Below are positions 1 through 64,000 of a stretch of 64,000 bases of DNA, one piece after another (position 1 is the first letter of the stretch; each line of letters starts with the position of its first letter). The stretch lies in contig CACJLJ010000001.1 in the NCBI GenBank assembly GCA_902594235.1, forward strand, positions 124,001 through 188,000. The letters are read 5' to 3'. The translations under genes were made by a program, and so were the position numbers. The stretch is from an uncultured Pelagibacteraceae bacterium (GTDB taxonomy: Bacteria; Pseudomonadota; Alphaproteobacteria; Pelagibacterales; Pelagibacteraceae). The notes under the pieces were generated by a model, which saw only the letters and a list, made by a program, of their open reading frames with translations, was not told the DNA's origin and ran no database searches.

Positions 1-2
1 AT

Positions 3-953
3 TTAATTATTTTCATTACTTAATAGAAAGAGTAACTTTTTTTTTATTCCATCGATATTTTGTATTTTTAATCGAATTTTTATAAATTCAATATTTTTTT
101 TTAAATTTTCATCAAGTCTTAAATAATCTTTTTCTGTTGTTAATATTCTCGCGCTATTAAGTGTTGATTTTTCTAATATCTTTTTAATATCATTTTTTGA
201 ATATTCATAATGATCCGGATACTGTATTTCTTGAATGATATTAAATTTATATTTATTTAACATATCTACAAAGGTATCGTGATTACCAATTCCTGAAAAG
301 ACAATATATTTTTCATTTACATTGAATTGATCCAAATTTAGTGGTTTATAAGCAGAACAATAAAAATTAAGATTTGTTAATTTTAGATTCATTTTATTCT
401 TTAAATGCTCGCAATCTTCATTATTTCCATTCAAGAATATATTTTCATACTTAATTAATTTAGTTAAATTCTCTCTTAATGGGCCTGCTGGTATCATTCG
501 TCCATTACCCAAAAGATTTTTTTGATTAAAACATACAAATGATAAATCATATGAAATTTCTTTATCTTGAAGACCATCATCAAAAATTGCAACTTGATAT
601 TTTTCTTTTACCGCATTTTGTAAAGCTTTTAATCTAGATTTATTAACAAAAGTTCTTCCAAATTTTTCCAATAATCTTTGTTCATCTATTTGGTCGTTAT
701 ATTCTTTTTTTATGAAGCAACTTTTAATATTATTTTCATCAAATATTCTTTTAATTTCGATTGCTAATGAGGTTTTTCCTGTTCCACCTAAATAAATATT
801 TCCAATACATATTGTTTTAATATTGTTATATGTAAATTTTTTTTTAAAACTTATATTCGATAAAACTTCTGTAATTTTTGATGCAGGATATAAAATATTA
901 GATATAAAATTTGGCTTTGGGTAATCCCAAAAATTAGGTTTTTTTAATTTCAT
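3..953 (-). CDS. lpxK: Tetraacyldisaccharide 4'-kinase (lipid A 4'-kinase)
   Basis: Inner-membrane kinase that phosphorylates the 4' position of tetraacyldisaccharide 1-phosphate to give lipid IVA. The Walker A motif GGTGKTS lies at about residues 56-62, preceded by the family segment around TICIGNIYLGG. A DDGLQD motif near residue 125 matches the LpxK active-site region. At 316 aa it is close to the usual length (about 310-350), and the stop codon falls just inside the window. Its 5' end overlaps waaA by 20 bases, and msbA follows upstream, so this is a three-gene lipid A-Kdo block. The assignment is firm by motif and context. Confidence 0.93.
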   Translation of the reverse strand: MKLKKPNFWDYPKPNFISNILYPASKITEVLSNISFKKKFTYNNIKTICIGNIYLGGTGKTSLAIEIKRIFDENNIKSCFIKKEYNDQIDEQRLLEKFGRTFVNKSRLKALQNAVKEKYQVAIFDDGLQDKEISYDLSFVCFNQKNLLGNGRMIPAGPLRENLTKLIKYENIFLNGNNEDCEHLKNKMNLKLTNLNFYCSAYKPLNLDQFNVNEKYIVFSGIGNHDTFVDMLNKYKFNIIQEIQYPDHYEYSKNDIKKILEKSTLNSARILTTEKDYLRLDENLKKNIEFIKIRLKIQNIDGIKKKLLFLLSNENN

Positions 954-2190
954 TACTAAATACTTTATTAACTTCTTTAACAGTTTTTTTTAAGATTGAT
1001 TTACCCATTATATTTAAATCTAATCTTTTATTCTTTTTATTTGTCAAAAGTTTGTTTGATATGCTCACAAATTTATTGAGATTACTTATTTTATAAGCAA
1101 TTTTCTTTTTATTAAACAGTCTATAAATATCTTTAAAATTTTGAACATAAGGACCATGTAATATGTCAAGACCAAATCTTATTGGTTCTATAGGATTCTG
1201 ACCTCCATGATTAACTAATGAACCACCAATAAACGCAATTTTAGAAATTTTAAAAAATTTCTTAGTTTCACCATACGAATCGACCAAATAAATATCTGTA
1301 TTTTGATTAATTTTTTTATTTGATGATCTCTTAATTATATTTAGTCTAAAAGATTCAAGTTCATTAATTATTTCTTCAGCTCTATCAACGTGTCTGGGAA
1401 TAATGATTGTTAATAAATTTTTATTTTTATTTTTAAGGGTTAAATGAGCTTTTGCAATTATACTTTCTTCACCATAATGGGTGCTTGAAGCACACAAAAT
1501 AAGTCTTTTATTAATTTGTTTTAAAAAAGATTTTTGAAATTTTAAATCGTGCTTACTATGAGACTCACTAAACTTAATATTACCAATTTCATTAATATTT
1601 TTTACTTTTAAATCTTTTAAGAATTTTTTAGTTTCTTTATTCTGTGGATATGCAATATCAATATTATTAAAAATATCTCTTGCAAAATTATGAAATAACC
1701 TCCATCTCGATGAAGATTTAGGAGTAATTCTTGCGTTTAGTAGGAGCAAAGGAACAGAGAATTTTTTAAGTTCTTTGTACATAGATGGCCATATCTCAGA
1801 GTCAATAAAAATTGCAATTTTTGGCTTCCAATATTTAATAAATTTTTTTGTAAAATAAAAAAAATCAATTGGGAAAAACTGATGAATTGTTTTTTTAAAA
1901 ACAAAATTTTTAAAGATTTTGGAAGAACTTAGAGTGGATGTGGTAATCAAAATATGATTAATTTCTTTATTTTTTTCTAGTTCATGAATAAGCGGAACAA
2001 TGCTCATGAATTCACCTACGCTAGCAGCATGAATCCAGATAATATTTCCTTTTTTTCTTTTTTTTCCAAAAATACAAAATTTTTCTATAAATCTTTTTTT
2101 ATCTTCTTTGTTTTTAAATATTCTAAATAGAATTATAATTGGTGAAAATAAGACGATTAGTGAAATTATAATTTGGTAAAGAAAAAACAT
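934..2190 (-). CDS. waaA: 3-deoxy-D-manno-octulosonic acid (Kdo) transferase
   Basis: Membrane-anchored GT-B glycosyltransferase that moves Kdo from CMP-Kdo onto lipid IVA. An N-terminal hydrophobic anchor covers about residues 1-24. The acceptor-site motif AASVGEF follows at about 56-62, and the donor-domain motifs GGSLVNHGGQNPIEP lie near 321-335. The length of 418 aa is typical. The start overlaps the msbA stop by one base (TAATG type), and the 3' end overlaps lpxK, so the three genes are almost certainly translated from one message. Whether it adds one or two Kdo units cannot be read from the sequence. Confidence 0.94.
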   Translation of the reverse strand: MFFLYQIIISLIVLFSPIIILFRIFKNKEDKKRFIEKFCIFGKKRKKGNIIWIHAASVGEFMSIVPLIHELEKNKEINHILITTSTLSSSKIFKNFVFKKTIHQFFPIDFFYFTKKFIKYWKPKIAIFIDSEIWPSMYKELKKFSVPLLLLNARITPKSSSRWRLFHNFARDIFNNIDIAYPQNKETKKFLKDLKVKNINEIGNIKFSESHSKHDLKFQKSFLKQINKRLILCASSTHYGEESIIAKAHLTLKNKNKNLLTIIIPRHVDRAEEIINELESFRLNIIKRSSNKKINQNTDIYLVDSYGETKKFFKISKIAFIGGSLVNHGGQNPIEPIRFGLDILHGPYVQNFKDIYRLFNKKKIAYKISNLNKFVSISNKLLTNKKNKRLDLNIMGKSILKKTVKEVNKVFSNEIKKT

Positions 2191-3932
2191 TATCCTTTTC
2201 TGATTTGTTTTTCATAAAAACTTTTATATTGAGTTGAACTTTTTAAAAGTTCTTCATGTCGACCTGATGTGATTATTTTTCCTTTTTCCACAACAAATAT
2301 CTTATCCGAATTAAGTATTGTTGATAATCTATGAGCAATTACTAACGTGGTCTTATTTTTAATTAAAATATTAATTGCATTCTGAATTTTTTCTTCTGTT
2401 TCTGCATCAAGAGAAGAAGTGGCTTCATCAAGTAGTATTATAGGGCTTTTTTTGAGCATTGCTCTTGCAATTGATATTCTTTGTTTTTCTCCACCCGATA
2501 GTCTCACACCATTTTCACCAATAATAGTTTCATATTTATTCGGAAGTTGATTTATAAATTCCTCACAATATGAAAGTTTAGTGGCTTCTCTAATTTCTTC
2601 TTCTGTAGCATTCATATTGGCGTATGCAATGTTGTTTCTAATTGTGTCATCGAATAAAGTAGTATCTTGACTTACTAAGGATATTTGATTTCTTAAAGAT
2701 TGAATTTTTAAATCATAAATTGATTGATCGTCAATTTCTATATCTCCTGATTTTACATTATAAAATCTTGGTATCAAATTTAATATGGTTGATTTTCCTG
2801 AACCACTGTGTCCAACTAGGGCAGACATCTTTCCACCTTTAATTTCAAGATTGATCTTATTTAAAACAACATTAGAATTTTCTTCTTCATATTTAAAAGA
2901 AACATCGTTAAATTTTATAGTCGCATTTTTAATCTTAAAGTCAGTCGAGTCTTTATTATCTTTTATTTCATTTATGTTATCTATAATTGGCAATATTCTT
3001 CGAGCAGCAGATAGTCCTTGATTTAAAGCCATATTTAGAGTGGCCAAAGATCTTACAGGTTGGTAAGCGAGCATCATTGCGGCAAGAAATGAAAAAAAAT
3101 TATTTATGTTTATTTCGTCTTTAATTATCAGTTTACCAGAATAAAAAATAAGGATTGCAATCATGATGCCAGTTAAAGTCTCCATTATAGGTGAAACTCT
3201 TACGTAAACTGTTCTTATTTTTTCATTTTTGTCTTTTAAATTTTGTAAATGATCTTTAGATCTATTTATTTCATAACTTTCTTTCTGAAAAATTTTTATA
3301 ATTTTATGATTTTTAAATAACTCAATTAAATAAGAATTTAAAAAACCTGACCTTTCTTGAGCTTGAGTCGCCACTTTACCAATTCTTTTTCCAAGAGATT
3401 TCGCCGCTATACTCGCTAATGGTATCATAACAATTGATATAAGTGATAATTTCCAGTTCTGATAAAACATTACAATCAAGAGGCCAATTAGAGTAAGACT
3501 ATCTTTAAAAAGAGCTAAAATTGCATCACTTAACATATTAGTGATATGAGTAACATCAAATGTAAGATTAGATATAAATTTACCTGAGTGCTTCTTATCA
3601 ATGAGCTTTGTATCGGCATTTATTAATGAAGAAATCATATCAAATTGTAAGAGTTTTTTTATTTCCTCACCAACATGTATCATTGTTTTTTTTGCGTAAT
3701 AAAGAGAGATACCTTTGGCTGCAAAAGTAAAAATTATAAATCCAGGAATTAGAAAAATTAATGTCTCATCTTTCTCAATAAATATTTTTTTAATAGCTGG
3801 ATCTAAAAGCCAAGCAATAGCAGATGTGCTTGCTGCAACGAAAATAGAAAAAATACCTGCTAAAATGATACTTTTTAAAAAAGTTTTTGAGTAATCATTA
3901 TATAATCTTTTTATAATTAATTTAGATTTCAT
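2190..3932 (-). CDS. msbA: Lipid A export ABC transporter, permease/ATPase
   Basis: Half-transporter that flips lipid A-core across the inner membrane as a homodimer. An N-terminal six-helix type I exporter domain (about 1-310) is followed by a nucleotide-binding domain. The latter has Walker A GHSGSGKST near 375, signature motif LSGGEKQR near 481, Walker B IILLDEATSSLD and the His switch IAHRLST. The 580-aa length is normal. Position between ubiA and the lpxK/waaA pair supports MsbA over a generic multidrug exporter. The start overlaps the ubiA stop by four bases. Confidence 0.92.
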   Translation of the reverse strand: MKSKLIIKRLYNDYSKTFLKSIILAGIFSIFVAASTSAIAWLLDPAIKKIFIEKDETLIFLIPGFIIFTFAAKGISLYYAKKTMIHVGEEIKKLLQFDMISSLINADTKLIDKKHSGKFISNLTFDVTHITNMLSDAILALFKDSLTLIGLLIVMFYQNWKLSLISIVMIPLASIAAKSLGKRIGKVATQAQERSGFLNSYLIELFKNHKIIKIFQKESYEINRSKDHLQNLKDKNEKIRTVYVRVSPIMETLTGIMIAILIFYSGKLIIKDEININNFFSFLAAMMLAYQPVRSLATLNMALNQGLSAARRILPIIDNINEIKDNKDSTDFKIKNATIKFNDVSFKYEEENSNVVLNKINLEIKGGKMSALVGHSGSGKSTILNLIPRFYNVKSGDIEIDDQSIYDLKIQSLRNQISLVSQDTTLFDDTIRNNIAYANMNATEEEIREATKLSYCEEFINQLPNKYETIIGENGVRLSGGEKQRISIARAMLKKSPIILLDEATSSLDAETEEKIQNAINILIKNKTTLVIAHRLSTILNSDKIFVVEKGKIITSGRHEELLKSSTQYKSFYEKQIRKG

Positions 3933-4798
3933 AAATTAATTTTCCCTAGTGCGATAAAAATTAATATTATTAAGCCTAGTGAATTATTGCTTTTAAAAAT
4001 TTCAAAACATTTTTTTTTATTCTTGAAGTCAAAAGTGTTTATTTGAAAAAAAATTAAATGACTAATTATAGCAACAAGGCCAACATATAATGAAAGATTA
4101 AAATTCATATACATTCCAACAAAAAAAAAGCTTAAAATAGTAATCAAATAACATGTAAATAAAAATTTTTTTGGATTATCTTTAAATTTTATAGACGTAG
4201 ATTTAACTCCTATAATTTCGTCATCAGTAATATCTTGATACCCATAAATAGTGTCGTATCCAAGTGTCCAAAATATGGCTCCAAAATATAAAATTAATGG
4301 CACTAAATTTATAGAGTTACTAATTGAAGTCCAACCAAGAATTAAACCATAATTAAATGTTATTCCTAAAAATAATTGTGGCCAATAAGTGAATCTCTTC
4401 ATAAATGGATATGTGAATGCCAATGGCATTGAACAGAAAGCCAAAATTATTGTTAAATAATTAAAATTTATTAAAACAAAAAGGGCAAGCAAACATAAAA
4501 TCATAGCATAAGTAAGACCAAGACTGACTGATATTTTTCCAGATGCGATTGGTCTATTTTTTGTTCTTACTACTTTTTTATCAAACTCTTTATCTGCTAT
4601 ATCATTTATAATACATCCGGCAGATCTCATTAAAATGGAGCCTGATAAGAATAAAAACAAATAAAAGAAATATAATTTTAAATCTTTTGATAAATCATAA
4701 GCCAAAGTTAAACCCCAAGCACATGGCCAGAATAGCAACATGTAACCTATTGGTTTTTTAAGTCTAGTAAGATCTAGGAATAACTTTATTTGATACAT
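3929..4798 (-). CDS. ubiA: 4-hydroxybenzoate polyprenyltransferase
   Basis: Integral membrane prenyltransferase that attaches the polyprenyl tail to 4-hydroxybenzoate in ubiquinone synthesis. The two Asp-rich Mg-diphosphate motifs are visible: NDIADKEFD at about 66-74 and YGYQDITDDEIIGVKS in the second half. Eight or so hydrophobic helices span the 289 aa, the usual size. It is the first gene of a tight minus-strand run into msbA. Its product feeds the quinone pool used by the bc1 and oxidase genes elsewhere in the window. Start taken at the ATG at 4798. Confidence 0.93.
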   Translation of the reverse strand: MYQIKLFLDLTRLKKPIGYMLLFWPCAWGLTLAYDLSKDLKLYFFYLFLFLSGSILMRSAGCIINDIADKEFDKKVVRTKNRPIASGKISVSLGLTYAMILCLLALFVLINFNYLTIILAFCSMPLAFTYPFMKRFTYWPQLFLGITFNYGLILGWTSISNSINLVPLILYFGAIFWTLGYDTIYGYQDITDDEIIGVKSTSIKFKDNPKKFLFTCYLITILSFFFVGMYMNFNLSLYVGLVAIISHLIFFQINTFDFKNKKKCFEIFKSNNSLGLIILIFIALGKINL

Positions 4799-4849
4799 AA
4801 AATTTACTTGTAAATAACAAAGGCAACATTGATAATCAAACTGATTCGT

Positions 4850-5254
4850 ATGAATATTGATTATACAGTAACAGCATTAATGTTTCCTGCAATTCCTCTA
4901 ATAATGGGTGTGTATAGTAACAGATTTCATTCTTTAAGTGCTTTAATTAGAGAACTCCATGATGAGCATGTGTATGAAAAACATGTTCCCCCTGAATGGA
5001 AAAAGCAGTTTATAAATTTAAGTGGAAGAATTACTTTACTAAGATGGTCTATTATGTTTGGGGCATTTGGTTTTTTATTTAATATGCTCACAGTTTTGGG
5101 TCTTTATTTGAACGAGGTTTTTATAGCAAGATTAATTTTTGGATCTTGTTGTTTATCAATGATGATTTCAATAATTTTTTTTATAAGAGAAATTCATGTT
5201 TCAACAAATGCTTTAAGATTACATATGTCAGATATGGATGTTAAGGTCGATTAA
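4850..5254 (+). CDS. DUF2721 family membrane protein
   Basis: Small membrane protein of unknown function. The N-terminal segment with ALMFPAIPLIMGVYSNRF, then an ALIRELH stretch, and two later hydrophobic segments (about 67-87 and 94-114) match the DUF2721 layout as I remember it. I chose the ATG at 4850 because family members begin a few residues before the first helix. An in-frame TTG at 4829, with an AAAGG-like sequence upstream, is the alternative and would add seven residues. It stands alone on the plus strand, and its stop codon interlocks with that of the convergent quinone oxidoreductase in a shared TTAA. Confidence 0.72.
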   Translation: MNIDYTVTALMFPAIPLIMGVYSNRFHSLSALIRELHDEHVYEKHVPPEWKKQFINLSGRITLLRWSIMFGAFGFLFNMLTVLGLYLNEVFIARLIFGSCCLSMMISIIFFIREIHVSTNALRLHMSDMDVKVD

Positions 5255-6222
5255 GGAATAATTACAGCAGGGCCTAAAATTTTTCTTCCCTCTAAATCTT
5301 GATGAGCTTTAACAATTTCACTCAAAGGATATTTTTTATAAATATCTAATTTAAATTTTTTACTTAAAAACATTTCAAATACTTTTTTTGCAGCCTCATC
5401 CAGCTCTTCTCTAGTTGAAGTATAATGAGCAATACTTGGTCTAGTTAAATATAAACCTTTTGGTGCTAAAGATTTTGTAACATTACAAGGATCTAGAGGA
5501 CCTGAAGCATTTCCAAAAGAAACCATCATCCCCCTAGTTTTTAAGCATTCAATCGAACCATCAAATGTTTTTTTTCCTACACCGTCATAGACTACAGGAA
5601 CACCAACTCCATTAGTAATTTCTTTAACTTTATCTGCAAAATTTTCTTTTGAATAATTAATTACATGTTCACAACCATTTACTTTAGCTATATCGATTTT
5701 TTCATCAGAACCTACAGTTCCAATTACAGTACATCCTAAACTTTTTGCCCACTGACAAAATATTTGCCCAACTCCACCAGCTGCAGCATGAAACAATATA
5801 GTTTCACCTGATTTGACTGGATATGTTTTATGAAGAAGATAAAAAACTGTGAAACCTTTTGTCATTAACGTAACAACATTTTCCAATTTTATTTCATTAG
5901 GCACTTTAACTAATTTTTTTGTTGGAAAAATTCTATGTGTTGCATATGAGCCAATAGGCATTGATGCGTATGCTACTTTATCACCAACTTTAAAATCATT
6001 TACATTTGTGCCGATTTTTTCAATTATGCCAGCTCCTTCAATTCCAATATTCGACGGTAGTTCAACAGGGTAGAGGCCTGACCTATGATAAGTATCAATA
6101 TAATTTAAACCGATAGCTTCATTCTTAATTAAAACTTCACCAGATTTTGGTTCACCTAATTCAACATCCTTTAGTTCTAAAACTTCTGGTCCACCATTTT
6201 TTGTTATTATTACTGCTTTCAT
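5251..6222 (-). CDS. NADPH:quinone oxidoreductase, medium-chain (zeta-crystallin type)
   Basis: Cytosolic zinc-independent medium-chain reductase that likely reduces quinones or enones with NADPH. The N-terminal GroES-like domain has IGLNYIDTYHRSG, characteristic of quinone oxidoreductases. The Rossmann nucleotide-binding motif AAAGGVGQIFCQWAK follows near residues 146-160. There are no catalytic zinc-ligand or structural zinc cysteine clusters. The length of 323 aa is standard. The start overlaps the pirin stop (ATGA), so the two are co-translated. Substrate is inferred only from family. Confidence 0.87.
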   Translation of the reverse strand: MKAVIITKNGGPEVLELKDVELGEPKSGEVLIKNEAIGLNYIDTYHRSGLYPVELPSNIGIEGAGIIEKIGTNVNDFKVGDKVAYASMPIGSYATHRIFPTKKLVKVPNEIKLENVVTLMTKGFTVFYLLHKTYPVKSGETILFHAAAGGVGQIFCQWAKSLGCTVIGTVGSDEKIDIAKVNGCEHVINYSKENFADKVKEITNGVGVPVVYDGVGKKTFDGSIECLKTRGMMVSFGNASGPLDPCNVTKSLAPKGLYLTRPSIAHYTSTREELDEAAKKVFEMFLSKKFKLDIYKKYPLSEIVKAHQDLEGRKILGPAVIIP

Positions 6223-7055
6223 TTTACAAATGTACCATTATGATAATCTTGAACAGCTTGCAAGATCTCTGCTTTCGTATTCATTACAAAAGGGCCACCT
6301 CTTGCTATTTCTTCATTAATAGGTTTTCCTGAAATAACTAAAAATTTTGCATCAGTCTGTGCTGAAACTTTTAAGTCTTCACCTTTAGAAAGTAAAATTA
6401 AAGTACTATCCTTGACCTTATCATGGTTTTTTTTACCTATTTTTATTTCACCATTAATTAAATATATAAATGTATTATGAGTAGAGGGTAGTCTGTAATT
6501 AAATTCTTTTTCTTTTTTCAGCTCTACATCAAAATAAGTCGGTTCAACATTGTGTCCCTTTACAGGACCTTCTGCTTTTTCAAATTTTCCAGCTATAACT
6601 TTTACTTGTTTATCTTGATCTTGATGCACATTCATTTTATCTGCATCAATATAAATGTATTCAGGTTTACTCATTTTTAATTTTGCTGGCATATTGATCC
6701 ACAATTGAAATCCATGAAGTTTTCCCTCCTTCATTGCAGGCATTTCAGAGTGAATAATTCCACTTCCAGTTTTCATCCACTGGACATCACCTGCAGTCAT
6801 CCTTCCCTCACCACCAGTACTATCTTTGTGTTCAAAATCTCCCGCAAGCATATAGGTAACAGTTTCAATACCCCTATGGGGATGAGGAGGAAAACCTGCA
6901 ATATAATCCTCGCTGTTTTCAGAACCGAATTCATCTAGCATTAAAAATGGATCAAAGTAATTAGGTTCAACTCCTATACTTCTTTTTAATTTTACTCCGG
7001 CGCCATCAGAAGCGGGGATAGGATCTATAATTTGTTTTACCTCAATATTTTTCAT
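6219..7055 (-). CDS. Pirin family protein
   Basis: Bicupin of the pirin family. Members are iron-binding proteins, and some bacterial ones have quercetinase activity. The N-terminal cupin holds the metal motif FPPHPHRGIETVTYMLAG at about 55-72 (His-x-His) and later EMPAMKEG with HGFQLWINMP. The C-terminal cupin follows. The length of 278 aa is normal. It lies directly upstream of and overlaps the quinone oxidoreductase, with DoxX and a small CxxC protein further upstream. That arrangement suggests a redox or electrophile-stress function, which is inference only. Confidence 0.88.
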   Translation of the reverse strand: MKNIEVKQIIDPIPASDGAGVKLKRSIGVEPNYFDPFLMLDEFGSENSEDYIAGFPPHPHRGIETVTYMLAGDFEHKDSTGGEGRMTAGDVQWMKTGSGIIHSEMPAMKEGKLHGFQLWINMPAKLKMSKPEYIYIDADKMNVHQDQDKQVKVIAGKFEKAEGPVKGHNVEPTYFDVELKKEKEFNYRLPSTHNTFIYLINGEIKIGKKNHDKVKDSTLILLSKGEDLKVSAQTDAKFLVISGKPINEEIARGGPFVMNTKAEILQAVQDYHNGTFVK

Positions 7056-7091
7056 AGAACTTAAATAATAATTTTAATGTTTAGTTCAAGA

Positions 7092-7460
7092 TTACTTTTT
7101 ATCTAGGCAATAACCTTTTGCACCGTTCACTACTAGAAATAAAAAACCACCTGCTAATGCAAGATTTTTCATAAAAGCAATAAATTGCATTTGGTCTGAA
7201 AAATCTGTGTGGAAAATAATAGCTGTAGCTAGACAAAATAAACTTAAAGCCCCAGCGGCAATTCTAGTTTGATAACCAATTATGATTAATATCGGCGCAA
7301 GTATTTCTAATATGATTGCAGGTATTAATAAAAAACCTGGAAGTCCAAAACTTTCCATCCAGCCAATTGTTCCCTCGTAATTTCCAATTTTATTGAAACC
7401 ACTTAACAGAAAAACACCTGAGATAAAAACTCTTCCTATTAAGTCAAAAATTTTAATCAT
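7092..7460 (-). CDS. DoxX family membrane protein
   Basis: Small four-helix inner-membrane protein of the DoxX/DoxD superfamily. The family pattern is visible: an N-terminal helix with RVFISGVFLLSGFNKI, then a G-x-P-rich region before a second helix (ILEILAPILIIIGYQTR), and two more helices. I took the start at MIKIFDL, which gives 122 aa and a 5-base gap after the upstream gene. An ATG five codons earlier would overlap it. DoxX proteins in other bacteria associate with redox enzymes; here the neighbours are pirin and a quinone reductase. Confidence 0.82.
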   Translation of the reverse strand: MIKIFDLIGRVFISGVFLLSGFNKIGNYEGTIGWMESFGLPGFLLIPAIILEILAPILIIIGYQTRIAAGALSLFCLATAIIFHTDFSDQMQFIAFMKNLALAGGFLFLVVNGAKGYCLDKK

Positions 7461-7465
7461 AATCA

Positions 7466-7654
7466 CTATCCACATCTATTACATCGGACTGTAGCGAACA
7501 TATCATCCCAGTCAGATTCTTTTTCCTCTACATAATCTAACAAACATCTTAAAGCTTTAGATTTATCGGGTAGATCATATTTATTAGTAATTTGTTCTAG
7601 CATTTTTTCCGAGTCTAAATAAATTTCAAAAGACACATCTTTTTTTTTATTCAT
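7466..7654 (-). CDS. Small protein, ribbon-helix-helix-like with C-terminal CxxC
   Basis: A 62-aa protein I do not recognise by name. The first 45 residues look like a ribbon-helix-helix fold: a strand (VSFEIYLD), a helix (SEKMLEQITNKY), a turn with DLPDKSK, then a second helix. The chain ends in CNRCG, a CxxC pair at the very C-terminus that could bind metal or be redox-active. It is the first gene of the minus-strand run into doxX, pirin and the quinone reductase, so it could be their sensor or regulator. This is an inference from layout. Confidence 0.6.
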   Translation of the reverse strand: MNKKKDVSFEIYLDSEKMLEQITNKYDLPDKSKALRCLLDYVEEKESDWDDMFATVRCNRCG

Positions 7655-7701
7655 ATTTTTCCTTTTTGGTTTAAGTTATGTCTCCTAGGAATATTTATAT
7701 A

Positions 7702-8364
7702 TTATAATTCACTTAATAATCCAGATAAATTTTTGATTTCTAATTTCGGTTTAAAATCTAAGTTATCAAAGATATTATTATTTCTATTCACCCAAATAGC
7801 TTGGTAGCCATAATTTCCACCACCAGATACATCCCAAGTGTTTGCACTTAAGAAGGCGACATTATTTTTTTCAATTTTATATTTTTTTATGGGCATGTCA
7901 TAAACTTTCGAATTTGGTTTATAAACTCCAACTTCTTCAATAGAAAAGATATCATCAAATAAATTATTTAGATTATTACTTTTAACTAATTCATTTAATA
8001 GTGATGGAGTTCCATTTGAAAGAATAGCTAATTTAAATTTTTTTTCTTTTAGGGCTTTTAAAGTTTCTGAAACTTCTTTGTAGGGTGATAAGATTTTATA
8101 TAAATTGAGTAATTCATTTTTCATTGAAGAGTCTATATTAAAAGCTTTCATAGATTTATCTAAGCTATCCACAGTAACTTGCCAAAAATCTTTATGTCTT
8201 CCCATTAAACTACGTAGCCAAGTATATTCTAACTGGGTGGTTCTCCAAAAATTTGCGAAAGGCTCCCATTTATCTCCAATTTTATCTTTGCATTTTTCAG
8301 CAGCAGAATTGACATCAAACAATGTTCCATAAGCATCAAAAATTATTGCTTTAACATTTTTCAT
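7702..8364 (-). CDS. Haloacid dehalogenase, type II (L-2-haloacid dehalogenase family)
   Basis: Cytosolic HAD-superfamily hydrolase. The nucleophile motif FDAYGTLFDV is at about residues 9-18. The type-II signature WLRSLMGRHKDFW lies near 49-61, and SNGTP near 116-120. Lys in VYKPNSKVY and the metal-site region SANTWDVSGGGNYG complete the set seen in L-2-haloacid dehalogenases. At 220 aa it has the usual size. The true substrate cannot be told; many family members act on other small acids. Divergent from rsmE with only 17 bases between start codons. Confidence 0.85.
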   Translation of the reverse strand: MKNVKAIIFDAYGTLFDVNSAAEKCKDKIGDKWEPFANFWRTTQLEYTWLRSLMGRHKDFWQVTVDSLDKSMKAFNIDSSMKNELLNLYKILSPYKEVSETLKALKEKKFKLAILSNGTPSLLNELVKSNNLNNLFDDIFSIEEVGVYKPNSKVYDMPIKKYKIEKNNVAFLSANTWDVSGGGNYGYQAIWVNRNNNIFDNLDFKPKLEIKNLSGLLSEL

Positions 8365-8381
8365 AAACTAACTTAACACAA

Positions 8382-9083
8382 ATGAGCAATATTAGATTAT
8401 TTTTTTCAAACATATTATCCGCAGATAGGATCGATAGATTAGATAAGTCTCAATCACATTATTTGGTTAAAGTTATGCGTATTAAAGAAAGTGAAGTTTT
8501 TTCAATATTTAATCAAAATGGTGAATGGGAAGCAAAAGTTTTGAAAATATCTAAAGGGATTGTTGAATTTAAAACAATTAAACAATTGAGAAAAAAAGAA
8601 AGTTCAAAAGAATTGTGGTTAGCATTCTCTCCAATTAAATCAAACTACCAAAATTTTATGATTCAAAAAGCAACAGAATTAGGAGTAACAAAATTCTTAC
8701 CCATTATTTTTGATAGAACAGTTGTTAGGAAAATTAATAATGAAAGATTAGAAAAAATAGTTATTGAAGCAAGTGAACAATCAAATCGTCTAAATGTGCC
8801 GGAAATAGAAATAGTTCAGAATTTAAAAAATTTTTTAAACTCAAATTCAATGGATTTAATTTTTACTGATTTAAATTCAGATAATAAAAAAATTGATAAA
8901 TCAAAGTTAACAAATAAGCCTATTTGTATTATAATAGGTCCAGAGGGTGATTTTTCAGAGACTGAAAGGGAGGAGATTCTCTCTTTTAAAGGTGTTCAGT
9001 CTATAAAAATTAATGAGAACATTTTACGATCAGAAACAGCAGTGATATCAGCTATTTCGATCATAAATTATGTGATTAATTGA
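8382..9083 (+). CDS. rsmE: 16S rRNA (uracil(1498)-N3)-methyltransferase
   Basis: SPOUT-class methyltransferase that makes m3U1498 in 16S rRNA using S-adenosylmethionine. An N-terminal PUA-like domain (about 1-70, with HYLVKVMRIKESE) precedes the knotted domain. That domain contains QKATELGVTKFLPI near 94, the SAM-loop motif IGPEGDFSETE near 186, and LRSETAVISAISIINY at the C-terminus. At 233 aa it is typical. It precedes the cytochrome oxidase operon on the same strand with a 60-base gap, so it probably has its own transcript. Confidence 0.93.
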   Translation: MSNIRLFFSNILSADRIDRLDKSQSHYLVKVMRIKESEVFSIFNQNGEWEAKVLKISKGIVEFKTIKQLRKKESSKELWLAFSPIKSNYQNFMIQKATELGVTKFLPIIFDRTVVRKINNERLEKIVIEASEQSNRLNVPEIEIVQNLKNFLNSNSMDLIFTDLNSDNKKIDKSKLTNKPICIIIGPEGDFSETEREEILSFKGVQSIKINENILRSETAVISAISIINYVIN

Positions 9084-9143
9084 TAAATTGTCGCGAAAAC
9101 TAAAGTGTAATTTTTATAAAAGGGCTTTATATAGCTATTAAAA

Positions 9144-11593
<2,450 letters not shown>

Positions 11594-11613
11594 AATAAAA
11601 GTTAAAAAAATTA

Positions 11614-12525
11614 ATGGATAGTTCAAAGTCAAAAAAAAGAAGTTTATCACAAGAGGATTTATTTAATTTTTCTGAATTGTTTAAATTGATGAAACCTAGA
11701 GTCATGTCTTTGGTGATTTTTACATGTGCAGTTGGTTTGTTGACCGCACCAAGTCTTGTTTCAACAAAGGATGCAATTATTGGAATATTATTAGTTTCAT
11801 TAGGAGCAGGCGCAGCTGGCGCTTTGAATATGTGGTATGAGTCTGATCTTGATGCATTGATGACCAGAACTTGTTTGAGACCTATTCCAACAGGTAAAGT
11901 TAATAGAAATCAAGCTTTTATATTTGGAGTTACTTTATCAATTGTTTCAGTAGTAGCATTAGATTATTTTACAAATAGAATTTCAGCAGCAATATTACTT
12001 TTAACTATTTTATTTTATGTTTTTGTTTATACAGTCTGGTTGAAGAGAAGAACGCCACAAAATATTGTTATCGGTGGAGCCGCTGGAGCATTCCCGCCCG
12101 TGATTGGATGGACAATTGCAACTGGCTCACTTTCGATTGAACCATTGGCTTTCTTTTTAATTATATTTTTTTGGACACCATCTCATTTTTGGGCTTTAAG
12201 CTTGTACAAATCTGATGATTACAAAAAAGCAAATATACCAATGCTCCCATTAACTAATGGAGTAGAGAGTACAAAATTAAATATATTTGTTTACTCTTTA
12301 TTGATGTTGCCAGTAATTATTTTTCCATTTTTAATAGACTTTGTAGGATTAGTTTTTTTAATTCCATCTTTATTACTGACTTTTTATTATAATCTTTTAT
12401 GCTATGAACTATATAATTTTAAAAGAAATAAGTTTAACCCGAAAAAAGCAAAATCTATTTTTGGATATTCAATACTTTATTTATTTTTAGTTTTTGTCTT
12501 ATTTTTGATTGATAAAATTTTATGA
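11614..12525 (+). CDS. ctaB: Protoheme IX farnesyltransferase (heme o synthase)
   Basis: Membrane UbiA-superfamily enzyme that farnesylates heme b to heme o, the precursor of heme a for CtaD. The prenyl-diphosphate motifs are present: NMWYESDLDALMTRT near residue 71, and the second-loop region SLYKSDDYKKANIPMLP near 202. The signature MKPRVMSLVIFT occurs near the N-terminus. The length of 303 aa is normal. Its stop overlaps the start of the following 41-codon gene (ATGA). Confidence 0.95.
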   Translation: MDSSKSKKRSLSQEDLFNFSELFKLMKPRVMSLVIFTCAVGLLTAPSLVSTKDAIIGILLVSLGAGAAGALNMWYESDLDALMTRTCLRPIPTGKVNRNQAFIFGVTLSIVSVVALDYFTNRISAAILLLTILFYVFVYTVWLKRRTPQNIVIGGAAGAFPPVIGWTIATGSLSIEPLAFFLIIFFWTPSHFWALSLYKSDDYKKANIPMLPLTNGVESTKLNIFVYSLLMLPVIIFPFLIDFVGLVFLIPSLLLTFYYNLLCYELYNFKRNKFNPKKAKSIFGYSILYLFLVFVLFLIDKIL

Positions 12526-12647
12526 TAATTCCAGATAAAAAAACTAAAAGAAAAAATATTTTAACTGCTTTGGCAATAATTGCTTTTATGATTTTTCTTT
12601 TCTTTTTTACTTTATATAACACTGGTGTATTTGATAGAGCAATATGA
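12522..12647 (+). CDS. 41-aa single-helix membrane protein in oxidase operon (CoxF-like position)
   Basis: An ORF of 41 codons fills the whole interval between ctaB and ctaG. Its ATG overlaps the ctaB stop (ATGA), and its TGA overlaps the ctaG start in the same way, which strongly implies it is translated. The product has a basic N-terminus (about residues 5-11, KKTKRK), one hydrophobic helix (about 13-31), and a short tail with TGVFDRA. In other alphaproteobacteria a small gene, sometimes called coxF, sits at this place between ctaB and ctaG. I infer an assembly or stabilising role in the oxidase. Confidence 0.72.
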   Translation: MIIPDKKTKRKNILTALAIIAFMIFLFFFTLYNTGVFDRAI

Positions 12648-13177
12648 TTGAAAAAAAAAAATTAACACCATTATTATTAGCAGGAATTTTTGTTTTAATG
12701 TTAGGTTTATCCTATGCAGCAGTGCCATTGTATGATCTTTTTTGTAGAGTGACTGGTTTTGGAGGAACTACACAAGTATCAAACAATGCTCCGAAAATAG
12801 TTTTAGACAAAGTGGTGAGTGTAAGATTTGATACTAACGTAAATAATCTACCATGGGACTTTAAGGTTAAATCAAATGTAATTGATGTAAAAGTTGGCCA
12901 AGTTAGTAAAATAGAATTTGAGGTAACAAATTATAGTGAAGAGCCTACCGCGGGAGTGGCAAGCTTTAATGTTTCACCTGCAAGTTTTGGAAAATATTAT
13001 AGCAAATTGGGATGTTTTTGTTTTGAAAAACAAGAACTCAAAGCTGGTGAAAAAGCTACATATGTAATGACTTTTTATTTAGATCCTGAAATGGTGAATG
13101 ATCCAACAGTGAAAAACCTACAGGATGTAACTATGTCGTATACTTTTTTCTCGACAGATTACTATAAACAATCATAA
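12644..13177 (+). CDS. ctaG: Cytochrome c oxidase assembly protein CtaG/Cox11 (CuB delivery)
   Basis: Copper chaperone that inserts CuB into subunit I. One N-terminal transmembrane helix (about 9-27) is followed by the family motif YAAVPLYDLFCRVTGFGG, then an Ig-like periplasmic domain. The copper-binding CFCFEKQ motif is near residue 125. At 177 aa it is slightly shorter than many homologues (about 190-200), but all motifs are present. The second and following codons form a run of eleven A bases (12651-12661), a possible slippage site. Confidence 0.95.
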   Translation: MIEKKKLTPLLLAGIFVLMLGLSYAAVPLYDLFCRVTGFGGTTQVSNNAPKIVLDKVVSVRFDTNVNNLPWDFKVKSNVIDVKVGQVSKIEFEVTNYSEEPTAGVASFNVSPASFGKYYSKLGCFCFEKQELKAGEKATYVMTFYLDPEMVNDPTVKNLQDVTMSYTFFSTDYYKQS

Positions 13178-13186
13178 TCCAAAAAA

Positions 13187-13975
13187 ATGTCAGCTGAAAA
13201 AAAACACGATTACCACCTAGTAGACCCAAGTCCTTGGCCAATATATGTTTCTTTCTCATGTTTAGTATTAGCTTTGGGAGCAGTTTATTATATGCACTCG
13301 GATGTATCATGGGGAATGTATTTAGGTCTGGCTCTATTAATTTATGGTGCGTATATGTGGTTTAGAGATGTCGTAATTGAAGCCGAGCATCAAGGTCATC
13401 ACACTCCCGTTGTTCAAATCCATCATCGTTATGGAATGACATTATTTATTGCTTCAGAGGTAATGTTTTTTGTTGCATGGTTTTGGGCTTATTTTGATGT
13501 AAGTCTTTTTCCTAATGAATTTGTGGGAAATGTATGGCCGCCAAAAGACATTGAAACTTTTGATCCTTGGGATATTCCACTTATTAACACATTAGTGTTA
13601 TTGTTGTCAGGTACTACTGTGACTTGGTCACATCATGCTCTTCTTGAAGACGATAGAAAAGGGTTTATCAATGGTTTGATTTTAACAGTAATTCTTGGAG
13701 TATGTTTTACAGCACTGCAAGCGTATGAATATCATCACGCAACATTTGCATTTTCCGATCATATATATGGTTCGGTTTTTTATATGGCTACGGGTTTCCA
13801 TGGCTTTCATGTGATTGTAGGAACAATTTTTTTAGCAGTGTGCTTGTGGAGAGGAAAATTAGGCCATTTTAATAAAGATCATCATTTTGGTTTTGAAGCT
13901 GCGGCCTGGTATTGGCATTTTGTCGATGTTGTATGGTTATTTTTGTTTGCAGCTATATATATTTGGGGAAGTTAA
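13187..13975 (+). CDS. ctaE: Cytochrome c oxidase subunit III (aa3-type)
   Basis: Seven-helix non-catalytic core subunit of the oxidase. It starts with HDYHLVDPSPWPI, the usual N-terminus of alphaproteobacterial CoxC. It also carries YGMTLFIASEVMFFVAWFWAYF and the C-terminal HFVDVVWLFLFAAIYIWG. The length of 262 aa is typical. It lies nine bases after ctaG. In several other alphaproteobacteria a DUF983 gene follows; here SURF1 follows directly. Confidence 0.97.
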   Translation: MSAEKKHDYHLVDPSPWPIYVSFSCLVLALGAVYYMHSDVSWGMYLGLALLIYGAYMWFRDVVIEAEHQGHHTPVVQIHHRYGMTLFIASEVMFFVAWFWAYFDVSLFPNEFVGNVWPPKDIETFDPWDIPLINTLVLLLSGTTVTWSHHALLEDDRKGFINGLILTVILGVCFTALQAYEYHHATFAFSDHIYGSVFYMATGFHGFHVIVGTIFLAVCLWRGKLGHFNKDHHFGFEAAAWYWHFVDVVWLFLFAAIYIWGS

Positions 13976-13984
13976 TTTCAGTCT

Positions 13985-14638
13985 TTGAAACATAAGTTTT
14001 TATTTTCTGTTTTTATAATTTTTTTTATATTTGTTTTTATTGCATTAGGTACTTGGCAAATAATTCGATTAAATTGGAAAAATAACCTTATCTTAGAAAT
14101 CGAAAATTCATTAAAAAATCCTCCAGTTGAACTTTCTCAATCTAATAAAGAAAATTTTCTAAAGATCAAAACATCGGGCACTATTGATTTTGAAAAACAA
14201 ATATATTTATATAATTTGAACGATTCTGGCACTCCAGGATTTGAAGTTATTAATCCAATTTTAATTGATAATGAAAATTATTTAATTAATCGAGGCTGGA
14301 TACCGTTTGAAAAAAAAGATACTCCAGAAATAAATATATTTGATCAAAATAACATAATAGGAACTCTCAAAACTCAGGGAAGAAAAAATATTTTTAAACC
14401 AGATAATGATATTAAAAAAAATTACTGGTTTAGCTTAAACAGAGAAGATATCTTAAAATTTACTGGTAAAAAATTTTCGAAATACATAATTTACTTGGAT
14501 GGAAACTATCAATTTCCTAAGCCAAAAAAAATTACTGCCAATATTTCAAATAATCATAAAAAATACGCAATGACATGGTTTTCATTAGCGATTTCAATTC
14601 TTTTGCTATATCTATATTTTAGAAAAAAGAATTATTAA
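13985..14638 (+). CDS. surf1: SURF1 family cytochrome oxidase assembly protein
   Basis: Membrane protein with two helices (N-terminal about 5-22 and C-terminal about 193-211) flanking a periplasmic domain. In Paracoccus and Rhodobacter, SURF1 homologues help place heme a in subunit I. Recognisable are LGTWQIIRLNWK near 22-33, NRGWIPF near 101-107, and YAMTWFSLAIS before the last helix. The start is a TTG nine bases after ctaE; no ATG lies upstream in frame before the previous gene. The length of 217 aa is normal. The stop abuts the thrC start codon. Confidence 0.88.
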   Translation: MKHKFLFSVFIIFFIFVFIALGTWQIIRLNWKNNLILEIENSLKNPPVELSQSNKENFLKIKTSGTIDFEKQIYLYNLNDSGTPGFEVINPILIDNENYLINRGWIPFEKKDTPEINIFDQNNIIGTLKTQGRKNIFKPDNDIKKNYWFSLNREDILKFTGKKFSKYIIYLDGNYQFPKPKKITANISNNHKKYAMTWFSLAISILLLYLYFRKKNY

Positions 14639-16012
14639 ATGAATTATATTAGTACAAGAAATAATCAGAAAAACTTTACTTTTAAAGATGTTTTCCTCAA
14701 AGGTTTGGCAGATGATGGGGGGCTATTTGTGCCTCAATCAATTAAACCATTTAAAAAAGAGGAATTAGAAAATTTTAAAAACCTTAGTTACAATGATTTA
14801 GCGGCTGAAATAATTTATCCATTCATAGGAGATTTCATGTCTAAAGATGACCTAATCTCTTTGATTTCAAAATCATACTCAAATTTCAGATGTGATGATG
14901 TTGTAAAAATTTCAGATCTGGGAAATTTAAAAGTTCTAGAACTATTTCATGGCCCCACTCTTGCATTTAAGGATATTGCAATGCAATTAATAGGTAATTT
15001 TTATCAATATCATTTAGGACGTGATCAAAAAAAAATAAATATAATTGTTGCAACTTCAGGTGACACCGGTGCAGCTGCTATAGATGCTTTAAAAGGAAAA
15101 AATAATTTAAATGTTTTTGTATTGCACCCTAATAATAAAATTTCACCGGTACAAAGAAGACTTATGACAATTCACGAAGAGAGTAACGTATTCAACATTG
15201 CAGTTGAGGGTAACTTTGATGATTGTCAAAATTTAGTAAAAGCAATGTTTAATGACGAAAAATTTTCTAAAGCAATTAATATGTCGGGTGTAAACTCAAT
15301 TAATTGGGCAAGAATTGTTGCTCAATCGGTTTATTACTTTTATGCTTACTTTAAAGTTGGAAACGGCCAACCACTTTCTTTTTCTGTTCCAACAGGAAAC
15401 TTTGGTGATATTTATGCTGGCTACTTAGCAAAAAAACTAGGTCTTCCAATCAATAAATTAATAGTAGCTACTAATAAAAATGACATACTGCACAGAGCCA
15501 TATCTGGTGGTGATTACAGTCAAAAGAAAGTTGAGGAAACAAATACTCCAAGTATGGATATACAAATAGCAAGTAATTTTGAAAGGCTTTTATACGACAT
15601 AAAAGATTGTAACTCAGAAGTTACAAAAGATGTAATGGCTGAAATAAAAAATAATACATATAAAATTGATAAAAATGATTTAGATAAAATTAAAAAGAAT
15701 TTTATATCTGAAATGCTTAATGAAAACGAAACTGTTGAAATGATAAAAACTATCAATGACGAACATCAGATGGTAGTGGATCCCCATACTGCAGTGGGCA
15801 TTGGTGCTGTTAGAAAATTAGGATTGGAAAAAAATTGTGTTGTATTATCAACTGCACATCCATGTAAATTTCCAAAAGCAATAGAAGATGCAATTTCAAA
15901 AACTGAAAATTTACCAGAAAGTCTTAAATATGTTAATGACAGAAAAGAAAAATTTGAACTTCTTTCAAATGATATTGAAAAAGTTAAAAAATATGTAATG
16001 AATTCGATATGA
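14639..16012 (+). CDS. thrC: Threonine synthase
   Basis: PLP enzyme that converts O-phosphohomoserine to threonine. The N-terminal MNYISTRN is characteristic. The PLP lysine lies in LAFKDIAMQL near residue 105-114. The phosphate loop is TSGDTGAAA near 139. PTGNFGDIYAGY and the C-terminal DPHTAVG are also present. The length of 457 aa fits the type used by proteobacteria. It starts right after surf1, so threonine synthesis is attached to the oxidase operon. Homoserine kinase (thrB), the preceding step, is encoded convergently a short distance away. Confidence 0.96.
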   Translation: MNYISTRNNQKNFTFKDVFLKGLADDGGLFVPQSIKPFKKEELENFKNLSYNDLAAEIIYPFIGDFMSKDDLISLISKSYSNFRCDDVVKISDLGNLKVLELFHGPTLAFKDIAMQLIGNFYQYHLGRDQKKINIIVATSGDTGAAAIDALKGKNNLNVFVLHPNNKISPVQRRLMTIHEESNVFNIAVEGNFDDCQNLVKAMFNDEKFSKAINMSGVNSINWARIVAQSVYYFYAYFKVGNGQPLSFSVPTGNFGDIYAGYLAKKLGLPINKLIVATNKNDILHRAISGGDYSQKKVEETNTPSMDIQIASNFERLLYDIKDCNSEVTKDVMAEIKNNTYKIDKNDLDKIKKNFISEMLNENETVEMIKTINDEHQMVVDPHTAVGIGAVRKLGLEKNCVVLSTAHPCKFPKAIEDAISKTENLPESLKYVNDRKEKFELLSNDIEKVKKYVMNSI

Positions 16013-16497
16013 AACTTAAAATAAAAGATCAACTACCAGATACAGAGATTTTTCAACTCATTGATGGAGAACCTCAAAAAAACAAATTAAGAGAAACCAT
16101 TGGTAATGGTAAAGTTGTTTTGTTTGGTTTACCTGGGGCATTTACATCAACTTGCTCCAAACTTCACTTACCAGGTTTTGTAGCAAATGCAGACAAAATT
16201 AAAGCTAAAGGAATAGAAAATATATTTTGTTTATCAGTAAATGATCCTTACGTAATGAATGGCTGGGGAGAGATTAATAATACTGGAGATAAGATTAAAA
16301 TGTTATCTGATCCATATTTGTTATTTACTAAAGCGATTGGAGCAGAAGTTGATCGTAATGCAAAAGGAATGGGAATTAGATCAAATCGTTATTTAATGGT
16401 GATTGAAAATTTCACAGTTGTAAATATCCATGTTGAAAAAGAAACTAAAGAATGTGGTTTAACTTCAGCAGAGAACCTATTAAATAACTTAATCTAG
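16009..16497 (+). CDS. Peroxiredoxin (Prx5 group)
   Basis: Thiol peroxidase that reduces hydroperoxides. The peroxidatic cysteine is in GLPGAFTSTCSKLHLPGF near residues 39-57, the exact Prx5-type motif. NDPYVMNGWG and the LSDPYLLFTKAIG region also match. The length of 162 aa is typical. Its ATG overlaps the thrC stop (ATGA), so it is the last gene of the plus-strand run. The reductant is not evident. Confidence 0.93.
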   Translation: MKLKIKDQLPDTEIFQLIDGEPQKNKLRETIGNGKVVLFGLPGAFTSTCSKLHLPGFVANADKIKAKGIENIFCLSVNDPYVMNGWGEINNTGDKIKMLSDPYLLFTKAIGAEVDRNAKGMGIRSNRYLMVIENFTVVNIHVEKETKECGLTSAENLLNNLI

Positions 16498-16527
16498 GTA
16501 GGGCAGTTTTGTTGCCAGATACCTCAA

Positions 16528-16950
16528 TCATAAGTTGGCAGCATCTTTAGCGAGTAAATCTACTTCATTATTTAATTCATCCGTTGAATGGGCTTTTACC
16601 CAGTTCCAACTTATTTCAAACTCATTATTTAGTAGATCTAATTCTGTCCAAAGCGCTTTATTGCTTACTTCTTTTTTGTTTGCAGTTTTCCATCCATTTT
16701 TTTTCCAATTGTGTATCCACTCTGTTATTCCAGACTTAACATATTTAGAGTCAGTAAAAATTTGAACTTTGCTTCCTTTTGGAATTTTTTTAAGTGCCTC
16801 TATAGGTGCTAATAATTCCATCTGATTATTTGTCGTATCTTTTTTACTTCCTTTGATTTCAGTTTTTTCCCCATCATTTAATATTATTGCTGCCCAACCA
16901 CCATTGCCTGGATTTCCAATACATGAACCGTCTGTATATATTTTAATCAT
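16528..16950 (-). CDS. rnhA: Ribonuclease HI
   Basis: Cleaves the RNA strand of RNA-DNA hybrids, for example R-loops and primers. The catalytic residues are visible: Asp in YTDGSCIGNPGNGGW, Glu in NNQMELLAPI, Asp in IFTDSKYV, and the final Asp in LNNEVDLLAKDA near the C-terminus. At 140 aa it is the compact bacterial form. Its start shares one base with the thrB stop. The order ispH-thrB-rnhA is an old alphaproteobacterial arrangement. Confidence 0.96.
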   Translation of the reverse strand: MIKIYTDGSCIGNPGNGGWAAIILNDGEKTEIKGSKKDTTNNQMELLAPIEALKKIPKGSKVQIFTDSKYVKSGITEWIHNWKKNGWKTANKKEVSNKALWTELDLLNNEFEISWNWVKAHSTDELNNEVDLLAKDAANL

Positions 16951-17915
16951 TAATTTAAATAATCTTTATAATCTTTTAAATTATTATGTATTACTAATTT
17001 TTGATAATATTCTCTTGGATCTTTAATTTTTATCAAAGCTGTCTTTGGGGTATTTGTATAATCATAGAGTCTAGTCAGAAAGTATCTCATTGCAGCTCCC
17101 CGACATAAGATATTTAATGATTTTTTTTCTTTTTGTGAGATTTTTTTTAAACTTTCATATCCTTTAATAAAACTTTTAATTTTATTTTTATTAATACTAA
17201 ATTTTGTTTTATTTCTATCGAAACACAAGGCATTTACGCATATTGCAATCTCGTACATATAGAAATCATTAGCTGCAAAATAAAAATCGATTAAACCTGA
17301 CAGTTTGTTATTTTTAAAAAAAATATTATCTATAAAAAGATCTCCATGAATTATTCCAGAAGGTAATTTTTTTGGCCATTTCTTTTTAATGTCTAAGAAA
17401 TTTACCTTTAAAAACTTTTCAATATTTATAAATTTTTTTGATTTAAATTTAATGCTATTAAATAAAGAATTTAAATTATTAACTCCCATTGAGTTTTTTC
17501 TATAAAGTTTTATCTTTTTAGTTGAGGAGTGCATAGCAGCAACCATTTTTCCAATGTCATAGCAATTTTTTAAAGTTAGAGTTTTTTTATCTTTTCCTTT
17601 AAGAAAAGAGACAATACATGCAGTCTTATTTTTTAATTTAAATATATAATTCCCCTTTGAGTTTTTTAAAGGTTTTGGACAATTAAAACTTAAATTGTTT
17701 AATTGATCCATTAATTTCATGAAAAAAGGTATTTCTTTTTGTAAAACTCTTTTTTCAAAAATAGTTAAAATAAATTTTTCATTTTTTGTCCTAATCAAAT
17801 AATTTGTATTTTCTATGCCTTGTTTAATACCTTTAAAACTAGTAAATTTTTTACTATTAAATCTTTTATTTATTTCTGAAAGATTATTTTTATTTATTTT
17901 TGTATAGACAGCCAT
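16950..17915 (-). CDS. thrB: Homoserine kinase (ThrB2, aminoglycoside phosphotransferase fold)
   Basis: Phosphorylates homoserine, giving the substrate of threonine synthase. It belongs to the APH-like class rather than the GHMP class. MAVYTKI at the N-terminus is typical, the catalytic loop HGDLFIDNIFF lies near residue 190, and the metal-binding GLIDFYFAANDF follows. The length of 321 aa is standard. Zero bases separate it from ispH upstream. With thrC at 14639-16012 it completes homoserine-to-threonine in this region, though on the opposite strand. Confidence 0.94.
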   Translation of the reverse strand: MAVYTKINKNNLSEINKRFNSKKFTSFKGIKQGIENTNYLIRTKNEKFILTIFEKRVLQKEIPFFMKLMDQLNNLSFNCPKPLKNSKGNYIFKLKNKTACIVSFLKGKDKKTLTLKNCYDIGKMVAAMHSSTKKIKLYRKNSMGVNNLNSLFNSIKFKSKKFINIEKFLKVNFLDIKKKWPKKLPSGIIHGDLFIDNIFFKNNKLSGLIDFYFAANDFYMYEIAICVNALCFDRNKTKFSINKNKIKSFIKGYESLKKISQKEKKSLNILCRGAAMRYFLTRLYDYTNTPKTALIKIKDPREYYQKLVIHNNLKDYKDYLN

Positions 17916-18860
17916 TTAATTTAATTTTTTGGGGATTCTAAAAACAACATTTTCCTTAATTGCTTCTACTTCATCTATACTGACTGTAAATCTTTTTTTT
18001 AAATTATTTATGAAATTGTTTACTAAAATTTCCGGAGCTGATGCACCAGAAGAAATTCCAATAGTTTTTGATTTTTCAATTAGTTCATATGGGATTTCAC
18101 TTTGAGAGTGGATCAGTAGAGAATTTAAACATCCAGATTTCTTAGCAACTTCAACAAGTCTGACTGAATTAGATGAATTTCTACTACCAATTACAAAAAA
18201 TAAGTCACATTTTTTTGCAATATTTTTTACTGCCATTTGTCTGTTTGTTGTTGCATAACAAATATCTTCTTTCATTGGTTCTTTTATATTTGGAAACCTT
18301 TCTTTTAAAATTTTGACAATTTCTCTTGTATCGTCAACGGATAAAGTTGTTTGAGTTACATAAGAAATTTTATCCAGATTTTTGGTTTTGTATTTTCTTG
18401 CCTCATCTTCATTTTGAATGAGATCAATGGATCCATTGGGTAATTGCCCCATCGTGCCAACGACTTCCGGATGATTTTGGTGACCTATTAAAATTAAATG
18501 GTAACCAGCCTTGTGAAGATTCTCTGCTTCTCTATGCACTTTAGAAACTAAGGGGCAAGTAGCATCAATATATGTCATATTATAATTTTTTGCGTCTTCT
18601 GGTATTTTTTTTGGGACACCGTGAGCTGAAAAAATCACTGGTCTTGATTTATCTTCTATCTCTTCAAGCTCCTCAACAAAGATAGCTCCTTTATTTTTTA
18701 AATCATCGACTACGTACTTATTATGTACTATTTCATGTCTCACATAAACAGGAGCTCCAAATTTTTGAATTGATTTTTCAACTATTTCAATAGCTCTTTC
18801 AACTCCAGCACAAAAACCTCTTGGTGCAGATAATAATATTTTAATTTCTTTATTTTTCAT
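17916..18860 (-). CDS. ispH: 4-hydroxy-3-methylbut-2-enyl diphosphate reductase
   Basis: Fe-S enzyme for the last step of the methylerythritol phosphate pathway, giving IPP and DMAPP. APRGFCAGVERAI near residue 12 contains the first cluster Cys. The others are in DATCPLVSKVH and in the ICYATTNRQMAV region. HEIVHN and FSAHGVP are also conserved. The length of 314 aa is typical. The start overlaps blh by 11 bases, so the isoprenoid-supply enzyme directly follows the carotenoid/retinal genes and is probably transcribed with them. Confidence 0.97.
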   Translation of the reverse strand: MKNKEIKILLSAPRGFCAGVERAIEIVEKSIQKFGAPVYVRHEIVHNKYVVDDLKNKGAIFVEELEEIEDKSRPVIFSAHGVPKKIPEDAKNYNMTYIDATCPLVSKVHREAENLHKAGYHLILIGHQNHPEVVGTMGQLPNGSIDLIQNEDEARKYKTKNLDKISYVTQTTLSVDDTREIVKILKERFPNIKEPMKEDICYATTNRQMAVKNIAKKCDLFFVIGSRNSSNSVRLVEVAKKSGCLNSLLIHSQSEIPYELIEKSKTIGISSGASAPEILVNNFINNLKKRFTVSIDEVEAIKENVVFRIPKKLN

Positions 18861-19785
18861 TTTTTTCTAAAAGATATTCCAGCAATATATGTGGAAAGGT
18901 CAAAGACGCCAAACCTATAAATATTATTTTAAGAATTGAACTATCAAAACTATAAGAATTATTTAATAAATAAAGACTAACTAAACAAAAAATAGCTGTT
19001 AGAATTGTTAATGGTAAAGCTTTTTTTAAAAAAATTTTGAGTCCTACACTTAAGTCATCTCTATTCAGTTCAAACATTAAAGTAATACTATGTCTTATGG
19101 AATGCAAAAAACAGAAGTACAATGTGAAAGCAATAAGTGGAGAAAAATAATAGTTAATTATTAATATTGAAAAGTAGTCTAAAAAAATAGTAATTTTTTT
19201 TAATTCGAAATTTCTCACAAATAGTAAAATATTAGCCAGCGTGCTAAGAATTATACCAGAAAGTAAAATTTTATTTGTTTCCACAAAATTTAAAAAATTA
19301 TAAAAAGTTTCATTTTCAACTAATAAAAATTTAAAAATATTGATTGTTTCATCAAAATGAAAATACATTGGAGCTAAAATAATTAAAGAACCTTTTAAGA
19401 AAAATAATAATGGATCATAAAATGTGCCTTTGTTTATTAAAAAAAGAGTATCTTCTTTACCAAAATGATATGATGCAATGATCAAAAAAATTGCTAGAGA
19501 TGTTGATGGAAATATAACCCAAAAAATAATTATTAAGATAGCTAATGAAATATAGGATATGTAAAAAATAGAGAAATTGTTTATTTTAAATATTTCAAAA
19601 AGCTTTTTCCCTTTAAAATTATCAAGTGAACCATGAGATACACCAATACTTAAAATTAATAATAAACAAATTAATGGAGATATTGATAAATCTTTTTTTA
19701 AAAAAGTTATTAATGAAAAAATATTGCAAATTAAAAAGAAAATAAAAGAGTGATTAAAATTTATTTTTTTAATTTGATTATTCAT
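18850..19785 (-). CDS. blh: Beta-carotene 15,15'-dioxygenase, Brp/Blh family (retinal synthesis)
   Basis: Integral membrane oxygenase that cleaves beta-carotene to two retinal molecules, the chromophore of proteorhodopsin. Repeated hydrophobic helices carry the family His motifs: VSHGSLD near residue 50, YHFGKED near 107, FLHSIRHS near 224, and FPHILLEYL near the end. At 311 aa it is within the family range. It follows crtY by three bases in a crtI-crtB-crtY-blh order. The rhodopsin gene itself is not in the window. Confidence 0.9.
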   Translation of the reverse strand: MNNQIKKINFNHSFIFFLICNIFSLITFLKKDLSISPLICLLLILSIGVSHGSLDNFKGKKLFEIFKINNFSIFYISYISLAILIIIFWVIFPSTSLAIFLIIASYHFGKEDTLFLINKGTFYDPLLFFLKGSLIILAPMYFHFDETINIFKFLLVENETFYNFLNFVETNKILLSGIILSTLANILLFVRNFELKKITIFLDYFSILIINYYFSPLIAFTLYFCFLHSIRHSITLMFELNRDDLSVGLKIFLKKALPLTILTAIFCLVSLYLLNNSYSFDSSILKIIFIGLASLTFPHILLEYLLEKNEK

Positions 19786-19788
19786 TTG

Positions 19789-20856
19789 TTAATAAAATAA
19801 TGCTTTAATAAAAGTTTGTTTAGGCATTTTTAAAATTATTTTAAAATCCTCAAAAAAATTACTTTTATTTGATAGAAATTTTATAACAGTCTTTGGTGAA
19901 GCCTTAAACATCTCAAAGAATATATCGGACATTTTTTCAGGATGATTGTTTAGAACTCGTAAGAAAATATCATCTAAAAATTGATATTTCTTGCTAATTT
20001 CAAACTTTTTACAATTTGAAATATTTTCAAAATTTTTTCTTATAAACTTACTATGTTCTTGAATATTTAGAAAAGTGTAGCCAGTGCTTAATCTTGTCAT
20101 TCCACCAGCAGTCCCAATATTTATTTTATTTTTTTCTTTTTCATTTAAAGGGTGGAAAAGGGGTATTGCACCTTCTTCTTTATAAGTTATTTCATAATTT
20201 TTTAACTTTAGATGTTTTTCAATGTAATCTTTAATTTGAATGTCATAATCTTTTTGGGAGGCATCATTAATTTTTGATAACCAAGTTGTTTCAACTAAGG
20301 CTTTATTTTTTGAATAAGGAAGAGTGTAGAAAAAATGGACACTTTCTCTTTGTTCACAATCAAAATCCATTAGATTGAAAATTCCTTCATCAAAAAAATT
20401 ATCTTTAGTTTTAATTTCAACACCACAAAAATGTTGCCAAAGATTTAAATGATTCTTTTTTATGATTGGTACACTGTTAAAAATGAACGAATTTTTTTTA
20501 TTGATTTCTGAGATATCTTTAAAGAAAGAAATATTATTATTTTTTTTTAATTTATTATTTATTTTTTCGTAAAACAGACCGCTATCAATACTTTGATATG
20601 GATAATCTTTACATTTTAAATAATTAGTTTTACCTGGCACATTAATTGAAAAATTTTCCCAACTTTTTTTAACACAATCGTCAAAGTTATGAGATGTTAC
20701 TTTCCAAAAAGACCATGTTTTGTCTCTTTTATACTTTGGTCTAGGTTCAATAATTGCTAGAGTTTTGTCCTTTAATTTTTCATGAGTCTCTAGTTCATAA
20801 GCAAGTGATAGACCTGCACATCCACCACCGATAATTATATAGTCAAATTCTTTCAT
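19789..20856 (-). CDS. crtY: Lycopene beta-cyclase
   Basis: Flavin-dependent enzyme that cyclises both ends of lycopene to beta-carotene. An N-terminal dinucleotide-binding motif (IIIGGGCAGLSLAYEL) is followed by DKTWSFW, diagnostic for CrtY. GTAGGMTRLSTGYTF, the cyclase C-terminal motif, lies near residues 265-279. The length of 355 aa is slightly shorter than average (about 380). The start overlaps the crtB stop by 14 bases. It sits between phytoene synthase and the carotene-cleaving enzyme, in pathway order. Confidence 0.93.
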   Translation of the reverse strand: MKEFDYIIIGGGCAGLSLAYELETHEKLKDKTLAIIEPRPKYKRDKTWSFWKVTSHNFDDCVKKSWENFSINVPGKTNYLKCKDYPYQSIDSGLFYEKINNKLKKNNNISFFKDISEINKKNSFIFNSVPIIKKNHLNLWQHFCGVEIKTKDNFFDEGIFNLMDFDCEQRESVHFFYTLPYSKNKALVETTWLSKINDASQKDYDIQIKDYIEKHLKLKNYEITYKEEGAIPLFHPLNEKEKNKINIGTAGGMTRLSTGYTFLNIQEHSKFIRKNFENISNCKKFEISKKYQFLDDIFLRVLNNHPEKMSDIFFEMFKASPKTVIKFLSNKSNFFEDFKIILKMPKQTFIKALFY

Positions 20857-21727
20857 CTAAGTCTACTTCCATGCAAATAATTGCATGCTCCTTTTCTCTT
20901 TGATGAGTCTCTATTTCTCTCAAATAAACTAATATTAAATCAAATATAGAAATAATTGAGTGATAAATTTTTTCAAAATTATTCAGATATATCTTTCCTG
21001 ACTTTTCATAATTTCTCATATTACCTTTTTGTAAAATTTTTCGTCCAATCTGTCTGTAAATTCTTCTAGCAACAATTATTGAAAATTTATATCTAAATGG
21101 GATTTTTTGGATAGAGCTAAATGAACTTTCATAAAACAATTCAGCAAGTTTTAAAGTTGCTTGAATATTTTCAAAATCTGGCTTGATATATTCTCTGTTC
21201 ATTTTTTTGTCCTCAATTACATCTCTAGCAATATTTGTTAACTGCATCGCTATACCTAAATCTATTGCTCCTTTTAAAGATCTTCTATCATTTACATTCA
21301 ATATTTTTGACATCATCAAGCCAACTGTTCCAGCAACTCTATATGAATAAATTAACAAGTCTTTTACTGATCTGAAATGTATTTTTTTTTTTAAATCTGA
21401 AGCAACACCATCTATTAAGTCCTCTATTATAATCTTTTTAATTTTATAATTTTCTGCAAGATTAATTATATCTAAAATAATTATTTCATATTCATTAGTT
21501 GAATGTCTATCATTAATATCTAACTTTAGAGAATTTTTAAAAAAAAATTTTATTTTATTAAATTTTTCAATTTTAGAAGCTAAAGAGGATTTCTCATCAG
21601 CTGTATCATCTAGAACTCTGCAAAAAGCATAAAGTTTTGCACAATCTTGGTAAATTTTTTTCGGTAAAAAAAAACCTGCCCAATTGAATGATTTAGCAAA
21701 GATAGCCAGATAATTTTTTTGTGTCAT
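20843..21727 (-). CDS. crtB: Phytoene synthase
   Basis: Condenses two geranylgeranyl diphosphates to phytoene. The two Asp-rich substrate motifs are present: YAFCRVLDDTADE at about residues 28-40, and MQLTNIARDVIED near 166-178 followed by NREYIKPD. The length of 294 aa is typical. The start codon shares one base with the crtI stop (TAATG). The geranylgeranyl diphosphate synthase (crtE) that makes its substrate is not in this window. Confidence 0.95.
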   Translation of the reverse strand: MTQKNYLAIFAKSFNWAGFFLPKKIYQDCAKLYAFCRVLDDTADEKSSLASKIEKFNKIKFFFKNSLKLDINDRHSTNEYEIIILDIINLAENYKIKKIIIEDLIDGVASDLKKKIHFRSVKDLLIYSYRVAGTVGLMMSKILNVNDRRSLKGAIDLGIAMQLTNIARDVIEDKKMNREYIKPDFENIQATLKLAELFYESSFSSIQKIPFRYKFSIIVARRIYRQIGRKILQKGNMRNYEKSGKIYLNNFEKIYHSIISIFDLILVYLREIETHQREKEHAIICMEVDLDERI

Positions 21728-23187
21728 TAAATTATTTTATCTAATACTTTTGCTGATGATAAAACTCCTGGTACACCAGCACCAGGATGTGTGCCAGCTC
21801 CAACAAAATATAATCCGTCATATATCTCAGATTTATTATGAAATCTAAAATAAGCTGATTGTGAAAATTTTGGCTGTATTGAAAAACCAGAACCATATTT
21901 TGTATTAAGATCTTTTTCAAAATAATCAGGTGTTAGATAAAAATCTTCAATTATATTATCTCTTAGGTTAGGCATTAAATCATTTTCCATTTTATCAATT
22001 ACTAAATTTTTCATTTTTTCGCCCTCAATTTTCCAATCTATTTTGGATTGGTTATTAGGAACTGGAACTAAAACATAAAAGCAATCACGTCCTTCTGGTG
22101 CCATTGATTTATCGGTGGCTGATGGTCTGTGAAGATAGTAACTAATATCATTATTTAATTTTTTGTTATCAAATATATCGTCAAGATGTTCTTTATATTT
22201 GTTGCCAAATTTTATTGTGTGGTGTTCCACATTCGAATATGTTTTTTTTGTTCCGAAATAATAAACAAATAAACCCATTGAATATTCCATTCTTTTTTTT
22301 TTCCATTTAAATAAGAATGAATTATTAGCATTTCCGTTTAGCATTTTTTCATAAACTGCAGGTGGATCGGCATTACAAATAACATTTTGAGAATGAACTA
22401 TAGTTAGATCATTTAGTTGTATTCCATCAATTTTATTATTTTTGGTAATTAATTTATTCACTTCATTTCCTTTTATTATTTTTATACCAACTTCATTCAT
22501 TAACTTTTCAAACCCTTTAATTATGTTTCCAGTTCCACCCATAGAATAATGTATCCCCCATTTTTTTTCTAAGTATAAAATTAGTCCATAAATTGATGTT
22601 GTAGTGAATGGATTACCGCCGACTAGTAAAGGGTGCATACTTAACATTCTTCTTAATTTTTCATTTTTTATAAAAGAAGAGACTAATGAATAAACTGATT
22701 TGTAACTTTTAAGTTTTAAAAGCGCTGGTAATTGTTGAATCATTATAAATGGATTGTCGAATGGAATATCAGCAAGTTCTGTAAAACCTTTATCAAAAAT
22801 CTTTTTTGTAAAATTTACTAATTTTTCATAACCAACTACATCTTCTTTACTAATTTTTTCAATTTGTTTTTTCATATCTATTTCATCTCCAGAGTAATTA
22901 AATCTAGTTTTGTCCTCAAAAATGAATTGATACCAAATCTTTAAAGGCCTAAGCTCTATGTAATCTTTTGGATCTTTCTCAAATAATTCAAATAATTCGT
23001 TTATTAAATATGGAGCAGTAATTACAGTCGGTCCACCATCATATGTAAAACCATTTCTTTTGAATACTCTAGCTCTTCCTCCAAGATCTGGATGTTTTTC
23101 AATTAAAGTGACATCATGACCTTTTGCTTTTAGACGAAGTGCAGCAGCTATGCCTCCAAAACCAGACCCAATTACAATTGAATTCAT
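21727..23187 (-). CDS. crtI: Phytoene desaturase (lycopene-forming)
   Basis: FAD enzyme that introduces four double bases-spaced desaturations into phytoene to give lycopene. The N-terminal FAD motif VIGSGFGGIAAALRL and LGGRARVFKRNGFTYDGGPTV are characteristic of CrtI. The C-terminal FAD-binding motif GLYFVGAGTHPGAGVPGVL lies near residues 461-479. The length of 486 aa is typical. It is the first carotenoid gene, 39 bases after atpF, and I see no strong terminator between them. Confidence 0.95.
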   Translation of the reverse strand: MNSIVIGSGFGGIAAALRLKAKGHDVTLIEKHPDLGGRARVFKRNGFTYDGGPTVITAPYLINELFELFEKDPKDYIELRPLKIWYQFIFEDKTRFNYSGDEIDMKKQIEKISKEDVVGYEKLVNFTKKIFDKGFTELADIPFDNPFIMIQQLPALLKLKSYKSVYSLVSSFIKNEKLRRMLSMHPLLVGGNPFTTTSIYGLILYLEKKWGIHYSMGGTGNIIKGFEKLMNEVGIKIIKGNEVNKLITKNNKIDGIQLNDLTIVHSQNVICNADPPAVYEKMLNGNANNSFLFKWKKKRMEYSMGLFVYYFGTKKTYSNVEHHTIKFGNKYKEHLDDIFDNKKLNNDISYYLHRPSATDKSMAPEGRDCFYVLVPVPNNQSKIDWKIEGEKMKNLVIDKMENDLMPNLRDNIIEDFYLTPDYFEKDLNTKYGSGFSIQPKFSQSAYFRFHNKSEIYDGLYFVGAGTHPGAGVPGVLSSAKVLDKII

Positions 23188-23226
23188 TATGATAATTTAT
23201 AGTTTTTTAAAAAAATTGTAAGAGGA

Positions 23227-23724
23227 TTATGAGTTAATTTTTTTTAATTCCTCTTTAGTTTCATTCAGATTTTTTTGAAACAATGCATCTAATTTAGATT
23301 TATCTATAGAGGTTGTAATAATTTTTTTTACAGAATCCACAGCAATTTTGACTGATGCATTTCTAATCTCTTTAATTGCAGCTTCTTTCATTTGAGAAAT
23401 CTTATTTTCAGTTGAATTTTTTTTTATTTCTGAAGATTTGTGGAATTTGTCATTTAATTCAATAATTAATCTGTCACTGTCTTTTTTTGCCTGTGATAAA
23501 ATATCGTCACTTACTGATTGCGCAGTATTCAATTTTTTTTGAGCATTATCTAATAATATTTTTGCCTCGGTTCTTAATTTTTCACTTTCATCTATTTCAT
23601 TTTTGATGTCCGTAATTAGTTGAACGAGTATTCCATTAACTTTTTGAGGAATTTTTAAATATATCAGTCCGCCAAAAAAAATAAAAAAAGAAACTGCTAC
23701 CCAAAAAGTTGAATCAATTGCCAT
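23227..23724 (-). CDS. atpF: ATP synthase F0 subunit b
   Basis: Peripheral-stalk subunit linking F0 to F1. An N-terminal membrane helix (about 7-24) is followed by a long charged coiled coil to the C-terminus. I start it at the ATG that gives MAIDSTFWVAVSF, because b subunits begin just before the helix. An ATG 36 bases upstream is in frame but would add an unlikely basic extension. The length is 165 aa from this start. It overlaps the b' gene by 11 bases and is the last ATP synthase gene of the block; F1 genes are not in the window. Confidence 0.9.
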   Translation of the reverse strand: MAIDSTFWVAVSFFIFFGGLIYLKIPQKVNGILVQLITDIKNEIDESEKLRTEAKILLDNAQKKLNTAQSVSDDILSQAKKDSDRLIIELNDKFHKSSEIKKNSTENKISQMKEAAIKEIRNASVKIAVDSVKKIITTSIDKSKLDALFQKNLNETKEELKKINS

Positions 23725-24304
23725 AATACTTATCACTATTTTTTTTTGAAAGGTCATCAACTATTGCTGAAATACTACTATTATTCACATCTGCTCCAAT
23801 TAAGTTTTTTAGTATTTCCGAGGATGTTTCAATTGCTATCTTATTAATTTTTTCTGGAGCAGCTTTTTTTAAAACACTAATTTCCTCTTCAACTTTTTTT
23901 ATTTCCTCATCTATTTGTTTTTCTAATGCATCTCTTTTAGCATTTATATCTTTTAAAGCTTTCTCTCTTGTTTCTTTAAAGATATTTTTTGCTTCTAGTT
24001 TAGTTTTTGAAATTATCTTATCATACTCTTCAAGCTTGGACTCACTTTCTTTTCTCTGCTTTTCCGCAGCCTCAATATTTTCTTGTATTTGAGATTTTCT
24101 CAATTCTAAATTTGCACTTATTTTAGGCAATATCAGTTTTGACAAAATGACATATAAAATACCAAATGTTAACGTGAGCCAAAAAATTTGAGAAATCCAA
24201 AACTCAGGATTTAATTGAGGCATACCCCCACTTTCAGCTGCAAAAACCTCTTTTAAAAAAAAGAGGTTTAAAAATATTGACTGGATAATATATTTTTTTA
24301 TCAT
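23714..24304 (-). CDS. atpF': ATP synthase F0 subunit b'
   Basis: Second, diverged b-type stalk subunit, as found in alphaproteobacteria and phototrophs. The N-terminus has a hydrophobic stretch (about 6-22) resembling a signal or first helix. Then comes GGMPQLNPEFWISQIFWLTLTFG and a long alpha-helical charged domain. The motif MPQLNPEFW is typical of b'. The length of 196 aa is typical. It lies six bases after atpE. Confidence 0.92.
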   Translation of the reverse strand: MIKKYIIQSIFLNLFFLKEVFAAESGGMPQLNPEFWISQIFWLTLTFGILYVILSKLILPKISANLELRKSQIQENIEAAEKQRKESESKLEEYDKIISKTKLEAKNIFKETREKALKDINAKRDALEKQIDEEIKKVEEEISVLKKAAPEKINKIAIETSSEILKNLIGADVNNSSISAIVDDLSKKNSDKYYGN

Positions 24305-24309
24305 TAACT

Positions 24310-24537
24310 TTAAAAAGCAAAAAGAATAATTAATGCAACAACTAATCCAAATAGACCTGTTGCTTCTGCAAGTGCAAAACCTAAAAGCAAATTAGGAAAT
24401 TGTTTTTGTGCCGCAGAAGGATTTCTCATTGCTCCTGATAAATAATTTCCAAAAATTATTCCAATTCCGACCCCAGCTCCAGCTAATGCTATTGCTGCCA
24501 AACCTGCTCCGATCATTTTTGCTGCTTCTAATTCCAT
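24310..24537 (-). CDS. atpE: ATP synthase F0 subunit c
   Basis: Proteolipid that forms the proton-driven c-ring. Two helices are joined by a polar loop (around RNPSAAQKQF). The ion-binding carboxylate is Glu in the second helix (FALAEATGLFGLV). No second polar sodium-ligand residues stand out, so a proton ring is likely. The length of 75 aa is standard. A strong Shine-Dalgarno sequence precedes it, unlike most genes here. Confidence 0.96.
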   Translation of the reverse strand: MELEAAKMIGAGLAAIALAGAGVGIGIIFGNYLSGAMRNPSAAQKQFPNLLLGFALAEATGLFGLVVALIILFAF

Positions 24538-24542
24538 TATAT

Positions 24543-24548
24543 CCTCCT
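24543..24548 (-). promoter_or_regulatory. Strong Shine-Dalgarno sequence for atpE
   Basis: On the minus strand AGGAGG stands five bases before the atpE start codon. This is a full match to the anti-SD core, while most starts in the window have weak or no SD. Subunit c is needed in many more copies than the other F0 subunits, so strong translation initiation fits its stoichiometry. Confidence 0.7.
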
Positions 24549-24555
24549 ATGTTTG

Positions 24556-25290
24556 TTAATGGTGTAGATTTAATGCATCATTTAAATAGATGCATGTTAA
24601 AATTGCAAACACATATGCTTGAAGAAAAGCAACTAAGATCTCCAAACCTGTTAATGCAACTGAAAAACTCAGTGGAAGCCAACCACCGACTATTCCAAGG
24701 CTTATAACAAAGCCTCCGAAAACTTTCATCATTGTATGACCTGCCATCATATTTGCAAAAAGTCTCACTGATAGACTGATAGGTCTGCTTAAGTATGAAA
24801 TTATTTCAATAATAACTATTAAAGGCAATAATACAACTGGTACTCCACTTGGAACAAATAATTTTAGATAACCAAAACCATGTTTCATAAAACCAATTAG
24901 TGTTACTCCTATAAATATAAAAGCTGCTAAAACAAAAGTTACAATTATATGACTTGTTACAGTAAAGGTGTAAGGAATCATGCCAAACATGTTACAGAAA
25001 AGAACAAACATAAATAATGAAAATATAAATGCAAAGTAAGGTTTCGCTTTTGATCCTGCAGTGTCACTAATCATTTTTGAGACAAATGTATAACTTAGTT
25101 CACCTAAGAGCTGAATTTTACTTGGTATTATAGAATTTCTTTTTGAACCTAAATTGAAAATAATTAAAATTGCAACGCAACTTATTACCATAAACAAACT
25201 TGCATTTGTAAATGAAATATCAAAAGCTCCTATTTTGATTTCTGGCCCAATTCTATAAACTTCAAATTGAGTCATTGGATTAGCTGCCAT
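24556..25290 (-). CDS. atpB: ATP synthase F0 subunit a
   Basis: Multi-helix stator subunit forming the two proton half-channels. The essential Arg is in the helix containing SLSVRLFANMMAGH near residues 173-186. The last helices contain LEILVAFLQAYVFAILTCIYL. The length of 244 aa is typical of the alphaproteobacterial form. It sits nine bases after atpI and 18 bases before atpE. Confidence 0.97.
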   Translation of the reverse strand: MAANPMTQFEVYRIGPEIKIGAFDISFTNASLFMVISCVAILIIFNLGSKRNSIIPSKIQLLGELSYTFVSKMISDTAGSKAKPYFAFIFSLFMFVLFCNMFGMIPYTFTVTSHIIVTFVLAAFIFIGVTLIGFMKHGFGYLKLFVPSGVPVVLLPLIVIIEIISYLSRPISLSVRLFANMMAGHTMMKVFGGFVISLGIVGGWLPLSFSVALTGLEILVAFLQAYVFAILTCIYLNDALNLHH

Positions 25291-25298
25291 ATATCTAT

Positions 25299-25574
25299 CT
25301 ATTTTTGCATATTTTTAGCAGATCTGATCACGTTTGTAATACCGGCAACCACACCTACAAAAAAAAAAATTAAAATTAACCAAGGTTTAGTACCAAAGGT
25401 CTTGTCTAAAATAAACCCAATAATTGTCCCTACAGCTACAGCTGAAACTAGCTCAGTACTAAGCTTAAAAGCACTGCCAATTGGTGATGGATTGTGTTTT
25501 TTGTTATCATAATCTCTTTTTGATGCCTTTTTTTTTGCAATCTCTAAGCGAGTTTTAAAGTGATCTTTGGACAT
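25299..25574 (-). CDS. atpI: ATP synthase protein I
   Basis: Small two-helix membrane protein encoded at the head of the F0 operon; homologues help assemble the c-ring. A basic N-terminus (about 1-30) precedes helix one (about 40-60, with VGTIIGFILDKTFGTKPW) and helix two (about 65-84). The sequence fits the AtpI/Gcp-like family common in alphaproteobacteria. The length of 91 aa is typical. It lies 12 bases after smc on the same strand. Confidence 0.87.
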   Translation of the reverse strand: MSKDHFKTRLEIAKKKASKRDYDNKKHNPSPIGSAFKLSTELVSAVAVGTIIGFILDKTFGTKPWLILIFFFVGVVAGITNVIRSAKNMQK

Positions 25575-25586
25575 TTTAAAATTTTA

Positions 25587-27983
25587 TTATGCAACCATAC
25601 TCTCTGCTTTTTGTAAATCAACAGCAACAAGCTGGCTTATACCTTTCTCAGGCATAGTCACACCATAAAGTCTATTCATTTTTGACATTGTTAAAGCATG
25701 ATGGGTCACAATGATAAATTTAGTGTTAGTTATTTTTGTTAGCTCATCAAGTAAATTACAGAATCTTGTTACATTGGCATCATCTAATGGAGCATCAACT
25801 TCATCTAAAACACAAATTGGAGACGGGTTGGTTAGAAAAACAGCAAAAACTAAAGATAAAGCTGTTAAAGCCTGCTCTCCACCAGATAGTAGAGTAATAG
25901 ATTGAAGTCTTTTACCAGGTGGACTTACCAGCATTTCTAGCCCAGCTTCGAGTGGATCATCAGAGTCTACCAATTCAAGTTTAGCATTTCCTCCATTAAA
26001 CAATTTAGTATAAACTTCATTAAATTTTCTATTAACTTTTTCGAAAGCATCAAAAAGTCTTTCCCTTCCTTTTTGATTTAATTCGTTAATGCTATCTTTT
26101 AATTTGCTTATTGCAGACACTAAATCTGAGCGATCTTGCTCCATTTTTTTTATCTCAGTTTCATACTTATTTGTTTCTTCATCAGCTTTTAAATTTACCG
26201 AACCTAATTTTTCTCTTTCTTGCTTTTTCTTATCTAATAAATCTTCTTGATCAACTGCATCAGGTAGTTCCTCGATGCCATTAAGATTTGAATTTTCTAA
26301 AATATTTTCTTCATTTAAATTTAACTCTGAACTTATTCTATCAATCAAGTCACTTTTTCTTTTTTTTAAACCTTCAATGGTTGCACCAGAGCTAGCTTTT
26401 CTCTCTCTTATTTGTATTGATTGCTCTTGAATTTCATTAAGTTCAGATCTTAAGGCCTCTATTCTATTATCTGTTTCATCTATAATTTTTTCATTTTCAT
26501 TTTTTTCTTTTTCAGAAATTCTTAAATTTTCTGAAATTTGACCTTTCTTTTCAGCTTGTATTTTTGGTTGATTGTCAAGCTTTTCCAATTGATCATTGAA
26601 TTTGTTTTTTCTTTCTGTAAGTTGACTTACCATTTTTTCGGAATTTGATAATAAATTTTTCCAGCTTTCTATTTCTTTATCTATTATCTTAATTCTTTCA
26701 CTTCGTTTTATAGACTCTCTTTTGATATTTTGATTTTTGCTATAATTTTCAGCATAATTTTCTATACTTTTTTCGAAAATTTCTAGAGCATTTACTGCTT
26801 TATCATTTTGTTTTGATGAAATTAGATTCTTAATATTTTCTATTTCAGTTTTTAACTCTTTTTTGGAATGATTTAAATCTTCATTAGATTGTTTCTCAGT
26901 TTCATAATATTTCGAGTCAATTTCAATAAGATCATTTTTTTCTTCTTTAAGTCTTTTTTCATTCGAATTTGCATCAATAATAATTCCTTTTTCTCTTGAA
27001 ATATCTTCATCTAACGTCTGTAAAGATTTTTTAATATTTTTAATTTCATCTTGAGTTCGAGTATTTTCTTCATCAAGACTTTGGAGTTCTAAATTTAATC
27101 TTTGTATTTTAGAGAGATTTTCAATATTTTTCTCTCTTAATGGTGTAACTTTCTCAATTTCAATTTTAATTTTTTTTTCTAGTTGTGTTATTTTATCGTT
27201 AAAACCAGTCACTTCTAAATCAGCCTCTGTATTTATTTCATTTTCAACTCTTATTTCTTTATCAATTTCAAGTAATTTTAAATAATACAATCCAGCTTCA
27301 ATCTTCTTAATTTCATCAGATATATTTTTGTATTTTGTTGCCTCTTCAGCTTGTTTTTTTAGATTAGCCAATTGCCTTTCTTGTTGTCTTCTTAATTCAT
27401 CGGCTCTCTTAAGATTATTTTCTGCTGCACTTAATCTTAATTCTGCCTCGTGTCTTCGAACATGTAAACCTGAAATACCTGCGGCCTCCTCTAAAATTGC
27501 TCTTCTATCCGTTGGTTTAGCCGTAACTAGTGCTCCAATCCTGCCTTGGCTTATCAAAGACGGTGAATGAGCTCCTGTGGATAAATCTGCAAAAAACATT
27601 TGAGCATCTCTTGCTCTTACCTCTTTGTCATTTATATAAAATTTTGAACCCTTATCTTTTTCGATTTTTCTTCTGATGTTTATTTCGTCTATTTGTTTGT
27701 ACTGACCAGGACCTTGACTATCTTTATTTTCAACAGTGATTGAGACTTCAGCAATATTCTTTGATGTCTTGTTCGAAGTTCCTGAAAAGATAACATCCTC
27801 CATCCCAGAACCTCGCAAACTTTTAGCAGATGTTTCGCCCATAACCCATCTTAGTGATTCCACTATGTTAGATTTTCCACAACCATTAGGCCCAACAATA
27901 CCTGTTAGCCCATCTTCAATTAAGAAATTGGTTCTATCTGCGAAGGATTTGAATCCATTGAGTTGAATTTTTTTAAACTCCAT
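25587..27983 (-). CDS. smc: Chromosome segregation ATPase SMC, short form with no recognisable hinge
   Basis: Condensin ATPase. The N-terminal head has FKSFADRTNF, Walker A GPNGCGKSN (31-39), and the Q-loop/coil start ISGLHVRRHEAELRLSAAE. The C-terminal head has LLSGGEQ at 698 and Walker B VLDEVDAPLDD near 725. Both match alphaproteobacterial SMC closely, including EKLGSVNLKADEE. The chain is only 798 aa, while bacterial SMC is usually about 1150. Between the heads I see only charged coiled coil (about 175-640), with a short break near 383-412. No glycine-rich hinge domain and no Rad50-type CxxC hook are visible. The reading frame is continuous. Upstream neighbours are dsbA-like and dciA, the usual order. 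Confidence 0.93.
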   Translation of the reverse strand: MEFKKIQLNGFKSFADRTNFLIEDGLTGIVGPNGCGKSNIVESLRWVMGETSAKSLRGSGMEDVIFSGTSNKTSKNIAEVSITVENKDSQGPGQYKQIDEINIRRKIEKDKGSKFYINDKEVRARDAQMFFADLSTGAHSPSLISQGRIGALVTAKPTDRRAILEEAAGISGLHVRRHEAELRLSAAENNLKRADELRRQQERQLANLKKQAEEATKYKNISDEIKKIEAGLYYLKLLEIDKEIRVENEINTEADLEVTGFNDKITQLEKKIKIEIEKVTPLREKNIENLSKIQRLNLELQSLDEENTRTQDEIKNIKKSLQTLDEDISREKGIIIDANSNEKRLKEEKNDLIEIDSKYYETEKQSNEDLNHSKKELKTEIENIKNLISSKQNDKAVNALEIFEKSIENYAENYSKNQNIKRESIKRSERIKIIDKEIESWKNLLSNSEKMVSQLTERKNKFNDQLEKLDNQPKIQAEKKGQISENLRISEKEKNENEKIIDETDNRIEALRSELNEIQEQSIQIRERKASSGATIEGLKKRKSDLIDRISSELNLNEENILENSNLNGIEELPDAVDQEDLLDKKKQEREKLGSVNLKADEETNKYETEIKKMEQDRSDLVSAISKLKDSINELNQKGRERLFDAFEKVNRKFNEVYTKLFNGGNAKLELVDSDDPLEAGLEMLVSPPGKRLQSITLLSGGEQALTALSLVFAVFLTNPSPICVLDEVDAPLDDANVTRFCNLLDELTKITNTKFIIVTHHALTMSKMNRLYGVTMPEKGISQLVAVDLQKAESMVA

Positions 27984-27991
27984 AAACTAAC

Positions 27992-28567
27992 TTATATCAG
28001 TTTTTCTAGAGATTTTTTTAAATTTTTATAATTAAGTGTTTTTTCAAACTTTTTGTTATTTATAATAATCGTAGGAGTAGCATTTATCTGAAATTTCTTT
28101 GTTCCCTCGATTCTATCATTTAAAATAAAGTCTTCTATTTTTTTATTTTCAATACATTCATCATAATTAATTTCAAAGCCCTCTTTTTCCAAAAAAATTT
28201 TAAGACTATCATTTATTTGTTCAATAGAGTTTCCTTTTACCCACTTTTGTTGATTTAGATACAAACTTTCTAAAATGTCTAAACTTTTACCTTCATTACA
28301 TTGAGCAACTTTTGATGCATTTAAAGCAGCCAGGTCTAAAGGAAAATGTCTAAATTCTATTTTTGCTAATCCTTTATCAATATAATCTTTTTTAAGTTGT
28401 GGATAAATATTTTTATGAAAATCTGCACAATGACTACAAGTTAAAGACTCATATGCAATAATTACTATTTTAGCATCTTGATTTCCAGATACTATTCTTT
28501 TTGTTTCAGCATTAATATTTGAAATTGAAATAAAAAATAAAGTTAAAATTATTATTATTTTTTTCAT
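27992..28567 (-). CDS. Exported DsbA-family thiol-disulfide oxidoreductase
   Basis: Periplasmic thioredoxin-fold protein. A signal peptide covers about residues 1-20 (ending around ISNINAE). The active site is CSHC within YESLTCSHCADFHKNIYP, near residues 36-53. The cis-Pro loop INATPTIIIN is near 162. The CSHC dipeptide and the fold fit DsbA/BdbD oxidases or ScsC-like isomerases; which partner it has cannot be told. At 191 aa it is normal. It overlaps the dciA stop by four bases, in the dciA-dsbA-smc order common in alphaproteobacteria. Confidence 0.88.
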   Translation of the reverse strand: MKKIIIILTLFFISISNINAETKRIVSGNQDAKIVIIAYESLTCSHCADFHKNIYPQLKKDYIDKGLAKIEFRHFPLDLAALNASKVAQCNEGKSLDILESLYLNQQKWVKGNSIEQINDSLKIFLEKEGFEINYDECIENKKIEDFILNDRIEGTKKFQINATPTIIINNKKFEKTLNYKNLKKSLEKLI

Positions 28568-29052
28568 TGGTTTTTAAAAACTTTTGTTAATTCAATTAGA
28601 GATTTTCTAATTTTTTCATTTTTAACATCATTAATTTTTTTTTGGTAATTATTTTTTGTCACGTTTTTTTTCAAAATATTATCATCTTTAGAAATTTTAA
28701 GTTCTTCTTCAAAACTCGTAAATTTAATCTTTTCTACAACTGTATTTCCAAAAAAATTATTGATCCTATCTATGATTTCTTTTTTTGAATATTCTAAATC
28801 AACCTCATGACCTCTTTTTACCATTATTAGAAGGGTACTAACTCCAAATTTATTTGAATTCTTAAATGATTTTGGGTAACAAAATTTAAAGAGATTTTCT
28901 CCAACTATGTTTTTCCAGTTATTTAAAGTTTCTGAATAAATTTGGCCTCTTTTATTGATAACTTTTTTTATATTTTTTGGCAAAGTGTCTTTTAAGGATC
29001 TTAAACCTTGAATGGAACTAAATCTCTGCTTAGTATTATTTTTATATTGCAT
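28564..29052 (-). CDS. dciA: DciA/DUF721 family protein (probable replicative helicase operator)
   Basis: DciA proteins interact with DnaB and help load the helicase in bacteria without DnaC. The central DUF721 domain is visible: WKNIVGENLFKFCYPKSF near residues 46-63, then a beta segment TLLIMVKRGHEVDLEYSKKEIIDRIN near 74-99. The C-terminal 40 residues are basic and low in complexity. The length is 162 aa. Its ATG is immediately adjacent, back to back, to the mutY ATG. Confidence 0.78.
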   Translation of the reverse strand: MQYKNNTKQRFSSIQGLRSLKDTLPKNIKKVINKRGQIYSETLNNWKNIVGENLFKFCYPKSFKNSNKFGVSTLLIMVKRGHEVDLEYSKKEIIDRINNFFGNTVVEKIKFTSFEEELKISKDDNILKKNVTKNNYQKKINDVKNEKIRKSLIELTKVFKNQ

Positions 29053-30033
29053 ATGAAAGAAAAGATAATAACAAAAAAAATTCTTAAATGGTACGATTTA
29101 AATAAAAGATCTTTACCCTGGAGAAAAAAAGTTTCTTTAAAAAAAAAACAATATTACACATTAATTAGTGAGTTTATGTTGCAGCAAACCCAAGTTACCA
29201 CTGTTATTCCTTTTTTTAATAGATTTATAAAAAATTTACCCTCTATAGATTCCCTTGCGAAAATAAATGAGAAAAGATTAATAAAACTTTGGGAAGGTCT
29301 TGGATATTATTCTAGAGCGAGAAATCTAAAAAAAACTGCAAAAATTATTATTAAAAATTTTGATGGAAAATTGCCTAACAATTTTGAGGATTTATTGTCT
29401 TTACCTGGTGTTGGAAATTATACTGCAAATGCGATCTTGGCTATCGCATTTAACAAACCAAATATTCCATTAGATGGAAATATCGAAAGAGTTTTAAAAA
29501 GATATCTTTATTTAAAAAAAAAAAAAGAAATTCAAAAAGATAATCTTCTTCAAAAAAAAACTATATTTGGAACTACTTTGAGATCTAGTGATTACGCTCA
29601 AGCATTAATGGAATTAGGGGCTTTAATATGTAAACCAAATAATCCAATATGTAATCAGTGTCCGATCAGGAAAAATTGTAGATCTTTTAGAAAGAAAGAT
29701 TTTACTTTAACTAAAAACATAAAAAAAAATAAAGACAAATATTTTATCCTTAAAGTTTACAAAAAAGATCAAAGATATTTATTAATTAAAAATACTAAAT
29801 TTAATTTTTTAAAAAATTTATCTATCTTTCCTATGAAAGAATTATCTAATCCTAAAAATTTTAATGAAAATTTGAATTTTAAGATGTCTAACATGAATAT
29901 GAATATAAAAATTCAATATTCAAAAGATAATCAAAAATTTTCATCAGCTTATTGGTTTGATAGAAAAAAGTTGGACAGTTATATGTTACCCTCATTTACA
30001 AAAAAAGTTGTTCAATATTTAGAGAAAAATTAA
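29053..30033 (+). CDS. mutY: A/G-specific adenine DNA glycosylase
   Basis: Removes adenine mispaired with 8-oxoguanine or G. The start at 29053 aligns with E. coli MutY; an upstream in-frame ATG would read back through dciA. EFMLQQTQVTTV carries the catalytic Glu, and LPGVGNYTANAI is the helix-hairpin-helix. The catalytic Asp is in PLDGNIERV. The Fe-S loop has C-x6-C-x2-C-x5-C (CKPNNPICNQCPIRKNC). A reduced MutT-like C-terminal domain follows from about residue 225. The coding sequence contains an A13 run at 29514-29526 and an A9 run at 29552-29560. Confidence 0.95.
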   Translation: MKEKIITKKILKWYDLNKRSLPWRKKVSLKKKQYYTLISEFMLQQTQVTTVIPFFNRFIKNLPSIDSLAKINEKRLIKLWEGLGYYSRARNLKKTAKIIIKNFDGKLPNNFEDLLSLPGVGNYTANAILAIAFNKPNIPLDGNIERVLKRYLYLKKKKEIQKDNLLQKKTIFGTTLRSSDYAQALMELGALICKPNNPICNQCPIRKNCRSFRKKDFTLTKNIKKNKDKYFILKVYKKDQRYLLIKNTKFNFLKNLSIFPMKELSNPKNFNENLNFKMSNMNMNIKIQYSKDNQKFSSAYWFDRKKLDSYMLPSFTKKVVQYLEKN

Positions 30034-31172
30034 TGAAAAAGATTGGCATTATTGGAGCTGGTATTTCAGGACTATTTATTGCTAATTTATTTAAAAGAAA
30101 TTCAAATTATCAAATTACAGTTTTTGAAAAAAACCATGCGATTGATTTAGATGAAGGTTATGGAATTCAGTTATCAGTAAATAGTGTGAAGCTTTTGAAT
30201 CACATTGGATTTGACAAATTTAAAGATGATAAAAAGTTTAATCCAGATAAAATAAATTTCTATTCTATTAAAAGCTCTAATAAGATATGTGATTTGGATA
30301 TTTCAGAATTTAATTCGCAAGAATGTAAATATACAACTTTGAAAAGGTCTGACCTAGTTAATTTTTTAATGATGGGTTTAGAGGAGTCAATTAAAACCAA
30401 TCATAATATTTCGAAGATAGATCAAGAAAATAAAAAAATTAAACTTGATTTTGAAAACAATGAAATTTTTGAATGTGATTATTTGATAATATCAGATGGA
30501 GTTTTTTCAAAAAGCAAAAGTCTTATCTCAAATAATCAAACTCAACCAAGGTTTAATAAAATGTTGGCTATAAGAGGTGCGATACCTAATTCACAAAAAA
30601 TTGATCGTAAGAATATTTCGTTGTTTTTAGGTCCTGATTTTCATCAGGTAATTTATCCTGTAAATCCTAGTGGAGATTTAAATTTTATAGCGATATTAAA
30701 ATATAACCTTTCAATTAATGAACAAAAAAACCATTTGTTATTCAATGATGATAATTTTATCAAAAAAATTTTAGATGATATTCCATTAGAGATGAGAGAA
30801 TTTCTAAATGAAATTAAGCAATTAAAAATATTCCCAGTATTTATTAGCAATAATTTTTTAAAATTAAAAAATGATAATGTTCATTTTATAGGTGACGCCC
30901 TTTTTGCTTTTCCTCCATCATTTGCCCAGGGCGCATCACAGTCAATAGAGAGTGCCTACGAATTATTTAAAAATATTGAAAACAAAACAGAAAATATTTA
31001 TCTTAAAAATAGAGTTAGTAAAATTAGAATGGTTAATAACAGATCAAAATTTAATCAATTTGCATTCCATTTATCTAATCCTTTAACTACATTTTTAAGA
31101 AATATTATCTTGAAAAAATTGGTTAAAAATAAAATGTTTTTAGAAAGCTATCTTGGTAAAATTTATAGATAA
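30033..31172 (+). CDS. FAD-dependent aromatic-ring hydroxylase-like monooxygenase
   Basis: Flavoprotein of the PHBH/UbiH superfamily. The FAD Rossmann motif GIIGAGISGLFIANLF is at residues 4-19. The middle motif is DYLIISDGVFSKSKS near 149. The FAD-ribityl motif HFIGDALFAFPPSFAQGAS is near 285. The length of 379 aa is typical. The substrate is not evident: a ubiquinone-ring hydroxylase or a salicylate/kynurenine-type enzyme is possible. It follows mutY with a one-base overlap. Its 3' end overlaps ccrM by ten bases on the opposite strand. Confidence 0.8.
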   Translation: MKKIGIIGAGISGLFIANLFKRNSNYQITVFEKNHAIDLDEGYGIQLSVNSVKLLNHIGFDKFKDDKKFNPDKINFYSIKSSNKICDLDISEFNSQECKYTTLKRSDLVNFLMMGLEESIKTNHNISKIDQENKKIKLDFENNEIFECDYLIISDGVFSKSKSLISNNQTQPRFNKMLAIRGAIPNSQKIDRKNISLFLGPDFHQVIYPVNPSGDLNFIAILKYNLSINEQKNHLLFNDDNFIKKILDDIPLEMREFLNEIKQLKIFPVFISNNFLKLKNDNVHFIGDALFAFPPSFAQGASQSIESAYELFKNIENKTENIYLKNRVSKIRMVNNRSKFNQFAFHLSNPLTTFLRNIILKKLVKNKMFLESYLGKIYR

Positions 31173-32242
31173 CTTTTATCAACAAGGAATTTTTGTCTTA
31201 AATTATCTATTGGCACAAAAGAACTGCCTAGTTTAAAATGCCAATAAGTCCATCCGTTACAGCTATCAGCACCTAAAATTGTAGCTGCTACTTTATGAAT
31301 TGAGCCTTCAGTTTGGGCATGTTTAATACTGCCGTCAGCCATTATTTTTGCACTAATTTTCCTCTTATTATCAAAAATAGTGGTACCAGGTTTAATAATT
31401 CCTAATTCAACTAATGAGCCAAAAGGTATTCGTGGTTTTGATCTATTGTTCTTAAGTGTATCTAAATAATGATCCTCTATAGGTTTTGTTTTCTGTAATC
31501 TTTGTTCTGCAGCTTTGAAATAGTTTTTTTCTTTTTCAACTCCGTAATAATTTCTACCCAGTTTTTTTGCAACTGTTGCCGTTGTTCCTGATCCTAAAAA
31601 AGGATCTAAAATTAAATCGTTTTTATTTGAAGTTGCTAATAAAATTCGGTGAAGTAAAGCCTCTGGTTTTTGGGTAGAATGCACTTTTTTACCGTTCTTT
31701 TTTAGTCTTTCAGAACCATTACAAATTGGCAAATCCCAGTTAGATCTCATCTGAAGATCGTCATTTAAACACTTTAAGGATTGATAATTAAAAGTGTACT
31801 TTGATTTTTCGGACTTAGATGCCCAAATTAAAGTTTCATGGGCGTTCGTAAAACGTGTTCCTCTAAAATTTGGCATGGGATTTTTTTTATTCCAAATGAC
31901 GTCATTTAAAATCCAAAAACCCAAATTTTGAATAGCTGTACCAACTCTAAAAATATTGTGATAACTACCAATTACCCAGATAGCTCCATTTTTTTTTAAA
32001 ATTCTTTTACATTCACTTAACCATGAATAAGTAAAGTCATCGTACTTTTTAAAATTTTCAAATTTATCCCATTTATCTTTTACAGCACTAACCTTAGATC
32101 TATCAGGTCTTGTTAATTCACTTTTAAGTTGTAAGTTGTATGGAGGGTCAGCAAAAATTAAATCAAAAGTTTCATCAGGAATTTTTTTTAGTTCATCTAA
32201 AATATCACCATTAACTAATTTATTTTTAAAATCAAAATTCAT
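31163..32242 (-). CDS. ccrM: Cell-cycle DNA adenine methyltransferase CcrM (GANTC)
   Basis: Orphan beta-class N6-adenine methyltransferase that methylates GANTC. The catalytic DPPY (in LIFADPPYNLQL) is at residues 32-35. WVIGSYHNIFRVG, ILNDVIWNKKNPMPNFRGTRF and the SAM motif LDPFLGSGTTATVAKKLGR follow. The C-terminal CcrM-specific domain is present, with IPFGSLVELGIIKPG and NGWTYWHFKLG, so it is CcrM rather than a restriction-linked enzyme. I start at MNFDFKN, which matches Caulobacter CcrM. A TTG 42 bases upstream coincides with the likely -35 box. No restriction gene is nearby. Confidence 0.95.
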   Translation of the reverse strand: MNFDFKNKLVNGDILDELKKIPDETFDLIFADPPYNLQLKSELTRPDRSKVSAVKDKWDKFENFKKYDDFTYSWLSECKRILKKNGAIWVIGSYHNIFRVGTAIQNLGFWILNDVIWNKKNPMPNFRGTRFTNAHETLIWASKSEKSKYTFNYQSLKCLNDDLQMRSNWDLPICNGSERLKKNGKKVHSTQKPEALLHRILLATSNKNDLILDPFLGSGTTATVAKKLGRNYYGVEKEKNYFKAAEQRLQKTKPIEDHYLDTLKNNRSKPRIPFGSLVELGIIKPGTTIFDNKRKISAKIMADGSIKHAQTEGSIHKVAATILGADSCNGWTYWHFKLGSSFVPIDNLRQKFLVDKSYL

Positions 32243-32255
32243 TTTATAAAAATAA

Positions 32256-32284
32256 ATTAGACTCCAAAAAGATTCTTGGGTCAA
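32256..32284 (-). promoter_or_regulatory. Candidate ccrM promoter containing two GANTC sites
   Basis: On the minus strand TTGACC (32279-32284) is followed by a 17-base spacer and TCTAAT (32256-32261). The -10 box ends 13 bases before the ccrM ATG, implying a very short leader. Two GANTC sites lie inside it: GAATC at 32271-32275 in the spacer, and GAGTC at 32260-32264 overlapping the -10. Methylation of these by CcrM could directly tune its own promoter. The boxes are read by eye. Confidence 0.5.
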
Positions 32285-32361
32285 CTGAGGATTGAATTAT
32301 TTGTACTGTAATTGTGTAGTTTTCTTTAAAGACAACAAGATATTGTGTTTCTACGTGAAAC

Positions 32362-32922
32362 CTATTTAATTTTGCTAATAGGGGAAAAAGTTTTCCTATG
32401 GTGGGATGTAATTCCTAAACTCTTTATTGCTTTTAAATGTTGTTTAGTTCCATAACCATAATTTTTATCCCAATTGTATCCTTTAAATTTTTTACTTAAA
32501 TCTGAAATATTTTTATCACGTGTGACTTTTGCAATAATTGATGCAGCAGAAATAGTTGGTATTTTTTGATCACCTTTGATTACTGAATTTAGCTTATAAT
32601 TTTTGATTTCTGGTAATTTGTTCCCATCTATAAGAACTAGGGTTGGCTTTTTTTTAAGTTTGATAATAGCTCTTTTCATAGCAAGCAAGCTTGCTTGCAA
32701 AATATTGACTTTTTCGATTTCTTTTACAGACGCTTTTCCTATAGCCCATATAGAGTTTTTTTTTATATATTTTGCTAAAATTTCTCTTTTTGATTTTGAT
32801 AGCTTCTTTGAATCCTTTAATATTTTTTTATTTATAGATTTATTTAATATTACTGCTGCAGCATAGACAGGACCTATTAAGCTTCCACGACCTACCTCAT
32901 CTACTCCAGCAATTGTTTTCAT
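32362..32922 (-). CDS. rnhB: Ribonuclease HII
   Basis: Cleaves RNA in hybrids and at single embedded ribonucleotides. The catalytic DEVGRGSL pair is at residues 6-13, and a further Asp is in TLVLIDGNKLP near 96-106. AASIIAKVTRDK near 124-135 is also conserved. At 186 aa it is a compact family member. Its start shares one base with the udg stop, and 119 bases lie between it and ccrM. The rnhB-ccrM adjacency is seen in other alphaproteobacteria. Confidence 0.95.
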   Translation of the reverse strand: MKTIAGVDEVGRGSLIGPVYAAAVILNKSINKKILKDSKKLSKSKREILAKYIKKNSIWAIGKASVKEIEKVNILQASLLAMKRAIIKLKKKPTLVLIDGNKLPEIKNYKLNSVIKGDQKIPTISAASIIAKVTRDKNISDLSKKFKGYNWDKNYGYGTKQHLKAIKSLGITSHHRKTFSPISKIK

Positions 32923-33641
32923 TAAATTTTAATATCTAAATCTTGTATTTTTTGCCTTATTTTCTTTAAATCTTCCCACGAGTATTTTTTATTTTCAGGA
33001 AATCGAATTAAATATGAGGGACTAAATGTTATCATAATAGGGTAAGTTTTATTTTCTAAAATTATCTCTTTCCAATTTCCTCTTTCATTTGAAATTTTAT
33101 TATTTAATCCCGTTACAGCTTCCATCGCAGTACCTCCCATTAATATTAAAATTTTTGGATTTATTATTGAAATATGCTCTTTTAAAAAAATTGAATATCT
33201 TTTAATTTCAAGTGAAGTTGGTTTTCTATCTTCAGGAGGTCTGAAATTTACAGAATAAGATACGTAAACATTTTCTAATTTAATCTTTATTGCTAGTAAC
33301 ATTTTTTTTAAAAGCTGACCAACATCACCCCTATAAGCTAAACCAGATTCGTCTTCTTCTTTACCTGGAGCTTCACCAATTATCATTATAGGACTATTAG
33401 CGTTACCATCTCCAAGTATTAAGTTTTTTGAATTATCTCTTAAATTACAATTCTCAATTGAATTTATCTTACTTTTCAATTCAGATAATTTTTCAGCCTT
33501 TTTAAGTATTTCTTGCGCATCATTACCTTTGGCAGCATTAAATCTATCTAATGGTTTTTTGTTAAATGTGAAGTCTGGCTCAAAAGTATCAATTAATTCC
33601 TGCTTATATTTGGCATTTTGATTTAATTCTTTTTTAGTCAT
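32922..33641 (-). CDS. Uracil-DNA glycosylase superfamily protein (type 4-like, most cluster cysteines absent)
   Basis: Likely removes uracil from DNA. Motif 1 GEAPGKEEDESG is at residues 89-100, and the RPPEDRKP loop is near 133-140. The final motif is the segment TFSPSYLIRFPEN near 203-215. The layout is type 4. In that type four cysteines hold a 4Fe-4S cluster; here the chain has just one Cys, at 65 (ENCNLRD). The later pair positions read as Phe (NFRPP) and Tyr. A long N-terminal extension (about 1-60) is present. The length is 239 aa. It may have lost the cluster or belong to a cluster-free subgroup. Confidence 0.78.
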   Translation of the reverse strand: MTKKELNQNAKYKQELIDTFEPDFTFNKKPLDRFNAAKGNDAQEILKKAEKLSELKSKINSIENCNLRDNSKNLILGDGNANSPIMIIGEAPGKEEDESGLAYRGDVGQLLKKMLLAIKIKLENVYVSYSVNFRPPEDRKPTSLEIKRYSIFLKEHISIINPKILILMGGTAMEAVTGLNNKISNERGNWKEIILENKTYPIMITFSPSYLIRFPENKKYSWEDLKKIRQKIQDLDIKI

Positions 33642-33652
33642 AAAATGTAATT

Positions 33653-35338
33653 ATGCTTAATAAAATTATTAAAATTTCTATTATTTTATTATTACTTTAT
33701 CAACCTCATTTGTATTCTAAAAGCATAAGTTTTGATAATTTTGATTCAAAAGATTTATCCAATTATTTTTCAGGAATAGTGGCATCTGAAAATCAAAATA
33801 ATTCAGAGGCGCTTAAATTTTTTAATTCTTCAAAAGTTCTGATGAATCAGCATAGTCCTTACTTGCAAAATTATATTACAAGTTTAGTTTTAGAGAACAA
33901 GGTTTCACAAGCAATCAATATTATTAAAATAAATAAGAACAAAGATAATACAAATTTTTTAGCAGCATATTTATTACTTATCTTAGATAACTTAAAAAAA
34001 AATAATATTGATAAAGCATATGAAAATTTAAATGAAGCTTTTAAATTTGTAAATCAGGATAGGTTTAATTTAGCAATTTTAGAGACTTTAAAACAATACG
34101 TTCTAGTTTTTAGAGATAAAAAAATAAAAGATCAGACAAAAAATTACGGTAATTTAACTTTTATTGCTGAGACATTTCAAAGATGTTACTTGGATGACCC
34201 AAAGACAAAAAGTTATTTTTTAAATTTAATTAATAAAAATGAAGCAGATTATACAAGATATGTATATTTTTATCTAAGTTACTTAACTCAAAAAAAAAAT
34301 TTTAAGGAGGCTAAAGAAGTTGCCTCTACCATTAATTATATTAGTTCAACATTGTTGCTATCGCAGGGAAAAAATTGGATTAAAAATGAAAATTTTGGTC
34401 AATTTCAAAAAGTATTTAGCTGTCAAAATCACAACCATATAATCAGTGAATTTTTATTTTTAATTTCAAATTTATATTCCTCCCAAGATGATTTTGAAAG
34501 TTCGAATTTTTATTTATATTTATCAAATTTTTTAAATCCCAAATTTATATATAATTTATCTCTAGCAGCTGAAAATTATTTTTTGAATGAAAATTATATA
34601 AAATCAAAAAAAATTCTTTTTAACTTCAAAAAAAATGATGTTTTTTATTACTGGTATCGAATTAAAAAAGAAACACAAATTATTGCAAAAGAAAAAAGTG
34701 TAGAAAAATCTTTAAATTTTATGATTTCTGAATTTAATAAATTAAAACATTCAAATAACAAATTTATTTATGATATTGCAAATTTTTACAAAAATTCAAA
34801 GGATTACGAAACAGCAATTAAATATTACACTCAAGTAATAAATAATATAGATAATAATTTAGAAATAAAATCGGATATTCTTTACAGACGTGGGGGTAGT
34901 TATGAAAGAAAGGGTGATTATCATAATGCTGATAAAGATCTATTAGAATCTTTATCTATCAATCCTGATGACGCATATGTTTTAAATTATTTAGCTTACT
35001 CTTGGTTGGAAAGAGATTATAAAATTGATGAAGCTCTGCAAATGTTAGAAGTTGCTTATGCTTCAGAAAGTGACGATCCTTATATTATCGACTCTATAGG
35101 TTGGGCTTATTATTTAGTTGCAGATTATCAAAAAGCTGAAAAATTTCTGATAAGAGCAGTAGAACTTATGCCAGATGATCCAATTGTGAATGATCATTAT
35201 GGAGATATTTTATGGAAACTTAATCAAAAAATTCAAGCGAGATATTTTTGGAAAAATGCTCTCGGGATGAAAGATATTGAAAAAGATATGGTTAAAAAAA
35301 TAAAAATTAAATTACTTAAAGGTCTTGAAAGTTCTTAA
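33653..35338 (+). CDS. Exported tetratricopeptide repeat protein
   Basis: An N-terminal signal peptide or lipidless leader covers about residues 1-22 (KIIKISIILLLLYQPHLYS). The mature part is alpha-helical with several TPR units. The clearest are in the last 180 residues: ILYRRGGSYERKGDYHNADKDLLESL, DSIGWAYYLVADYQKAEKFL, and NDHYGDILWKL. The full length is 561 aa. Such genes stand upstream of ispE in many alphaproteobacteria. The specific role is unknown; envelope assembly or a scaffold is plausible. Its stop overlaps the ispE start by one base. Confidence 0.83.
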   Translation: MLNKIIKISIILLLLYQPHLYSKSISFDNFDSKDLSNYFSGIVASENQNNSEALKFFNSSKVLMNQHSPYLQNYITSLVLENKVSQAINIIKINKNKDNTNFLAAYLLLILDNLKKNNIDKAYENLNEAFKFVNQDRFNLAILETLKQYVLVFRDKKIKDQTKNYGNLTFIAETFQRCYLDDPKTKSYFLNLINKNEADYTRYVYFYLSYLTQKKNFKEAKEVASTINYISSTLLLSQGKNWIKNENFGQFQKVFSCQNHNHIISEFLFLISNLYSSQDDFESSNFYLYLSNFLNPKFIYNLSLAAENYFLNENYIKSKKILFNFKKNDVFYYWYRIKKETQIIAKEKSVEKSLNFMISEFNKLKHSNNKFIYDIANFYKNSKDYETAIKYYTQVINNIDNNLEIKSDILYRRGGSYERKGDYHNADKDLLESLSINPDDAYVLNYLAYSWLERDYKIDEALQMLEVAYASESDDPYIIDSIGWAYYLVADYQKAEKFLIRAVELMPDDPIVNDHYGDILWKLNQKIQARYFWKNALGMKDIEKDMVKKIKIKLLKGLESS

Positions 35339-36183
35339 TGATGAATTTAAGCAAAATTAAATCATATGCCAAAATTAATTTAGCTTTAAATATAATTGGT
35401 AAATCAAATAAATTACACAAAATTGAGAGTTTGATTGCTTTTATTAATCTTCATGATCATATTTTAATCAAAAAGATAAAATCAAAAAAACATAAGATTA
35501 TTTTTGACGGAAAGTTTTCAAGAAATATTACCTCAAATAATACTGTTACAAAGTTACTTAAAAAACTTGATCAAAAAAAATTAATTAATCAAAAATTTTA
35601 CATAAAAATAACAAAAAATATTCCGCAAAAAGCAGGTTTAGGTGGAGGATCTATGAATGCCGCAAATATTTTAAAATATTTCGTAGAAAAAAAAATAATT
35701 AAAGTTGATAATGAACAAATTAGGGAAATTACAAGCTTTATAGGTTCTGATGTTAATCTGGGGCTTGATACGAAAAATTCTATTTTAACATCAAAAAATA
35801 AAATTAAAAGATTTAGAAATTGTAGAAGATTATTTACGCTTATTGTAAAACCTAATTTTGGGTGTTCAACAAAAGATATGTATTCTCAAGTTAAGAAATT
35901 TGATAGGGCAATCTTGAAAAAACCAAGTAAAAAGATGTTTGAATTAAATTTCCTAAAAAAAATGAAAAATTCTTTGGAAGAGATTGCTTTTGAGAAATAC
36001 TCAAGTTTGAAAAAAATCAAATCATATTTAAATAATTTAGAAAATCCAATTTTTGTTAGAATGACAGGATCAGGATCTGCATTAGTTTCCTACTATTATT
36101 CAAAAAAACAATGTGATAAAGCACAGAAAAAGTTTATTAAAGATTATAAAAAATACTGGTGTATCAGTTCAAAAACTATATAA
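35338..36183 (+). CDS. ispE: 4-diphosphocytidyl-2-C-methyl-D-erythritol kinase
   Basis: GHMP kinase of the methylerythritol phosphate pathway, upstream of IspH in the same route. SYAKINLALNIIG at the N-terminus and the ATP loop PQKAGLGGGSMNAAN near residues 96-110 are diagnostic. The C-terminal MTGSGSALVSYY motif is near 241-252. The length of 281 aa is normal. Two ATG codons stand in tandem at the start; either could serve. It overlaps the TPR gene by one base and precedes tRNA-Gln by 32 bases. Confidence 0.94.
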   Translation: MMNLSKIKSYAKINLALNIIGKSNKLHKIESLIAFINLHDHILIKKIKSKKHKIIFDGKFSRNITSNNTVTKLLKKLDQKKLINQKFYIKITKNIPQKAGLGGGSMNAANILKYFVEKKIIKVDNEQIREITSFIGSDVNLGLDTKNSILTSKNKIKRFRNCRRLFTLIVKPNFGCSTKDMYSQVKKFDRAILKKPSKKMFELNFLKKMKNSLEEIAFEKYSSLKKIKSYLNNLENPIFVRMTGSGSALVSYYYSKKQCDKAQKKFIKDYKKYWCISSKTI

Positions 36184-36215
36184 ATTTTATTTTTTGTGTT
36201 ATACGAATTTAATAT

Positions 36216-36289
36216 TGGGGCGTAGCCAAGCGGTAAGGCACGGGTTTTTGGTACCTGCATCCTAGGTTCGAATCCTAGCGCCCCAGCCA
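36216..36289 (+). tRNA. tRNA-Gln (anticodon TTG)
   Basis: A 74-base cloverleaf with encoded CCA. The acceptor stem pairs TGGGGCG (36216-36222) with CGCCCCA (36279-36285), the discriminator is G36286, and CCA is 36287-36289. The anticodon stem CGGGT/ACCTG encloses TTTTGGT, putting TTG at 36248-36250. The T arm is CTAGG-TTCGAAT-CCTAG and the D arm GCC/GGC. It lies three bases before the gene for the CCA-adding enzyme. Confidence 0.96.
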
Positions 36290-36292
36290 AAT

Positions 36293-37567
36293 ATGAAAAA
36301 TTTATTAGATATATTATTTTTAAGAAGCAATAATTTAGATAAGATTAGTAAAAATTTAAAAGGAATTTCTGCCAACACACCAATTTTAAAAATATTTCAA
36401 GCTATTAGTTCCTTCTCATCTTCAAGCGAAATCAGATATGTAGGAGGTTGTGTTAGAAAAGCAATTAATAATGAAATGGTAGATGATATTGATTTAGCTA
36501 CCAACTTAGAGCCCAAAGAGATTTGCGAGGCATTGAAAAGAAATAAAATTAATTTTCACGAAACAGGTATTGAACATGGAACAATTACTGCCTTAATTGA
36601 AAATTATAAGTTTGAAATTACGTCTTTGAGAGAAGATATTTCTACAGATGGAAGACATGCTAAAGTAATTTTCACAAAAGATTGGAAAAAAGATGCTTCA
36701 AGAAGAGATTTTACAATAAATTCAATTTATTCGGATACAGAAGGTAATTTATTTGATCCATATAATGGGAAAAAGGATTTGAATAATGGAGAAATCAAAT
36801 TTATTGGAGATCCTGAAAAAAGAATTAAAGAGGATTATCTAAGAATATTAAGATACGTAAGATTTTTTTTGAGTTACTCCAATAAAAAACATGATCCCAA
36901 AATAATCAAACTTCTAAAAATGAATCTTGATGGTATTTCCAAATTATCAAAAGAGAGACAAATTGATGAGCTAAAGAAATTATTAAAAGCAAATGTAATC
37001 AAAAATTTATTAAAAGATAAATTTTGCTTAGAAATTTTAGAAATTATATTTCCTCAATTAAGGAATTTTAAAATTTTTACAAAACTTAATTCTTATACTA
37101 ATAAGATGCTTCCAAAATTAGATTTTATTTTTTTAATTTCTTTATTGATTATTGATGAAACAGATAATACGGATTACTTTTTGTACAAGTTTAATATTTC
37201 TAAAAAGGACCAAAAAAGAGTTAAAAACATTCAAGAATTCTATAAAAATAAAATATTTCCAAAGGCATTTGATGAAAAAAATTTAAACAAAATCTTGTAT
37301 TATAAGGGGAAAGAAGCGGTAATCGATATTTTAAATTTTAGAATATTTAAATCCAATAAGTATGAAAACAATTTAATTGATTTAATTGACATTTATAAAA
37401 ATAAAAGCGCACCCATGATGCCAGTTAAAGCAGAAATTATAATGAAAAAATTTAAAATGTCAGAGGGCAAGGTTCTTGGTGATAAACTAAAGATTATTGA
37501 AGATGAGTGGGTAAGAAATAATTTTCAAATTTCTGATAAACAAGTTGAAAATATAATCAACGATTAA
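36293..37567 (+). CDS. cca: CCA tRNA nucleotidyltransferase / poly(A) polymerase family
   Basis: Adds or repairs CCA at tRNA 3' ends. The class II nucleotidyltransferase head has YVGGCVRKAINNEMVDDIDLA near residues 54-74, with the metal-binding DID. The RRDFTINSIY motif near 141-150 and the Arg-rich ILRYVRFF helix follow. At 424 aa it is the usual alphaproteobacterial size. The poly(A) polymerase alternative cannot be excluded by sequence alone. It starts three bases after tRNA-Gln and may be cotranscribed with it. The stop interlocks with greA in a shared TTAA. Confidence 0.92.
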   Translation: MKNLLDILFLRSNNLDKISKNLKGISANTPILKIFQAISSFSSSSEIRYVGGCVRKAINNEMVDDIDLATNLEPKEICEALKRNKINFHETGIEHGTITALIENYKFEITSLREDISTDGRHAKVIFTKDWKKDASRRDFTINSIYSDTEGNLFDPYNGKKDLNNGEIKFIGDPEKRIKEDYLRILRYVRFFLSYSNKKHDPKIIKLLKMNLDGISKLSKERQIDELKKLLKANVIKNLLKDKFCLEILEIIFPQLRNFKIFTKLNSYTNKMLPKLDFIFLISLLIIDETDNTDYFLYKFNISKKDQKRVKNIQEFYKNKIFPKAFDEKNLNKILYYKGKEAVIDILNFRIFKSNKYENNLIDLIDIYKNKSAPMMPVKAEIIMKKFKMSEGKVLGDKLKIIEDEWVRNNFQISDKQVENIIND

Positions 37568-38040
37568 ATATATTTTACGTCTTTGATCTCAAAATTTTTA
37601 ACACCAGCGGGAGTCTTAATTTCTACCAAATCATTTTTATTTTTTCCGATTAACCCTTTTCCTATTGGTGATTGAAAATAAATTAATTTATTTTTGAGAT
37701 CTGCCTCATCTTTTCCAACAATTTTATAATTAATTTTTTCATTAGTATCTAAATTTTCTAAAAAAACTGTAGATCCAAAAATTACTTTTCCATCATTATT
37801 AAATTTCGTAACATCAATAACATTAGCTCTAGCTATTATGTCATTTATTTCTGTTATCCTTCCTTCATTGTGAGATTGTTCTTCTTTAGCAGCATGATAT
37901 TCTGCGTTTTCTTTAAGGTCACCATGTGATCTTGCCTCTGAAATTGCAGATACAATTTGTGGTCTTTTTTCTTCTTTTAAATAAACAAGTTCATCTTTAA
38001 GTTTTTTTAAACCATTTAACGTAATGGGTTCTTTACTCAT
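37564..38040 (-). CDS. greA: Transcription elongation factor GreA
   Basis: Binds the RNA polymerase secondary channel and stimulates cleavage of backtracked transcripts. The N-terminal coiled coil contains ISEARSHGDLKENAEYHAAKEEQ, with the acidic tip residues (DLKENAE) that hold the catalytic Mg. The C-terminal FKBP-like domain has YFQSPIGKGLIGKNKND. At 158 aa it is standard. It lies four bases upstream of the hemF start region on the minus strand and converges on cca. Confidence 0.96.
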   Translation of the reverse strand: MSKEPITLNGLKKLKDELVYLKEEKRPQIVSAISEARSHGDLKENAEYHAAKEEQSHNEGRITEINDIIARANVIDVTKFNNDGKVIFGSTVFLENLDTNEKINYKIVGKDEADLKNKLIYFQSPIGKGLIGKNKNDLVEIKTPAGVKNFEIKDVKYI

Positions 38041-38044
38041 ATTT

Positions 38045-38872
38045 TTATTTCCACTTTGCTAACGGAGGCAATGACATTAATATGCCATCAACATTCCCTC
38101 CTGTTTGTAATCCAAATTTTGTACCTCTATCGTACAATAAGTTAAATTCCGTATATCTACCTCTTTTTATGTATTGCATCTCTTTATCTTGTATTGTCCA
38201 TTTCTTTTTTATTTTTTTTTTTATAATATTTTCAAAAATCATTTCAAAAGTAACACCCACATCTCTAACAAATTTAAAGTCTTTTTCAAAATTATCTTTT
38301 TTATAGTCGAAAAATATACCCCCAATACCTCTAGCCTCCTTTCTGTTTGGTAAATAAAAATATTCATCACACCATTTTTTGTATTTAGGATAGTACTTTC
38401 TATCATGTTGATCACACATTTTTTTTAAGATTTTATGGAACTCTTTTTTTTCATTTTCATCTTTCTTTGAAGGGGTTACATCCATGCCTCCTCCGAACCA
38501 ATCGTATGTTGTAGAGATAAACCTTGTATTAAAATGCATTGCTGGAATTAAAGGGTTTCTCATATGCATGACTACTGATATTCCGGATGCCCAAAATCTT
38601 GGATCCTTATGAGCTCCAGGTATTTTTTTTTGAAATTTTTTTGGAAATTTTCCGTGAACTTTTGAAAAATTAACGCCAACTTTGTCAAAAATTTTTCCAT
38701 TTTGTAAAATTCTATATTCCCCACCACCCTCGTCTTTTTTTAAATTTCTTTTCCAAGTTGTTGAAATAAATTTCTTATTATTCTTCTCTAACTTATTTAT
38801 ACGATAACAAATTGAGTCCTGTAACATCTTAAACCAATTTGCCGCTAGATCTTTTTTAATATTTAAATCCAT
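38045..38872 (-). CDS. hemF: Oxygen-dependent coproporphyrinogen III oxidase
   Basis: Oxidatively decarboxylates coproporphyrinogen III to protoporphyrinogen IX in heme synthesis. Typical segments are GGGEYRIL near 49-56, AMHFNTRFI, WFGGGMDVTP near 125-134, and GGIFFDY. The C-terminal RGRYTEFNLLYDRGTKFGL is also present. At 275 aa it is slightly short but complete. An aerobic (HemF, not radical-SAM HemN) route fits an obligate aerobe with the bc1 and aa3 genes here. Confidence 0.96.
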   Translation of the reverse strand: MDLNIKKDLAANWFKMLQDSICYRINKLEKNNKKFISTTWKRNLKKDEGGGEYRILQNGKIFDKVGVNFSKVHGKFPKKFQKKIPGAHKDPRFWASGISVVMHMRNPLIPAMHFNTRFISTTYDWFGGGMDVTPSKKDENEKKEFHKILKKMCDQHDRKYYPKYKKWCDEYFYLPNRKEARGIGGIFFDYKKDNFEKDFKFVRDVGVTFEMIFENIIKKKIKKKWTIQDKEMQYIKRGRYTEFNLLYDRGTKFGLQTGGNVDGILMSLPPLAKWK

Positions 38873-38873
38873 T

Positions 38874-39347
38874 TTAGATTAACTTAGTTTGTTTTAAACT
38901 TTCTGCCAAGATGATAGCAACTGATGAAGCTATATTTAGTGAGCGCATGTTATTTTTCATGGGTATTTTTAATCTATATTTAATAGTCTTATGTATGTTT
39001 TCTGGTACACCAGCACTTTCTCTACCGAACAAAATTGTGTCATTTTTATCAAACTTAAACTTGGTATATGATATTGATGCTTTAGTTGTCATCAATATAA
39101 TTCTTTGATTTTTTTTGGCTTCAAAAAAGTCTGTTGAGCTCTTATAAAATTTGATTTTTTTCTCATCTAAATAATCCATTACGACTCTTTTGAATCTCTT
39201 ATCACTTAATAAAAAACCACACGGTTCTATAATTTCTAAATTTGCACCTAGACAAGAGCAGGTTCTGATTATTGCAGCAGTATTTTGGGGAATATCTGGT
39301 TCAAATAATGCAATTTTTGGCCCATGATTTGTTGAATAATGTGTCAT
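38874..39347 (-). CDS. trmL: tRNA (cytidine/uridine-2'-O-)-methyltransferase TrmL
   Basis: SPOUT methyltransferase that modifies the wobble base of tRNA-Leu isoacceptors. ALFEPDIPQNTAAIIRTCSCLGA near the N-terminus, FGRESAGVPENIH near residues 107-119, and the C-terminal knot motif MRSLNIASSVAIILAE are characteristic. The length of 157 aa is normal. It is the upstream gene of the trmL-hemF-greA run and is divergent from petA across a 93-base gap. Confidence 0.93.
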   Translation of the reverse strand: MTHYSTNHGPKIALFEPDIPQNTAAIIRTCSCLGANLEIIEPCGFLLSDKRFKRVVMDYLDEKKIKFYKSSTDFFEAKKNQRIILMTTKASISYTKFKFDKNDTILFGRESAGVPENIHKTIKYRLKIPMKNNMRSLNIASSVAIILAESLKQTKLI

Positions 39348-39377
39348 TCTTTCAGTAGTAAATTAAGTATTTTATAT

Positions 39378-39393
39378 TATATGAAATCATATA
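39378..39393. promoter_or_regulatory. Inverted repeat between trmL and petA, possible operator
   Basis: A 16-base near-perfect palindrome with seven-base arms TATATGA and TCATATA around a central AA. It lies in the only intergenic region (39348-39440) between divergent trmL and the petABC operon, 47 bases before the petA ATG. It could be a regulator-binding site, but A/T-rich palindromes arise easily here. Confidence 0.35.
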
Positions 39394-39440
39394 TTTAAGT
39401 AGAAAAAATCTATTTTGAGTATATTTAATTAAGTTAACCA

Positions 39441-39950
39441 ATGTCTGAAAAAAAAACTAATAGAAGAGATTTCTTATTTACTGCCACCTACGCTATGGGC
39501 GCTGTAGGGGTAGGTGCCACAGTCTGGCCTATGATTGATCAAATGAATCCAGATGCATCAGTAAAGGCCTTGGCTAGTACAGAGGTTGATATAAGTAGTG
39601 TTAACCCAGGAAAGACAATTACAGTTTTATGGAGAGGTAAACCAGTTTTTATCAGAAGAAGAACCGAAGATGAAATAACTGAAGCAAGATCCGTGAAGTT
39701 AGATGATTTAAAACATCCTGAAAAAGATGAAGATCGAGCTAAAAATCCCGAATGGCTCGTTATGTTAGGAGTTTGTACTCATCTTGGGTGTGTTCCTTTA
39801 GATCAAAAGGGGGATTATAATGGTTGGTTTTGTCCATGTCATGGCTCTCACTACGATATATCAGGAAGAATAAGAAAAGGTCCTGCACCTACAAATATGG
39901 AAATACCGAAGTATGAGTTTGTAAATTCAAATACAATTAAGATTGGATAA
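39441..39950 (+). CDS. petA: Ubiquinol-cytochrome c reductase Rieske iron-sulfur subunit
   Basis: Carries the 2Fe-2S cluster that oxidises quinol in the bc1 complex. A twin-Arg-type N-terminus ([14 protein letters not shown]) leads into one membrane anchor, consistent with Tat export. The cluster ligands are in [10 protein letters not shown] and CPCHGSHYD, near residues 112-139. The length of 169 aa is typical. It is the first gene of petABC; five bases separate it from petB. Confidence 0.97.
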
Positions 39951-39955
39951 AATTT

Positions 39956-41218
39956 ATGAGTGAAGAATATACACCTAAGTCGAAGTTTGGAAAATGGTTT
40001 AACGACAGATTGCCATTACTTTCGTTAGCAAACCATCTGACAGATTATCCAACTCCTAAAAATTTAAATTATTGGTGGACATTTGGTGGAATTTTAACTT
40101 TTTGTTTAATAACTCAAATTGTTACAGGTTTAGTTTTAGCTATGCATTATATTGCTCATGCTGATATGGCTTTTGATAGTGTTGAGCACATCATGAGAGA
40201 TGTCAACTATGGATGGTTGATAAGATATATTCATGCAAATGGTGCATCGATGTTTTTCTTAGCAGTTTATATACATATTTTTAGATCTTTATTTTATGGA
40301 TCTTATAAAGCACCAAGGGAAATTATTTGGATTATAGGTATAATAATTTATCTATTGATGATGGCTGCAGCTTTTATGGGCTATGTTTTACCTTGGGGGC
40401 AAATGAGTTTTTGGGGTGCTACAGTTATCACAAATTTATTTAGTGCTATACCTTTAGTGGGAGAGGGAATAGTAACATGGTTATGGGGAGGATATTCTGT
40501 AGACAATCCAACATTAACCAGATTTTTTACTCTTCATTATTTGATACCTTTTTTAATTTTAGGTTTAGTTGTATTACATATTTGGGCGTTGCACGTGCCA
40601 GGAAATAATAATCCAGTTGGTATCGATATTAAGAAACCATCTAAGGATACAGTTCCATTTCATCCTTATATTGTAATTAAAGATGGTTTTGCATTATTGA
40701 TGTTTATGATTGTATTTGCTTTCTTTGTATTCTACACGCCCAATATTCTAGGTCATGCAGATAATTATATAGAGGCTAATCCTTTAGTTACTCCAGCACA
40801 TATTGTTCCAGAATGGTATCTTTTACCATTTTACGCAATTTTAAGATCAGTGCCTGATAAGCTATTAGGAGTTGTTGCAATGCTATCTGCTATTTTTATT
40901 TTAGCTGCATTACCTTGGCTTGATACCTCGAAAATTAGATCTGCAGTATTTAGACCTTTATATAGACAATTTTACTGGATCTTAGTAGCCGATGTTTTAA
41001 TCCTGGGGTATGTAGGAGCCATGCCTGCTGAAGGTCTTTATTTATTAATTGCGAGAATTGCTACAGCATATTATTTTTTACATTTTTTAGTGATTTTACC
41101 AATTTTAGGATACAAAGAGAAAACTTTACCAGTGCCTTTAAGTATTACTGATCCAATTCTTGGTGGTTCTCCAAATTTAGCTACCGCAAGAAATAAAGAA
41201 AGCTTAAGCAATAAGTGA
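39956..41218 (+). CDS. petB: Cytochrome b of the bc1 complex
   Basis: Multi-helix diheme subunit with the quinol oxidation and reduction sites. Visible features are [16 protein letters not shown], the heme His pairs (for example [21 protein letters not shown] and [21 protein letters not shown], each split here by the membrane helix), [14 protein letters not shown] and the Qo-site PEWY in [12 protein letters not shown]. The length of 420 aa is typical of bacterial cytochrome b. Confidence 0.98.
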
Positions 41219-41994
41219 ATAAATTTTTAAAAATTAACTTATTTATATATTTCATTTTAACGGCTACATGCAATGCTTTGGCAGCTGAGAAAGTAGAATA
41301 TTTAAAAACTGATTGGAGTTTTAAAGGTCTTTTTGGAAAATTTGATCGTGGATCTCTTCAAAGAGGTTATCAGGTTTACACTGAAGTTTGCTCTTCATGT
41401 CACTCAATGAAATATCTAAGTTATAGAAATCTTACAGAAAAAGGTGGGCCAGAATTTACCGAAGATCAAGCAAAAGCCATAGCAGCTTCTTTTGAGGTTA
41501 CTGATGGACCTAATGCTGATGGGGAAATGTTTAAAAGACCAGGTAAATTATCTGATAAGTTTGTAATGCCGTACGAAAACGTCAAAGCAGCTCAAGCTGC
41601 TAATGGTGGTGCTTATCCTCCAGATATGTCAGTCTTAGCTAAAGCGAGAGGTGGAGGGGTTGATTACATTTATTCTTTGTTACAAGGTTATGAAGATCCA
41701 CCTATGGGAATTACACTGGATGAAGGAGTTTATTACAATAAATTTATGTATGGAAATAAAATTAAAATGTCCAACCAATTATCTGATGGATTAGTAGAGT
41801 ATGCTGATGGAACTGTATCAACAGTTGAGCAAATGTCTAAAGATGTTACGACATTTTTAATGTGGGCTGCTGAACCTCATTTAGAGGCAAGACACCGAAT
41901 GGGATTTAAAGCTATTGTGTATCTAATTATTCTTACGACTTTAGTATATTTCAGCATGAAAAGAATATGGTCACGTATTGAAACGGAAGTTTAA
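41215..41994 (+). CDS. petC: Cytochrome c1
   Basis: Heme c subunit that passes electrons to cytochrome c. A signal peptide covers about residues 1-23 (ending NALA). The heme motif [13 protein letters not shown] is near residues 59-71, the Met-ligand region [14 protein letters not shown] lies near 135-148, and a C-terminal anchor spans about 232-250. The start is a GTG that overlaps the petB TGA (GTGA); no better start exists. The length is 259 aa. Its 3' end overlaps ychF by 24 bases on the other strand. Confidence 0.97.
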
Positions 41995-43044
41995 AACATC
42001 ACCATCTTTTACAATATATTCTTTCCCTTCTAATCTCATTTTTCCATTTATCTTAGAGTTGTTCCAACCTTCATTGGCTATGAAATCTTCATAAGAAACT
42101 GTTTCAGCTCTAATAAATCCTTTTTCAAAGTCAGTATGAATTTCACCTGCCGCTTTAGGAGCCAAGCAATTTTTTTGAATTGTCCATGCTCTTGTTTCTT
42201 CAGGGCCGGAAGTAAAAAAGGTGTCTAGTTCAAGAATTTTGTAACCTTGTTGAATTAACATGTTTAAACCTGTTTCCTTTAAACCAATCATATCCATATA
42301 ATTTTTTCTTTCTGAATTATTTAGTTCATTTATTTGATTTTCAATATCTGCAGAGATAATTAGAGTATTTGAGATATCATATTTCTCAATAAAAGATCTG
42401 GTATAATCATTACCATTTTTTACACTTTGCTCATCTACGTTGCAAACATAAATCTTTGGTTTTAATGATAACAAACCACTTTGATTAAGTATTTTCTTGT
42501 TAAATTGAGTTTTTAAGACTGATAAATCTTTGTTACTATTTATACAATCTAACGCAATTTTTAAAATTTCAAGTTGTTCTTCACTTACGTTTTTTTTATT
42601 ATTTTTTTCTAATCTTTTTTGAATAGACTCCAAATCTGCTAACATCATCTCAGTTTCAATTATTTCAAGATCTCTAATAGGGTCTACATTTGGATTAACA
42701 TTTTGAATATCATCCGAATCAAAACATCTGATTAAATGAATAATTGCATCGACTTCTCTTATATGAGAAAGAAATTTATTTCCAAGGCCCTCTCCCTTGG
42801 AAGCACCTTTAACTAATCCCGCGATATCAACAAATGAAATTGTGGTATTTATTATCTTTTTTGATTTTGATATTTTCCCTAAGTTTTCTAATCTATTATC
42901 AGGAACAGAGACAACGCCAATATTTGGATCAATAGTGCAAAAAGGAAAGTTTGCCGCTTGAGCTTTATTAGAATTAGTTAGTGCGTTAAATAATGTTGAT
43001 TTACCAACATTAGGCAAACCAACTATTCCACATTTAAAACTCAT
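41971..43044 (-). CDS. ychF: Redox-regulated ATPase/GTPase YchF (Obg family)
   Basis: Ribosome-associated P-loop NTPase. G1 GLPNVGKST is at residues 8-16, G3 DIAGLVKGASKGEG is near 71-84, and the C-terminal TGS domain includes DFEKGFIRAETVSYEDF. The length of 357 aa is standard. The start shares a base with the pth stop. The run lgt-midA-pgeF-prs-rplY-pth-ychF keeps the prs-rplY-pth-ychF order typical of the class. Confidence 0.96.
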   Translation of the reverse strand: MSFKCGIVGLPNVGKSTLFNALTNSNKAQAANFPFCTIDPNIGVVSVPDNRLENLGKISKSKKIINTTISFVDIAGLVKGASKGEGLGNKFLSHIREVDAIIHLIRCFDSDDIQNVNPNVDPIRDLEIIETEMMLADLESIQKRLEKNNKKNVSEEQLEILKIALDCINSNKDLSVLKTQFNKKILNQSGLLSLKPKIYVCNVDEQSVKNGNDYTRSFIEKYDISNTLIISADIENQINELNNSERKNYMDMIGLKETGLNMLIQQGYKILELDTFFTSGPEETRAWTIQKNCLAPKAAGEIHTDFEKGFIRAETVSYEDFIANEGWNNSKINGKMRLEGKEYIVKDGDVLNFRFNT

Positions 43045-43604
43045 TACTTATTATTTACAGTGCTTGAAAATAAATCTAATTTTTTTTCTACGAGAATAGA
43101 AATTGAGTCAGTTATATCTTTTGATATTTTTTCTATACCAATAGATTCATCTTCATCAAAATTTTGTAAAACATAATCTGAAATTTCAACACTACCTTTT
43201 GGTTTGCCAATGCCTATTCTCACTCTTGAATAATCTTTACCTATAAATTTATCTATTGAAGCAATACCATTATGTCCAGCACTGGATCCCCCAAATTTTG
43301 CTTTAATTTTTCCAAATTCTACATCAAGATCATCATGAAAAACAATTACATCTTCTGCATCAATTTTAAAATACTCTATTAATTCTCTGATACAAATACC
43401 TGAGTTATTCATAAATGTTAAAGGCTTAATTGCGTAAACTTTTTTGTTTCCAATTGAACCTGTTGTTAATAAACCTTTAAATTTTGGTTTTTGCTTTGAT
43501 AAGCCAAATTTTTTATTTATTGAGTCAATTATTTTAAATCCAACGTTGTGTCTATTATTTTCACTATTTGGTGTTGGATTACCTAATCCTACAAATAAAA
43601 GCAT
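43044..43604 (-). CDS. pth: Peptidyl-tRNA hydrolase
   Basis: Frees tRNA from prematurely released peptidyl-tRNA. LFVGLGNPTPNSENNRHNVGF at the N-terminus holds the catalytic His (in RHNVGF). KPLTFMNNSG near 59-68, the catalytic Asp in HDDLDV and GGSSAGHNGI are also present. The common TxxTRHN form has ENNRHN here. The length of 186 aa is normal. It lies between rplY and ychF. Confidence 0.95.
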   Translation of the reverse strand: MLLFVGLGNPTPNSENNRHNVGFKIIDSINKKFGLSKQKPKFKGLLTTGSIGNKKVYAIKPLTFMNNSGICIRELIEYFKIDAEDVIVFHDDLDVEFGKIKAKFGGSSAGHNGIASIDKFIGKDYSRVRIGIGKPKGSVEISDYVLQNFDEDESIGIEKISKDITDSISILVEKKLDLFSSTVNNK

Positions 43605-43638
43605 AATTTAATTAGATTTTTTGTTCAATTTGAATTGA

Positions 43639-44367
43639 TTATTTTTTTTCTTCTGCTGGTTTTTTATCGGCGGTTTTTTTATCATCACCCTCTTTTTTAT
43701 CACTATCAGCAGTTTGTTTTTCTCCATCCGCCGCAGCTGCTTCAGCATTTTCTGCTCCTTCTTCACCTTCGGTAGCTTCAGCTTCGGCTGGTTTTTCTGG
43801 CTCCTTCATTACCGTAGGAGCAGCAAGTGTTGCAATTACAAAGTCTCTTCCTTGAATAGTTGGGACTACATCTTTATCTAAATTTACTGATGAAATTTTA
43901 AAACTTGATCCAATATCAATACCATCAAGATCTAATGTTATTTTTTCAGGTATTTTTTCACTTGGACATTTTAATTCTATTTTTCTTCTAACAATATTTA
44001 AAACTCCACCTCTCTTAAGCCCAGGAGATTTTTCTTGATTTATAAAATTAACAGGCACTTCAATTTTGATTTTTACCCCTGGAAGAACTCTTAAAAAATC
44101 TACATGTATAGGCTCATCGTTTATAATGTGATATTTCACTTCTCTTGGTAAAACATTTTGAGATTTTCCACTTATATTTAATGAAATTATGTTAGATAAA
44201 AAATTTTCTTTCTCAATAAGGTTTTTAAGTAATTTCTTTGAAATAGAAATTTTTTGATTTTCCTCTTTCCCTCCATAAATTATACCTGGAACATTATCAT
44301 TGTTCCTGATGTCATTTAGTTGACCTTTAGTTTTGTTTTCTCTTATACTTGCTTCTAGTGAATTCAT
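43639..44367 (-). CDS. rplY: 50S ribosomal protein L25/general stress protein Ctc
   Basis: Binds 5S rRNA. The start at MNSLEASIREN fits the L25 fold; an ATG ten codons earlier is in frame but adds residues not seen in the family. The L25 domain (about 1-95, GQLNDIRNNDNVPGIIYGG) and the Ctc beta domain (about 96-190) are both present. After about residue 193 comes a roughly 50-residue tail of Ala, Glu, Lys and Asp (repeats such as AEATEGEEGAENAEAAA), rich in GCN and GAN codons and unlike the rest of this AT-rich sequence. Confidence 0.93.
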   Translation of the reverse strand: MNSLEASIRENKTKGQLNDIRNNDNVPGIIYGGKEENQKISISKKLLKNLIEKENFLSNIISLNISGKSQNVLPREVKYHIINDEPIHVDFLRVLPGVKIKIEVPVNFINQEKSPGLKRGGVLNIVRRKIELKCPSEKIPEKITLDLDGIDIGSSFKISSVNLDKDVVPTIQGRDFVIATLAAPTVMKEPEKPAEAEATEGEEGAENAEAAAADGEKQTADSDKKEGDDKKTADKKPAEEKK

Positions 44368-44410
44368 AAAATTCAGGTTTTTAACGCATGTTGACAAATA
44401 ATCAAGGTAA

Positions 44411-45343
44411 TTATTTGAATAAATCAGAGACGGAAGTTGAGTTTGAAATTCTTTTAATCGCTTCTCCCATAAGTCCTGAAATTGGCAAAACTTCTATATT
44501 TTTTACATTTTTTGTTCGATCATTATTATCAATAGTGTCTGTAATAACCAAATTTTTGATGACTGAATTTTTAATTTTTTTCACCGCATCTCCAGATAAA
44601 ACACCATGAGTAATATAAACATAAACATCTTTAGCACCTCTTTCTTTTAGTGCTTTTGCTGCATTTACTATTGTGCCGCCTGAGTCAATTATATCATCAA
44701 CAATAATACAAGTTTTACCTTTTACGTCTCCAATTATATTCATAACTTGTGATTGACCTGGTTTAGGTCTTCTTTTATCGACTATAGCTAAACCAACGTT
44801 TAAAATTTTGCCTAGTGCTCTAGCCCTTTCAGTACCACCTACATCAGGAGCGATACAAATCATATTTTTAGTTTTGATATTTTTTTTTACATGTCTTGCA
44901 AATATTGGAGTCGCGAAAAGGTTATCAACTGGAATATCAAAAAAACCTTGAATTTGTCCAGCATGCAAATCTACAGTCACAACTCTATCAGCACCTGCTT
45001 TGGTAATTAAGTTTGAAACTAATTTTGCAGAGATTGATGTTCTAGGTACAACTTTTCTATCCTGTCTTGCATATCCAAAATAAGGAATTACTGCAGTTAT
45101 GTTCTTTGCTGATGATCTTTTAAGAGCATCAATGCAAAGCAATAATTCCATTAAGTTATCATTTGCAGGCGATGAAATAGATTGAATTATAAAAATACTA
45201 TTGCCTCTTATATTTTCGTTTATTTCAATATAGATTTCCCCATCTGCAAATTTTCTTATACTGGAATTAACTAATTTTGTTTTAAGATATTTAGCAATAT
45301 TCTTGCTCAATGCTTTATTGCTATTTCCTGTTAATAATTTCAT
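44411..45343 (-). CDS. prs: Ribose-phosphate pyrophosphokinase
   Basis: Makes phosphoribosyl diphosphate from ribose 5-phosphate and [16 protein letters not shown] near residues 92-104, the catalytic His in [14 protein letters not shown], and the PRPP loop [13 protein letters not shown] near 211-223 are intact. The length of 310 aa is typical of class I enzymes. It lies upstream of rplY with a 43-base gap. Confidence 0.97.
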
Positions 45344-45352
45344 TGAAAAACT

Positions 45353-46111
45353 CTAATTAATCATAATTATTGAAATATTTCTACCATAATCATCGTGTTT
45401 TAGCTTTGAGGACCTTCTAGCACTAAAAAAATTATTTTTTTTATCAAAAGTATCAATATTTATATGGTCAATTTTTGAGATTTTATTCATTTTAAGTTGA
45501 GATTTGACGTATTTTGGCAAATTAAAATAAATTTGATTATTTTTTTTTTTAAAGAAAATTTTATTTTTTTTATCCTTTCGCATGAATCTGCTTACAAAAT
45601 CTTGCTTAATATTATAATTTTTTTGAGCGATACATGGGCCAATTGCTGCATGAATATTTTTAATACTGCACCCTTTTTTTAACATAAAATTAATTACATT
45701 TTTAATAATACCTTTGAATGCACCTCGCCATCCAGCATGAATAGCTGCAATTATATTAGCAACATTGTCATAAATTAGAATTGGTACACAATCTGCTGTT
45801 AAAATACCTAATGGTAATTTTTTTTGATCAGTAATTACAGCATCTGCTTTGAATTTCTTTTTAAGATCAAAATTTTTGTTAATAAAAATAAATTTATTAC
45901 TATGAATTTGATGTAATAAGTAAATATTTTTAGATTTGATACAAATTTTTTTTTTAACAATCTTAAGGTTTTTCTTGATGTTTTTTTTTATATCTTTAGA
46001 TCCTGGACCACAATTTAAACTTTTATAAATACCTTCTGATTTGCCACCATTTTTATTAAAGAAACCATGACTAATCCCTTTAAAAATTTTTAATTTTTTG
46101 GATCGTATCAA
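45353..46111 (-). CDS. pgeF: Peptidoglycan editing factor PgeF (YfiH/laccase-domain)
   Basis: Multicopper-oxidase-like fold enzyme; E. coli YfiH removes misincorporated amino acids from peptidoglycan precursors. HGFFNKNGGKSEG at the N-terminus, LTADCVPILIYD near residue 100, and HAGWRGAFKGI near 121 hold the metal-binding His and Cys. The length of 252 aa is typical. A run of eleven T bases (coding A11) occurs at 45540-45550. The start overlaps midA (ATGA). Confidence 0.9.
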   Translation of the reverse strand: MIRSKKLKIFKGISHGFFNKNGGKSEGIYKSLNCGPGSKDIKKNIKKNLKIVKKKICIKSKNIYLLHQIHSNKFIFINKNFDLKKKFKADAVITDQKKLPLGILTADCVPILIYDNVANIIAAIHAGWRGAFKGIIKNVINFMLKKGCSIKNIHAAIGPCIAQKNYNIKQDFVSRFMRKDKKNKIFFKKKNNQIYFNLPKYVKSQLKMNKISKIDHINIDTFDKKNNFFSARRSSKLKHDDYGRNISIIMIN

Positions 46112-47160
46112 TCTTTAAATCCTAGTTTAAAATTATTATTTTTATTTTTTATAAACATGACTTTAAAATGATTTCCCATTTCATTAACATCAATAAGTCT
46201 TTTGAGCCTATAATAAATGTCTGCTTTTTTTAAAAATGTTTGATTTTTTGTTATTATTTCAGCCCTATGTTTTATACCAATGTTTATTAAAAAATTTCGT
46301 TGAGTAGTTGTCATCTCCCTTAAATTTCCAATTTTCTCGATAATCTTTCTGAATAAATAAAAGTTTATATTATGTGTAATATCCGAGTTTCCAATATTTT
46401 TTAAAACATTTGAATATTCATGTTTTGATATTGCTTGGAGAGTATTTTTCATTTTCTCTTCAAAATATCCATAATCTATAATTAATATTCCACCTTTATT
46501 TTTTTTTATTATTTTTGAAATTTTTCTTAAATAATTAATTCCAATCTCAGAATATTCAATAAAATTTTGTTTTTTACTTATTTTAAAATTAATTTTTTTT
46601 TCATATTTTTTCATATTTAACTTTTTGTCAAAAAAGAAAGCGTGCTTTTTATCATTTAAATTTACAAATCTTTCAAACCACGATTTTTGTATTTTAATAA
46701 ATTGTTTTATCGCAATAGAGTCAAAAAATTCATTTGCAATAAATAATGTAGGTTTTTTTTTAAGATCATCAAAATTCAATAGCCATTTAATTTTATTACC
46801 TTTAAGTTTTTTTTTTTGAATCTTGATTAGTACTGGGCTCTTTTCATAAATAAAAATTTCACTAGATGAAATAAAATTTGGAAATTTTTTAAAAGTTTCT
46901 ATAAGGATTTTCATCATTTCACCATTTCCAGCGCCAAGTTCAACTAGACAAAATTTTTTTGGTGACCCTAATGCTTTCCAAAAACTTAAAACCCAAATTG
47001 CAATCATTTCTGAAAATAATCTTGAAACATTGGGCGCGGTTATAAAATCTCCTTTTTTCCCAAAAGGGTTTTTTTTCATGTAATATCCATTTTTCTTATC
47101 ATAAAGAGAGAGATTTATGTATTCGTCTAATGGAAGATTAAATTTTTGTTTTAATTTCAT
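46108..47160 (-). CDS. SAM-dependent methyltransferase, MidA/NDUFAF7 family
   Basis: The eukaryotic homologue methylates an Arg of complex I subunit NDUFS2. The N-terminal MKLKQKFNLPLDEYINLSLYD and KNPFGKKGDFITAPNVS match the family. The SAM motif is LVELGAGNGEMMK near residues 69-81, and GGILIIDYGYFE lies later. The length of 350 aa is normal. It overlaps lgt (23 bases) and pgeF; lgt-midA-pgeF is a conserved alphaproteobacterial order. The bacterial target is inferred from the homologue. Confidence 0.87.
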   Translation of the reverse strand: MKLKQKFNLPLDEYINLSLYDKKNGYYMKKNPFGKKGDFITAPNVSRLFSEMIAIWVLSFWKALGSPKKFCLVELGAGNGEMMKILIETFKKFPNFISSSEIFIYEKSPVLIKIQKKKLKGNKIKWLLNFDDLKKKPTLFIANEFFDSIAIKQFIKIQKSWFERFVNLNDKKHAFFFDKKLNMKKYEKKINFKISKKQNFIEYSEIGINYLRKISKIIKKNKGGILIIDYGYFEEKMKNTLQAISKHEYSNVLKNIGNSDITHNINFYLFRKIIEKIGNLREMTTTQRNFLINIGIKHRAEIITKNQTFLKKADIYYRLKRLIDVNEMGNHFKVMFIKNKNNNFKLGFKD

Positions 47161-47920
47161 TTTTAATAAATATTAAAAAAATACCGCTAATTAAAAAAAT
47201 TATACTTATTAGTTGTCCCATAGTTAACCCAAACATCAAATAACCCAATTGTTCATCTGGAGATCTGTAAAATTCAATTACAAATCTAAATATGGAATAA
47301 AAAGTTAAAAAAATTCCTGAAATTTTACCGGGAATATTTAAAAACCCTTTTTTTCTAAAATAAAGTAAAATCAAAAACAAAATTAAACCTTCAAAAATTG
47401 CCTCATATAATTGAGATGGATGTCTATAGATTTCGTCAATCTTAATAAATTTAACTCCCCAAGGAAGATTGGTTTCTGTGCCATATAATTCAGAGTTTAT
47501 AAAATTAGAAATCCTTCCAAAAAATATTCCAATTGGGGCGACAATTGCAACTATATCTAAATAGCTAAATGGATTATGATTGTTTTTTTTAGAAAACCAA
47601 ACTGTTACCAAAATAATTCCTAAAATACCGCCGTGAAAAGACATTCCTCCTTCCCAAACTTTGAAAATATCTATTAAATTTTTTAAATAATAATCTAAAT
47701 TATAAAATAATACATATCCAAGCCTCCCACCAAAAATAATTCCTAAAATAACATAAGTGATGTAATCATCGAATTTTTCTTTAATTTGGTTATTTTCTAT
47801 AAAAATTTTTTTACTTGTAATCCAACCGACAATTATTCCAGCAATGTATGCTAAAGAATACCATCTTATTTCTAAAGAAAAAAGTTCGATCGCAACTGGG
47901 TCAAAATTATTAGTGAACAT
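47138..47920 (-). CDS. lgt: Prolipoprotein diacylglyceryl transferase
   Basis: Membrane enzyme adding diacylglycerol to lipobox Cys. The key motifs are seen: WYSLAYIAGI near residue 20, EGGMSFHGGILGIIL near 90, and GRISNFINSELYG near 135 (Lgt signature). YRHPSQLYEAIFEGL follows. The length of 260 aa is typical, with seven hydrophobic helices. It leads the minus-strand block down to ychF. Confidence 0.96.
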   Translation of the reverse strand: MFTNNFDPVAIELFSLEIRWYSLAYIAGIIVGWITSKKIFIENNQIKEKFDDYITYVILGIIFGGRLGYVLFYNLDYYLKNLIDIFKVWEGGMSFHGGILGIILVTVWFSKKNNHNPFSYLDIVAIVAPIGIFFGRISNFINSELYGTETNLPWGVKFIKIDEIYRHPSQLYEAIFEGLILFLILLYFRKKGFLNIPGKISGIFLTFYSIFRFVIEFYRSPDEQLGYLMFGLTMGQLISIIFLISGIFLIFIKNEIKTKI

Positions 47921-47971
47921 TTTTAAATAATAATTATAAATTTAAATTATAATAAGTTACTATATAAATAT

Positions 47972-48223
47972 ATGAAAAATTCAAAGTTTGTTATTGATAG
48001 ATTATCAAGGCTATTCGAGCAAGGTATTGTTTCTTCAAAAGATTTAAAAAATGAATTATTTACAATTTTGAAATCAAAAAGAGATGAGCTTGTTTTTAAA
48101 TTAAAATTAACAAGTAAAGATGAATTTGAAGTTTTATCAAAAAGAGTAGAAAACTTAGAAAAAAAAATAGAAAAGATAAAAATTAAAAAAAAAACGAAAT
48201 TTAAACAGGCAAAAAAATCCTAA
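47972..48223 (+). CDS. ubiK: UbiK-like accessory factor (BMFP domain)
   Basis: An 83-aa protein whose layout fits the UbiK/BMFP family, which supports aerobic ubiquinone synthesis in Proteobacteria. The N-terminal helix LSRLFEQGIVSSKDLKNEL is followed by a Lys-rich coiled coil containing TSKDEFEVLSKRVENLEKKIEKI. The tail is almost all Lys. It is divergent from lgt with a 51-base gap. Its last 23 bases overlap the histidine kinase gene on the opposite strand. Confidence 0.77.
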   Translation: MKNSKFVIDRLSRLFEQGIVSSKDLKNELFTILKSKRDELVFKLKLTSKDEFEVLSKRVENLEKKIEKIKIKKKTKFKQAKKS

Positions 48224-49520
48224 CTTCTAAACCATTTATTTTTGATTTATCTAATCTTATATTCCCTCCATGTGACCTGATAATATCCGATGCTATTGAT
48301 AATCCCAATCCTACACTTGACTTAGAGTCAGCTCGACCTTTATTAATTTTATAAAATGGTTTAAATACATTTTCATATTCACTCTCTGGTATACCAGGGC
48401 CATCATCCTCAACTTTAATGAATATGTTGTTATTATTTTTTGTGAGTTCTAAATTAACTTTTTTCCCATATTTAATTGAATTGTCTATTAAGTTATTTAT
48501 ACATCTTTTTATTAAATTTTTTCTTCCGTTATAATAAATTCTTGGCATTAAAATTGTTGATAAATTTTTATTATCATATTTTTTTGTTATTTCATTTATT
48601 AGATCAGTTAAATTAAACATTTCATCTTTTTCTTGAAAAGAAGATTTCGTGAATTGAAGATATTCATTAAGCATTTTTTCCATTTCATTGATATCTTCTG
48701 CAAGTTTATCCGCTAATTCTTTATCTTTTATAAAAGCTATTTGTAATTTCATTCTTGTAAGTGGTGTTCTCAAATCATGACTTATTCCCGAAAGCATTTC
48801 AGATCTTTGATTTAAGTGTCTAATTATCCTTTTTCGCATTTTATCAAATTCATAACCTGCTTGTCTTATCTCAGAAGCTCCAGATGGTTTAAATTCCTCA
48901 ATTTCCTCACCTTTGCCAAATTTTTCTGCCGCTCTGGCTAGATTGGTAATTGGTCTAGTTTGATTTTTAAGAAATATTAAAGAGATTAAAACCATTATTA
49001 ACGCAGGAACAGTTATCCATAGTGCAAAAATTCTAGCTGATGAACTTGTAATTCTATCTCTAGGTACTAAAAACTTAAAATAACCAGTTTCATATTTTAT
49101 TTTAATATCAATTAACTCTTTATAATTTGTAGTATCGAACCAAAAATTATCCTGATTAAATCTTGATTTCAATTCGCGTCTTAAAGTTCTATCTATCGGG
49201 CTAAACCATCTTTCGTTATATTCAAAGTTAAAATTTGGATCATCGACAAACTCGAAATTTAAATCCTGATATAAAGAAAAAATATTTGCTATTTCTTCAT
49301 TATTATATTTTTCATCATTATAAAATTCTAAAAAAGTACTTATCTCATTCACTAGAGCTCTTGTCATACCTTTTGATGTTTTAATCCAAAGACTATCAAA
49401 AAATACTATTGTTATTATAAGTTGCAAAACTAATACAGGAACAGCAACTATTAATAATGCTCTATAAAATAATCGTTTAGGAAGTATATTTTTAATTAAT
49501 TTATTCAATCCAGAGAACAT
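48201..49520 (-). CDS. Two-component sensor histidine kinase (EnvZ-like)
   Basis: Inner-membrane kinase. From the chosen start, helix one is about 19-41, the periplasmic domain about 42-162 and helix two about 163-185, followed by HAMP. The phospho-acceptor His is H248 in SGISHDLRTPLTR. The N box (NNLIDNSIKYG), G1 (EDDGPGIPE) and G2 (GLGLSIA) are intact. The ATG at 49520 has a strong GGAGAAGG five bases upstream; a farther in-frame ATG (49568) lacks this and would overlap more of the regulator. Length 439 aa. The signal is unknown. Confidence 0.9.
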   Translation of the reverse strand: MFSGLNKLIKNILPKRLFYRALLIVAVPVLVLQLIITIVFFDSLWIKTSKGMTRALVNEISTFLEFYNDEKYNNEEIANIFSLYQDLNFEFVDDPNFNFEYNERWFSPIDRTLRRELKSRFNQDNFWFDTTNYKELIDIKIKYETGYFKFLVPRDRITSSSARIFALWITVPALIMVLISLIFLKNQTRPITNLARAAEKFGKGEEIEEFKPSGASEIRQAGYEFDKMRKRIIRHLNQRSEMLSGISHDLRTPLTRMKLQIAFIKDKELADKLAEDINEMEKMLNEYLQFTKSSFQEKDEMFNLTDLINEITKKYDNKNLSTILMPRIYYNGRKNLIKRCINNLIDNSIKYGKKVNLELTKNNNNIFIKVEDDGPGIPESEYENVFKPFYKINKGRADSKSSVGLGLSIASDIIRSHGGNIRLDKSKINGLEVRIFLPV

Positions 49521-50178
49521 ATCCTTCTCCTCTAATTGTTTGTAAGAATTTTGGATTTTTTGGATCAATTTCTATTTTTTTTCTTAATCTTGTTATAATA
49601 ACATCTACCGACCTTTCTTTATCTAAATTAATTAACATTCCTATATCATCTCTTGCGAAAATTTTACCAGGATTATTTATCATTTTTTCTAAGATAACTT
49701 TTTCTGTATTATTAATCTTATACTCATTATTACCTTTTTTTATTATAAGTTTATTCAGATCTATTTTTAAATCATTAAACTCAATAATTCTTTTTTGATC
49801 GATCTTTTTTGTTTTATTTAATATATTATTAATTCTTAAAATTAGTTCTTTTGGTTCAAAAGGTTTAGGAAGATAATCGTCAGCTCCAATTTGCAGTCCT
49901 TCAATTCTTTCATCGGGCTCTCCCTTTGCAGTTAATAGAATTATTGGAGCATCAAGTTTTTTTTTGTTTTCCTCAATAAAATCCAGTCCACTTTTACCAG
50001 GCATCATGATATCTAAAATAATCAAATCAAAATTAATTATATCAATTTTTTTTTCTGCCTCTTCTGCGTTTTCAGCTGTTGAGACTAAAAAATTATTTTC
50101 ATTAAGATATTTTTTTACTAAAGATCTAATGCCGTTATCATCATCAACAACTAATATATGTGCTATAAAATTATCCAT
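49501..50178 (-). CDS. Response regulator, OmpR/PhoB family
   Basis: Transcription factor controlled by the kinase encoded just downstream. The receiver domain (about 1-120) has VVDDDNGIR, the phospho-acceptor Asp56 in LDIMMPG and Lys105 in KPF. A winged-helix DNA-binding domain fills the remainder, ending RLRKKIEIDPKNPKFLQTIRGEGYVL. The length of 225 aa is typical. It overlaps the kinase by 20 bases and the marR gene by 8. Naming it OmpR in the strict sense would be overreach. Confidence 0.93.
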   Translation of the reverse strand: MDNFIAHILVVDDDNGIRSLVKKYLNENNFLVSTAENAEEAEKKIDIINFDLIILDIMMPGKSGLDFIEENKKKLDAPIILLTAKGEPDERIEGLQIGADDYLPKPFEPKELILRINNILNKTKKIDQKRIIEFNDLKIDLNKLIIKKGNNEYKINNTEKVILEKMINNPGKIFARDDIGMLINLDKERSVDVIITRLRKKIEIDPKNPKFLQTIRGEGYVLWIE

Positions 50179-50608
50179 TTATAATTTTTTTTAATACATT
50201 TTCAAAACTAATGACCTCCTCTGAACTAGAGTTTAATAATGCATTATAAATTCTTTTTTTTTGTAAAATAAAGATTTCATCAAATATTTTTTTACCTTTT
50301 TGATTAAGATAAATATGTTTTACTCTAGTATCCTGTTCATCTTTTTTAAAGATAATAATTTCTAATTTAATTAAATCCTTTAAAACTCTATTTAGGCTCT
50401 GTTTTGTGACTTTTAACTTTTTTAGTAATTCGGATATTGAAATTCCTTCATACATTGATAGCAAATGAATTACCTTTTGATGAGCCAACCCTATTGAATA
50501 TTTTTCAAGAATTTTTTTCGAGTCTGAAAATGTTTCTCTATATCCCACAAATAATTTTTCAATTAATTCTTTTAATTGATCGTCTTTTAGATATAAAAGT
50601 TCTTTCAT
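50171..50608 (-). CDS. MarR-family transcriptional regulator
   Basis: Winged-helix regulator. GISISELLKKLKVTKQSLNRVLKDLIKLEII near residues 55-84 is the helix-turn-helix and wing start, and DEQDTRVKHIYLNQKGKKIF is the wing. At 145 aa it is standard. It overlaps the response regulator by eight bases, so all three regulatory genes form one operon led by marR. It faces ilvE across a 76-base gap with interleaved promoters. The ligand is unknown. Confidence 0.9.
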   Translation of the reverse strand: MKELLYLKDDQLKELIEKLFVGYRETFSDSKKILEKYSIGLAHQKVIHLLSMYEGISISELLKKLKVTKQSLNRVLKDLIKLEIIIFKKDEQDTRVKHIYLNQKGKKIFDEIFILQKKRIYNALLNSSSEEVISFENVLKKIING

Positions 50609-50623
50609 TATAGGTAAGTTATA

Positions 50624-50652
50624 TTGACATATTATAGATACAAAGATATTTT
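50624..50652 (+). promoter_or_regulatory. Candidate ilvE promoter
   Basis: A perfect -35 TTGACA (50624-50629), a 17-base spacer and TATTTT (50647-50652) point toward ilvE, whose ATG follows 33 bases later. It is one of the best sigma70-type matches I saw in the window. It overlaps the divergent promoter of the marR operon. Confidence 0.55.
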
Positions 50653-50659
50653 TTGTTAA
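50631..50659 (-). promoter_or_regulatory. Candidate promoter of the marR operon
   Basis: On the minus strand TTAACA (50654-50659), a 17-base spacer and a perfect TATAAT (50631-50636) point toward marR, whose ATG is at 50608. It shares most of its length with the ilvE promoter, so two polymerases could not occupy both. Confidence 0.55.
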
Positions 50660-50684
50660 TAACTTTTTTTTTAAATTTCAAAAA

Positions 50685-51566
50685 ATGATACCTTACGATA
50701 AGAGATCAGGAAAAATATGGTACAATGGGGATCTGGTTGATTGGTCAGATGTCAAAGTTCATGTACTGAGCCATGGTTTACATTACGCGAGTTGTGTGTT
50801 TGAAGGTGAGAGAGTTTATGATGGCTCAATATTTAAATTAGAGGAACATACCTCGAGACTATTTTATTCTGCAAAAAGGATGGGCATTGATATTCCTTAT
50901 AGTGAGGAGCAAATAAATGATGCTTCGAAAAAAATAATTGCAATACAAAAAATTGAAAATGGATATGTGAGACCAGTAGTTTGGAGGGGTAGTGAAATGA
51001 TGGCTATTTCTGCACAACATACAAAAATTCATGTTGCAATTGCAACATGGGAGTGGGGATCATATTTTGATCCAAAGTTGAAAGTAGAGGGAATTAAATT
51101 GAATATATCAAATTGGAGAAGACCTGCGCCAAATACAATTCCTTGGGATACAAAAGCATCTGGTCTTTACATGATTTGCACTCTATCAAAGCATGAAGCT
51201 GAAAAACAGGGCTATACAGACTCACTCATGCTTGATCATGAGGGAAATATTGCAGAAGCAACAGGAGCAAATATTTTTTTTAAAGATAAAAATAATGAAT
51301 TGCATACACCAATACCAGACTCTTTTTTAGATGGAATTACCAGAAGAACTGTAATTGAAATAGCCAAGTCAAAGAATATCAAAGTTCATGAAAGAAAAAT
51401 TAGTCCAAATGAACTTTCAAATTTTGTGGGATGTTTTTTAACTGGAACAGCTGCTGAGGTTACTCCAGTCTCTTGTATTGCTGAAAATCAGTTTAAAGTT
51501 TGTGAAATGATTATTGATTTAAATAAAAGCTATCAAGCTTTAGTCAAAAAGAAAAAAGCTGCTTAA
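50685..51566 (+). CDS. ilvE: Branched-chain amino acid aminotransferase
   Basis: PLP class IV transaminase for the final step of Leu, Ile and Val synthesis. WYNGDLVDW, LHYASCVFEGERVY and the PLP Lys in PWDTKASGLYM (near residue 155-165) fit IlvE. EATGANIFF and FLTGTAAEVTPV near the C-terminus bind cofactor and substrate. The length of 293 aa is typical. The stop interlocks with pgsA in a shared TTAA. Confidence 0.93.
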   Translation: MIPYDKRSGKIWYNGDLVDWSDVKVHVLSHGLHYASCVFEGERVYDGSIFKLEEHTSRLFYSAKRMGIDIPYSEEQINDASKKIIAIQKIENGYVRPVVWRGSEMMAISAQHTKIHVAIATWEWGSYFDPKLKVEGIKLNISNWRRPAPNTIPWDTKASGLYMICTLSKHEAEKQGYTDSLMLDHEGNIAEATGANIFFKDKNNELHTPIPDSFLDGITRRTVIEIAKSKNIKVHERKISPNELSNFVGCFLTGTAAEVTPVSCIAENQFKVCEMIIDLNKSYQALVKKKKAA

Positions 51567-52147
51567 TCTTTATTATCTTCTGATATAGCGTGGTCAATTC
51601 CTTTTCGCATATATTCATAACCGGTAAATAGCGTTAAAGCTGCTGAAAGCCATAATAAAATAATACCAATAGTTTGGGCATTATAATCTTGAAAATTTAT
51701 AATCTTATTTCCAGTCTCACCCGAAAGTAAAAGAGCAATTGAAACCATTTGTAAAATTGTTTTTAATTTAGCTAAGTTAGAAACAGGTAGCTTAATTTTT
51801 CCTTTTGCTAAAAATTCTCTTAAACCAGAAATAAGTATTTCTCTAGTTAAGATAATTATTGCTGCGATAACTTCGTAGTTACGAATAGTTCCATCCATCA
51901 CTAAAAGAATAAGAGCAGTTGCAATAATTATTTTATCTGCAATTGGATCTAGTAATTCACCCAGTTTTGACTCTTGCCCTAAAAATCTAGCTAACATTCC
52001 ATCTAAAAAATCTGTGAACGAAGCGACTATGAATAAAATTAATGCTGTTAAATCTCCATAGAAACCTGGCAAATAAAAAGCCAAAACAAAAAAAGGAACT
52101 ATTAAAATTCTTCCTACAGTAAGAATGTTTGGTATTTTTTTTAGCAT
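51563..52147 (-). CDS. pgsA: CDP-diacylglycerol-glycerol-3-phosphate 3-phosphatidyltransferase
   Basis: Membrane enzyme that makes phosphatidylglycerol phosphate. The CDP-alcohol phosphotransferase motif D-G-x2-A-R-x8-G-x3-D-x3-D is present (DFLDGMLARFLGQESKLGELLDPIADK, given here across residues about 46-72). The N-terminus PNILTVGRILIVPFF is typical. The length is 194 aa. It follows uvrC by six bases; uvrC-pgsA adjacency is common in alphaproteobacteria. Confidence 0.95.
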   Translation of the reverse strand: MLKKIPNILTVGRILIVPFFVLAFYLPGFYGDLTALILFIVASFTDFLDGMLARFLGQESKLGELLDPIADKIIIATALILLVMDGTIRNYEVIAAIIILTREILISGLREFLAKGKIKLPVSNLAKLKTILQMVSIALLLSGETGNKIINFQDYNAQTIGIILLWLSAALTLFTGYEYMRKGIDHAISEDNKD

Positions 52148-52153
52148 ATCTTT

Positions 52154-53989
52154 TTATTCGTGAAAAAAATTATATATCTTTTTTGCAACTTTTTCCTCAA
52201 CACCTTCTACAGATTTGATCTCATCTAGGCTCGCAGATTCAACAGATCTTGCCGAGCCAAAATGATTTAATAATGCTCTTTTTCTTACAGAGCCTATTCC
52301 TTCAATTTGATCAAGCAATGATTTGCTGATTCCTTTTTTCCTTTTAGCTCTATGAGCACTTATTGCAAATCTGTGAGATTCATCTCTAATTCTTTGAAGA
52401 AAAAAGAGAGTAGGGTCATTTTTTGCAAATTTAAATTCTTTACCATTATGGAAAAAAACTTCATTACCACTATTTCTTTGTTTTCCTTTGGCTATCGCGA
52501 CTATTGGTAAATCATGAAGCCCCAGTTCATTTAGAGTTTCTCTTGCAACAGAGTACTGGCCTTTTCCACCATCAATAAGGACTAAATCAGGAAAAGTTAG
52601 GTAATTATCTTTTTCTTGGATAGCTCTTTTAAATCTTCGATTTAGTACTTCACGCATCATGCCATAGTCATCTTGTTCATTCTTCTGAATTTTAATGTTA
52701 AATTTTCTATATCTTTTTTTAACAAATCCTTCGTCTCCATAAGCGATCAACGCACCAACACTATTGGTTCCTTGGATATGACTATTATCATAAACTTCTA
52801 TCAAATTAATATTTGTTTCAAGATTAAATTTATTTGCTACTGCATCAAATAATTCTCTATTATTCTGACTTTCATAAAGTTTTCTAGTTAGGCTATCTTT
52901 AGCATTTTTAATTGCCTGATTAATTACTTTTAACTTTGATCCTTTCTTTGCAATGGATATATCGATTTGTTTTTCTTCTTTTTGAGAAAGAGTTTTTTCA
53001 ATTAAAATTTTTTCTTTGATTTCTTCAGATAGTATAATTGATGATGGAACACTTTTATTTTCGTAAAATTGAGAAACAAACGAATTTAATATATCACTTA
53101 GTTTTTCATCAGGATCATGCTTTGGAAAAAAGGCTTGATTACCCCAATTTTGTTTTGATCGATAAAAGAAAACCTGAATGCAAGTTTTACCAGACTCTTT
53201 ATAACCAGCGATTACATCAGCTTCAATTAAATTTGCTTCATTAATTCTTTGTGATGATTGAATAATATTCAAAGATTTTATTCTATCTCTTAAGATTACA
53301 GCTTTTTCAAAATCTAAATTATCACTTGCCTTTTCCATTTGGTCTGAGAGACTTTTTTGTATTTTTCTTGATTTACCAGATACAAATTCAATCGCATCAT
53401 CGACTGTTTTTTTATAGTCATCTTTTTCTATATACCCAACACATGGACCAGAACATCTTTTGATTTGGTATAAAATACAAGGGCGCTCTCTATTTTTAAA
53501 AACTGTATCATCACAAACTCTTAAGTGAAAAATTTTTTGTATCATTTTTATAGTCCAATTTGCAGATCCAGCAGATGCAAATGGACCAAAATAAAAACCT
53601 TCTTTCGTTTTTTTCCCTCTATGTCTTTTTATTTGTGGCCATTTATCTTTATTACCAATAAAAATAAATGGAAAAGACTTATCATCTCTTAAAAGAATAT
53701 TAAATTTTGGTTTATATTTTTTGATTAAATTCGCTTCAAGAAGTAGAGCTTCACTTTCATTTGATGTAGTTGTTATCTCAAGTTTTCTAGTTTGAGATAA
53801 CATTCTTTCAGTTCTTATAATATGATTTTTTTCTGCTACATAACTTTTAAGTCTGTTAGGTAAATTTTTTGCTTTACCCACATAGAGAATATCCCCTTTA
53901 TCATTTAACATTCTGTACACACCAGGAAGTTTAGGAATTAGAGGTAGTTCCTTTTTTATTACTTCTTTACCAATTTCAGAACTTATCAT
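52154..53989 (-). CDS. uvrC: Excinuclease ABC subunit C
   Basis: Makes both incisions in nucleotide excision repair. The GIY-YIG domain has [22 protein letters not shown] near residues 23-44. UvrBC-binding helices lie mid-protein. The RNase H-like C-terminal nuclease has [20 protein letters not shown] and [10 protein letters not shown], and tandem HhH motifs end the chain. I start at the ATG giving [10 protein letters not shown] (611 aa); an earlier ATG adds ten codons. It overlaps folB by 14 bases. UvrB is encoded nearby on the same strand. Confidence 0.96.
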
Positions 53990-54401
53990 GACTTCTTTTT
54001 TTGGTAATTTGTATACCAACAGATGAACATTGTTTTAAAATTTCTAATTTTTCAATTTTAAGCATTATTTTACCTATCCTCTTATCTTTAAAAAGTTCAT
54101 CAAAGACTGCTTCAGCTAAAGTTTCTAAGAAATTATAGTGCTTTTTTTTAATAAGTTTTTTTATTAATTTTACAATAGTTGCATAATTCACAATGGACCT
54201 AAGATCTTTATCGTTTGAGGGCTTTTTATCTTGATAATCAATTTCCAAACTAAATTTTACTTTTTGTGCTTTCTCTTTTTCAAAATCATAATAACCAAGC
54301 TTTAAATCTAGAATAAGCTCATTAATGAGAATTTTTTTCTCATAATTAAATAAGCTTTTGTTTTTATCTATTTTTACAACTTTGAGATTATTTTTTTTCA
54401 T
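53976..54401 (-). CDS. folB: Dihydroneopterin aldolase
   Basis: Folate-pathway enzyme of the T-fold. The segment [25 protein letters not shown] (residues about 25-49) aligns with the FolB N-terminus. [29 protein letters not shown] near 78-106 contains the catalytic-region Glu and Leu-Glu-Thr. The length of 141 aa is slightly longer than usual (about 120), owing to a 20-residue N-terminal extension. It stands between an exported hydrolase and uvrC. Confidence 0.85.
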
Positions 54402-55535
54402 TTAGAGTAAATTTTCCTTAAAGAAATTGATAAATTGAGGCATATATACATTCATATTATCTCCACCTATTGTTACACCTTTAGAGAGACACTTTTCTTT
54501 TTTCATAGCTTTAAAAATTTTTTTAAAAGTTTTTCTTGGTTGATTTTGAGCAGCTTCATACCAAGCCTCTTCACTTGGATAAATCTTATATTTATCTATT
54601 AGCCATTCTTTCCATATTGGATTAGTAACAATGCCGTTATTATCAACATATACATCTGGACAATCATGAAGAGTCATCGCCATTTTTTCTCTCCAAGGTT
54701 TTTTACCTGCATGCCATACATGATACCAACCATCTTTAATATCAATTTTTACTTTTCCTGGAGGAGCTTTAATTCTCTCTGCGTGTTCTTTACAAAACTT
54801 AGCTAAAGTCCAATCATCTGCACCTCCGTGTACTACAAGTAAAGTCGTGTTAGACGTTAATTCTGGTTCCGCAAAAAAACCAGCCATTCTACATTCAGCT
54901 GCTTCTGGTAGAATTGCATCAAAACCTTTCGTGCCTTCAAGAAATTTTGAAGTAAATTTTACATCAGCTAAAAACAAGGAGTTAGTTCCACCCCTCGAGT
55001 GACCTGTGGTTCCAAATTTTCCATTAGATCTTGGATGTGATTGTAAAACTTTTAGTGCCATTATTGCATCAATAGCACCATTAATTAGAGGAACTTTAGA
55101 CTGATCTCTCCAAGTTGCTCTTGCACCTCTAGGACAAAAATTATCTATAAATAATACACCAATACCATTTTCTAAAAGATTTTGTGTTGCGTGATAAACA
55201 AAGTCATTCCATACATAATCGCCTGGGCCGCCACTGCTATGAGTATAAATTACTATCGGAACTTTATCAGTTCCTTTTGGTAATTGTAAATATCCTGTAA
55301 TCTCAATTGGATTTCTGAGATGTCCATCTATTAATACTGTTCTTTGATCAAATCCAGTATATGAATTAAATTTTATTATCTCTCCACCTTTGTGAGTCTT
55401 TAATTTAGCAATACCATTCAACATTGATTTTTTTTTAGTACAATTTGTCTTAGAGTCAAAATTTATATTTGTTGAATGTGCTAAAAGATTTGTTGTAAAA
55501 AAAATAGCAAGTATTACAAGTATTACTTTTTTCAT
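54402..55535 (-). CDS. Exported alpha/beta hydrolase (dienelactone-hydrolase-like)
   Basis: A signal peptide (about 1-19, LAIFFTTNLLA) leads to an alpha/beta hydrolase domain. The nucleophile elbow is GHSRGG near residues 178-183, the likely catalytic Asp is in VHGGADDWT near 237-245, and the His is in WYHVWHAG. YTHSSGGPGDY near 97 would form the oxyanion region. The 377-aa length is longer than plain dienelactone hydrolases. The substrate is unknown, and a periplasmic ester or lactone is likely. The start overlaps the SDR stop by four bases. Zero bases separate it from folB. Confidence 0.78.
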   Translation of the reverse strand: MKKVILVILAIFFTTNLLAHSTNINFDSKTNCTKKKSMLNGIAKLKTHKGGEIIKFNSYTGFDQRTVLIDGHLRNPIEITGYLQLPKGTDKVPIVIYTHSSGGPGDYVWNDFVYHATQNLLENGIGVLFIDNFCPRGARATWRDQSKVPLINGAIDAIMALKVLQSHPRSNGKFGTTGHSRGGTNSLFLADVKFTSKFLEGTKGFDAILPEAAECRMAGFFAEPELTSNTTLLVVHGGADDWTLAKFCKEHAERIKAPPGKVKIDIKDGWYHVWHAGKKPWREKMAMTLHDCPDVYVDNNGIVTNPIWKEWLIDKYKIYPSEEAWYEAAQNQPRKTFKKIFKAMKKEKCLSKGVTIGGDNMNVYMPQFINFFKENLL

Positions 55536-56268
55536 TCTTTTCCTTTCATTATATCAGGTGTTTGCCAATTTAAGCTTTGACCACTATCAATTGCTAAAAC
55601 TTGACCTGTAATAGAACTGTTTTTTATAAAAAAGTCAACTGCATTACAAATCTCATTGACATCAACTTGCTGCTTAAGTGGTGTAGCTAAATATTGACTT
55701 TTAAAATGTTTTTCCGATTGTCTTTTATTTTTAATTGTTGGTCCAGGTGCTATTCCATTAACTCTTATGTTTGGTGATAAACTCATCGCACTTGTTTTGG
55801 TAAAAGTATAAAGGCCAGTTTTACTTAATGTGTATGAAAAAAAATACGGAGTAAGCTTAAATACTCTTTGATCAATTATATTGATAATATTGTTATTTTT
55901 GCCTCTGATATTTTTTGAAAACTCTTTTGATAAAAGAGCAGGGGCCTTAAGATTTGTAGAAATATGCTTTTCCCAACTTTTAGTGGTAAAATTTTCCAAT
56001 TTATCATTTTCAAATAATGAGGCATTGTTCACTAGACAGTCAAAAAATTTCATTTTTGATTTTGAGAATTTAATAATTTTAATGATATCTTTTTCCTTAC
56101 TAAGATCTCCTTTAACCAAATAAATTTTTGTTCCATAATTTTGAAGTTTTTTCTTTAGATTTTCAGCTTTTGATTTAGATTTATGGTATTGAATTACAAT
56201 TTGTTTATTTGGACCTGATAATTTTTTAGCTATAGCAGCACCAATTCTTGTTGCTCCACCAGTAATAA

Positions 56269-56287
<19 letters not shown>
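55532..56287 (-). CDS. Short-chain dehydrogenase/reductase, pteridine-reductase-like
   Basis: NAD(P)H-dependent reductase. The cofactor motif TGGATRIG at residues 9-16 has the Arg seen in pteridine reductases and Fol[11 protein letters not shown] lies near 87-96, and the catalytic Tyr-x3-Lys is in YTLSKTGLY near 157-165. [11 protein letters not shown] follows. The length of 251 aa is typical. It overlaps uvrB by 19 bases. Because folB is two genes downstream, a dihydrofolate or dihydropteridine reductase role is possible; a generic 3-oxoacyl reductase is the alternative. Confidence 0.82.
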
Positions 56288-59667
<3,380 letters not shown>

Positions 59668-60612
59668 TTAGTGAGCTAAAAACTTTTCAGCTTCTAAAGC
59701 TGCCATACAACCCATCCCAGCTGCAGTGACTGCTTGTCTGAACGTTTTATCTTTTACATCACCAGCTGCGTAAACACCAGGTATATTTGTTTCCGTTGAA
59801 TCTGGTTTGGTTATTAAATATCCTTCATTGTCCATATCTAATTGATTTTTAAATAGTTGTGTTGCTGGATCATGACCTATTGCAATAAATAACCCATCTA
59901 CTTTTAATTCACTAATATTGTTTGTTTTAACATTTTTAACTTTTATACCTTTTACATTTTTGGGTTCTTTATCTCCAACAACATCCTCAACTACAGAGTC
60001 CCAAATTATTTCAATTTTTTTATTTTCCATTAATTTCTTTTGAAGCATTTTTTCAGCCCTTAAACTATCTCTTCGGTGGATTAATTTTACTTTAGATGCA
60101 AATTTTGTCAGGAACATTGCTTCCTCAACAGCAGCATTACCACCACCTACAACTGCAACTTCTTTATTTTTAAAAAAGAAGCCATCACATGTAGCACAAG
60201 CCGAAACTCCAAATCCTCTGAATTCTTGTTCAGATTTTAAATTTAACCATCTTGCTTGGGCACCTGTAGAAATAATGATGCTATCTGCAGTATATTTTTG
60301 ACCACTATCTCCAACAGCTTTGAAGGGTGAAGATTTTAAGTCTACTGATGTTATATGATCCTCAATCATTTCAGTCCCAACGGCTTTTGCCTGATCTTTC
60401 ATTTGATCCATCAACCAAGGTCCTTGAATTGCATCTGCAAACCCAGGATAATTTTCCACATCAGTTGTAGTAGTTAATTGTCCTCCTGGTTGAGCGCCGT
60501 GAACTAGTATTGGGTTGAGCATTGCTCTTGCAGCATAAACTGCAGCTGTATATCCGGCTGGTCCGGATCCAATTATTAACACTTTTGTGTGTTTAGTTGG
60601 ATTTTGTGTCAT
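59668..60612 (-). CDS. trxB: Thioredoxin-disulfide reductase
   Basis: FAD/NADPH enzyme that reduces thioredoxin. The FAD motif IIGSGPAGYTAAVYAARA is at residues 13-30, the redox-active CATCDG near 139, the NADPH motif VVGGGNAAVEEA near 157 and GVYAAGDVKDKTFRQAV near 281. The length of 314 aa is typical. It is divergent from the ELM1-family gene with a 21-base gap. Confidence 0.96.
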   Translation of the reverse strand: MTQNPTKHTKVLIIGSGPAGYTAAVYAARAMLNPILVHGAQPGGQLTTTTDVENYPGFADAIQGPWLMDQMKDQAKAVGTEMIEDHITSVDLKSSPFKAVGDSGQKYTADSIIISTGAQARWLNLKSEQEFRGFGVSACATCDGFFFKNKEVAVVGGGNAAVEEAMFLTKFASKVKLIHRRDSLRAEKMLQKKLMENKKIEIIWDSVVEDVVGDKEPKNVKGIKVKNVKTNNISELKVDGLFIAIGHDPATQLFKNQLDMDNEGYLITKPDSTETNIPGVYAAGDVKDKTFRQAVTAAGMGCMAALEAEKFLAH

Positions 60613-60633
60613 ATGAGAGCTATATAGTAATTA

Positions 60634-61584
60634 ATGTCCAAATTAAAAGGTTTATTATTAACAGAGGGAATGCATGGCATGATTAGCCAAGTCGAGGGAC
60701 TTGCTAATGCACTAGAACTTGATTTTATACACGAGAAAATTGAACTTAATAAATTTTGGAAACTATTTCCACCAAAAATTACCCCAACTAAGGATTTTGT
60801 TTTTAAAAATAAAATTGAACATAATTTTAATATTGTAATTTCTTGTGGGAGAAAAAGTGTCATTCCATCAATTTATTTAAAAAAAAAATATAAAAATAAA
60901 ATTATGAATATTCATATTCAAAATCCTAAAGTTTCACTTAATAATTTTGATTTTATAGTAGCTCCTGAACATGATGGCCTTAATGGCAAAAATGTTTTAC
61001 TTACCAAAGGGGCAATTCATTATTTAAAAGATAATGAGTTGGATGAAAACAAAACTTATTTAAAATCTCATGTAAAAAAAGAAAAAATTGTAGCTTTTAT
61101 CGTTGGCGGGCCAAACAAGTATTACAATTATGATGATAAAATTATTGATGAAATATTTTTTAGGTTAAAAAATAATTTTATTAATAATAGTTATCAATTA
61201 ATCTTTATTCCTTCAATGAGAACTCCACAGAAAATAATTGATAAAGCAAGAAATTATTTTGATAATAACCAGATTATAATAAATAAAATTGATAAAAAAG
61301 CTTACCTATCATCGTTGAAATTAGCAGACCACATTGTTGTAACGTGTGATTCTACATCTATGATTTCAGAGGCTGCTATAACAGGCAAGCCAATTTATGT
61401 TGCTCAAATGCCTAATATTAAAAAAAACAATCGATTTAAAAAGTTTTTTGAATTATTTAAGTCTCTCAATATTATAAAAGATTTAGATTATTCTATTGAA
61501 AAGTGGAGTTATAAAAAACTTAATGAAACTGACAGAATATCAAGATATATAAAAGATCGATTAAAAAATTATGACTTTTCTTAA
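60634..61584 (+). CDS. Mitochondrial fission ELM1-like family protein
   Basis: Shares the ELM1/DUF1022 pattern: GMISQVEGLANALEL near residues 14-28, VISCGRKSVIPSIYLKK near 68, and a VAPEHDGLNGKNVLLTKGAIHYL block near 109-131. FIVGGPNKYYNYD follows near 148, and TCDSTSMISEAAITGKPIYV near 234-253. The last is a GT-B-like donor region, so a sugar-transferase fold is plausible. Plant ELM1 acts in mitochondrial division; the bacterial role is unknown. The length is 316 aa. Its 3' end overlaps the next gene by 14 bases. Confidence 0.82.
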   Translation: MSKLKGLLLTEGMHGMISQVEGLANALELDFIHEKIELNKFWKLFPPKITPTKDFVFKNKIEHNFNIVISCGRKSVIPSIYLKKKYKNKIMNIHIQNPKVSLNNFDFIVAPEHDGLNGKNVLLTKGAIHYLKDNELDENKTYLKSHVKKEKIVAFIVGGPNKYYNYDDKIIDEIFFRLKNNFINNSYQLIFIPSMRTPQKIIDKARNYFDNNQIIINKIDKKAYLSSLKLADHIVVTCDSTSMISEAAITGKPIYVAQMPNIKKNNRFKKFFELFKSLNIIKDLDYSIEKWSYKKLNETDRISRYIKDRLKNYDFS

Positions 61585-62233
61585 TTCAATTTTGACTCAA
61601 TCTAAAAAATATGATTTCCCATTTGATCACTGGGAATATAATAATGCTCTGTCAGATGAAGCTATAAACGAAATTATAAAAGCAGATATTCCAGATGTAA
61701 CTAAACATAATTTAACTTACGATGGTACTAGAGCAATTGATGATGGTTCTGCTGAATTTAGAGAAGGAAATGCTTCTGGAGGAAAAGCCTTAAAGTTTAG
61801 ATGCTTTATAACTAAAGAAAATGCCCAACAATTTCCAAATTTGTTAAAATTTATCAAAGAATTGCAGTCAAAAAAAACTTACGAGACAATTTCTAAAATG
61901 ATTAAAAGAGATTTGTCAAATTCATATGTAAGAGTTGAGATTATTTGTGATCGTGAAGGGTTTTGGTTAAAACCTCATTGTGATATTAAAGAAAAACTTA
62001 TGTCAGGTCTTATTTTTGTAAACAATGCAAATGAGTCCGAGGATTTAGGAACTGATTTTTATAATGAAAAATTAGAAAAAGTTAAAACTGTTCCATTTAA
62101 GCATAATTATGGTTACTTATTTACAAGTGGTCCTAATACATGGCATGGAATGGAGAAAAAAAAAATTGTAATTGAAAGAAGATGTATTCAAGTAAACTAT
62201 GTAACATTCCCAACAGATTGGAAAGTTGAATAG
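61571..62233 (+). CDS. 2-oxoglutarate/Fe(II)-dependent oxygenase-like protein
   Basis: A 220-aa protein with the double-stranded beta-helix iron triad pattern: His136-x-Asp138 (KPHCDIK) and distal His192 (TWHGMEK), with Arg203 or Arg204 as the likely 2-oxoglutarate ligand. The surrounding segments (LMSGLIFVNNA, YLFTSGPNTWHG) fit the family. The substrate is not known; a protein or a sugar are both possible. It overlaps the ELM1-like gene by 14 bases, which suggests the two act together. Confidence 0.75.
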   Translation: MTFLNSILTQSKKYDFPFDHWEYNNALSDEAINEIIKADIPDVTKHNLTYDGTRAIDDGSAEFREGNASGGKALKFRCFITKENAQQFPNLLKFIKELQSKKTYETISKMIKRDLSNSYVRVEIICDREGFWLKPHCDIKEKLMSGLIFVNNANESEDLGTDFYNEKLEKVKTVPFKHNYGYLFTSGPNTWHGMEKKKIVIERRCIQVNYVTFPTDWKVE

Positions 62234-62238
62234 TCTAA

Positions 62239-62415
62239 TTAAATTGATGTGAAATGTGCAAATAAACCTATTATAAGAAATATTCCAAAAGTAATACAAA
62301 TACCAGTTATAGCTTTGATCTGATCATCGTCTTCGAGTTTCCAAGGTTTATAATTATTTTTTTCTTTATTTTTTTTTATTAGATTTTCAAAATATGTGTA
62401 GATTTCTGAGCTCAT
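62239..62415 (-). CDS. 58-aa single-helix membrane protein, uncharacterised
   Basis: An ORF of 58 codons on the minus strand, between carB and the convergent 2OG oxygenase gene. A polar, charged N-terminus (about 1-32, with KPWKLEDDDQIKAITG) leads to one hydrophobic helix (about 36-52) and a short tail. The ordered composition, the ATG start at 62415 and the exact fit into the gap to the neighbouring gene (5 bases) argue for a real gene. I do not recognise the family. It lies 86 bases downstream of carB and could be cotranscribed. Confidence 0.55.
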   Translation of the reverse strand: MSSEIYTYFENLIKKNKEKNNYKPWKLEDDDQIKAITGICITFGIFLIIGLFAHFTSI

Positions 62416-62501
62416 AATTTTGAGAATTTAATATTATTTAAATGTTAATAACAATAAACCTGCTATTCAATTTGGGTTCAACTTAAAATTGAGTCAATCA
62501 T

Positions 62502-64000
62502 TTAACTTATATCTTGGAGAGAATTTACCTCTAATTTTTTTGTTTTAAGTGATTTTATTGCTTCTAAGCATGCGTAAGCTGTAGACATATTTGTGCAGTA
62601 AGGCACTTTATTTTTTAGAGTTGCTCTTCTAAGAGCTATTGCATCGTTTAGTCTATGCTCGCTATTTCCACCACCAGTATTTATTACAAGTGCAATTTTT
62701 TTAGAGTCCAAAACATTAACTATATGAGGAGAACCACTACTAACTTTATTAATAATTTTACATTTCATCCCGTGTTTTCTTATATACTCTGCTGTTCCCT
62801 TAGTGGCGCTAAGAGTAAAATTAAGTTTTATCAAATCCTTAGCTAAAATAATTCCTTCATCTTTATGAGAGTTTTTTAAAGATATAAAAGCAAGACCTTG
62901 TTTTGGCAAAGAGTTTGCAGCTGCAATTTGACTTTTTGCAAATGCCATACCAAAATTTTTATCAAATCCCATAACTTCACCTGTCGATTTCATCTCTGGT
63001 CCTAAAATTAAGTCACTATTTGGAAATTTATTAAATGGGAATACTGCTTCTTTAACAGCATACATTCCTTTCGATTTATCTTTTAAATTAAATTTAGATA
63101 ACTTTTCACCAGCCATGACTCTTGAGGCTATTTTCGCGAGTGAAAGGCCTTTAGCTTTTGATACGAAAGGCACCGTTCTACTGGCTCTAGGATTTACCTC
63201 AATAACATAAATCACGTCTTTTTTGATTGCAAATTGAATATTCATAAAACCTTTTACTTTTAAAGCTAGGGCGAGTTTTTTAGTTTGATTTTCTATTTCT
63301 TTGACGAGGTATGGTTTAATAGAAATAGGTGGAAGACTACATGCCGAGTCTCCTGAATGAATTCCAGCTTCCTCAATATGTTGCATAATACCTGCAACAT
63401 GGACTTGTGTCCCGTCAGAAATAGCGTCAACGTCCACTTCCATTGCATGGTCAATAAATTTATCGATTAGAATTGGGTTTTTTTCTGCAGCTTTAAATGC
63501 TTCATTTACAAAATTTTTAAGTTGACCTTTTTCATAAACAATCTCCATTGCTCTTCCTCCTAAAACATATGAAGGTCTAACAATGAGAGGCAGACCAATT
63601 TTTTCTGAAATTTGAATTGCTTGTTTAAATGTTTTAGCAATTCCACTCTTAGCTTGTTTAAGTTTTAACTTATTTAATAAACCTCTAAATCTGTCTCTGT
63701 CCTCAGCCAAATCAATAGATGTATATTGAGTGCCTAATATTGGAAGTTTATTATCATGTAAAAACTTTGCAAGTTTAATTGGTGTTTGACCACCAAACTG
63801 AGCTATAACACCAACTAAATTTCCTTTTTCTTTTTCCTTTTTAATAATATTAAATACATATTCTTCTTTTAATGGTTCAAAATATAACCTGTCACTAGTG
63901 TCGTAATCTGTAGAAACAGTCTCGGGATTACAATTGATCATTATAGTTTCAAAACCCGCCTCTTTTAATGAAAAACTTGCCTGACAACAGCAATAATCAA
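62502..64000 (-). CDS. carB: Carbamoyl-phosphate synthase large subunit (3' part, runs off the window)
   Basis: The visible 499 codons are the second half of CarB, which makes carbamoyl phosphate for arginine and pyrimidines. The frame stays open to base 64000, reading DYCCCQASFSLKEAGFETIM before the internal MINCNPETVSTDYDTSD, so the start is outside the window. The second ATP-grasp domain (VRPSYVLGGRAMEIVYEK) and GFMNIQFAIKKDVIYVIEVNPRASRTVPF are present. So is the C-terminal allosteric domain, which includes LVINTGGGNSEHRLNDAIALRRATL. Confidence 0.96.
   Translation of the reverse strand, partial: DYCCCQASFSLKEAGFETIMINCNPETVSTDYDTSDRLYFEPLKEEYVFNIIKKEKEKGNLVGVIAQFGGQTPIKLAKFLHDNKLPILGTQYTSIDLAEDRDRFRGLLNKLKLKQAKSGIAKTFKQAIQISEKIGLPLIVRPSYVLGGRAMEIVYEKGQLKNFVNEAFKAAEKNPILIDKFIDHAMEVDVDAISDGTQVHVAGIMQHIEEAGIHSGDSACSLPPISIKPYLVKEIENQTKKLALALKVKGFMNIQFAIKKDVIYVIEVNPRASRTVPFVSKAKGLSLAKIASRVMAGEKLSKFNLKDKSKGMYAVKEAVFPFNKFPNSDLILGPEMKSTGEVMGFDKNFGMAFAKSQIAAANSLPKQGLAFISLKNSHKDEGIILAKDLIKLNFTLSATKGTAEYIRKHGMKCKIINKVSSGSPHIVNVLDSKKIALVINTGGGNSEHRLNDAIALRRATLKNKVPYCTNMSTAYACLEAIKSLKTKKLEVNSLQDIS

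Follow-up and report, generated by a model that had tools for sequence, protein, structure and literature searches.

Our study argues that the smc gene in a 64,000-nucleotide stretch of DNA from an uncultured Pelagibacteraceae bacterium (hereafter the window) encodes a genuine Smc protein of 798 aa that has short arms and complete ATPase motifs and carries neither a hinge nor a zinc hook, a conclusion supported by sequence comparison and by predicted models. On the same grounds, the loss of the hinge is common to every full-length Smc of the Pelagibacterales (SAR11) that we tested. SAR11 is among the commonest bacterial groups of the ocean, its cells combine a small genome with slow growth, and Smc is the motor protein that organizes DNA, whose hinge is regarded as one of the features that define SMC proteins. 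The SAR11 Smc offers a natural test of which parts an SMC complex needs for loop extrusion, and of whether the bypass of obstacles is dispensable in a small-genome, slow-growing cell.

The reading frame of smc, described beforehand as uninterrupted, was unbroken over its whole length on ORF inspection (Table 1). The preliminary description had also claimed complete heads with intact motifs, and in an alignment of 51 rows (the window Smc and 50 of its 80 named relatives) the Walker A, signature, and Walker B motifs were indeed invariant. Against TIGR02168, the NCBIfam equivalog model of bacterial Smc, the protein scored 695.2 bits for a cut-off of 567.35, versus 43.2 bits for the best Rad50 model, whose cut-off is 1000 (best 25 of 38 NCBIfam families). 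No RecN model appears among these 25 families. The Pfam matches were solely to ATPase models, SMC_N among them, and the top sequence matches among solved structures were Smc heads. Moreover, the window Smc was the sole match to itself in its own genome (16 of 24 candidates scored), and the CxxC zinc hook, already reported to be missing, was found in none of 139 SAR11 locus translations, some of which represent two loci of one gene.

Table 1. Features of smc and of the genes beside it, in window coordinates
Feature	Position	Strand	Basis
smc, hingeless Smc of 798 aa	25587..27983 (incl. stop codon)	-	ORF; Pfam, NCBIfam, alignment
ATPase head, N-terminal half, residues 1-165	27489..27983	-	Pfam SMC_N / AAA_23; boundary estimated
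Walker A GPNGCGKSN, residues 31-39	27867..27893	-	Invariant in 51 aligned rows
N-terminal coiled-coil arm, residues 166-389	26817..27488	-	Model helix 157-389; outer part high confidence
Variable tip, residues 371-409	26757..26873	-	Alignment, conservation, dN/dS
Predicted helical-hairpin turn replacing the hinge, residues 390-392	26808..26816	-	Predicted models
C-terminal coiled-coil arm and joint, residues 393-640	26064..26807	-	Alignment, models; head boundary estimated
ATPase head, C-terminal half, residues 641-798	25590..26063	-	Pfam, alignment, structure matches; boundary estimated
ABC signature LLSGGEQ, residues 698-704	25872..25892	-	Invariant in 51 aligned rows
Walker B / D-loop PICVLDEVDAPLDD, residues 722-735	25779..25820	-	Contains ..VLDEVD..; invariant in 51 rows
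Thioredoxin-fold gene between smc and dciA	27992..28567	-	Pfam Thioredoxin_4
dciA	28564..29052	-	Pfam DciA

Three normal alphaproteobacterial Smc measure 1152 to 1154 aa, so that about 355 aa are missing from the window Smc, in agreement with the shortfall of about 350 residues first estimated. When the protein was aligned with the 1152-aa Smc, 352 of the 354 missing residues fell between residues ~380 and ~761 of the latter. Up to residue 358 (canonical 359) the alignment is gapless, as it is from ~410 nearly to the C terminus (441 being canonical 793 and 475 canonical 827), the placement of ~29 tip residues between these blocks being uncertain. As judged from this alignment, the lost block is the outer arms together with the hinge, which bears out the earlier view that both arms are shortened. 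The tip at residues 371 to 409 is the site of the outer arms and hinge in hinge-bearing Smc, and also the site of 59 extra residues in the 857-aa relatives. Arms shortened at this position also occur in two further alphaproteobacterial families, f27 (865 aa) and f122 (882 aa); like SAR11, these families have lost the outer arms, and their lengths are near those of the longer SAR11 forms (857 to 881 aa), but they retain the alphaproteobacterial hinge. Hence, a short arm alone need not mean hinge loss. Shortened Smc arms with the hinge retained were observed in small-genome alphaproteobacteria (L091 from G195, 882 aa; L092 from G085, 865 aa; G276; and G345).

The AlphaFold2 model of the whole chain (mean pLDDT of 63.9, pTM of 0.29) is informative for the arm and tip only, since the heads were poorly modeled; it predicts a helix over residues 157 to 389, a turn, and a helix running from 393 to 470 and beyond. 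Modeling of the fragment 300 to 500 with 60 sequences gave a plain helical hairpin (mean pLDDT of 92.2) with a three-residue turn at 390 to 392, and no globular domain lay between the arms in the predicted models. Thus, the brief break in the coiled coil that had been placed at about residues 383 to 412 is present, but its extent in the models is that of the three-residue turn. A Foldseek search with the tip model returned no PDB match at an E value of ≤0.001; the best one was an arm segment of an archaeal Smc, and chemoreceptor hairpins were similar in shape. Since long coiled coils resemble many things, we draw no claim from these matches.

The Pfam SMC_hinge model matched neither the window Smc nor anything else in its own genome, and no hinge match appeared at residues 350 to 450, the region singled out beforehand. 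In the genomes of 61 relatives, this model gave no match above its cut-off, and weak matches below it were seen in four, on contigs other than that of the Smc match. Taken alone, the Pfam hinge model says little in this class, since no more than 144 of 289 alphaproteobacterial genomes score above its cut-off, and for this reason we built a class-specific hinge model with controls, trained on 12 alphaproteobacterial Smc. This model scored 71.7 to 135.4 bits on 10 hinge-bearing Smc rows, four of which (L059, L060, L070, and L089; 71.7 to 124.1 bits) stood outside the training, while the other six came from the training rows themselves or from second loci of genes in the training set. Over 37 Pelagibacterales Smc, the top score was 6.6 bits, and 20 further Pelagibacterales translations (13 genes) gave at most 2.5 bits, versus 71.7 to 109.8 bits for three controls; the rows scored span all nine Pelagibacterales genera. 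Applied to 47 whole genomes, the hinge profile was positive in 21 of 24 alphaproteobacterial genomes outside the Pelagibacterales (the misses being G064, G289, and G308) and had no match in 22 of 23 Pelagibacterales genomes. The single weak match, of 19.3 bits (E value of 0.0014), was in the own genome of the window Smc, where a split-off hinge gene was considered as a candidate; it is an unrelated 143-aa ORF with CxxC pairs near its start, and we judged it a chance match. Altogether, the Pfam search, the class-specific model, and the predicted hairpin agree with the claim that the hinge domain is missing.

A hinge remnant within the tip was likewise considered and rejected: hhalign comparison of the 798-aa, 857-aa, and f2-type tips with the alphaproteobacterial hinge gave probabilities of 0.4 to 2.2%, for 99.7% in a positive control that compared two parts of the hinge set. 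In the second Pelagibacterales family (L035 to L042), a tip motif, EVEGYDD..W..F..KFY..L, is conserved with small changes at about residues 415 to 450. For this f2 motif, hhalign detected no hinge homology, and given these probabilities it is not established as a hinge remnant.

The named relatives of the window Smc belong to Pelagibacteraceae, Pelagibacter, and Pelagibacterales, with 84 to 90% identity, and all 80 are exactly 798 aa long, although this sample, the best 80 of 535, leans toward the 798-aa form. In the first set of relatives, the 26 full-length Smc of the own genus came in two lengths only, 798 aa (9 proteins) and 857 aa (17 proteins); omitted from this count were the hinge-search loci L001 to L004, two loci with broken frames (L010 and L015), and two cut by contig ends (L031 and L034). 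The second Pelagibacterales family comprises eight proteins of 862 to 864 aa. An Smc match was present in 54 of the 61 relatives' genomes, a raw tally of 56 having included G006 and G025, whose weak matches (E value of ~5e-4) in frames of 263 to 264 aa were taken for ABC transporters. Across the order, with five candidates scored per genome, 183 of 198 genomes had an Smc match, all nine genera being represented, and for the 15 genomes left over, a lack of match at five candidates each does not imply that the gene is absent. Among the matches listed, the frames measured 798 to 864 aa except for two cut at contig ends, and one frame (G397) had an internal stop. In 11 genomes from five genera, a final round of searching found Smc of 800 to 881 aa. 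Moreover, the 11 genomes assembled as a single contig (G012, G143, G235, G311, G349 to G353, G355, and G445) all have an Smc match, with a frame of 802 to 891 aa in ten of them. The Smc sampled from all nine genera are hingeless and 798 to 881 aa long, and the deletion, first described for one protein, proved common to the full-length SAR11 Smc tested. In genus g224, an 800-aa Smc (L198, from G496) is 73% identical to the window Smc, while other members of that genus have, among the matches listed, frames of 814 to 819 aa with 61 to 63% identity; from its sequence, L198 looks like a case of smc exchange between genera.

Outside the order, we turned to 80 alphaproteobacterial genomes without a Pfam hinge match, with at most 12 candidates scored in each. 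Eighteen had an Smc match at an E value of 1e-15; three of these are SAR11, three have Smc fragments only (G074, G216, and G249), and in twelve (G085, G086, G122, G160, G172, G192, G195, G248, G267, G269, G317, and G333) the hinge is present as judged by our own models or by the training alignment. The other 62 gave no Smc match at that threshold, which, with 12 or fewer candidates scored in each, does not imply that the gene is absent. In this sample of 80 genomes, no hingeless Smc was seen outside the Pelagibacterales.

The selective constraint on smc was estimated from 32 nonoverlapping pairs among the 80 named relatives, the two head halves giving dN/dS values of 0.03 and 0.02, the arms 0.05 and 0.06, and the tip 0.19. 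These ratios indicate strong purifying selection on smc, with the weakest constraint at the tip. Residues 371 to 409 are also the least conserved arm window of that length, and both the length and the sequence of the tip vary between genera, which argues against a conserved dimer interface at the tip. A conserved belt just below the tip was considered as a new dimer surface, residues 336 to 370 being better conserved than 97% of equal arm windows (15 rows picked from 34). The facing stretch, 410 to 446, is unexceptional (22% of arm windows score as high), parts of the belt align with hinge-bearing Smc, and the candidate was rejected.

The history of the short tip itself appears complex. When the tip was excluded, a single clade of the 16 798-aa rows among 23 others was rejected (AU P value of 5e-9), in a test that presumes a group named beforehand. 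Within genus g1, the 798-aa form then fell into two separate clades among the 857-aa rows (L016 to L033 and L063), one made of L005 to L009, L061, L104, L120, L140, L163, L177, and L183 and the other of L011 to L014. The tip columns alone unite all 16 of the 798-aa rows (95/91), and the number of changes needed for the 798-aa form was two by the N-half and near-tip columns and five by the C-half columns. From these sequence comparisons, short-tract recombination or the same 59-aa loss occurring twice by convergence are both possible origins of the short tip.

The partners of Smc were looked for in the own genome (G000), and scpA and scpB were both found, intact and adjacent on contig C2, with frames of 246 and 229 aa above the Pfam cut-offs; insofar as these partners are kept, the proposal of a minimal condensin stands. 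Among the 61 relatives' genomes, ScpA was found in 45 and ScpB above its cut-off in 47. ParB was found in 17 of 21 genomes searched and had no match in the 12 contigs of the own genome, where its gene possibly lies within a contig gap. Two parS-like sites were found, with 2 mismatches each, for none in the reversed control.

We propose, as a reading that is probably right, that the window Smc is the Smc ortholog within a Smc-ScpA-ScpB condensin that is ordinary in other respects, and that this condensin would work as a hinge-less, core-only complex closed at its far end by the hairpin or by contact between arms. In the Pelagibacterales ancestor or earlier, both arms would have lost their outer part, the hinge would have disappeared entirely, and a short helical hairpin would have come to connect the two arm helices. 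Because the heads and inner arms are under strong selection, ATP-driven head engagement, DNA clamping, and bridging by the kleisin would be expected to proceed as usual. With the hinge gone, contact between the two hairpins, or between the inner arms along their length, would close the far end of the ring. The outcome would be a short core-only loop extruder that lacks both a hinge gate for obstacles and arms long enough to thread them; its arms would measure ~33 to 37 nm by our own estimate from residue counts, versus 49 nm in Bacillus subtilis, as given in the available text of PMC5526789.

Lacking a hinge, the complex could also fail to dimerize or have an unclosed far end. More boldly, the chromosomes of SAR11 may run on a natural core-only condensin with no far-end dimerization domain at all, whether as a clamp that stays open or as hairpins that pair loosely. 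We consider this rather unlikely; if true, Smc could function in a free-living cell without a hinge gate and without a firmly closed ring. The stricter version, a working condensin subunit whose two chains meet at the heads alone, through ScpA and the engagement of the heads, seems to us unlikely. In its favor, the model predicts a bare hairpin at the tip, which is the poorest conserved stretch of the arms and varies in length and sequence between genera, but in the available text of PMC12647877 the JET core opened at its far end by DTT lost DNA cleavage, from which its authors infer that a closed ring is needed. A further possibility, that another protein bridges the tips of the two hairpins as the hinge would, is quite improbable. 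The sole point in its favor is that some closure is expected, against which the tip lacks the conservation of a docking site and no hinge-like gene was found in the own genome by Pfam or, apart from the one weak match judged to be chance, by the hinge profile.

The hairpin with no SMC hinge recalls the arms of Rad50 and RecN, and one may ask whether this Smc has left condensin work to become a repair factor similar to Rad50/SbcC or RecN. We hold this to be very improbable, as the protein has no second Smc match beside it in its genome at the 16 of 24 candidates scored, passes the Smc cut-off at 695 bits while reaching 43 of the 1000 bits set for Rad50, has no CxxC, and retains scpA and scpB. 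An artefact of assembly or annotation, or a gene in decay, is hardly credible: broken frames do occur in two relatives' copies dropped before counting (L010 and L015), as does the internal stop in G397 among the matches listed, but the length is identical in all 80 named relatives (the best 80 of 535), each of the 11 single-contig genomes has an Smc match, and dN/dS is low. An assembly error as the cause of the deletion, a doubt raised at the outset, is ruled out by the same length in these 80 further genomes. Altogether, we retain the core-only Smc-ScpAB condensin with a closed far end as the best explanation.

Compared with the Smc of the alphaproteobacterial and B. subtilis Smc-ScpAB (TIGR02168), the SAR11 Smc has colinear and conserved heads and inner arms and has scpA and scpB in its genome, but it lacks the hinge and outer arms, with 798 aa versus ~1150. 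Rad50/SbcC, as also described in PMC12153180, shares with it ABC heads and an antiparallel coiled-coil arm with no SMC hinge, but the SAR11 protein has no CxxC and falls far below the Rad50 cut-offs. In the portions of PMC12153180 available (Sussfeld et al., 2025), a "hinge-less" SMC with no CxxC is described from a marine clade annotated as Actinomycetes, forming a monophyletic clade near the base of the actinobacterial SMC. Both cases thus concern ocean bacteria and an SMC family protein with neither hinge nor CxxC; they differ in phylum, and the likeness is one of description only, the ScpA/ScpB context of the Actinomycetes protein not being given in those portions. From the different phylum we infer a separate origin, and if the loss in Actinomycetes (PMC12153180, as available) proves separate, hinge loss would have happened more than once among ocean bacteria.

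The main text of PMC12153180 contains neither "SAR11" nor "Pelagibacter". According to its available methods, 80% mutual coverage with the seed sequences was required, so that a 798-aa chain would probably be missed against a 1150-aa seed. Among the matches listed, we found no prior report of a hinge-less SAR11 Smc in the open-licence literature; thus, hinge-less SMC are known from marine Actinomycetes, and the SAR11 case is apparently unreported in the literature searched.

Functional precedents come from engineered complexes. In the available text of PMC12647877, the elbow-to-hinge segment of JetC in the Wadjet complex was swapped for a nine-residue linker, and the resulting hinge-less core, its dimer closed by an elbow disulfide, still cleaved plasmids (the readout of loop extrusion), while obstacle bypass was lost and DTT abolished cleavage. 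The engineered core and the SAR11 Smc are alike in lacking the hinge-side arm segment and keeping the core, but the former is closed by an added cysteine cross-link, whereas the latter is natural and its closure conjectural. The same text presents the hinge as a gate that lets obstacles pass, as shown for Wadjet with supporting B. subtilis mutants, and states that arms tend to be longer in SMC complexes that have no hinge channel, a trend to which the SAR11 Smc, with its hinge lost and its arms shortened, runs contrary. In B. subtilis, as read in the accessible part of PMC5344682, the Smc hinge can be replaced by an unrelated dimerization domain, cells with the Rad50 zinc hook in its place grow normally on rich medium, and arm lengths compatible with viability show a 91-aa periodicity; hook and hinge are called interchangeable in the part of PMC6969161 available. 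The JET core and the B. subtilis hinge swaps make a hinge-less mechanism plausible for SAR11.

As to the genes around smc, dciA, first described as adjacent, is nearby, but the thioredoxin-fold gene intervenes (Table 1). The window also holds an N6/N4 DNA methylase with a RAMA domain at 31163 to 32251 (minus strand), which we take to be CcrM-like, and, at 19789 to 23187 (minus strand), a row of carotenoid genes comprising a lycopene cyclase, a member of the squalene/phytoene synthase family, and an amine-oxidoreductase family gene that is desaturase-like by its position.
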